A DNA stretch of 33,085 nt from an uncultured Bacteroidales bacterium (GTDB lineage: Bacteria > Bacteroidota > Bacteroidia > Bacteroidales > FEN-979), in NCBI GenBank assembly GCA_903915465.1, contig CAIWTA010000288.1:1-33085 (forward strand), written 5' to 3'. Shown in pieces: positions 1 to 33,085 of the stretch. The notes under the pieces were generated by a model, which was given only the letters and a program-made list of their open reading frames with translations, was not told the origin of the DNA and did no database searches. Numbering within the stretch: position 1 is the stretch's first letter; each line of letters begins with the position of its first letter. Position numbers and translations under genes: made by a program.

Positions 1-636
1 ACATTGGTAATCGTAAATGTATCCGGTTCCACTGTAGAGGAATATATTGAAGTTGCTGAGAAGATCAACGAACTGGAGAATATTCCTGCCATTGAATTGA
101 ATATTTCCTGTCCCAATGTGAAAAAAGGCGGAATGGCTTTTGGTACTTCTCCAACTGTAGCGACAGAAATAACCCGGGCTGTAAGGAATGTGTATACAAA
201 AGATTTAATTGTCAAACTTTCCCCAAATGTTACAAGCATTTCAGATATTGCAAAAGCTGTTGTGGATGGCGGGGCAGACATGATCTCACTGATCAACACA
301 CTCCTTGGAATGGCTATTGATGCTGAAACGCGAAAGCCTGTTCTCTCCACCATAACGGGTGGGCTTTCAGGTCCTGCAATCAAACCTGTGGCTCTTCGCA
401 TGGTCTGGCAGGTTTCAAAAGCAGTAAACGTGCCAATAATAGGCATCGGTGGTATAATGAATGCAACCGATGCCATTGAGTTTCTCCTTGCAGGTGCTTC
501 GGCAATTCAGGTAGGAACTGCAAATTTCATTGATCCTGCTGTCACTGTTAAAATAATCGAGGGAATTGAAACCTATCTGCGCTTTCATAAGATGAAAACA
601 GTAATGCAATTGGTCGGTGGCCTTCAGGATTTATAG
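1..636 (+). CDS. pyrD: Dihydroorotate dehydrogenase, catalytic subunit (5'-truncated)
   Basis: This is the C-terminal two thirds of a class 1 dihydroorotate dehydrogenase, the flavoprotein that oxidises dihydroorotate to orotate in pyrimidine synthesis. The reading frame is open from the first base, so the true start lies outside the window and the TTG at 4 is only an internal codon. The active-site loop LNISCPNVK is visible. Its Cys (about residue 37 of the visible part) is the catalytic base of class 1 enzymes, and the Asn residues around it bind orotate. The later segments [12 protein letters not shown] and [11 protein letters not shown] match the FMN-phosphate-binding end of the barrel. 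Cys rather than Ser, with this loop sequence, fits the NAD-linked class 1B form, whose partner is pyrK; any pyrK would be upstream and is not seen. The stop is only 3 bases from the murB stop on the other strand. Confidence 0.93.
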
Positions 637-639
637 GCA

Positions 640-1650
640 TTACAAAATATTCACCTCTATCTCAAGCGTAATCCCGAATTTTTTTTGAACATCTGCCTTG
701 ATGGAGTTTGCCAAATCAAGAATTTCCTGCCCGGTTGCACAACCATAATTTACAAGAACCAGCGGCTGGTTTGGATGCACTCCTGCATCACCGGCACGGT
801 ATCCTTTCCATCCACATTGCTCAATAAGCCAGGCAGCAGCAAGTTTCACGTATTTCCCATACGGAAAAGAAACGATTCCCGGAAATTTCTCTTTGAGGGA
901 TGGCAGCAAGTCCAAATCAACCACCGGGTTTTTAAAAAAACTTCCTGAGTTACCGATTTTAACAGGGTCAGGCAATTTTCTGCTGCGTATCCTGCATACA
1001 GCCTCCCTTACAGACCGAATGTCCGGCGAATCGATCTGGAGACTTGTTAATTCCTCCATGATATCTCCGTATTTCGCGTTCAAAACAGGTTTCAAACTTA
1101 GCTTGAAAGTGACGCTCAAAATAACGAACTGATTCTCACGTCTTTTAAAAATGCTGTCACGATAAGAAAATTCACATTCAAAATTCGAAAATATCCTATG
1201 GATTTGATTAATTCTATCCAACGCACTAACCTCAAAAAGCACGTCTTTGACCTCAGCTCCATATGCACCGATATTTTGTACCGGTGCTGTTCCTACCTTT
1301 CCTGGAATAAGTGATAGATTCTCCAAACCACCCCAACCCTTTTCCACGCAATAAGCCACAAATTCATCCCAATTTTCACCAGCTTGCACCCTGATATAAA
1401 TATCGTCTTCTGTTTCTGCAATAATCTCAATTCCTTTTGTGGAAATCTTCACAATTGTCCCTTCAAAATCTTTGGTAAATAGAAGATTACTTCCTCCTCC
1501 AAGGATAAGAAAAGTTTTCTTCTCCCGATCTAAAGATTGTAAAAAGGGAAGAAGTTCTTCTTCAGTAAAAACCTCCGCGAAAAATCTACAATTTACATCA
1601 ACGCCAAAGGTGTTGTAAGACTTGAGAGAGATATTTTTCAAAATCTGCAT
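640..1650 (-). CDS. murB: UDP-N-acetylenolpyruvoylglucosamine reductase
   Basis: MurB is the cytoplasmic FAD enzyme that reduces UDP-GlcNAc-enolpyruvate to UDP-MurNAc with NADPH, in the second step of peptidoglycan precursor synthesis. The 336-residue length matches the E. coli-type (type I) enzyme. Visible landmarks are the FAD-binding GGGSNLLF (51-58), NIGAYGAEV (126-134), the type I tyrosine-loop segment FSYRDSIFK (about 161-169), and GNSGSFFKNP, whose Ser237 is the proton donor equivalent to E. coli Ser229. The C-terminal LEIEV contains the second catalytic Glu (about 332). The ATG at 1650 gives the expected N-terminus, and a -7-like box (1670-1677) lies about 20 bases upstream. It converges with pyrD and diverges from the glycosyltransferase genes. 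Confidence 0.95.
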   Translation of the reverse strand: MQILKNISLKSYNTFGVDVNCRFFAEVFTEEELLPFLQSLDREKKTFLILGGGSNLLFTKDFEGTIVKISTKGIEIIAETEDDIYIRVQAGENWDEFVAYCVEKGWGGLENLSLIPGKVGTAPVQNIGAYGAEVKDVLFEVSALDRINQIHRIFSNFECEFSYRDSIFKRRENQFVILSVTFKLSLKPVLNAKYGDIMEELTSLQIDSPDIRSVREAVCRIRSRKLPDPVKIGNSGSFFKNPVVDLDLLPSLKEKFPGIVSFPYGKYVKLAAAWLIEQCGWKGYRAGDAGVHPNQPLVLVNYGCATGQEILDLANSIKADVQKKFGITLEIEVNIL

Positions 1651-1669
1651 GACGCGTTTTAATTCAATC

Positions 1670-1677
1670 CAAAAGTA
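1670..1677 (-). promoter_or_regulatory. Bacteroidota -7 promoter box for murB
   Basis: Read on the minus strand this is TACTTTTG, an exact match to the Bacteroidota consensus TAnnTTTG, placed about 20 bases before the murB ATG. I see no clear -33 TTG at the usual spacing, so the call rests on the -7 box and its position alone. Confidence 0.5.
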
Positions 1678-1717
1678 ATTGAAATGCCTATATCTGCGAA
1701 AGGATTTTTATTTTCGT

Positions 1718-1725
1718 TACTTTTG
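1718..1725 (+). promoter_or_regulatory. Bacteroidota -7 promoter box for the glycosyltransferase genes
   Basis: TACTTTTG matches TAnnTTTG exactly and faces right, only 40 bases from the identical box facing left for murB. It lies inside the longest possible ORF of the downstream glycosyltransferase. That argues for a start after about 1730 rather than the ATG at 1684. A -33 element is not evident. Confidence 0.5.
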
Positions 1726-1746
1726 CTTGTTGTGAATGAATTTCTC

Positions 1747-2865
1747 TTGAAAAAGAACATCCTCGTTTCTGTTACGAATGATCTCACCAGCGACAAACGG
1801 GTCGACAGGGTGTGTTGCACATTGGTAAAAATGGGATTCGATGTTTTACTCATTGGCCGTCAACGCAGGGAAAGTCTTCCGCTGAAGAAAAGGAATTATC
1901 AGACAAAAAGAATGCATCTGATGTTCGGAAAAGGACCCTGGTTTTATGCAGAATATAATTTCCGCCTTTTCCTCTTCCTGATCTTTCATAAAGCTGATCT
2001 TTTAATCTCCAACGACCTCGACACATTGCCTGCCAACTACATGGTTTCCAAAATCCTGCATAAATCTTTGGTGCATGATTGTCATGAATATTTCCGGGGA
2101 GTTCCTGAGCTGAACGGAAGAGCTTTTCCAACTCGGATTTGGAAGCGAATAGAGGATTGGATTTTCCCTAAGCTAAAATCTGTTTATGCTGTGAATGATT
2201 CCATCGCCAGAATTTATTGCGAGGAATACGGGAACAAGGTAGAAGTGATCAGAAATGTTCCTTTTCGCAACAACAGGATAATTCCGAAAAATCACTCCTT
2301 ATTAAATATTCCGCCAAACACTAAAATCCTGCTTTACCAGGGTTCAGTGAATGTTGACCGCGGCTTGGAAGAAGCCATTTCAGCCATGAAGTATTTGAAT
2401 ACAAAGGCTGTTCTTGTTATTATTGGGATTGGAGATATTCTTTTGAAACTGAAACAACTTGCTTTTAACGACGGTGTCTCTGAGAAGGTTTTATTTACAG
2501 GTGAGATTCCCTTCCAGGAATTGTTTCAGTACACACAATTAGCCGATTTTGGGCTATCGATTGAGAAAGATGTCAGCCTGAACTATCATTATTGTCTTCC
2601 CAACAAATTTTTTGATTACATCCAGGCAAAGGTTCCGGTATTAATTTCCCCTCTGCCTGAAATGCAGGCCATCGTAGAAAAATATCAGATCGGGGAAATT
2701 ATTGAAAGTCATGATCCTGAATATCTTGCCGGTAAATTTAATGCCATTTTGGCAGATGAAAAGAAACTTTCATTTTATCGGACGAATCTTGAAACTGCCG
2801 CTTCAGATCTTTGCTGGGAAAACGAAGAAAAGAACCTGATAAATATTTTTGTTCCTTATGTCTGA
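1747..2865 (+). CDS. GT-B fold glycosyltransferase (family 4-like)
   Basis: This is a probable cytoplasmic or membrane-associated glycosyltransferase acting in surface polysaccharide or glycoconjugate assembly; donor and acceptor cannot be read from the sequence. The N-terminal Rossmann half starts with KKNILVSVTNDLTSDKRV, typical of Bacteroidota GT4-like enzymes. An SNDLDTLP segment and HDCHEYF follow. The C-terminal half carries the nucleotide-sugar domain: a GSVNVDRGLEE segment, a VLFTGEIPFQEL segment, and PNKFFDYIQAKVPVL with a following acidic region, the usual E-x7-E-like donor site area. I prefer the TTG at 1747 (giving MKKNILVS) to the ATG at 1684 or GTG at 1732, because a -7 box at 1718-1725 would otherwise fall inside the gene and the family N-terminus aligns here. 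Its stop overlaps the next gene by 8 bases, so the two are translationally coupled. Confidence 0.82.
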   Translation: MKKNILVSVTNDLTSDKRVDRVCCTLVKMGFDVLLIGRQRRESLPLKKRNYQTKRMHLMFGKGPWFYAEYNFRLFLFLIFHKADLLISNDLDTLPANYMVSKILHKSLVHDCHEYFRGVPELNGRAFPTRIWKRIEDWIFPKLKSVYAVNDSIARIYCEEYGNKVEVIRNVPFRNNRIIPKNHSLLNIPPNTKILLYQGSVNVDRGLEEAISAMKYLNTKAVLVIIGIGDILLKLKQLAFNDGVSEKVLFTGEIPFQELFQYTQLADFGLSIEKDVSLNYHYCLPNKFFDYIQAKVPVLISPLPEMQAIVEKYQIGEIIESHDPEYLAGKFNAILADEKKLSFYRTNLETAASDLCWENEEKNLINIFVPYV

Positions 2866-4003
2866 CCTTCACCTGCATATTATCTCTTTCGACATACCCT
2901 ATCCTGCAAATTATGGCGGTGTCATTGATGTTTTTTATAAAATCAAGGCCTTACATGCTGCCGGGGTTAAAATACATTTACATTGTTTTGAGTACCATCG
3001 TGAACCCGCACCAGAACTGGATAAACTTTGCGAGATAGTACATTATTATCCCCGAAAAACAGGTTTTACTGCTACTTTGAGTTGGAAACCCTACATCGTT
3101 TTTGGAAGAAGGTCAGATAAACTTTTACAGATACTCTGCAAGGATGATTTCCCTATTATTTTTGAAGGTCTTCATTCCTGTTATTATTTGTCGCATCCAT
3201 TATTAAAAAACAGGGTTAAAATTTACAGGGAAAGTAATATTGAACATCATTATTATTTTCACTTATCAAAAGTTGAGAAAAACTTTTTAAAAAAGATTTA
3301 TTTCATTTTTTCAGGATTAAAATTGCGCGCATTTCAAAAAATCCTGATCCATTCTACAATAATGTTCACAGTTTCCAAGGAAGACCAAGCGTATCTTCAA
3401 ACCCGGTTTCCGGAAAATCCTGTCAGGTATCTTCCAAGTTTTCATCATGATGATGCTGTAAATATTCTTCCCGGAAAAGGTAATTTTGCATTGTTCCATG
3501 GAAACCTCAGTGTCGGGGAAAATTTCCGGGCAGCAGAACATCTGATTCGTCATGTTTTTAAGTACTCTTCCGTGAAGCTGATCATTGCCGGACTAAATCC
3601 TCCGGTTAGATTGGCAGAACTGGTAGGTAAACATGAAAATATTACATTGGTTGCTAACCCAACTGATGATGAAATGTTCCGGTTGATCCGTGATGCCCAG
3701 ATTAATATTCTTATCACTTTCCAGGCCACCGGGTTGAAACTAAAACTCCTGAATGCCTTGTTTAATGGAAGATTTTGTCTTGTCAATCCTGAAATGATAG
3801 CAGGAACTGAGTTGGGAGACTTGTGCGAAATTGGAAATAAGGATAAAGAGTTAAAGCAAAAAGTAGATAAATTGATGCAATGCTCTTTTTCAGAAGATCA
3901 GATAAATTCCCGAAGGGAGCAATTGCTGAAATGGCATTCGAATAATGAAAATTGCGAAACCCTGATAAATTTTGTATCTTTGTTTTATAATCCTTCCTCT
4001 TAA
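2858..4003 (+). CDS. Glycosyltransferase, probable GT-B fold
   Basis: A 381-residue probable glycosyltransferase paired with the preceding one. It opens LHIISFDIPYPANYGG, with the short Gly-rich loop after strand 1 that GT4/GT1-type enzymes use. It ends with a weaker C-terminal domain: FALFHGNLSVGENFRAAEHLI, then IIAGLNPPVRLAEL, then a segment around TGLKLKLLNALFNGRFCLVNP that corresponds to the donor-binding E-x7-E region. The classic acidic pair is not obvious there (GLKLKLLNAL), so donor specificity is unknown and lowered activity is possible. A TTG at 2849 is also available, but ATG 2858 gives an ATGTCTGA overlap with the upstream stop and is the more likely start. Together the two genes suggest one glycan-building step pair. 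Confidence 0.8.
   Translation: MSDLHLHIISFDIPYPANYGGVIDVFYKIKALHAAGVKIHLHCFEYHREPAPELDKLCEIVHYYPRKTGFTATLSWKPYIVFGRRSDKLLQILCKDDFPIIFEGLHSCYYLSHPLLKNRVKIYRESNIEHHYYFHLSKVEKNFLKKIYFIFSGLKLRAFQKILIHSTIMFTVSKEDQAYLQTRFPENPVRYLPSFHHDDAVNILPGKGNFALFHGNLSVGENFRAAEHLIRHVFKYSSVKLIIAGLNPPVRLAELVGKHENITLVANPTDDEMFRLIRDAQINILITFQATGLKLKLLNALFNGRFCLVNPEMIAGTELGDLCEIGNKDKELKQKVDKLMQCSFSEDQINSRREQLLKWHSNNENCETLINFVSLFYNPSS
3952..3982 (+). promoter_or_regulatory. Full Bacteroidota promoter inside the end of the glycosyltransferase gene
   Basis: TTG at 3952-3954, a 20-base spacer and TATCTTTG at 3975-3982 match the complete TTG-N19/20-TAnnTTTG consensus. It overlaps the last codons of the glycosyltransferase and points at the universal stress protein gene. 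A start of transcription near 3989 would leave a leader of about 40 bases. This would let the stress gene be expressed separately from the glycosyltransferases. Confidence 0.6.
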
Positions 4004-4030
4004 GCATACAACTACCTAAACGTCAATAAT

Positions 4031-4912
4031 ATGAAAAAATTCCTTGTTCCCATTGACTTTGGAGGGCATACAGAAATCACCTGTACATATGCGCTTGAAT
4101 TATCCAGGTTTGAAGGTGCTGAGCTTCGTTTGTTTCATTCCTTTTTCGATCAGATCATCATAGCTGATAGCAGTTTCCCTGATGCGATCGATATGAGTAC
4201 AATGTACAATGAAGAATTATTGAAAGAGATCTTCCATCATGCTGAACGAAGAATGAATGAACTCAAGGAAAAGCTTGAGCAGGATATCATTAAGAAAAAG
4301 CTTCAGGATGTTTCTGTTTCAATCAGCCTTGCAGGAGGAGAAATTGAACATGAGCTAAACGAATTATGTCAGGATTTTCAGCCTGATCTCATAATCGTCG
4401 GAACCACGGGATTGGGAAAAAACCTCAATGTATGGGGAAAAGTATCCACTTTCATCATCAATCATTCGAAAGTTCCCGTTGTGGCTATTCCAGAGATTCA
4501 ACGGTTCCTGGGCTTTGGAAGAATCATGATGGCCGCGGATCTCACGGAAGAAAACGCCAACTCAATGCGTAAAATCCTGGAAATCTTCCGGCCATATTCA
4601 GCAAAACTTTTCTGTGTTCATTTTTTATCAAAAACCAAACAAAAAGACGAAAGAGAAAAGATGAAACTCTTACAGAAAAAGTTCGAAGCAGAAGAACAAT
4701 CAGGTCTGATAACTTTTGAAATGAGAGAGATTGAGGAAGACAACCAAAAAACAATTGATCAGTTTGTGAAGGATTTTGCGATCGAAATGATCGTATTCCA
4801 ACCATACAAGCATGGTATTTTTTACAGGCTCTTTACCAAAAATATCACCAAAAAGAATCTTTTTGCCACCAACATCCCATTGCTTGCGATCCCGGTTCAT
4901 ACTGAAAAATAA
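4031..4912 (+). CDS. Universal stress protein, two tandem UspA domains
   Basis: A cytoplasmic universal stress protein of 293 residues, twice the length of a single UspA domain. Domain 1 (about 1-155) begins KKFLVPIDFGGHTEITCTYA and contains the ATP-binding signature G-2x-G-9x-G-S/T as GTTGLGKNLNVWGKVST, followed by the VPVVAIP strand. Domain 2 (about 160-293) starts FGRIMMAADLTEENA. It keeps the ending IPLLAIP but has lost the glycine-rich nucleotide loop, so only the first domain is likely to bind ATP. Tandem UspA proteins are common in Bacteroidota; their usual roles are stress survival and signalling, but no specific partner is evident here. A promoter match just upstream suggests separate regulation. 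It is convergent with the restriction enzyme gene, 38 bases apart, and no hairpin terminator was recognised between them. Confidence 0.92.
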   Translation: MKKFLVPIDFGGHTEITCTYALELSRFEGAELRLFHSFFDQIIIADSSFPDAIDMSTMYNEELLKEIFHHAERRMNELKEKLEQDIIKKKLQDVSVSISLAGGEIEHELNELCQDFQPDLIIVGTTGLGKNLNVWGKVSTFIINHSKVPVVAIPEIQRFLGFGRIMMAADLTEENANSMRKILEIFRPYSAKLFCVHFLSKTKQKDEREKMKLLQKKFEAEEQSGLITFEMREIEEDNQKTIDQFVKDFAIEMIVFQPYKHGIFYRLFTKNITKKNLFATNIPLLAIPVHTEK

Positions 4913-4950
4913 TCGCAGATAATGAAATCCAGCGACTTATCCCTTTTTTT

Positions 4951-7900
4951 CTATCCCGATTTATAAAGGAAATAGGCGTACTTGTTAATCAAGTATTGCA
5001 GGCAGGAAAGATTTTTAATTTTATTTATCGGTTCAACTTCCCGATTAGTAAAGATTTCGTCTAATCTTCCTTGTAATTTCTCATTCAAAGGAGATAGTGA
5101 ATTGTAAATGACCGTTTTTCTCTGATTGATGAATTTATCCATTGCTTCATTCTTGATTGGAAATGACATCAATGCTTCATAAGAAAGCAATTTTGACTTT
5201 TTGAAATACATTTTAATCAAATCTACCAGATAAGCAGCGTCAATTGTGGTCTTTGATTCAACTTCAACAACCTGGTTATCATTGGTTATCAGATCAAATG
5301 AACACTCAAATCCAAAATCTGCAAAATCCCCGGAATCATTAAACAATGAAACTAACCGATCTGATTTTACCGCTTTAAAAACCAGGTCTCTTGTTTTGGT
5401 TTTGATAAAATATGAACAATTTTTCAATAACAATTTTATGTCTGCTTTTTCTGAAGTACTAAACCGATAAAGCGTTGGATCTTCTAATAAAGACGGGTTA
5501 AACAACAATACTTCTCTTACAAACTTTACTTCCGAAACATGATTTTCGATCAGGTAATCTGCAATCTTGAAAAGATTTGTTTTGATCTCCGACACTTCAG
5601 TAATTTCAGTTTCAGGATCAAATTCAAAGCCGATATTTTTCAAAAAATAAAGTTCGTTTTTCAATCCAATGTATAAATCCGATAATCCCTTCTGTTTTAT
5701 ATAGGTATTCGTTACCGGATCAAATTCAAATTGCTTATCATTTGGTTCACTGCTTTGATAAATACCGCCAAGTATGTCATGTATCTTTGTTTCATCGTCA
5801 TCGTTGAAATCAATTTTCCGAACCGGTACTTTTGATAATGGCGTGAAATAAAACTCGCGAATGTTACCTTTCATCTTTGTGTTTTTTCCATACCATAAAT
5901 TGAGAAAATCAGAATTTAGAAGCGCTAAAAGATACTTCAGATTCTCTTGTGTCTCTTTTTTAGGGGTAATCAGTGTTATATCTGATTGAGGATAAGTTTT
6001 GAAATTATCATAGGCAAATGTATTTTCTTTCGCACGGCGGGAAGAGACTAATTTTTCACTTTCAAAAATTGTTTGTTCTCTTGGCCACCAGAGATCAAAC
6101 CACCGAATTCTCAACTTCTCAACTTCTCTTCGTGGATCCAAAATTCTTTTATATTTTTTGAGATGCGAAACAATGTTTGAAATTTCATTTTCAATATCAC
6201 AAATATTAATATAAAGGACGAATTGCTTTTCTTTGTAATCAACGCATCCTCGATGGATATCAGAATTTTTATAAAATGGTTTCACAAACTTCTTTTCATC
6301 CTTCGAAAGGTGTAATTTTTCGAGTTGCTGCCCATCAAAAATGAAGATCGGATCACCAGGTTTTATTTCAAATTCCTTCTGTTCTGAGAGTGGAATTTTT
6401 TTAATATTTTCTGTTGTTACTTTATCCGCGCCTGAAACGATGCCCTGGTTCACATTGAACAAATCCGTAAGAAAAGCAAAATTTCCGGATAGTTTTATGG
6501 CTTTTTCTCTTGAATAGATATACCAGGCGTGTTCATCTAATTCGCCTTGTGTTAGAGAGCTGTAATAAACATCGGCAATCTTGTCTCTTGCTTCTTTTCC
6601 GAGAGTAAAATTTGTTTTTTCAGGATTGGCAAACAAATCAAACTGAACATGATTCGAAAGCAATTCAATCCATCGATCATAGTTGGTTATGACCTTATTT
6701 TGGGAATCAATATATTTCTGATCAGTGTTAACCCAGTCTTTTAAAAACTGGATGATTTTGATTTTTTGATTTGATCGTTCCGATTCTATACTGCACTTTT
6801 CAAGTATAAAAACAATGTTCTCCTGACCTTGCGCTTCAGGGAAAAGTTTGATTCCGTTAAAATCTATTATCTCAACAATTTTTGCGTTTTCAAGAATATA
6901 TTTTCTAAGGTTTCCTGCGCCATCCGCTGTAAGCCAGTATTGCGTAGTGATAAACCCCAATTTCCCACCTTCAGCCAATTTGCTTAATCCAAGGATGATA
7001 AAATAATACAAATAGTCGCTTTTCCCCTGATAATAATGCTTCCAATATGGATGATTCTGTAATGGACGGAATAATTCCTTGTGTCCCTTTTCACCTACAT
7101 AAGGAGGATTTCCTACGACAAAATCAAAATCATTATTATTCGCTGTCAAATTGATAAATACATCTTTAAAAGTGGAAGTAAATTCTGATGTATCAAACGA
7201 AACTTGTTCAGAACCCTGAAATTCATCATGGTTGTAGATTTTCATCAATGAATCAGTCGTACAAACTCTGAAAGATTCCGTTTGTCGTTCTTCTTCATTC
7301 TCGATTCTTTTGATCAGCGACAGCACCTGAATAATTAAATTGAGTTCGGCAAGCCTGCTGGCAAATCCGGTTAATTCTGATCCGTGCAAGTTGTCAACAA
7401 TACTGCGCTTTGCTTCAGCTTCACAATTAAGCGCTTCATTGCGGATACGAATAGCCGCTTCAACAAGGAAACTTCCAGAACCACAAGATGGATCGAGCAA
7501 AGTCTTTTGGCTTATTTTTCCTTTGATCTTTCCAAAAAAGCCGACACGGTTGAGGATAAATTCAACAATATAATGTGGCGTATAATATTGTCCTTTTTCT
7601 TTCCGTTCGTCTTCATTCAGGTAATGTTCATATAAATCACCGATCAAATCAAAATTGATTTCCGCAAAATTGATTTTTGATAGTTCAAATAAAACCCTGA
7701 TAAGTAAATTTTCGTCCTTTGTTATCTGAAAATTGTAAGGAAATTTATCTTCGAAGTAAGTAAATAATTCTCCCGCTTTTACCCGTGCATCCAATAAAAT
7801 ATCCTTAAATGTCATGCTGAACGGCGGTTCCAGCTTCTTTTTAAAACCACCATTATATAAATTCTTTGGAATGAGCTCATTATCTTCAAAAATCCTGATC

Positions 7901-8772
7901 AGAACAAATCGAAGAAGGATTACATAACTAATTTGCTTCACCAACTCTTCAGCAGCTATTGCATATTTATCTTCTTCCTCACGCAAATTAATTTCACGGA
8001 TCAATTTATCCAATTCATATTTCAACTGAATATGATGATTCAGATCCTTAATCATCGGAATTATTTGTTTCCGGATATTTTCCTGGATCTTGCCAACTAG
8101 TCCATAAACAAGCGCTTTAAGAAATTTCTTATCGGGGATGATCAGGTCTTCCTTTTGCCGATTTTTAATCAGTTCAACATACTCCTCAGGTCTTATTTGT
8201 TCATATCTGAAATTATCATAAAGCCATTTAAAATTCTCAAAATCGTTTGTTCCTTCAGCCTTGTTTTCAGTAACATTTTTTAATAATTTAACCAAATTAA
8301 TTGACCGTTCTGCAAGGTGTTTTACTTTAATTACATCTTTCTCATTTTGACGTTGAAAGAATTCAAAGCGGTGAAGGTTGAAAAGAATTCCATATTCATA
8401 ACCCTTAAAAGAATTAAGATATCGATTTATCTGATAAACTGATGATTTATCATCACGACTGGAAATTATATCAACACCGGTGGATTTTGCATCTAAAATA
8501 AATTTGTTTGTTTCCAGGGTTCGGAAATCAGGTTTATCACCATCTTTGATGACCTGTTGAAGAATATTAACTCCGGACTTGAAATCAAATATTTTTAATA
8601 CCTCCAGAAGAATGGGGGTAACAACAATATCTTCATCACCTTTGTATTCTCTTTCAAAATCTTTTAACTGACAATACTCGGAAAAATTAACTGTTTGACC
8701 TTTACTATTTCGAAATCTGCCTTCATGAAAAACAGTATTGATTTTTTTTAAGATAGAATCGTAATTGACCAT
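4951..8772 (-). CDS. Type IIG restriction-modification enzyme (single-chain nuclease, methyltransferase and specificity)
   Basis: A 1273-residue Eco57I-like protein that should both methylate adenine and cleave DNA at its site. In order: an N-terminal PD-(D/E)xK nuclease with Pro81-Asp82 and the catalytic Asp94-Ala-Lys96; a helical connector (about 150-400); and an N6-adenine methyltransferase with AdoMet motif I DPSCGSGSF (427-435) and motif IV NPPY (555-558). A target-recognition region of the TaqI-C type follows (about 760-985) and ends around TPLSKVPVRKI. Beyond it is an unusual tail (about 1030-1273) with FDLITNDNQVVEVESK near 1159-1174, which resembles a second nuclease hairpin. A separate specificity subunit is not needed. 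It is the last gene of the leftward array, 93 bases after the LysM gene, with no obvious promoter match. An accessory gene among conserved ones suggests horizontal gain. Confidence 0.88.
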   Translation of the reverse strand: MVNYDSILKKINTVFHEGRFRNSKGQTVNFSEYCQLKDFEREYKGDEDIVVTPILLEVLKIFDFKSGVNILQQVIKDGDKPDFRTLETNKFILDAKSTGVDIISSRDDKSSVYQINRYLNSFKGYEYGILFNLHRFEFFQRQNEKDVIKVKHLAERSINLVKLLKNVTENKAEGTNDFENFKWLYDNFRYEQIRPEEYVELIKNRQKEDLIIPDKKFLKALVYGLVGKIQENIRKQIIPMIKDLNHHIQLKYELDKLIREINLREEEDKYAIAAEELVKQISYVILLRFVLIRIFEDNELIPKNLYNGGFKKKLEPPFSMTFKDILLDARVKAGELFTYFEDKFPYNFQITKDENLLIRVLFELSKINFAEINFDLIGDLYEHYLNEDERKEKGQYYTPHYIVEFILNRVGFFGKIKGKISQKTLLDPSCGSGSFLVEAAIRIRNEALNCEAEAKRSIVDNLHGSELTGFASRLAELNLIIQVLSLIKRIENEEERQTESFRVCTTDSLMKIYNHDEFQGSEQVSFDTSEFTSTFKDVFINLTANNNDFDFVVGNPPYVGEKGHKELFRPLQNHPYWKHYYQGKSDYLYYFIILGLSKLAEGGKLGFITTQYWLTADGAGNLRKYILENAKIVEIIDFNGIKLFPEAQGQENIVFILEKCSIESERSNQKIKIIQFLKDWVNTDQKYIDSQNKVITNYDRWIELLSNHVQFDLFANPEKTNFTLGKEARDKIADVYYSSLTQGELDEHAWYIYSREKAIKLSGNFAFLTDLFNVNQGIVSGADKVTTENIKKIPLSEQKEFEIKPGDPIFIFDGQQLEKLHLSKDEKKFVKPFYKNSDIHRGCVDYKEKQFVLYINICDIENEISNIVSHLKKYKRILDPRREVEKLRIRWFDLWWPREQTIFESEKLVSSRRAKENTFAYDNFKTYPQSDITLITPKKETQENLKYLLALLNSDFLNLWYGKNTKMKGNIREFYFTPLSKVPVRKIDFNDDDETKIHDILGGIYQSSEPNDKQFEFDPVTNTYIKQKGLSDLYIGLKNELYFLKNIGFEFDPETEITEVSEIKTNLFKIADYLIENHVSEVKFVREVLLFNPSLLEDPTLYRFSTSEKADIKLLLKNCSYFIKTKTRDLVFKAVKSDRLVSLFNDSGDFADFGFECSFDLITNDNQVVEVESKTTIDAAYLVDLIKMYFKKSKLLSYEALMSFPIKNEAMDKFINQRKTVIYNSLSPLNEKLQGRLDEIFTNREVEPINKIKNLSCLQYLINKYAYFLYKSG

Positions 8773-8865
8773 TTTAAATTCTCAGTTTTAGGATATGTCT
8801 GAAATTATTCAAGTTTTTTGCAAAATGATTTGGAAACTTTACGTAAATTGCTTTAGTAAAGATAA

Positions 8866-10320
8866 TTATTTGTGGTTGGCGCTTTTCAGGAAGAAATTTT
8901 CATACCGGTAAATTTCCCAATGTTGATTCACATAACCATTCCCTTTTGTTGCGGAAAACTCAAAATCGGTCTGGAGGGATTTCATTCGCAAATCAGGCAA
9001 ACAGCGTGCAAAAGATTTTCCATAACGAGTAAGCCCGGTTAAAAAATAATATGCAACATCAAAACCCTGGAAGGCCAAAGGATCAGGGTCTGTTTTGTAC
9101 TGCTCCTGAAATTTTGCAACAAATTTCTTCACCCCGGAATCCTCATAGTCAACGAAAAAAGGCGCAATCATATGAGTCTTTAGATTAACCAGGTAATCAA
9201 CTTCGATGTCGTCAAGTTTGTCCCACCTGGGTAAGCCGATGAGCGTGATCTTATTTTCATTCCTCAGCTCATTCAGTTTGGTGATAAGATCCAGCACATA
9301 GGATTTATTCTCTGAAAAAGCTATGACGACATTTTCTTTTTCCTTTGAAAAAACGCTCAGTATTGATTCAAAACCTTGTGTGATACGGGCATCCAATTTT
9401 TTAAGCTGGCATTCTTTAAGCAGATTGTCAGCTGCATCCTTATTGCTATATTGTCCGTTATGAATAATGAGAATATTAGCATCTGCGAAACTTTCCGAAA
9501 GGTATTGAACCAATTGAAATGTCTGGCTTATTATTGGAGGCCGAACTTTAATAACTGTTGGATTCCCCTCGATGATTTGTTCCCGCTCTGAAAGAGGATT
9601 GATAAGTGGAATATTGTTTTTTTGAGCAAAATCCTCTACCATGTGAAAAGGGTTGTTGTACAATAACCCAATAATCATGTCCATCTTCTTCAGTTCCGGA
9701 TCTTTAAGGATTTTCTTAATCTTTGCGGTATCTTTTAGTACATCATATACATTAATCCTTACATAGATCCCTGATTTCTTCAACGAGTCCAACGCCATTC
9801 GAAACCCCTCATAAAACTCAATGAACTGAAAGGGATTGCAGTCGAGATTTCCACTCTTTGATATTTCATCAATGTCCATCTGATCTACTTCATTGAGATA
9901 AAGTGGCATCATGAGAGCTACGTTATAAACCACTTTTTTTTTCGGAGAAATTTCTCTACAAGGAAGATTTTCCTCTGCTGGTGGAGGAGATGGAGTAACT
10001 ACAGCCGGCTCTTCAGCGGTAACTTTCGGTTGTTTTTTTACTGGTTCATGAGTTGCCATCACGGGAATTCTTAGCTTCTGCTCAAACCTGATCCCTTCTT
10101 TCACTTCAGGGTTTTCATTGATAATGTCCGTTACATCAACGCCATAAGCTTTTGAGATCATATAGAGGCTTTGCCCTCTGTTTACAGTATGGATATAATA
10201 TTCTTTCCCATCTCTTTTTTCAATCACATGAGAGCGCAATTCTTTAAGCTTGTCTTGTGCTGCTCCGGAGAAGACAAGAAAAATCAGGAAAGTCAAAAAC
10301 AGAAAGATCTTCTTTTGCAT
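8866..10320 (-). CDS. Exported LysM domain plus periplasmic-binding-protein-like protein
   Basis: A 484-residue exported protein. The start at 10320 (MQKKIFLFL) gives a clean signal peptide ending FSGAAQ; the longer ORF upstream would run into guaA. A LysM domain at about 41-87 (YYIHTVNRGQSLYMISKAYG through KLRIPV) should bind peptidoglycan glycan. A proline-rich linker (about 90-127) follows. Then comes a type 1 periplasmic-binding-protein fold (about 130-480; starts VVYNVALMMPLYLNEVDQM, ends near FEFSATKGNGYVN), related to branched-chain amino acid receptors. No transporter gene is nearby, so it is more likely a cell-wall-anchored sensor or scaffold than an uptake receptor. It begins 10 bases after guaA, an arrangement I associate with Bacteroidota. 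The ligand is unknown. Confidence 0.87.
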   Translation of the reverse strand: MQKKIFLFLTFLIFLVFSGAAQDKLKELRSHVIEKRDGKEYYIHTVNRGQSLYMISKAYGVDVTDIINENPEVKEGIRFEQKLRIPVMATHEPVKKQPKVTAEEPAVVTPSPPPAEENLPCREISPKKKVVYNVALMMPLYLNEVDQMDIDEISKSGNLDCNPFQFIEFYEGFRMALDSLKKSGIYVRINVYDVLKDTAKIKKILKDPELKKMDMIIGLLYNNPFHMVEDFAQKNNIPLINPLSEREQIIEGNPTVIKVRPPIISQTFQLVQYLSESFADANILIIHNGQYSNKDAADNLLKECQLKKLDARITQGFESILSVFSKEKENVVIAFSENKSYVLDLITKLNELRNENKITLIGLPRWDKLDDIEVDYLVNLKTHMIAPFFVDYEDSGVKKFVAKFQEQYKTDPDPLAFQGFDVAYYFLTGLTRYGKSFARCLPDLRMKSLQTDFEFSATKGNGYVNQHWEIYRYENFFLKSANHK

Positions 10321-10330
10321 CAAGAAAGTA

Positions 10331-11860
10331 TTATTCCCATTCAATTGTGGCAGGTGGTTTAGAACTGATATCATAAACCACACGGTTGACACCTTTTACC
10401 TTATTAATAATTTCATTGGAAACCCGTGACAGGAATTCATGCGGAAGACGAGCCCAATCTGCAGTCATGCCATCCATTGAAGTAACAGCCCTTAAGCTGA
10501 CAACATTTTCGTATGTTCGTTCATCTCCCATAACGCCAACAGTACGAACAGGTAATAAAACCGAAAAAGCCTGCCAAACCTGATCATACAAACCAGATGC
10601 ATGCAAATTGCTGATAAATATATCGTCCACATCCTGAAGAAGCTGTACGTTTTCTCTTGTAATGTTTCCTAAAATTCTTACACCTAATCCTGGACCTGGA
10701 AAAGGGTGCCGGTTTAATAAACTGGGGTCAATTCCAAGAGCTCGTCCAACCTTTCTCACTTCATCCTTGAAAAGGCAATTCAATGGTTCGACAATCTTAA
10801 GGCTCAGATGTTCCGGGAGCCCTCCCACATTGTGGTGAGATTTGATGGTAGCCGATGGTCCTTTCACTGAAATAGATTCAATTACATCAGGATAGATCGT
10901 TCCCTGTCCAAGCCAGGATATTCCAGATATTGTTTTAGCTTCTTCTTCGAAAACATCGATGAAAGTTTTCCCGATTATTTTTCGTTTTTTCTCCGGATCA
11001 GCAATATCCTTCAATGCATCGAAAAACCGGTCTGCTGCATTTACACCTTTCACATTCAGGTGCATATGACGATAGGATTCAAGAACCTGGGAAAATTCAT
11101 TTTTCCGTAAAAGACCATTATCCACAAAAATACAATAGAGCTTATCGCCAATGGCTTTATGAAGTAAAACGCCTGCTACTGAAGAATCCACACCACCTGA
11201 CAGACCCAACACAACTTTGTCATTTCCAAGCTTAGCTTTCAAAGCTGAAACCGTTGCGTCCACAAACGATTCAGGGGTCCAGGATTGCGAACATCCACAG
11301 ATCCCGGCTACAAAATTACTGAGCAAGACCATTCCTTCTGTAGTATGATATACTTCAGGATGGAACTGGATCCCAAAAGTTTTTTCCCCATTCATGGAGA
11401 ATCCTGCCACAGCAACTTCAGCGGTACTGGCGATAATATGAGAATTTACCGGGGATTTCAGGATAGTATCTCCATGCGACATCCAAACCTGGCTGTTCTC
11501 CGGAATTTCTTTCATCAGTTCGTTGGAAGAATCAACGAAAGAAAGATTTGATCTCCCGTATTCACGGGAAATTGAAGGCATGACTTCGCCACCGTTGGTT
11601 TTTGCAAGATATTGTGCGCCATAGCAGATGGCCAGAACAGGGATCTTTCCTCTGATCTCACGAAGATCAGGAACCGGGAAGTGAATGTCATTTACAGAAA
11701 ATGGACTGCCGGAAAGAATCACTCCTTTTGTTAATTCGGTGATCTCAGGAATTTTATTGAAGGGATAGATCTCGCAATATACATTCAATTCTCTGATTCG
11801 CCTTGCTATCAGTTGCGTATATTGGGAACCAAAATCAAGTATCAGGATAGTTTCTTGCAT
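10331..11860 (-). CDS. guaA: GMP synthase (glutamine-hydrolysing)
   Basis: GuaA converts XMP to GMP with ATP and glutamine, the last step of guanine nucleotide synthesis, in the cytoplasm. The 509-residue chain has the class I glutamine amidotransferase domain with nucleophile Cys79 (AICYGAQ) and His167/Glu169 (FHPEV). It is followed by the ATP pyrophosphatase domain with P-loop SGGVDSS (221-227), and by the dimerisation/XMP-binding C-terminus with [10 protein letters not shown] and the terminal PPATIEWE. All key residues are present. It follows the M23 gene by 24 bases and precedes the LysM gene by 10, so it is probably co-transcribed with both. A -7-like box lies immediately before the ATG. 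Confidence 0.98.
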
Positions 11861-11865
11861 GGCCG

Positions 11866-11873
11866 CAAAGTTA
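11866..11873 (-). promoter_or_regulatory. -7-like box directly before guaA
   Basis: On the minus strand this reads TAACTTTG, a TAnnTTTG match followed by only five bases before the guaA ATG. If active it would give a leaderless or nearly leaderless guaA transcript inside a larger transcription unit. No -33 TTG at normal spacing is visible. Confidence 0.35.
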
Positions 11874-11884
11874 AAAAGAAATAA

Positions 11885-13606
11885 TTATCGGATCAGGAGA
11901 GCATTATATTGCGATTCATTTCCCACTGCATCCTTCACAACCAGCCTGAATTCATTCTTTCCGGGCTTCATATGGCCATCGAAATCATAAATCAGCAATC
12001 CGGTCTTGGCATCAAAATCCATAAGAATCCATTTTCCGTTCAAGGTTCCACGATAGCTTTTGATTCCGGCAAGGTTATCCGAAATTTTCATTTGAATCGT
12101 ATGCTGACTGCTGACTTTTTTATTGGAGACGATATTGATCGCCCTGATCATTGGCCTCGTAGTATCCACCATCACGGCATAATCACCAAAATCCCGAATC
12201 CTGGTTTTCATGAAACCATTCTCCCATTTTCCACCCAAAGAACTTGCATGACCATTTTCCGAAACCCTTACAATCACGGCCTTGGATGTCAACCGGATGG
12301 GTAACTTATCCGGTTTAATTGACAAGTCACAATAAGTGTGCAACGGAGTATCCTCATTCTGCAGGTGATAAAGGGATGAAACGCTATTACGTACAGGAGA
12401 AGTGGATGAATAAATGAAATCAAGATCCTCGTATAAGGCAACAGCAGGAATATCCAGTACCAGGTCGTCTGTGGCGAAATGATTGGGAGATTGGCACAAA
12501 AAAAGTTTACCTTTTGTAACTTTCGGCTTCTTCACTCCTGTCAAAGGTTTACTGGTAACTGAAAAATCAAGCTGTGAAGTATTCCCATATACATCTTTAA
12601 CGATGTATCGGATTTTATGCACTTTGGCATCAGTGAAACTCACAATACCACGATTCTTTGCCAGGTTATAAATCTTGAGTTTGTTGTTTGGGGCAATATA
12701 CGACCGTTGAAATCTTTGCTGATGTTCAACGATGGCTGGATAATCCAGCACACTGTTCACATATCTGGTTTCTGCAAATGCAAATCGGTCAAGCTTTTGC
12801 GAAAAAACACAGGCAGTATCCACATATAGTTCAATCGAATTTAACCCATTCTTCATTTCGCTATCATTCACAAAATCGAACGCTTCTATCGCAAAAATAA
12901 TATCTCCCGAAACCTTAACAGTATCTTTTGAATTAATTAAAAACCTGCCATCAGAGCCTTTGGCAGAAAGTGTAACAGGCTTATCTGTAAAATTTACCAG
13001 TCCGTCTTCCCCCATTGGATAGATCCTTACATTGTAAATCCTGGGAGGCATAACATCTTTTATCGGAAGTCCGAATAAGAGTGGATCAACAATCTCCTGG
13101 CTGGAGGTTTCCCGAATTTCAAAATGAAGATGCGGTCCACCTGACATTCCGGTATTCCCTGAATAAGCCATGATCTCTCCTTTTTTCACTTTTAATACAT
13201 CCGGATCAATAGCAACATCCTGGTCAAAGGATTCCTCCTTATATTGTCTTGATTTAACCCATGCACCAATGGCACTGTTGAATCCTTTCAAATGGCCATA
13301 AACCGTAGTAAATCCATTCGGATGAGTTATATAAAGTGCTTTTCCAAACCCTCCGGGTGAAATATAAATCCTTGACACATAGCCATCAGCAACAGCAATT
13401 ACCGGTTTACCAACAACTCCTTCTGTACGGATGTCAATACCGGAATGAAAATGGTTTTTCCTTACTTCCCCGAAAGAGCCGGAGAGTTTGATCGAAAAAT
13501 CGACAGGTGAGCGGAAATAATTTTTTGGGTAATTATTTTGTGCGATCAGATTCACGGTACAAAACCAAAGAAATATAAACAACAGCAGTAAAAGTCGTAT
13601 CCTCAT
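11885..13606 (-). CDS. Exported M23-family metallopeptidase (LytM-like)
   Basis: A 573-residue secreted or periplasmic protein with an N-terminal hydrophobic signal (residues 1-22, ending NLIAQ). A peptidase M23 domain follows at about 35-180. Zinc-site residues are visible: His54 and Asp58 (HSGID) and His161 of HLH (159-161), with His105 (YGHL) also in place, so the domain looks catalytically competent for cleaving peptidoglycan cross-links. Residues about 190-573 are beta-rich and carry no recognisable catalytic motif. They probably form Ig-like modules; the end, NEFRLVVKDAVGNES, is typical of such domains. The start overlaps the upstream HAD gene by 4 bases (ATGA), indicating translational coupling. 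The likely role is cell-wall remodelling; the exact bond cleaved cannot be told. Confidence 0.9.
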   Translation of the reverse strand: MRIRLLLLLFIFLWFCTVNLIAQNNYPKNYFRSPVDFSIKLSGSFGEVRKNHFHSGIDIRTEGVVGKPVIAVADGYVSRIYISPGGFGKALYITHPNGFTTVYGHLKGFNSAIGAWVKSRQYKEESFDQDVAIDPDVLKVKKGEIMAYSGNTGMSGGPHLHFEIRETSSQEIVDPLLFGLPIKDVMPPRIYNVRIYPMGEDGLVNFTDKPVTLSAKGSDGRFLINSKDTVKVSGDIIFAIEAFDFVNDSEMKNGLNSIELYVDTACVFSQKLDRFAFAETRYVNSVLDYPAIVEHQQRFQRSYIAPNNKLKIYNLAKNRGIVSFTDAKVHKIRYIVKDVYGNTSQLDFSVTSKPLTGVKKPKVTKGKLFLCQSPNHFATDDLVLDIPAVALYEDLDFIYSSTSPVRNSVSSLYHLQNEDTPLHTYCDLSIKPDKLPIRLTSKAVIVRVSENGHASSLGGKWENGFMKTRIRDFGDYAVMVDTTRPMIRAINIVSNKKVSSQHTIQMKISDNLAGIKSYRGTLNGKWILMDFDAKTGLLIYDFDGHMKPGKNEFRLVVKDAVGNESQYNALLIR

Positions 13607-14088
13607 AGGTTTCGGATTGCAGCAGGAAGGTCTTTCATACTGTGAATTATTATATCTGCCATCGGATAATGCCCGGGTTTCCTTTTGGGATCATAAAAGA
13701 TGGTTTTCATGCCACAACTTTTGGCACCTTCAATGTCTTTGAGATAGTTGTCACCGATCATTACAAATTCATCTACAGGAATGTTCAATTTGCAGACAAT
13801 TTCCTGAAAAAACCGGAGATCCGGTTTCTCGAACCCAATATCAGAAGAAGTAAAAATTCCGGAAAAATACTTATCAGCCCCTACCCTTTTCAACCCTTTC
13901 AATACCATCGAGGAATCAGATTGTCCGGCATTGGTGGCAATGTAGCAAGCATAAGTGAGAGATAATTCCCTGAGTGAATCTTCAGCCCCGAAAACCCAGG
14001 CTGCTTTCTTCCATTCAAACATCGGGCCCGGCAGATTGAAATCAATCATAACAGTGTTTCCCCAATCAAAGAGAAGTGCCTTGATCAT
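13603..14088 (-). CDS. HAD-superfamily hydrolase
   Basis: A 161-residue cytoplasmic HAD hydrolase, probably a small phosphatase. Motif I is FDWGNT with nucleophile Asp8, but the usual second Asp (position +2) is Gly10, as in the DxGN variants of YihX-like phosphatases. Motif II is the Thr in IATNAG, motif III the Lys of GFEKPD, and motif IV IGDNYLKDIEGA. It is short for a HAD enzyme with a helical cap, so the cap is small. It is embedded with 4-base ATGA overlaps between the M49 gene upstream and the M23 gene downstream, so the three are coupled. The substrate is unknown. Confidence 0.86.
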   Translation of the reverse strand: MIKALLFDWGNTVMIDFNLPGPMFEWKKAAWVFGAEDSLRELSLTYACYIATNAGQSDSSMVLKGLKRVGADKYFSGIFTSSDIGFEKPDLRFFQEIVCKLNIPVDEFVMIGDNYLKDIEGAKSCGMKTIFYDPKRKPGHYPMADIIIHSMKDLPAAIRNL

Positions 14089-16157
14089 TTTTCAGTCCTG
14101 GCAGGCAAGAATGAATAATTCTTGGAATAATAGAGCATCTGGCCGGCAAAATCCATCGGATAGGTAATTGAAATATCCTTGATTGTATCCTCCCTCATTT
14201 CCATTATGAATTGCGGATTGATAAACCCACTGTAAGGGGCGATGTTTAATTTCCGGTATCTGTCCAAAACTTCTTGATGCAATACAGGATCAACTTTAAC
14301 ACCATATTTTTCAACAAGTTCACCTGCAGCTTTATAGTCACCTTCGGAAGTGATTCTCTGGATTTCGATTAGTAATTTTCCAAAGAGCGATCTCAAACCC
14401 TCATAATCGTTAACCTTGAAATAGGTCTTTCCATCTCTGGTAACTTTCTCAACGATTTTCTGATCTTGTCCTTTTTCAAAAACCCAATGGGAAATAATTG
14501 AACGATCACGCATATGCGCTTGTTCGATGTTCTTCCCTGGTTGTATCCTTACAAGCTGTGTCATCATCCCATTCCGCATATAATTATCGTACTCTGTCTT
14601 TGCCACATCCAATGAAGGGATCAATTTAAGATCAACCAGTTTCTGATCCATAATATAATAGAGTGCGAAAAGATCAGCTCGTGATTCTTCAATTGCAGAA
14701 TGATAGTTCTTCAAAGCTTCACCGGTCACCCCAGGCTGTAATTGCCCTGATCCATGGCCCAGGCATTCATGAAGGTCAGTTGTCAGGCTGCCAGCGAGGT
14801 ATCCATATTTTTTTGCATTTTCTATTTCCTCCTTTGAATTGGCAAACTCATCCATGAAACCGTTCCCAAGTGATGACTGATCATACGCATAAGTAATGTT
14901 GTCCAGAGTAACAGACTTGGAACCATATTCTTTCCGGATCCATTGGGCATTGGGTAAATTAATGCCGATGGGAGTTGTTGGATCACTATCACCACCCAAC
15001 TGGGCAACAGTGATGACTTTAGCGGTTACACCTTTTACAACTTTTTTCTTAAACTTGGGGTCAACCGGTGAATGATCTTCAAAATATTGTGCATTCTGGC
15101 TGATGGTTTCTGTTCTTTTAGTTGCCTCCACATTTTTAAAATTGACGATTGCTTCCCATGTGCCTTTCATTGCAAGCGGATCACCATAAACTTCAATGAA
15201 TCCGTTCACATAATCAGTACTGGATGCCAGGTCTTTAACCCATAAGATGTTATAATCGTCCCATGCCTTCAGGCTTCCTGTTCTGTAATATTCGATCAGT
15301 TTTACGATGGCTGAAGCCTGCTGCGGATTATCGGCTACATCCTTTGCTTTATTCAGGAAAAAGACAATCTTCTCAATGGATTGTGAGTACAATCCTCCAA
15401 TCTTAAAAATTTTCTCAACCGCTTTCCCATTTTCCTTTACCAGCTTGGAGTTCAGGCCAAAAGCGACAAGTGTGTCTTTCTTATTTTTCTTTGCTTCGCT
15501 TTTTTGCCTTGAATAAAAATCTTCTGCTTCCTTTTGGGTAACACCTTCATAAAAATTTGATCCGGAGTTTATCACAAGGTCAGAACTGACATCCTGGCTC
15601 AAGCGTTTAGGAACAATCTTAGGATCATATAAAATCGAAGTAATTTCTTCAATAAACTTAGCTATTGACTCTCCTTTTGCCAGTGGCAATTCCTTTTTAT
15701 CGGTACCCTTTACCAATAATGCCAGGAACTCTTTAGGAAAACCCGGAACCAACTTATCTGTGGAATAATGATGGTGGATCCCGTTATTGAACCAGATTTG
15801 TTTCAGGTAAACAACAAAGTTTTGAAAGTCTGCAGACGTCTTGTCACCTTTATAATTTAAGTAAATAGCTTCCAATGTTTTTCTTACCAACAAGTTGTAC
15901 TTGCAATTTTGATCGTATGTGATATCCCTGCCTGCATTAGCAGCCTGACTCAAGTAGTAGATAAACTCCTTCTGTTTCAAGGGAAGATTATCAAATCCCG
16001 GAACCAGATAGCGAAGAATTTTACAATCTCCGAATTGCTCTGTCTGCCATTTAAATTGCTTGACGTTGATCGGGAGTTTCCTCTTATCAGGAAAAGAAGC
16101 AATTAAAGTTGCCGTCATAAGCATTAAAATTAAGAATTGGGTACTTCTCTTTTTCAT
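14085..16157 (-). CDS. Dipeptidyl peptidase III (M49 family), exported
   Basis: A zinc exopeptidase that removes dipeptides from the N-termini of peptides. The diagnostic M49 zinc motif HEXXGH is present as HECLGH (about 463-468), with the third ligand in EESRAD (about 490-495). The start at 16157 (MKKRSTQF) gives a hydrophobic signal (about 7-22), so unlike the cytosolic eukaryotic enzyme it is probably periplasmic or secreted, as often in Bacteroidota. At 690 residues it is near normal family length. Residues 125-250 (from IWFNNGIHHHYS) resemble the upper lobe, and GINLPN (about 397) is also conserved in the family. It lies 88 bases after the ComB-like gene. A weak TTG-N18-TAACTTTT candidate promoter (16196-16224) lies upstream. 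It overlaps the HAD gene by 4 bases. Confidence 0.93.
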   Translation of the reverse strand: MKKRSTQFLILMLMTATLIASFPDKRKLPINVKQFKWQTEQFGDCKILRYLVPGFDNLPLKQKEFIYYLSQAANAGRDITYDQNCKYNLLVRKTLEAIYLNYKGDKTSADFQNFVVYLKQIWFNNGIHHHYSTDKLVPGFPKEFLALLVKGTDKKELPLAKGESIAKFIEEITSILYDPKIVPKRLSQDVSSDLVINSGSNFYEGVTQKEAEDFYSRQKSEAKKNKKDTLVAFGLNSKLVKENGKAVEKIFKIGGLYSQSIEKIVFFLNKAKDVADNPQQASAIVKLIEYYRTGSLKAWDDYNILWVKDLASSTDYVNGFIEVYGDPLAMKGTWEAIVNFKNVEATKRTETISQNAQYFEDHSPVDPKFKKKVVKGVTAKVITVAQLGGDSDPTTPIGINLPNAQWIRKEYGSKSVTLDNITYAYDQSSLGNGFMDEFANSKEEIENAKKYGYLAGSLTTDLHECLGHGSGQLQPGVTGEALKNYHSAIEESRADLFALYYIMDQKLVDLKLIPSLDVAKTEYDNYMRNGMMTQLVRIQPGKNIEQAHMRDRSIISHWVFEKGQDQKIVEKVTRDGKTYFKVNDYEGLRSLFGKLLIEIQRITSEGDYKAAGELVEKYGVKVDPVLHQEVLDRYRKLNIAPYSGFINPQFIMEMREDTIKDISITYPMDFAGQMLYYSKNYSFLPARTEK

Positions 16158-16245
16158 TTTTAATAATTCTTTTAAAATCACAATTGGTGTACTGGAAAAG
16201 TTAAATTATTCAGGTAGAACGCAATGGATTCTGATACTTGAAATA

Positions 16246-16980
16246 TTATTTCCAATCGACAATCTCCTTTCCGTCGAATACAGGCAAGACATTCGTCTGA
16301 TCTAATGTAAACGAATAGGGAATCACATCATCCAGCCCCAGTCTGTTCAGACGATGCCGATGAGCCGCTTTTTCGAGGTATCCGGAAATGTCATTCTCCG
16401 CAATATGCCATAGGTCCATAGCCGCCTGGGCCGAGTCACAATTAGTGGTAAAACCGGGCTGTAGCAAAAGACGCTCCGTCAAAGCTCCTGCGAACAGGCT
16501 ATCTTCAATACAAAACTTGTTTTTCCATCCGGAACATAGGATCACAATGTTTCGTTTTTGCGTAATGATCCATTCCGTTAAGGCCGAAAGGTTAAGGAAT
16601 GAGCCTATTACTATCTGATCTGCTGTCTTTGCCATCTCCAAAGCCCTGGTACCATTAGTAGTACAATAGACAAGCGTTTTCCCTGAAATCATTTCCCTTG
16701 TAAAACTAAATGCAGAGTTTCCGAAATCAGCAAAATCCAGCTTTTTTCCATCCTGTTCTGAAGCAACAAGAAAGCCCTTTTCCTTCAACTGCTTTGCCTC
16801 CTCCAACGTGGCAACAGGCAAGATGGAATGGACACCGTTATGAAAAGCCGTACAAATGGAAGTTGTTGCTCGTAAAATATCCACGAGCACAACAGTAAAA
16901 TCTTCTTTAGTCAGGATCTCAGAAAATAGTTTTGGAGAGAAGCAAACCTCAACAGTACACTTACAGTCATTATCAGACAT
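16246..16980 (-). CDS. comB: ComB-family 2-phosphosulfolactate phosphatase
   Basis: A 244-residue member of the ComB family, whose founding enzyme dephosphorylates 2-phosphosulfolactate to sulfolactate on the route to coenzyme M in archaea. The family core is clear: VDILRATTSICTAF near residues 33-46 with conserved Asp34 and Arg38, the SEQDG segment, and TTNGTRAL (about 109-116). ATG 16980 (MSDNDCK) is preferred over the upstream ATG 17007, which would overlap the LRR gene. No ComA or ComC is nearby. ComB-like genes are common in bacteria that do not make coenzyme M, so the physiological substrate in this organism is uncertain; sulfolactate metabolism is only a possibility. It begins 7 bases after the LRR gene stop, suggesting co-transcription. 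Confidence 0.85.
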   Translation of the reverse strand: MSDNDCKCTVEVCFSPKLFSEILTKEDFTVVLVDILRATTSICTAFHNGVHSILPVATLEEAKQLKEKGFLVASEQDGKKLDFADFGNSAFSFTREMISGKTLVYCTTNGTRALEMAKTADQIVIGSFLNLSALTEWIITQKRNIVILCSGWKNKFCIEDSLFAGALTERLLLQPGFTTNCDSAQAAMDLWHIAENDISGYLEKAAHRHRLNRLGLDDVIPYSFTLDQTNVLPVFDGKEIVDWK

Positions 16981-16987
16981 AATTTCA

Positions 16988-19549
16988 TCAATAAAACACA
17001 ACTTCACATTTCGGATGGGACATCTTGAATTTTGCTACTTTCTTTTCCGAAATTTTTGTGTTGAAAATCTTCAGAGATTGTAATGCAGACATAGATTCCA
17101 GCACATCCAGGCTATTGATGCGGGTGTTATAAAACTCCAGGAATTTCAGCTTTACCAGGTTTTGAAGGTATTTAAGGGTTTTAACCGGAGCTCCTGAAAA
17201 TTTCAGGGTTTCCAGGTTACGAAGATTTCCTAATGGGAGAAGATCTTCAACCTGTGTATTTGAAAAATCAAGCTCCTTTAGACCAACCATTCCGGATATG
17301 GGTGAAAGATCACTGATCGGGTTTTTCATGCATCTTATCGCAGTAAGTTTCTTCATCTGTCCCAATGGATCAAGGCTGGTGACACGTGTATCTGTGAACT
17401 GTAATTCTTTCAACCGGCTAAGATGTAAAACCGGGTGTAAGCTTATGATCGCTGCGTCATCAGCAATTACTAATGAATCGAGGCCGGCGATTTGCTGAAG
17501 TTGTATCTTATCGGGATTCCCATTGATATTTGCTTGTTTTAAGAACGCATTCTTCCACTGTTGGGGCAGGTTTTTCCACCAGTCATTATGGTCGTATGTC
17601 TGCGAAATTACCAGGCAACCTGGCATATTATCCATAAAATCATTGGCCGCAGTAAGTGAGACCCGGGTATTATCGGCAAAAATAAATTTTAGATTTTTTG
17701 CTTTCGTTAAAACACTGATATCGCTAACAAGAGTATTGTCAATGGTAAGGATTTCTAAATTTTTCAGCGCAGAGAGAGGTTCAATACTGTTGATTTTCGT
17801 GTTTGACAAGTTGATGAACTTAAGTTCAGTCAGTTGACGTACCGGTTCAAGGGAAGTGATGGAAGTGCTCTGACATTCAAGATACTTTAGCTTTACGAAT
17901 TCAGAGATCGGCTCCAGTGTGTTGATAGACAATCTGCCAATGATGTTGATGCTGTCGATGGTTGTCAACCTGTGTAATTGTTCGATAGTAGGATCATCAC
18001 CTATTTTCAGGTAGTTTGTAAATATTTTTTTCCAATCGGCAGACATCTTTCCCCACCATTTATTCAACTCTTCAGATTCAAAGATCACTGTCACCGTTGG
18101 ATGTTTCTGCATAAATTGTAATGCTTCTTTCCGGTCAATACTGGTTTTGTCGCAATAGATCTTCTTTAATCCTGAAAGGTTTTCAAAAGCGGCCAGAGAA
18201 CTGACTTTGGTATTATCAAGAAATATCAACTGAAGATTAGAGAGATTCTTCAGCGGAGTAATGTCCGTAACAGGAACATCCGTTAAATAAATTATTTCCA
18301 GATTGATCAATCCCGATATCGGATTAAGAACTGTAACCTGTGTTCCTGAAAATCTCAGATCTTTCAATCCGGTCAGGTCTTTCAATGGACCAAGATCCGT
18401 AACAGAAGTACTGCTGAAATCAAGTACTTCCAGCAAAGGGAACCCTGAAACAAGATCGAGGTTAGTGATTTGCGATTTCTTCAGCTTCAGGGATTTAATA
18501 TTATTATTATAACGCAATGGATCCAGTGTATTCACCTGAGTTCCTGAAATATCTAATGTTTCGAGGCCATTCAGGTTGCGTAGTGGCATAATGTCAATGA
18601 CAGAAGTGTTGGACAGGTTAACATCCTTCAAAGATGACAGTCTGCTCAATGGCCCCAGCTCGGTGATATTAGAATTCCCGCCAATATTGATCTCTTTAAT
18701 GTTGATAATCTGTGAAAGGAAGCCATAAAATTTTCCTGGATCAACCTTGGTCTCAACCCCATTCACCGTAGCAATGGAATCATGAAAGGAAGTAACCTGG
18801 TTCAAACGAATCGATTCATCAATTACAAATTCTTTCCCAAACACAGCTTTCCAGCTTTCTGAAAGGTTGTTCCACCAATTCCGAAGCTCATCCTTTTCAT
18901 CATATTTGGTAGTGTAAATGCTCACAATCTTTAATTGCTCCTTAGTCTCATCGTAGTTGATTTCGAAGTATCTGACCTTATTGTTATTGACAGAATCATT
19001 GTTGACAGTCGTTCCTGCCAGATTCCGGTTTGCCGTTACTTTAAAATATGTCTGTCCGACATCATTTGTCATCACACTTACATCCTGAACCGTGTATTGA
19101 AATTTTGCACGTTTAAAGAAAAAATCCACATCGCTCAGATAGGCCTGAATATCTTTATTAAGTGTGACTAATCGTTTCTCATCAAGATCATCTTCTACCT
19201 GAACCTTAGAATCCCAGAAAATCTTCTCATAACTTTCGTTGATTATCACCTGTTTTTCTTTTACAGGATTTCCTTTATCTGCGAGGAAATTCAATGTTCC
19301 CTCGAAGAACTTAACAATCTGAATGGATTGTTGCTTGAACCCTTCTAGCTGTTCAGGTGTAAACTTAATTATCGTAGTACTGACTTTTTGCTTGGGATTA
19401 TTCTTGGAGCCCTGTTTAGTTTGCTGTGTGGCAGATGATGTTTTTTTAGGAGTTTGGGATTGAGTCGTTGTCTTTTTTTGAGCAAAAGAACCGATTGACA
19501 AGAATATCAAAAAAGTTACGATGGGGATGCAGGTAAATTTAATTGTCAT
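16988..19549 (-). CDS. Secreted three-module leucine-rich-repeat protein
   Basis: An 853-residue exported protein (signal peptide 1-23, ending GSFAQ) with a Lys/Thr/Gln-rich linker (24-55), then an unassigned N-terminal domain (about 60-215). Three modules follow, each with a head matching WW..L...WK..F (at 225, 498 and 657), a run of exact 22-residue repeats of the form L.PL..L..L..L..S.T.V.D, and a C-terminal cap ending P.C.VI or similar. I count 8 repeats (298-473), 4 (545-632) and 6 (704-835). The caps are near 473-490, 633-648 and 835-853. The repeats resemble internalin/SDS22-type LRRs, so protein-protein binding is expected, but no ligand or anchor (LPXTG or type IX sorting domain) is seen. 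It overlaps the upstream gene by 11 bases and is followed closely by the ComB-like gene. Confidence 0.85.
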   Translation of the reverse strand: MTIKFTCIPIVTFLIFLSIGSFAQKKTTTQSQTPKKTSSATQQTKQGSKNNPKQKVSTTIIKFTPEQLEGFKQQSIQIVKFFEGTLNFLADKGNPVKEKQVIINESYEKIFWDSKVQVEDDLDEKRLVTLNKDIQAYLSDVDFFFKRAKFQYTVQDVSVMTNDVGQTYFKVTANRNLAGTTVNNDSVNNNKVRYFEINYDETKEQLKIVSIYTTKYDEKDELRNWWNNLSESWKAVFGKEFVIDESIRLNQVTSFHDSIATVNGVETKVDPGKFYGFLSQIINIKEINIGGNSNITELGPLSRLSSLKDVNLSNTSVIDIMPLRNLNGLETLDISGTQVNTLDPLRYNNNIKSLKLKKSQITNLDLVSGFPLLEVLDFSSTSVTDLGPLKDLTGLKDLRFSGTQVTVLNPISGLINLEIIYLTDVPVTDITPLKNLSNLQLIFLDNTKVSSLAAFENLSGLKKIYCDKTSIDRKEALQFMQKHPTVTVIFESEELNKWWGKMSADWKKIFTNYLKIGDDPTIEQLHRLTTIDSINIIGRLSINTLEPISEFVKLKYLECQSTSITSLEPVRQLTELKFINLSNTKINSIEPLSALKNLEILTIDNTLVSDISVLTKAKNLKFIFADNTRVSLTAANDFMDNMPGCLVISQTYDHNDWWKNLPQQWKNAFLKQANINGNPDKIQLQQIAGLDSLVIADDAAIISLHPVLHLSRLKELQFTDTRVTSLDPLGQMKKLTAIRCMKNPISDLSPISGMVGLKELDFSNTQVEDLLPLGNLRNLETLKFSGAPVKTLKYLQNLVKLKFLEFYNTRINSLDVLESMSALQSLKIFNTKISEKKVAKFKMSHPKCEVVFY

Positions 19550-20375
19550 GCGTGTAGTTTCGAATTAATTCCTTTTTATCCTTTGTGTTGATTTTGATCA
19601 TGTTGGATATCAGCCATCCTGAATTTGCCTCATTCCTGTTAAAGTAAGAAACCTCAAAATACCATCCCTGGACCTGGAAGAAATGAAATTTCACATTTTT
19701 TACGGCTTCAAATTTCAGGTTGCCATTTTTCATTTCTGCAACAAAAAGAGCAAGCTGGTCAGGGATATAATTTCTTTCCAGGTAATAATCCAGGTTGCCC
19801 GGGTCTTCAAAGACTTTATGAATATTCATAAAGTCAATCTCATGGCTCAATGGATGAAGAATCATTTGAAGATTTGATGTATCACCTAAATGAGAAAAAT
19901 ATTCGTTGAAATTCGTAAAATAGACATTCGAAAAAACCCATTTGTAACCAAGATTCTGATGCTCCAGTTTGAGGTAGAGGATGATATTTACTTTTTCCTT
20001 TTTATAAATGAAACTTGATGTTACTTCTGCAAACCAGTTGTTGCCATGAAAGTCCAGAAAAACCGGACTTTTTTTATTTGTTACTAATTCGATAAAATCG
20101 TTTTTCTCCGCATTCGAAATCAACCCATTAGAATTATCAAAAATAATGTTTAAGAACTTCTTCCTCGATTTAAGATCACGAAAAGTGCTATCCTTACTAT
20201 AAAAACGCTTTCCCTTCGCATCTTCTTCCGCATTGAATCTTCGGAAGAACTGGTTGACCTGTTTGGTTTGGGCATAAAAAATTGATTCATCGGGAGTAAA
20301 ATCACCAATTGATCCATTCTGGCAAAACAAAGTTATTGGCAGCGAAAACAGAAAAATGACAGCAAAAGTTCTCAT
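19539..20375 (-). CDS. Exported protein of unknown function
   Basis: A 278-residue secreted or periplasmic protein not recognised as any named family. The start at 20375 gives a good signal peptide (MRTFAVIFLFSLPITLFCQ); a longer ORF from 20438 adds an unlikely extension. The mature part is rich in aromatic and charged residues. It begins with a helical stretch around residues 30-90, then alternates strands (about 95-160, with LYLKLEHQ and WVFSNVYF), giving an alpha-then-beta layout like the N-terminal domain of the LRR protein. It overlaps the downstream LRR gene by 11 bases and therefore is probably coupled to it. It lies about 135 bases after the 198-residue protein gene. Confidence 0.75.
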   Translation of the reverse strand: MRTFAVIFLFSLPITLFCQNGSIGDFTPDESIFYAQTKQVNQFFRRFNAEEDAKGKRFYSKDSTFRDLKSRKKFLNIIFDNSNGLISNAEKNDFIELVTNKKSPVFLDFHGNNWFAEVTSSFIYKKEKVNIILYLKLEHQNLGYKWVFSNVYFTNFNEYFSHLGDTSNLQMILHPLSHEIDFMNIHKVFEDPGNLDYYLERNYIPDQLALFVAEMKNGNLKFEAVKNVKFHFFQVQGWYFEVSYFNRNEANSGWLISNMIKINTKDKKELIRNYTHDN

Positions 20376-20443
20376 TTTACAATTTGAATAAAATGCAGGA
20401 TACGAAATGAAAAATGAAGACTGAGTAAGTGCTTTCAAAGCTC

Positions 20444-20466
20444 ATGGTTCAGTAAACAGGAACCAT
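20444..20466. repeat. Small inverted repeat in an intergenic gap
   Basis: The 7-base arms ATGGTTC and GAACCAT pair around a 9-base loop, between two unknown exported-protein genes. It has no T-run on either side, so it is not a typical intrinsic terminator. Three near-copies of CTGAGTAA flank it (20421, 20467, and a variant at 20501). It might influence mRNA processing between the genes, but this is a guess. Confidence 0.3.
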
Positions 20467-20510
20467 CTGAGTAATTCCTTATTGTTATGTTTACTAATAT
20501 CTGAGCAAAA

Positions 20511-21107
20511 TCATTTTGATGTTTCTTTAACGCGGATATCTCCCAGCAAAACATCCCAGAAACCTATCAAACGCCCACCAATCTGGGTTTCCTTACGCTT
20601 GACATAAACAGTAATGTCTTTCTTTGTGGTATCCTCATAAATCAGCCCCTTTTCTTTATCAAAGCCTTGAAAACGTTGATATATCGTAATTACCCCCACA
20701 TAAGTTCCATCGGGTTGTCTTTCAAGATCGCTGACGTACTGAATTTTGTACCAATCGATATTTACCCTGTCATAATTCAATTGCATCAGGCGGTCAAAAT
20801 ATGCCCGGATCTTATAGTTGGTGACATCCGGGCGGGAAAGTGATGAAACACCGATCTCACTGTTTTCCATAAAGAGTTCCATGGCACGCTCTATCACGCG
20901 CTGTGCTTCCGACCATTGAGTTTTCTTGTCGCCAATAATACTGATGTATTTGCTGAGGTCGCGTACCTTCTCAAGGGCAAGACTGTCAATTGCCTGTTTT
21001 CGCCCCGGAGAAATATTATCCTGCTTATCCTGAGCAAAAAGACTGGAGGTGATGGCGAGAAAGCATATCACTGATATAATTGAAATTCCCTTTTTCATAT
21101 TTATCAT
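20511..21107 (-). CDS. Small exported protein of unknown function
   Basis: A 198-residue protein with an N-terminal signal (MKKGISIISVICFLAITSSLFAQ). The start is either ATG 21107, which overlaps the upstream stop as ATGA, or ATG 21098, three codons later. The mature chain is helical at first (about 40-120, with ERAMELFMENS and KIRAYFDRLMQLNY). It then becomes strand-rich, with YKIQYVSDL, DGTYVGVITIYQRFQGF, a DTTKKDITVYVK strand, and a final WDVLLGDIRV. The layout resembles NTF2-like exported domains but the family was not identified. By eye it also resembles residues 60-215 of the LRR protein encoded downstream. It is coupled to the lipoprotein gene upstream. Confidence 0.75.
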   Translation of the reverse strand: MINMKKGISIISVICFLAITSSLFAQDKQDNISPGRKQAIDSLALEKVRDLSKYISIIGDKKTQWSEAQRVIERAMELFMENSEIGVSSLSRPDVTNYKIRAYFDRLMQLNYDRVNIDWYKIQYVSDLERQPDGTYVGVITIYQRFQGFDKEKGLIYEDTTKKDITVYVKRKETQIGGRLIGFWDVLLGDIRVKETSK

Positions 21108-21922
21108 TTTTTTATTAGTTCAAGTTCTTTGATTTTTCCGTCACTATCTAACGAATAGTTATCCACGGCATTACGGCTGACTTTCTGATCCATCACAAAA
21201 TTCAGATACCGTTTGATGGTTGTAGGTTTATCATAATCCGGCGGCGAATTTCCTTCGCGATATATGATAATCATTACCGGGACATCGTCGAAGGAGAAAA
21301 GGCCAAGTGTGCTTTTTATCAGTGTTGAGGCCTGAACGGAATTCCCTGATTTCCCGGCATCAGCAATACCCTGGAAAGCATTTTCAAGTTGATTCTTAAG
21401 GGGAACATTCGGTTTGTTCCGCATGCCCGCAATTTTTTGTTCAACTTTAGCTATCAGGTCGTTGATCTCTTTATCACCGAGGTTCAAAGCTTTAATTACA
21501 GCAAGCTCTTTGGCTAACTCATCAGCTGATTTATTATCCTTATTCAACAGCATATCTAAGAGTTCTGCACGGGCCGAATCGATTTTCTGCTGTTTCTGCA
21601 TATCGCGGTCAGCAAAAGCTTTTTTTAAAACTTCCTGTGCCTGGCTTATCATCTCATCCAACTGTGGGTCTTTGAAGTTTTTAGCCTTGATATCGGTAAC
21701 GATCTTTTGTTGTTGTTCCAGCGATTTAGAACTGGTTCCATTGATGATCGGGGTAAGCTGGCTCTTGGCATTTTCGATCTGGGCTTTACGTTCCTTTTTC
21801 GATAATTTTCCGGTGGTTTTGCAACCATCTGAACCAATAGTCACTGCAGCAATCAACAGGATAAAAAGGAAATGCTGCCATTGAATTGTTTTGACTTTAT
21901 TACAGATTTCTGACATATGCAT
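21104..21922 (-). CDS. Probable lipoprotein with helical repeats, unknown function
   Basis: A 272-residue protein with a hydrophobic N-terminal stretch (about 18-30) followed by SDGC-KTT, where Cys34 could be the lipidated residue, although the lipobox is imperfect. Residues 40-190 are strongly charged and helical (KKERKAQIENAK, QAQEVLKKAFADRDMQKQQKID, AKELAVIKALN), likely long helices or coiled coil. The C-terminal part (about 195-272) turns to strands around VPVMIIIYREG and DYDKPTTIKRYLNFV, then ends with the strand KIKELELIKK. No family was recognised. It starts 35 bases after gcvT and overlaps the next gene by 4 bases, so the string of unknown exported proteins may be transcribed with gcvT. 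Confidence 0.75.
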   Translation of the reverse strand: MHMSEICNKVKTIQWQHFLFILLIAAVTIGSDGCKTTGKLSKKERKAQIENAKSQLTPIINGTSSKSLEQQQKIVTDIKAKNFKDPQLDEMISQAQEVLKKAFADRDMQKQQKIDSARAELLDMLLNKDNKSADELAKELAVIKALNLGDKEINDLIAKVEQKIAGMRNKPNVPLKNQLENAFQGIADAGKSGNSVQASTLIKSTLGLFSFDDVPVMIIIYREGNSPPDYDKPTTIKRYLNFVMDQKVSRNAVDNYSLDSDGKIKELELIKK

Positions 21923-21957
21923 GTTGTTTGTTGATTATTAATTTGAATTGATAATCA

Positions 21958-23049
21958 CTATGAAACTTTATAGAATGGCAATTTGACAACTTTTGCCCGG
22001 AGAGATTTTTCGCGGATCCTGATGAGAATTTCACTGCCTTCTTTTGATAAGATGGCAGGTACATAACCCATCCCTACAGGCTTTTTAAGTGAAGGCCCCA
22101 TGGTTCCGGATGTAACCTCACCGATTGCTTTTCCTGTATGATCAACGATAAGATAACCATGCCGGGGAATACCCATTTCAATCATTTCGAAACCAACCAG
22201 TTTCCTGGAAACACCTTCCTGCTTCTGCTTTAAAAGGAAAGCTTTATTGATGAACTCTTTTTGATCAGTGAACTTTGTGATCCAACCAAGTCCCGCTTCG
22301 ATGGGTGAAGTTGTATCATTGATATCATTTCCATAAAGGCAATAGCCCATCTCCAAACGCAGAGTATCCCTTGCACCAAGTCCGATAGATTTTATCCCGA
22401 ATTCTTTTCCGGCTTCAAAAACTGCATGATAGATCTTTCCGGCATCTTCATTTTTCATATAGATTTCGCAACCACCGGAACCGGTATAGCCAGTAGTGGC
22501 AAAGATTACATTTTCAACTCCGGCAAAAGTAAGCACCTTAAAAGTATAATATTCCATGTCCCTGATCATCGTGTTTGTCAACTTCTGCATAGCTTTCAAC
22601 GCAAGTGGTCCCTGCACTGCAAGCTGGGAAATTTCATCCGAAGCATTGGAAAGGTCTGCTCCCATTTTATTTTGCCGGTTGCACCATTCCCAATCCTTGT
22701 CAATATTGGAAGCGTTAACAACGAGGAGGTAAGTTTCTGCATTAACCCTGTAAACCAGAAGATCATCAACAATACCACCAGTTTCGTTCGGGAAACACGA
22801 ATACTGTACCTTGCCATCTGTAAGTTTCGATGCGTCATTAGACGTAATCCATTGAACAAATTCAAGAGCTCTCGGCCCCTTGACCCAGAATTCTCCCATG
22901 TGGGAGACATCAAATACTCCAACACTTTTCCGAACAGTTTCATGTTCTGAATTGACACCTTCAAATTGAACCGGCATATGAAAACCCGCAAAAGGAACAA
23001 TTTTTCCTCCTGCTTTTTCATGAAATTTTGTAAATGCTGTATCTTTCAT
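21958..23049 (-). CDS. gcvT: Glycine cleavage system aminomethyltransferase (T protein)
   Basis: GcvT transfers the methylene group from the aminomethyl-lipoyl H protein to tetrahydrofolate and releases ammonia, in the cytoplasm. The 363-residue length is normal. Conserved stretches are [15 protein letters not shown] near the N-terminus, [10 protein letters not shown], the folate-site region LAVQGPLA and the [11 protein letters not shown] segment. The C-terminal barrel has [20 protein letters not shown]. The [17 protein letters not shown] and [11 protein letters not shown] blocks are the family's folate-binding signatures. No gcvH or gcvP is adjacent; gcvT is often unlinked in Bacteroidota. 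It heads the leftward gene array behind a -7 box at 23075-23082. Confidence 0.97.
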
Positions 23050-23074
23050 GCGTATATTTTGTTTGTAAACGTTG

Positions 23075-23082
23075 CAAAGTTA
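23075..23082 (-). promoter_or_regulatory. -7 promoter box for gcvT and the leftward array
   Basis: The minus strand reads TAACTTTG, a TAnnTTTG match, about 25 bases before the gcvT ATG. This would be the most upstream promoter of the twelve-gene leftward series. No TTG at -33 spacing was found. Confidence 0.5.
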
Positions 23083-23178
23083 GAAAAAATTGTAAGGTGC
23101 TTTCCCCGCTGCCTTTTAAGTTGCTAACTTTCATCAGTTGATAACTCAGGTAAATAAAGACTGTTTCTGAATTATTTG

Positions 23179-23186
23179 TAATTTTG
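23179..23186 (+). promoter_or_regulatory. -7 promoter box for the CapD-like dehydratase
   Basis: TAATTTTG matches TAnnTTTG and faces right, 63 bases before the ATG at 23250. A -33 TTG at the usual distance is missing. It shares the 200-base divergent region with the gcvT box. Confidence 0.4.
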
Positions 23187-23249
23187 ATGTCTAATGATGA
23201 GTTGATGAGAATATGATAATTCATCAACAAAATATCGAAATTCAACACA

Positions 23250-25124
23250 ATGATTTTGACAAATCAGATCACAACTCCCCCCTGGTTGATTTTTCTTATT
23301 GACCTCTCTGTTGTTGTAGGTTCAGTATTATTGGCATACCTTCTGAGATTCAATTTCAAGATACCAGAAAATGAACTTAGACCTCTTCCCGGAATTCTTT
23401 TATACATCGTATTCTTTCGCGGTGTAAGTTTTTTCCTGGCTCGTTCTTATGCTGGTATAATCAGATATACTAGCACAACTGATTCATTCAGAGTAATAGC
23501 GACAATTCTTGCCGGAAGCTTGTTTTTCGGATTGACGAATGTTATAACATACAATTTCATCAATAGTACGTTCTTCATTCCTTATTCCATTATCATCATT
23601 GATCTGATGATCACATCCCTGTTCATGATTACTTTCAGAATTCTGGTGAAAATTGCTTACCTTGAATTCCAACATCCTCTACGGGAGAAGGCGAACGTTA
23701 TCATTTATGGTGCCGGAGAAGCCGGAATAACCACCAAATCAGTACTGGAGCGTGATGCTGACACAAAGTATAAAGTTCTTGCTTTCATGGATGATAATCC
23801 TCAGAAAATAGGCAAGAAACTTGAAGGCGTCGACATTTTAAGCCCGGAAAAACTGGAAAATCTTATTGCAACTAACACAATTGCCAATTTGATCCTTTCT
23901 CCTCAACATTTTGACCCTGATCGAAAACAGAAACTCGTGGATATTTGCCTGGCCAGAAATGTCAAAGTGATGTCTGTTCCTCCAATGATCAAATGGATCA
24001 ATGGAGAATTAAGTTTTAAACAAATCAAAAAAATCAACATTGAAGATCTCCTTGAACGTGAAGAGATTAAGCTCGACATACATCAGATTAAAAGAGAACT
24101 AACCGGAAAAAACATCCTGATTACCGGAGCTGCAGGTTCAATTGGAAGTGAAATTGCTCGTCAGGTAGCAAAATTCTATCCGGAGAAATTGATTCTGGTT
24201 GATCAATCGGAAACTGCTCTGCATTACATTGAGCTGGAATTTAGTGAGCATTACCCTGGTATTGATGTCACTTTCAGGATAGCAGATATCTGTAACATTT
24301 CAAGGATGGAGCTTATTTTTCAGCAATTCAGCCCTGATATTGTATACCATGCCGCAGCCTACAAGCATGTTCCGGTGATGGAAAATAATCCTTCAGAGGC
24401 TATCCTTAACAATGTTGAAGGAACAAAGGTCATTGCTGACCTGTCTGTAAAAAACGGCGTGAAGAAATTTATCATGATTTCAACCGATAAGGCCGTAAAC
24501 CCAACAAGTGTCATGGGGGCTTCTAAAAGAATTGCTGAAATTTATGCACAATCCATGAATACCAAAAATGTAACACGCTTTGTCACAACCCGTTTTGGTA
24601 ATGTATTGGGATCTAATGGTTCCGTAATTCCATTGTTTCATAGCCAGATTGAAAAAGGAGGGCCAGTTACCATTACACATCCGGATATCACACGCTACTT
24701 TATGACCATCCCGGAATCCTGCCAGTTGGTTCTTGAGGCAGGTAGTATGGGAAAGGGAGGAGAAATATTTATCTTCGATATGGGCCAATCTGTAAAAATC
24801 GTTGACCTTGCAAAAAAAATGATCCGGCTTTCCGGGTTAACACTTGGAAAAGATATACAGATCAAATATATTGGCCTGCGTCCGGGGGAAAAGCTTTACG
24901 AAGAGTTGCTGAACAACGAAGAAAATACTATCTCCACACATCATTTGCAAATTCTGATCGCCAGGGTTAAAGAATATCCTGAAGCAATTTCTTCCAGTAT
25001 CCAGGAGTTGATAACACTTGCCCGGACAGGCTCAAACAAGGATATCGTCTACAAAATGAAAAATATCGTGCCGGAATTCATAAGCCAGAACTCCATTTAT
25101 GAACAATTAGACCAGATCAAATAA
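23250..25124 (+). CDS. Membrane-bound nucleotide-sugar 4,6-dehydratase (CapD/WbpM type)
   Basis: A 624-residue long-form polysaccharide biosynthesis protein. Four predicted membrane helices (about 10-33, 46-65, 82-100, 110-135) precede a CoA-binding-like Rossmann domain with GAGEAG (154-159). Next is the SDR catalytic domain with TGAAGSIG (292-299) and STDKAVNPTSVMGASKR (411-427). In that motif Met422 replaces the usual SDR Tyr before Lys426, as in the WbpM/CapD class that makes UDP-4-keto-6-deoxy sugars from UDP-GlcNAc. The product probably feeds capsule, O-antigen or glycoprotein sugar synthesis at the inner face of the membrane. It is not inside a polysaccharide cluster here; its only close neighbour is miaA. 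Confidence 0.92.
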   Translation: MILTNQITTPPWLIFLIDLSVVVGSVLLAYLLRFNFKIPENELRPLPGILLYIVFFRGVSFFLARSYAGIIRYTSTTDSFRVIATILAGSLFFGLTNVITYNFINSTFFIPYSIIIIDLMITSLFMITFRILVKIAYLEFQHPLREKANVIIYGAGEAGITTKSVLERDADTKYKVLAFMDDNPQKIGKKLEGVDILSPEKLENLIATNTIANLILSPQHFDPDRKQKLVDICLARNVKVMSVPPMIKWINGELSFKQIKKINIEDLLEREEIKLDIHQIKRELTGKNILITGAAGSIGSEIARQVAKFYPEKLILVDQSETALHYIELEFSEHYPGIDVTFRIADICNISRMELIFQQFSPDIVYHAAAYKHVPVMENNPSEAILNNVEGTKVIADLSVKNGVKKFIMISTDKAVNPTSVMGASKRIAEIYAQSMNTKNVTRFVTTRFGNVLGSNGSVIPLFHSQIEKGGPVTITHPDITRYFMTIPESCQLVLEAGSMGKGGEIFIFDMGQSVKIVDLAKKMIRLSGLTLGKDIQIKYIGLRPGEKLYEELLNNEENTISTHHLQILIARVKEYPEAISSSIQELITLARTGSNKDIVYKMKNIVPEFISQNSIYEQLDQIK

Positions 25125-25159
25125 TTATCCTCCTATAACTCAATTTTGAAAAACCCCCA

Positions 25160-26062
25160 ATGATCATCATCTTAGGCCCTACTGCCAGTGGGAAAACTGC
25201 GCTGGCCGCAAAACTCGCCAACCAGATCAATGGAGAAATTATCAGCGCAGATTCCCGGCAGGTTTACCGCGGAATGACAATCGGGACAGGGAAAGACTAT
25301 GAGGAATATTGCGTAAAAGGATCCCCAATTCCTTATCATCTGATCGATATAAAAGAACCAGGTTACGAATACAATGTTTTTGAATTTCTCCAGGATTTCC
25401 AGAAAGTATTAATCGACATTATTTCCCGTGGGAAAACTCCGGTTCTTTGCGGTGGATCTGGCATGTACATTGATGCTGTGGTGAATGGGTACAAACTTCA
25501 AAAAATTAATAAAAACCCCGAATTATTAAAAACACTCCAATCCAAAACAGGGGATGAACTAAGCGAAATGCTAAGACAGTCAAGGAAAACCCACAATACT
25601 ACTGATCTTCTTGACAGGGAAAGGATGATCCGCGCGATACAAATTTCTCAGGAATCAAATGAAGACAAAAAGAAAATCCCCTCGCTCCCGCTTCCTGGCT
25701 ATACACTCATCGGGATCTCCTTTGGCAGAGAAGCCTTACGGAAAAGAATCACAGATCGTTTAGAAAGAAGACTGCAGAACGGAATGATCACAGAAGTGGA
25801 ACAGCTGCTCAAAAACGGCCTTTCTCCTGGTCAGCTAAAATTTTACGGATTGGAATACCGGTATATCACATTATACCTTGAAGGAGAATTGACATACAAT
25901 GAAATGTTCCGGTTGCTGAATACAGCTATTCATCAATTTTCAAAAAGGCAGATGACCTGGTTTCGGAAAATAGAACGTGAAGGACATCATATCAATTGGA
26001 TAAACGGAGCCACTGATCTGGATGAAAATGTTCGTTTATCGATAGGGCTAATCAATACATAA
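25160..26062 (+). CDS. miaA: tRNA dimethylallyltransferase
   Basis: MiaA attaches a dimethylallyl group to the N6 of A37 in tRNAs that read UNN codons. The P-loop GPTASGKT (6-13) and the conserved ISADSRQVYRG with Asp31 (equivalent of the catalytic Asp) are present. So are IPYHLIDI, the CGGSGMYI segment and the C-terminal FSKRQMTWFRK motif that contacts tRNA. At 300 residues it is normal for Bacteroidota. It starts 35 bases after the CapD-like gene, so the two are probably co-transcribed even though their functions are unrelated. It may be one of two MiaA copies, as some Bacteroidota carry two; that cannot be checked here. Confidence 0.96.
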   Translation: MIIILGPTASGKTALAAKLANQINGEIISADSRQVYRGMTIGTGKDYEEYCVKGSPIPYHLIDIKEPGYEYNVFEFLQDFQKVLIDIISRGKTPVLCGGSGMYIDAVVNGYKLQKINKNPELLKTLQSKTGDELSEMLRQSRKTHNTTDLLDRERMIRAIQISQESNEDKKKIPSLPLPGYTLIGISFGREALRKRITDRLERRLQNGMITEVEQLLKNGLSPGQLKFYGLEYRYITLYLEGELTYNEMFRLLNTAIHQFSKRQMTWFRKIEREGHHINWINGATDLDENVRLSIGLINT

Positions 26063-26074
26063 TTTTACTATGGG

Positions 26075-26105
26075 TTGTGTTTTTTGCTAAAATTTATTAT
26101 TTTTG
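26075..26105 (+). promoter_or_regulatory. Full Bacteroidota promoter for the first lipoprotein
   Basis: TTG at 26075-26077, a 20-base spacer and TATTTTTG at 26098-26105 match the consensus TTG-N19/20-TAnnTTTG. It lies about 40 bases before the lipoprotein ATG at 26145 and just after the miaA stop. Confidence 0.6.
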
Positions 26106-26144
26106 CAATCAATAATATGAAATATTAACTAAAAAAATACCTTT

Positions 26145-26558
26145 ATGAAGAAGATTAATCAAGCTATGATATACGGTATCCTTCTAATGAGTATCGTTAT
26201 CGTTATTTCCGGTTGCAAAAAGAAAACTGAGACAGTGACCTATCCTACTGTATCATTCATTGTTACTTACCTGACTGTTCAGTTACAAGCAGGTGGTGAG
26301 GGTGTACAATTTTATGCTAACTGCAATTCAACCGATGTTAAAATGACAAAAGTTGAAATTTTAGACCCGATCCATAGCGGAACTGTTACCTATAACCTGA
26401 ATGGACAGGGGTATGTGAAATCTCAGATTTTTGATTTACAGGATGCTGGCACTGCTTATCAAAAACAGGGCGGTACTTATCAGATTACATTTACAGGACT
26501 TCGTACAGTTGACAACGCACCTTTTACTGTCATTTCAAACGTCAGTGTGGCAAAGTAA
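26145..26558 (+). CDS. Single-domain surface lipoprotein, unknown function
   Basis: A 137-residue probable lipoprotein: hydrophobic signal followed by the lipobox VISGC with Cys24, then KKK. The mature domain (about 33-137) is a strand-rich module of about 105 residues, reading YPTVSFIVTY, GVQFYANCNS and KVEILDP, then TYNLNG, TYQITFTGLR and a final VSNVSVAK. The pattern fits a small beta-sandwich, but no family was recognised. Its domain is nearly identical to the second domain of the 250-residue lipoprotein downstream. Between the two genes lies a fragment of the tricorn gene's end, so the pair arose by local duplication. It has its own promoter and terminator. Confidence 0.8.
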   Translation: MKKINQAMIYGILLMSIVIVISGCKKKTETVTYPTVSFIVTYLTVQLQAGGEGVQFYANCNSTDVKMTKVEILDPIHSGTVTYNLNGQGYVKSQIFDLQDAGTAYQKQGGTYQITFTGLRTVDNAPFTVISNVSVAK

Positions 26559-26580
26559 ACGTTCATTAAACTTCTCCAAA

Positions 26581-26610
26581 AACCCAACATAAATAATGTT
26601 GGGTTTTTTT
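26581..26610 (+). terminator. Intrinsic terminator of the first lipoprotein gene
   Basis: A perfect 10-base stem (AACCCAACAT at 26581-26590 pairing with 26596-26605) closes a 5-base loop and is followed directly by a T-run, 22 bases after the stop codon. Confidence 0.85.
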
Positions 26611-26623
26611 GTTATTGCTCAGA

Positions 26624-26716
26624 TCACTTGGTTTTGCCAGGTAAAGGAGGAATTCCCGGCAACTCTTTCCTTACGGATGTTAACTCTTCTGTTAGCTCAA
26701 ATTTGGATAGATTTGA
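26624..26716 (-). pseudogene. Remnant of the tricorn protease C-terminus
   Basis: On the minus strand a 30-codon open stretch ends in RKELPGIPPLPGKTK and a stop. The intact tricorn gene ends PKELPGIPPYPDKTK. At DNA level 26622-26668 matches 27658-27704 at 42 of 47 positions by my alignment. Farther upstream, ELTEELTSVRK is still recognisably like EVIKDELKSWPK, then an in-frame stop interrupts (26717-26719). It is a decayed duplicate lying after the first lipoprotein's terminator, in the same place and orientation as the true tricorn end lies after the second lipoprotein's terminator. It might alternatively come from a second, lost tricorn paralogue. Confidence 0.8.
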
Positions 26717-26799
26717 TCATTGTCGTAAAAAAAAGTCCATCTATCAAAAATCTTCCCAATAGATTTTTTTGTCAAAACGTTACTGTATGTACTTTTTGT

Positions 26800-26807
26800 T
26801 ACTTTTG
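26800..26807 (+). promoter_or_regulatory. -7 promoter box for the second lipoprotein
   Basis: TACTTTTG, an exact TAnnTTTG match, lies 33 bases before the ATG at 26841. A shifted near-match (TACTTTTTG) lies 10 bases earlier with TTTG 18 bases upstream of it, so the exact start point is uncertain. Confidence 0.45.
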
Positions 26808-26840
26808 TGATAAATAATGTTATCTCATAAAATCCAGGAT

Positions 26841-27593
26841 ATGAATAAACTTAATCGGGTTATTGTTTACAGTATTCTAATAATGAGTATCATTATCGCT
26901 TTTTCCGGTTGCAAAAAAAAGACGGATGAATCACCCGCACCAACCTATCCAGCAGATCCTATTCCTGCCTTTACCATAACTTACCAGACAGTTCCATTAG
27001 CCAGCAATGATACAGGAGTTAAGTTTTTTGCAAACTGCAGCACAACGGGCATAAAAATGACGAAAGTGGATATTGTCAATCCAATCAATGGGACCATATC
27101 GTTTGCCCTGAATGGCCAAATATTTGATAGCGCTCAAGTTTTTGCTTTACAAAGTGAAGCTACTATTTACCAGAAACATGTTGGTACTTACCGGATTATT
27201 TTTAGTGGATTCCGTAAAGTTGATAATGCACCGTTTACTATTGTCACATACATTAATGTTACCAGGGATGATCCCTATCCTGCTGTTTCATTTATCGTTA
27301 CTTACCTGACAGTTCAGTTGCAAGTAGGTGGTGAGGGTGTACAATTTTATGCTAACTGCAATTCAACAGATGTTAAAATGACAAAAGTGGAAATTTTAGA
27401 CCCGATTCACAGTGGAACCGTAACTTATAACCTGAATGGTAATGCATATGTAAGATCTCAGATCTTTGCTTTACAGGATAATTCCACTGCTTATGCAAAA
27501 CAGAGTGGTACATATCAGATAACTTTTTCTGGTCTTCGCACAGCTGACAGCGCACCGTTTGTCAATGTTGTAAATGTTCCTGTTTCCAAATAA
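26841..27593 (+). CDS. Two-domain surface lipoprotein, paralogue of the single-domain one
   Basis: A 250-residue probable lipoprotein. I chose ATG 26841 because it aligns with the start of the upstream paralogue (MNKLNRVIVYSILIMS against MKKINQAMIYGILLMS); the ORF can be extended to 26817. The lipobox FSGC is followed by KKK. It has two copies of the 105-residue beta-rich module: module A (about 40-140, TITYQTVPL to INVTRDD) and module B (about 145-250, YPAVSFIVTY to NVPVSK). Module B is nearly identical to the single-domain protein, including DNA identity from 27276, while module A is much more diverged. The function is unknown; surface attachment by lipidation is inferred. Confidence 0.82.
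   Translation: MNKLNRVIVYSILIMSIIIAFSGCKKKTDESPAPTYPADPIPAFTITYQTVPLASNDTGVKFFANCSTTGIKMTKVDIVNPINGTISFALNGQIFDSAQVFALQSEATIYQKHVGTYRIIFSGFRKVDNAPFTIVTYINVTRDDPYPAVSFIVTYLTVQLQVGGEGVQFYANCNSTDVKMTKVEILDPIHSGTVTYNLNGNAYVRSQIFALQDNSTAYAKQSGTYQITFSGLRTADSAPFVNVVNVPVSK
27276..27593 (+). repeat. Duplicated lipoprotein module (second copy of 26241-26558)
   Basis: This stretch and 26241-26558 run almost base for base from TATCCT to the end of each gene, for example GGTGGTGAGGGTGTACAATT in both, with scattered mostly silent changes. That indicates a recent duplication or gene conversion between the two lipoprotein genes. Confidence 0.85.
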
Positions 27594-27602
27594 AGATTGT
27601 TA

Positions 27603-27644
27603 AAAAAAAAGAGGCTGCTTTCAAAAAAGTAGCCTCTTTTTTTT
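27603..27644. terminator. Bidirectional terminator between the lipoprotein and tricorn genes
   Basis: A perfect 14-base arm pair (27603-27616 with 27631-27644) has GAGGCT/AGCCTC as its core and an A-run on the left matched by a T-run on the right. The inside of the loop can extend the hairpin by a few more pairs. It lies between two convergent genes and would stop transcripts from either side. Confidence 0.85.
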
Positions 27645-27659
27645 CCCTGATCACTTCGA

Positions 27660-30600
27660 TCACTTAGTTTTATCAGGGTAAGGAGGAATTCCCGGCAACT
27701 CTTTAGGCCAGCTTTTTAATTCATCTTTTATCACTTCAATGGCTTTATTCAATTGCTCATCCTCACCTGCGTATTCTTTTGCAGGATCATTATCTACGAT
27801 AATGTCAGGATCCACTCCATGACCTTCAATTATCCAATTCTTTCCTTCAGTGTCATACGGTGCAAATTCCGGTTTCCTTAAAGAACCCCCATCAATAAAT
27901 GGCAAGGAACCACGAATACCGACAACTCCACCCCATGATCGTGTACCGATAATTTTCCCCATCTTCATCTTTTTGAACTGGTAGGGAAAAAGATCCCCGT
28001 CTGAAGCAGAATAGCGGTCAATTAACATGCACTTGGGCCCCCACACCATTTCAAGTCGGCCAGGACTTCCTTCAGTATTCCGTGCCATTTTGATCATGGT
28101 CATTTCCCGATTCAATCGCTCAATAATCATAGGAGATACGTTTCCACCACCATTTCCACGATCATCAATGATCAATGCACGTTTGCTAAGTTGTGGATAA
28201 AAATGTTTTACAAATTCATTTAACCCCTCAGGACCCATGTCAGGAATATGGATATACCCGACCTCGCCATTCGTTGCATCACTTACCTTTTTAATATTTC
28301 CCTGCACCCAGTTATAATAGAATAACTTTTCTTCATTGCCGGTAGGAACGGCAATTGTCTTGTGCGAACCAGCTTCACTTGCTGTAGCATTTACCGTAAG
28401 TTCAACCTGGCAATCAGCCATATTAAAGAGCGACTGATAAATATCCTGCATATCTTTGGTTGATTTTCCATTGACTGCAAGTATATAATCTCCCTCCTTT
28501 ACATCAACTCCAAGTTCGGTTAATGGTGAACGGCCATCACCAGTCCAATTCTCTCCCCTGAAGATTTTCTCAATCTTATAATAACCAGACGCATCTCTCG
28601 ACAGCCGTGCCCCGAGAAGCCCCATTTTAATTCTGAGAGGTTGAGGTTTATCGCCACCTTCAATGTAAGAATGGCCTGTACTAAGCTCTGCAACCATCTC
28701 CCCTAAAACATAAGTCAGGTCATTTCTGTGATTAACATAAGACAACAAGGGTTCATATTTTTTCTTAACTGATTCCCAGTCAACGCCAGACATATTTGGA
28801 GCAAAATAGAAATATTTCATCTGGCGCCATGCTTCGTAGTAAATTTGAGCCCATTCTGCTTTCTGATCAACCAGGACCTTCATGTTGTTGAGATCTAACC
28901 AATCTTTCACTTCAACTTTCCCTTTTGGGATATCAATCACAGCGAACTTTCCAGTCGCAAGAAGTAGCATCTTCTTTGTATCAGCAGAAATCTCATATCC
29001 ATTAAAATCGCCAATACTGGTCTCCTTTTTATCTTTGAGGTTGAATGTCATTAAAGTGCCACCTTGTTTCCCGCGTTTCAGGTAATAGACATTATCACCC
29101 ACAGCATTCACATGATCATAAGATGAAGCTTCAATCGGAAGCACAACGATGCGATCAATAATTCCGTCAATATCAACTTTAATATCGGCAGCCTTCTTGG
29201 TATCGGACTCCTTCTTCTCTTCTTTCTTATCTGGTTTTTTATCAGATTTTGCATCTGCTGAAAGTGAGTCTTCTTTTTTAAGATTTACTTCGTCATTTTC
29301 TGGTGCAAAAGGAGAAGGAGTGCTTTTCGATAAGGTAACAAAGTAAACCTTAGTCATATCAGCATAAGAATGGTTCCATTCTGTCCAGCTGTAAGTCGGA
29401 TTGAAATCCCTGTTAGAAGTAAAGAACAGGAATCTGCCATCATTGCTGAACGCGGGAGTCCCTGCATCGTACCAACCATCTGTTACAGGAAACCTGCCCT
29501 TGGTTGCAAGTTCAAACAGGTAAATCTTAGTCTGGGTAGTTTTATCCGGCTTCGCATAAGTTATCCATTTACTGTCAGGAGACCATCCAAATTCCGTGAA
29601 TTCCCAATCAATGGAGCGATCTACCATCGTAACTTCTTTTGAGTCAATATTCACAAACTGCAACCTGAGTAGCTTATCTGCCCAGAGAAGTTTTTTACTG
29701 TCCGGCGCCCAGATCGCTCCATATTTATAGGTATCCGCATTTTTTGTGATCTGAACCGGAGCTGCACTTCCATCTTGTTTCTGGATATAAATTTCATCTT
29801 CACCAGTTAAATCAGAAGTGTATGCAATGTACTGACCATCAGGAGACCATGCAACATCACGCTCATGAACGCCAGAAGATCGTGTCAGATTTTTAGTAAT
29901 CCCGGTCTTCTCAGGCACTGTGAAAATATCACCCCTGGCATCAAATGCAACTCTCTTTCCATCAGGAGCAAGTGACGCTGAGTTGATAAACTTGCCAGCA
30001 TCCTTCATTACATTTCGCCCGGTTATTAAATCGTCGGCTATGCGAATGGCGACCTTCGAAGTTTGCCCGGACGCAAGATCATAAGTATAGATGAATCCTC
30101 CATTTTCGAATACGATCGACTGGTTGCCGATGGAAGGGAATTTGATATCAAATTCTGTAAAATTAGTGACTCTGGTAGTCAACTTTTTTGTCAGGTCATA
30201 ACAAAACAGGTTCATAATCCTTTCCCTGTCGCTGCAGAAATAGATTTTATCTCCGGCCCACATTGGGAAAATATCCTGCGCAGGATTATTCGTGATATTT
30301 TCTGTCTGCCTGGACTTGAAGTCATATATCACAATATCATCGGCCATACCACCTTTATAATATTTCCATGTTCGGAACTCCCTGAAAACCCTGTTATAGG
30401 CAAGCTTTGTCCGGTCAGGAGAATAGCTGGCGAAACCTCCTGCCGGTAACGGAAGTTCTTCAGGCATACCACCCTTGACATCTTCCAAAAATAACTGTCC
30501 TTTAAAATCATTAAAAGTCTGCTTACGAGAACGAAATAAGATATGCTCATTGTCACGCCATGTCATCACGATGTTATTCGGCCCCATGCGGTCTGCAACG

Positions 30601-30935
30601 TCGTCTCTTCCAATCGTGGCAGTATATGAAAGACGCTGTGGAATTCCACCTTCCGCAGGAATAAGGTAAACTTCTGTATTCCCATCGTACTGGCCTGTGA
30701 ATGCGATCTTTTTTCCATCCGGAGAAAAACGGGCAAACATCTCAAATCCGACCTCATCATTTGTCAACTTTCTGGCCAGACCTCCAGTTTTGTCGACGGA
30801 ATAAAGGTCACCTGCATAAGTAAAAACAATCTGATTCCCATGGATGGCAGGAAAACGCAACAATCGGGCTTCATCCTGAGAGTAACCCTTCATCACAGAC
30901 AGAAGCATGGCGAAAACCAAAAAATAATTTTTCAT
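27660..30935 (-). CDS. Tricorn-like S41 serine peptidase, exported
   Basis: A 1091-residue tricorn protease homologue, a large peptidase that degrades peptides. The start at 30935 (MKNYFLVFAMLL) gives a signal ending GYSQ, so it is likely periplasmic. It has N-terminal beta-propeller repeats of TolB/WD40 type (about 25-535, with several FSPDGKKIAF- or WSPDGQYIAY-like blades), a Lys/Glu/Asp-rich linker (about 550-585) and a tricorn core domain. A PDZ domain follows (about 770-870, GLLGARL to VDVKEGDYILAVNGK), then the S41 catalytic domain. Catalytic candidates are His755 (STGHSY), nucleophile Ser978 in SASDGD and Glu1037 in IEGHGVDPD, all present, with DDRGNGGG as the oxyanion region. It converges with the lipoprotein genes. 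A duplicated scrap of its 3' end is at 26624-26716. Confidence 0.94.
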   Translation of the reverse strand: MKNYFLVFAMLLSVMKGYSQDEARLLRFPAIHGNQIVFTYAGDLYSVDKTGGLARKLTNDEVGFEMFARFSPDGKKIAFTGQYDGNTEVYLIPAEGGIPQRLSYTATIGRDDVADRMGPNNIVMTWRDNEHILFRSRKQTFNDFKGQLFLEDVKGGMPEELPLPAGGFASYSPDRTKLAYNRVFREFRTWKYYKGGMADDIVIYDFKSRQTENITNNPAQDIFPMWAGDKIYFCSDRERIMNLFCYDLTKKLTTRVTNFTEFDIKFPSIGNQSIVFENGGFIYTYDLASGQTSKVAIRIADDLITGRNVMKDAGKFINSASLAPDGKRVAFDARGDIFTVPEKTGITKNLTRSSGVHERDVAWSPDGQYIAYTSDLTGEDEIYIQKQDGSAAPVQITKNADTYKYGAIWAPDSKKLLWADKLLRLQFVNIDSKEVTMVDRSIDWEFTEFGWSPDSKWITYAKPDKTTQTKIYLFELATKGRFPVTDGWYDAGTPAFSNDGRFLFFTSNRDFNPTYSWTEWNHSYADMTKVYFVTLSKSTPSPFAPENDEVNLKKEDSLSADAKSDKKPDKKEEKKESDTKKAADIKVDIDGIIDRIVVLPIEASSYDHVNAVGDNVYYLKRGKQGGTLMTFNLKDKKETSIGDFNGYEISADTKKMLLLATGKFAVIDIPKGKVEVKDWLDLNNMKVLVDQKAEWAQIYYEAWRQMKYFYFAPNMSGVDWESVKKKYEPLLSYVNHRNDLTYVLGEMVAELSTGHSYIEGGDKPQPLRIKMGLLGARLSRDASGYYKIEKIFRGENWTGDGRSPLTELGVDVKEGDYILAVNGKSTKDMQDIYQSLFNMADCQVELTVNATASEAGSHKTIAVPTGNEEKLFYYNWVQGNIKKVSDATNGEVGYIHIPDMGPEGLNEFVKHFYPQLSKRALIIDDRGNGGGNVSPMIIERLNREMTMIKMARNTEGSPGRLEMVWGPKCMLIDRYSASDGDLFPYQFKKMKMGKIIGTRSWGGVVGIRGSLPFIDGGSLRKPEFAPYDTEGKNWIIEGHGVDPDIIVDNDPAKEYAGEDEQLNKAIEVIKDELKSWPKELPGIPPYPDKTK

Positions 30936-30977
30936 GAAACGAAGTATTAATTTGTAAAAAAGTTCCTTGACTAAAGA

Positions 30978-30985
30978 CAAAAGTA
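30978..30985 (-). promoter_or_regulatory. -7 promoter box for the tricorn gene
   Basis: The minus strand reads TACTTTTG, an exact TAnnTTTG match, about 42 bases before the ATG at 30935. No -33 TTG at standard spacing. The divergent region 30936-31218 otherwise holds no convincing gene. Confidence 0.5.
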
Positions 30986-31098
30986 ATTACAATCCATTCA
31001 AAATCGGCCTATCATTCGATAAGTTCCTACATTTACTTGATAAAGAAGCAAATTTTGCTAATAAAGCAAAAGAATGGTCATTGAACAGAATATATCTA

Positions 31099-31106
31099 TA
31101 CCTTTG
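31099..31106 (+). promoter_or_regulatory. -7 promoter box for the OsmC-family gene
   Basis: TACCTTTG followed by C is a textbook Bacteroidota -7 box, 112 bases before the ATG at 31219. A TTG at 31081 is 15 bases upstream, shorter than usual. The resulting leader of about 105 bases holds no recognised riboswitch. Confidence 0.5.
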
Positions 31107-31218
31107 CAGCCCTGGTTCAGTTATCACTGATGAATTCGTGAAACTTTTTATTATCAATCCTTTTTTTGATCTTCAATACAGAATTTTTCAAATTTAACAG
31201 ACTTAACCATTATACCCT

Positions 31219-31611
31219 ATGATAATTGATGTAATCTTTGCGGGTGGTAAGCAAGTAAATGCGCTTGTAAATGGCTTTACAGTCAAAACAGACCAGGATC
31301 CAAAATCGGGTGGAGAAGGTTCCTCGCCTGATCCTTTCACATTGTTCTTATCTTCCATTGCAACCTGTGCAGGAATTTACACAAAATCATTCTGCGACCA
31401 ACGCGAGATCCCTGCAAATGAGATCAGTCTCAGGATGGAAACTTCGTTTGATCATGAAGTCAAAATGGTTACTCATATCCACATCGGGATTCATGTTTCT
31501 CATGCATTTCCTGAAAAATATGAAAGCGCCCTTTTACATGCAGTCGGCTTATGTACTGTAAAAAGGCACCTATCCGATAAAATTCTTGTTGAAACTACCT
31601 TACTGCGTTAA
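31219..31611 (+). CDS. OsmC/Ohr-family protein
   Basis: A 130-residue cytoplasmic OsmC-like protein. The family's two cysteines are in place: Cys50 in SSIATCAGIY and Cys112 in AVGLCTVKRHL, the pair that reduces organic hydroperoxides in OsmC and Ohr. The N-terminal strand section (IIDVIFAGGKQVNALVNGF) and the segment GGEGSSPDPFTLFLSS are typical. A third Cys59 is present. At 130 residues it belongs to the short YhfA-like branch, for which peroxidase activity is less certain. It sits 86 bases before the trans-sulfuration enzyme gene, in the same direction, and a shared redox or sulfur link is plausible but not shown. Confidence 0.9.
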   Translation: MIIDVIFAGGKQVNALVNGFTVKTDQDPKSGGEGSSPDPFTLFLSSIATCAGIYTKSFCDQREIPANEISLRMETSFDHEVKMVTHIHIGIHVSHAFPEKYESALLHAVGLCTVKRHLSDKILVETTLLR

Positions 31612-31697
31612 CTTTCTTTTTTTGTTGCACATAATATTGGCTGTAATAAGGCTGAACTAAACGGATATAAATATTTTTTAAAACCCTTTACTTAAAG

Positions 31698-32879
31698 ATG
31701 AAATCAAAAGAAACAGGATTCAATTCAAGACTTGTGCATGGTACAGGCAAGAGAGATCCATTGGGAAGTGTAATTACCCCAATTTATCAGACTTCTACTT
31801 TCTCGTTTGAAAGTGCAGAACATGGCGCAAAATGTTTTGCCGGCGAAAGTGATGGCTACATTTATACACGGATCGGCAACCCGACGAATAATGATCTCGA
31901 GAAATCCATCGCCGATATGGAAAATGGATTTGGTGGAATTGTTACTTCATCAGGTATGGGTGCTGTAAATACTCTTTATCTGGCCTATCTTGGTGCAGGT
32001 AAACATATTGTCAGTCATAATGCAGTTTACGGCCCTGCCAGGGGACTAATAGAAGGAACTTATTCAAAATTTGGTGTTGAATCAACATATGTTGACACAA
32101 CAGAAATCAATCAGGTTATCCAGGCAATCCGTTCAAATACGAGCATGATTTATTTGGAAACTCCTGCAAATCCTACAATCGGAATATCTGATATTCCGGC
32201 CATCGTTGAAATTGCTCATCAACACAATATCAAAGTCTGTGTTGACAATACATTTTGCAGTCCTTATCTCCAAAATCCATTAGATATGGGAGCTGACATA
32301 GTTTTGCATTCTCTGACAAAATTTATCAACGGACATGCTGATATCGTTGGTGGAGCACTCGTGACAAAGACTGAAGAGGATTATCTTAAGCTTCGTTCGA
32401 TGATGGTAATTTCAGGATGCAATATGGATCCTCACCAGGCATTTCTGGTTCGCCGGGGATTGAAAACGCTGGGAATACGTGTTGATCGCGCCCAGGAGAA
32501 TGCCATAAAAGTAGCAAGTTTCCTGGAGGCTCATCCAAAGGTTGCCTGGGTAATGTATCCGGGATTAAAATCGCATCCACAGCACGAATTGGCTAAACGG
32601 TTGATGCGAGGTCCCGGCGCAATGATCAGTTTTGGGTTATCCGGAGGATTAGAAGCAGGGAAAAAATTAATGAACAATGTTAAACTCTGCATTCTCGCGG
32701 TTTCTTTAGGGGGTATTGAAACGCTGATCCAACACCCGGCATCCATGACACATTCAAAATTATCGAAAGAGGCGAAAAAGCAGGGAGGCATAAGTGATGA
32801 TCTTGTCAGACTATCTGTTGGAATTGAAGAGTCAGAGGATATTCTCGAAGACCTTTCGCAGGCGCTTGACTTAGTTTAA
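31698..32879 (+). CDS. Trans-sulfuration PLP enzyme (methionine gamma-lyase / cystathionine family)
   Basis: A 393-residue cytoplasmic Cys/Met-metabolism PLP-dependent enzyme. The PLP lysine is Lys208 in HSLTKFINGHADIVGG. YTRIGNPT (about 56-63), SSGMGAV (about 84-90), VDNTFCSPYLQNPL (182-195) and the C-terminal SLGGIETLIQHPASMTH are all family signatures. Overall it looks closest to methionine gamma-lyase, but the active-site Cys that follows Tyr-Gly in that enzyme (Cys116 in Pseudomonas putida) is Pro113 here (VYGPARGL), and the lysine-aspartate pair near residue 240 of that enzyme is also not evident. The alternatives are cystathionine gamma-lyase, gamma-synthase or O-acetylhomoserine sulfhydrylase. 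No methionine-regulated leader was recognised upstream. Confidence 0.92.
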   Translation: MKSKETGFNSRLVHGTGKRDPLGSVITPIYQTSTFSFESAEHGAKCFAGESDGYIYTRIGNPTNNDLEKSIADMENGFGGIVTSSGMGAVNTLYLAYLGAGKHIVSHNAVYGPARGLIEGTYSKFGVESTYVDTTEINQVIQAIRSNTSMIYLETPANPTIGISDIPAIVEIAHQHNIKVCVDNTFCSPYLQNPLDMGADIVLHSLTKFINGHADIVGGALVTKTEEDYLKLRSMMVISGCNMDPHQAFLVRRGLKTLGIRVDRAQENAIKVASFLEAHPKVAWVMYPGLKSHPQHELAKRLMRGPGAMISFGLSGGLEAGKKLMNNVKLCILAVSLGGIETLIQHPASMTHSKLSKEAKKQGGISDDLVRLSVGIEESEDILEDLSQALDLV

Positions 32880-32961
32880 TTCTTCTTTCTCATTCAGAAC
32901 AATTACAATGCTTTTTCTTTTCTGAAAGAACGTTTGATAAAGAAAGAAACCATGGTATAGG

Positions 32962-32977
32962 GCTGAAAATTTTCAGC
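32962..32977. repeat. 16-base perfect palindrome
   Basis: GCTGAAAATTTTCAGC reads the same on both strands and lies about 80 bases after the trans-sulfuration gene. It has no following T-run, so it may be an operator-like site or chance. The rest of 32880-33085 shows no gene. Confidence 0.35.
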
Positions 32978-33085
32978 TTCTCAGTAAATTTGAAACTTCA
33001 CTCACTTTTCCTTGAAAGTTATCAATCTTCATTTTTTCGTATTTTTCATACTTTCTGTATCATTTCTCCTTCTTGTTTCTCCCAT

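Follow-up and report, generated by a model that had tools for sequence, protein, structure and literature searches.

A decayed tricorn-gene tail probably marks a short, old tandem duplication beside a lipoprotein gene in an uncultured Bacteroidales genome

Two plus-strand lipoprotein genes lie between miaA (plus strand) and a gene for a tricorn-like S41 peptidase (minus strand) in the genome of an uncultured Bacteroidales bacterium (4.07 Mb, 329 contigs), and between the two lies a short minus-strand sequence that reads like the end of the tricorn gene. How did a scrap of one gene come to lie between two copies of another? A preliminary description of the window, that is, the whole stretch of DNA analysed (33,085 nucleotides), had proposed that a block of lipoprotein, terminator and tricorn tail was duplicated and that the extra tail later decayed. 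The features on which the argument rests are these:

25160..26062, plus strand: miaA (tRNA dimethylallyltransferase; Pfam IPPT, E 1e-56), the upstream neighbour, kept in relatives
26098..26105, plus strand: promoter-like motif TATTTTTG (TAnnTTTG) of lipoprotein 1, 47 bases 5′ of the ATG
26145..26558, plus strand: lipoprotein 1, an ORF of 137 aa with a signal peptide carrying a lipobox-like cysteine and one beta-sandwich domain
26578..26608, plus strand: intrinsic-terminator-like hairpin 3′ of lipoprotein 1, from a terminator scan
26624..26702, minus strand: tricorn-tail fossil, the last 23-25 codons and the stop (significant match 26627-26695)
26800..26807, plus strand: promoter-like motif TACTTTTG of lipoprotein 2, 41 bases 5′ of the ATG
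26841..27593, plus strand: lipoprotein 2, 250 aa, with a signal peptide and domains A and B
26934..27266, plus strand: extra domain A of lipoprotein 2, with no counterpart in lipoprotein 1
27267..27590, plus strand: domain B of lipoprotein 2, the counterpart of the lipoprotein 1 domain (79% of residues in the domain alignment)
27611..27644, plus strand: terminator-like hairpin and T run 3′ of lipoprotein 2 (stem 27611-27636), read by eye in the sequence and not listed by the terminator scan
27660..30980, minus strand: intact tricorn-like peptidase (PD40 repeats, Tricorn_C1, PDZ_Tricorn, Peptidase_S41), the source of the tail

The start of lipoprotein 2 was picked by homology to lipoprotein 1, an upstream ATG at 26817 being less likely. 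No Rfam element was found in 25900-27900 at gathering thresholds.

The minus-strand tricorn-end remnant after lipoprotein 1 is real. Searching the window and 44 relative regions by tblastn with the last 31 residues of the tricorn protein gave a match at 26627-26695 on the minus strand (65% over 23 residues, E 6.7e-6). Against a profile of 30 tricorn tails (30 of the 33 sequences of the tricorn tree, this genome's own tail included), the scrap scored 25.3 bits, as high as none of 3000 dinucleotide shuffles, and none of 2000 shuffles gave as good a local DNA alignment to the true tail. The scrap reads ELTEELTSVRKELPGIPPLPGKTK and a stop on the minus strand, and the true tricorn end reads EVIKDELKSWPKELPGIPPYPDKTK and a stop. 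As had been described, the final 14 codons differ at two residues (scrap KELPGIPPLPGKTK, true end KELPGIPPYPDKTK) and 42 of 47 bases are identical, a count that is exact for 26622-26668. The homology is longer than these best-matching 14 codons, extending over about 23-25; these terminal codons are all that the scrap contains, with neither the catalytic S41 domain nor the propeller, and the frame 5′ of it is closed by stops. Its best match among 42 tails (of 45 sequences, window included, kept if the match reached the end) is the tail of its own genome, with a score of 39.1 against 32.2 for the next. The division of the genome into 329 contigs is the one point in favour of an assembly error or chance similarity; the 0/3000 and 0/2000 shuffle counts speak against chance and an assembly error would not make copies differing at dS 0.65, so that we regard this explanation as negligible.

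Both copies have lipoprotein, terminator and tail in the same order. The stop codons of the scrap (26624-26626) and of the true tricorn gene (27660-27662) are offset by 1036 bases, the lipoprotein domains by 1035 and the signal peptides by 696, all as direct repeats in the same order. The step from 696 to 1035 corresponds to 339 bases, or 113 codons, that lipoprotein 2 has in excess of lipoprotein 1, one whole in-frame domain. The stop-to-stop spacers of the two copies are 65 and 66 bases long.

Three of the repeated parts have one age. Lipoprotein 1 and domain B differ at dS 0.654 and dN 0.121 (dN/dS 0.19), and the two signal peptides at dS 0.657 over 27 codons. Assuming that the scrap has been neutral since the same time and that the true tail was held at non-synonymous sites, decay at the age of the lipoprotein pair predicts 23.2 mismatches between scrap and true tail; 22 are observed in 78 bases. 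Equal ages of signal peptide, domain and scrap fit one block duplication event. The mismatches are unevenly spread, with 17 in the first 33 of these bases and 5 in the last 45, where 13.6 are expected (P 0.0024, for a boundary chosen after looking); this could reflect a later short gene conversion or an earlier breakpoint. The promoter and terminator pairs are too diverged to show shared age: the two terminators of this genome do not align (397/3000 shuffles as good) and its two promoters are not clearly alike (156/3000 shuffles as good when anchored, 260/2000 unanchored). Nor does the end of miaA show homology to the junction at 26691-26800 (1211/2000 shuffles as good).

Relatives have the single-copy arrangement, for which the preliminary description had suggested looking. 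G001, G002, G003, G004, G005 and G007 keep miaA, lipoprotein, terminator and tricorn, with one lipoprotein gene of one domain; G012 has two genes. In 44 relatives the sequence beyond the 3′ end of tricorn was extracted, seven of these regions ending about 0.3 to 2 kb from the tricorn end, and a lipoprotein of the family lies there in seven of the 44. In 12 genomes miaA faces tricorn without a lipoprotein, seven of them with miaA-tricorn gaps of 32-114 bases, and in the other five, all of genus g8 (G015, G021, G018, G011 and G024), the gap holds a different minus-strand gene of 128-146 aa. No tail match was found outside the tricorn gene in the 44 regions at E 1e-3, and a lipoprotein pair adjoins none of the 22 loci from a contig scan for tricorn relatives. 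Among relatives whose records carry names, uncultured Bacteroidales or Bacteroidetes predominate.

Tricorn itself is present in 38 of 41 genomes, and in 16 of 18 of another set at a stricter threshold; this genome has one full-length copy. We consider it very unlikely that the duplication took in an entire second tricorn gene along with the lipoprotein and that a deletion later removed all but its final codons. Such a deletion could, it is true, also leave the 3′ end, the part of the gene that the scrap represents; however, two full adjacent tricorn genes, the state that the preliminary description named as evidence for such a deletion, occur in none of the 44 relative regions (seven of them closing within the distances given above), and only 138 bases, without a further tricorn match, separate the scrap (26702) from lipoprotein 2.

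The explanation that we hold with good confidence is a short direct tandem duplication that took in the lipoprotein gene, its terminator and, from the convergent tricorn gene, the last 24 codons or so. The block duplication with tail decay proposed earlier is thus right in outline, as repeat order, shared age and single-copy relatives agree; it has to be amended in that the copies differ by a whole domain and that both lipoproteins are apparently under selection. The duplicating step would have been slippage or unequal exchange between sister copies, and the block probably included the promoter. The copy next to miaA would have become lipoprotein 1 with the tail fossil, and the other copy lipoprotein 2, facing the intact tricorn gene. 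Lacking an upstream frame, the tail would have drifted about neutrally; purifying selection would since have preserved both lipoproteins, each probably transcribed as a unit of its own.

The lipoprotein genes are live and the tail alone is a fossil: for both genes this follows from the low dN/dS, intact frames, TAnnTTTG motifs and terminator-like hairpins of their own, and judged from the substitutions both look to be under purifying selection. The TAnnTTTG motif, which we take to be the Bacteroidetes -7 promoter element, is found at -41 to -62 in 10/10 lipoprotein upstream regions tested, where 0.34 would be expected. The putative signal for cleavage and lipidation, judged by eye, consists of a hydrophobic stretch followed by ISGCKKK or FSGCKKK, with the lipobox cysteine invariant in 8 aligned sequences.

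Domain A differs from domain B at dS 1.09 and from lipoprotein 1 at dS 1.68. Since these divergences exceed that between lipoprotein 1 and B, domain A looks older than the block duplication, and A and B would have diverged before the block was copied. The simplest order is probably a two-domain gene, block duplication and then loss of A from copy 1, which may have happened by recombination between the starts of A and B. It is possible that lipoprotein 2 instead gained domain A from a third copy.

A pair of the same make, one one-domain and one two-domain lipoprotein, is found in a second genus, and the history of the locus may therefore go beyond one duplication. In G012 a one-domain gene of 138 aa comes first, followed by a terminator-like hairpin, a spacer of 0.2 kb, a two-domain gene of 245 aa, a second hairpin and tricorn. 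Its two upstream regions are alike (0/2000 and 0/3000 shuffles as good), and the likeness sets in within the four final miaA codons (at 5094 and 5705 of L089), the junction expected of a tandem duplication; by this alignment, the start of the G012 block inside miaA is clear. On the minus strand the spacer reads VLEELKERWLPI*PYLTDQNK, like a decayed tail. Three overlapping tests of the spacer against tails gave 56/2000, 55/3000 and 60/3000 shuffles as good (about 2-3%), and its best scorer among the 42 tails is that of G009, not its own. A tricorn-tail relic in G012 is thus suggestive but unproven.

The divergences and trees bear on whether the two pairs arose separately. Domains A and B of G012 have a synonymous divergence of 0.89, against 0.65 for lipoprotein 1 and domain B here. 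Distances between the two genomes are near or at saturation, like those of tricorn itself, and domain pairs within a genome are less diverged than pairs across genomes, except when lipoprotein 1 of G012 is compared with domains A and B of that genome. Such distances between and within genomes could come from two duplications, from an old pair homogenised in each genome or from an old cassette exchange. In the tricorn tree (33 sequences, chosen from those found), the sister of G012 is G005 (100/100), and this genome pairs with G009 (91/86, not starred). In the domain tree, however, the six domains from this genome and G012 all fall in a single clade (94/94, not starred). This tree has 18 rows and 111 columns; it omits hits in G053, G050, G048, G019, G017, G015, G021 and G020, the G012 hits on C185 and C230, the G004 hit on C6 and the G326 hit, because the frame was not recovered, the hits were weak or partial, or they were found later. 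The synonymous distances imply domain doubling before block duplication in this genome and, in G012, a split of lipoproteins 1 and 2 before domain doubling. Such opposite orders fit parallel evolution of the same architecture. We tentatively suggest, with somewhat less than even confidence, that the miaA-tricorn interval has been a site of recurrent duplication, with independent block duplications in two genera that each took along part of the tricorn tail and each ended as a one-domain and two-domain lipoprotein pair.

Two other histories have to be weighed against separate duplications. The pair may be old, block-duplicated once before this genome and G012 split, with gene conversion here having rejuvenated the signal peptide, domain B and tail. 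We doubt this history but take it seriously; it is a variant of the tandem duplication set out above, differing on timing, and our confidence in the one overlaps with that in the other. Its appeal is that G012, in another genus, has the same pair and a spacer resembling a decayed tail, an arrangement that one older duplication with later homogenisation fits equally well, and that the six domains form one clade, a grouping of the G012 domains with the G005 lipoprotein being rejected (AU p 0.007). Lipoprotein 1 and domain B also share an identical run of up to 42 bases, which points this way too, as 61 of 5000 codon permutations had a run equally long. An old pair is harder to reconcile with the lower divergence within genomes, save for the G012 exception, and with the rejection of a clade uniting the two B domains of lipoprotein 2 (p 0.025). 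The three parts of equal age would need one long conversion that skipped domain A, and the single-copy state of G001-G005 would need several losses.

If the lineage of this genome and that of G012 had exchanged a two-lipoprotein cassette horizontally, this would explain the conflict between the lipoprotein and tricorn trees, in which the G012 lipoproteins group with those of this genome rather than with that of its sister G005. We consider such a transfer unlikely: any exchange must be old, given the near-saturated divergence across genomes, the scrap matches the tail of its own genome best, and the lipoprotein tree rests on 111 columns.

A literature search found nothing on this locus. In the part of PMC3449122 that deals with complete and partial duplicates, a whole ORF and its flank are copied, a neighbour is copied in part and the part decays, as here; we see no difference in kind from what is described there, apart from the one domain by which the present copies also differ. 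The short tandem gene duplications of PMC12607827 are likewise direct copies in a bacterial genome, but they are engineered, 2.6 to 497 kb long and genetically unstable, whereas the duplication here measures about 1 kb, is old (dS 0.65) and has been retained. The intact gene shares the PD40 propeller, PDZ_Tricorn and Tricorn_C1 with tricorn protease-like S41 peptidases, whereas the scrap has none of their domains, only the tail that follows the catalytic one. As a tandem duplication the case is well preserved but ordinary, and it is no new kind of system; its fossil tail marks the reach of a bacterial tandem duplication and offers a neutral fragment whose age can be compared with that of the selected gene copies.

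A Pfam scan of both lipoproteins gave nothing above the cut-off. The domain of lipoprotein 1 is predicted to be a seven-stranded beta sandwich (mean pLDDT 83.6), and its overall fold is like that of generic beta-sandwich proteins, with ApaG, glucuronidase sandwich domains and an archaeal pilin among the top rows. The best of these has a Z of 8.9 (rmsd 3.0 over 89 residues) in a list from which absence excludes no family. Since the top rows are tied and Foldseek with the domain model gave no match under E 0.001, neither family nor function follows; a surface-exposed binding or structural role is our guess. The lipoprotein family was detected in 4 genomes out of 393 sampled from the order (E 1e-6) and in 21 of 43 genomes of the family (E 1e-3); its numbers of copies and of domains seem to differ while its location stays the same.

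With the MiaA encoded at 25160-26062 as query, 12 of 13 relatives gave not just a close match but also a remote MiaA-like one, at 30-36% identity, so that a pair of MiaA paralogues seems usual in this family.

In five genomes of genus g8, a set of relatives in which miaA faces the tricorn-like peptidase gene, the place of the lipoprotein between these two genes is occupied by an unrelated minus-strand gene whose product has 128-146 aa. Judged by eye, this product begins like a signal peptide and also contains a charged stretch as well as a hydrophobic segment. On the contig of G009, short tandem repeats (GTGACGC and CAGTTTC-like) lie beyond the tricorn terminator (L084, 1095-1357), after which the contig ends.

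The g8 gene and two further proteins of the window lie at these places.

L087 (G015), L090 (G021), L091 (G018), L092 (G011) and L093 (G024), minus strand: g8 gap gene
Window 4951-8772: long single-chain protein of 1273 aa, with an NPPY motif
Window 16988-19549: protein of 853 aa

On inspection by eye, the 1273-aa protein with its NPPY motif resembles restriction-methylation enzymes of type IIG. The 853-aa protein, also judged by eye, consists of short leucine-rich-like repeats in three blocks with similar linkers between them, a layout that suggests internal triplication.
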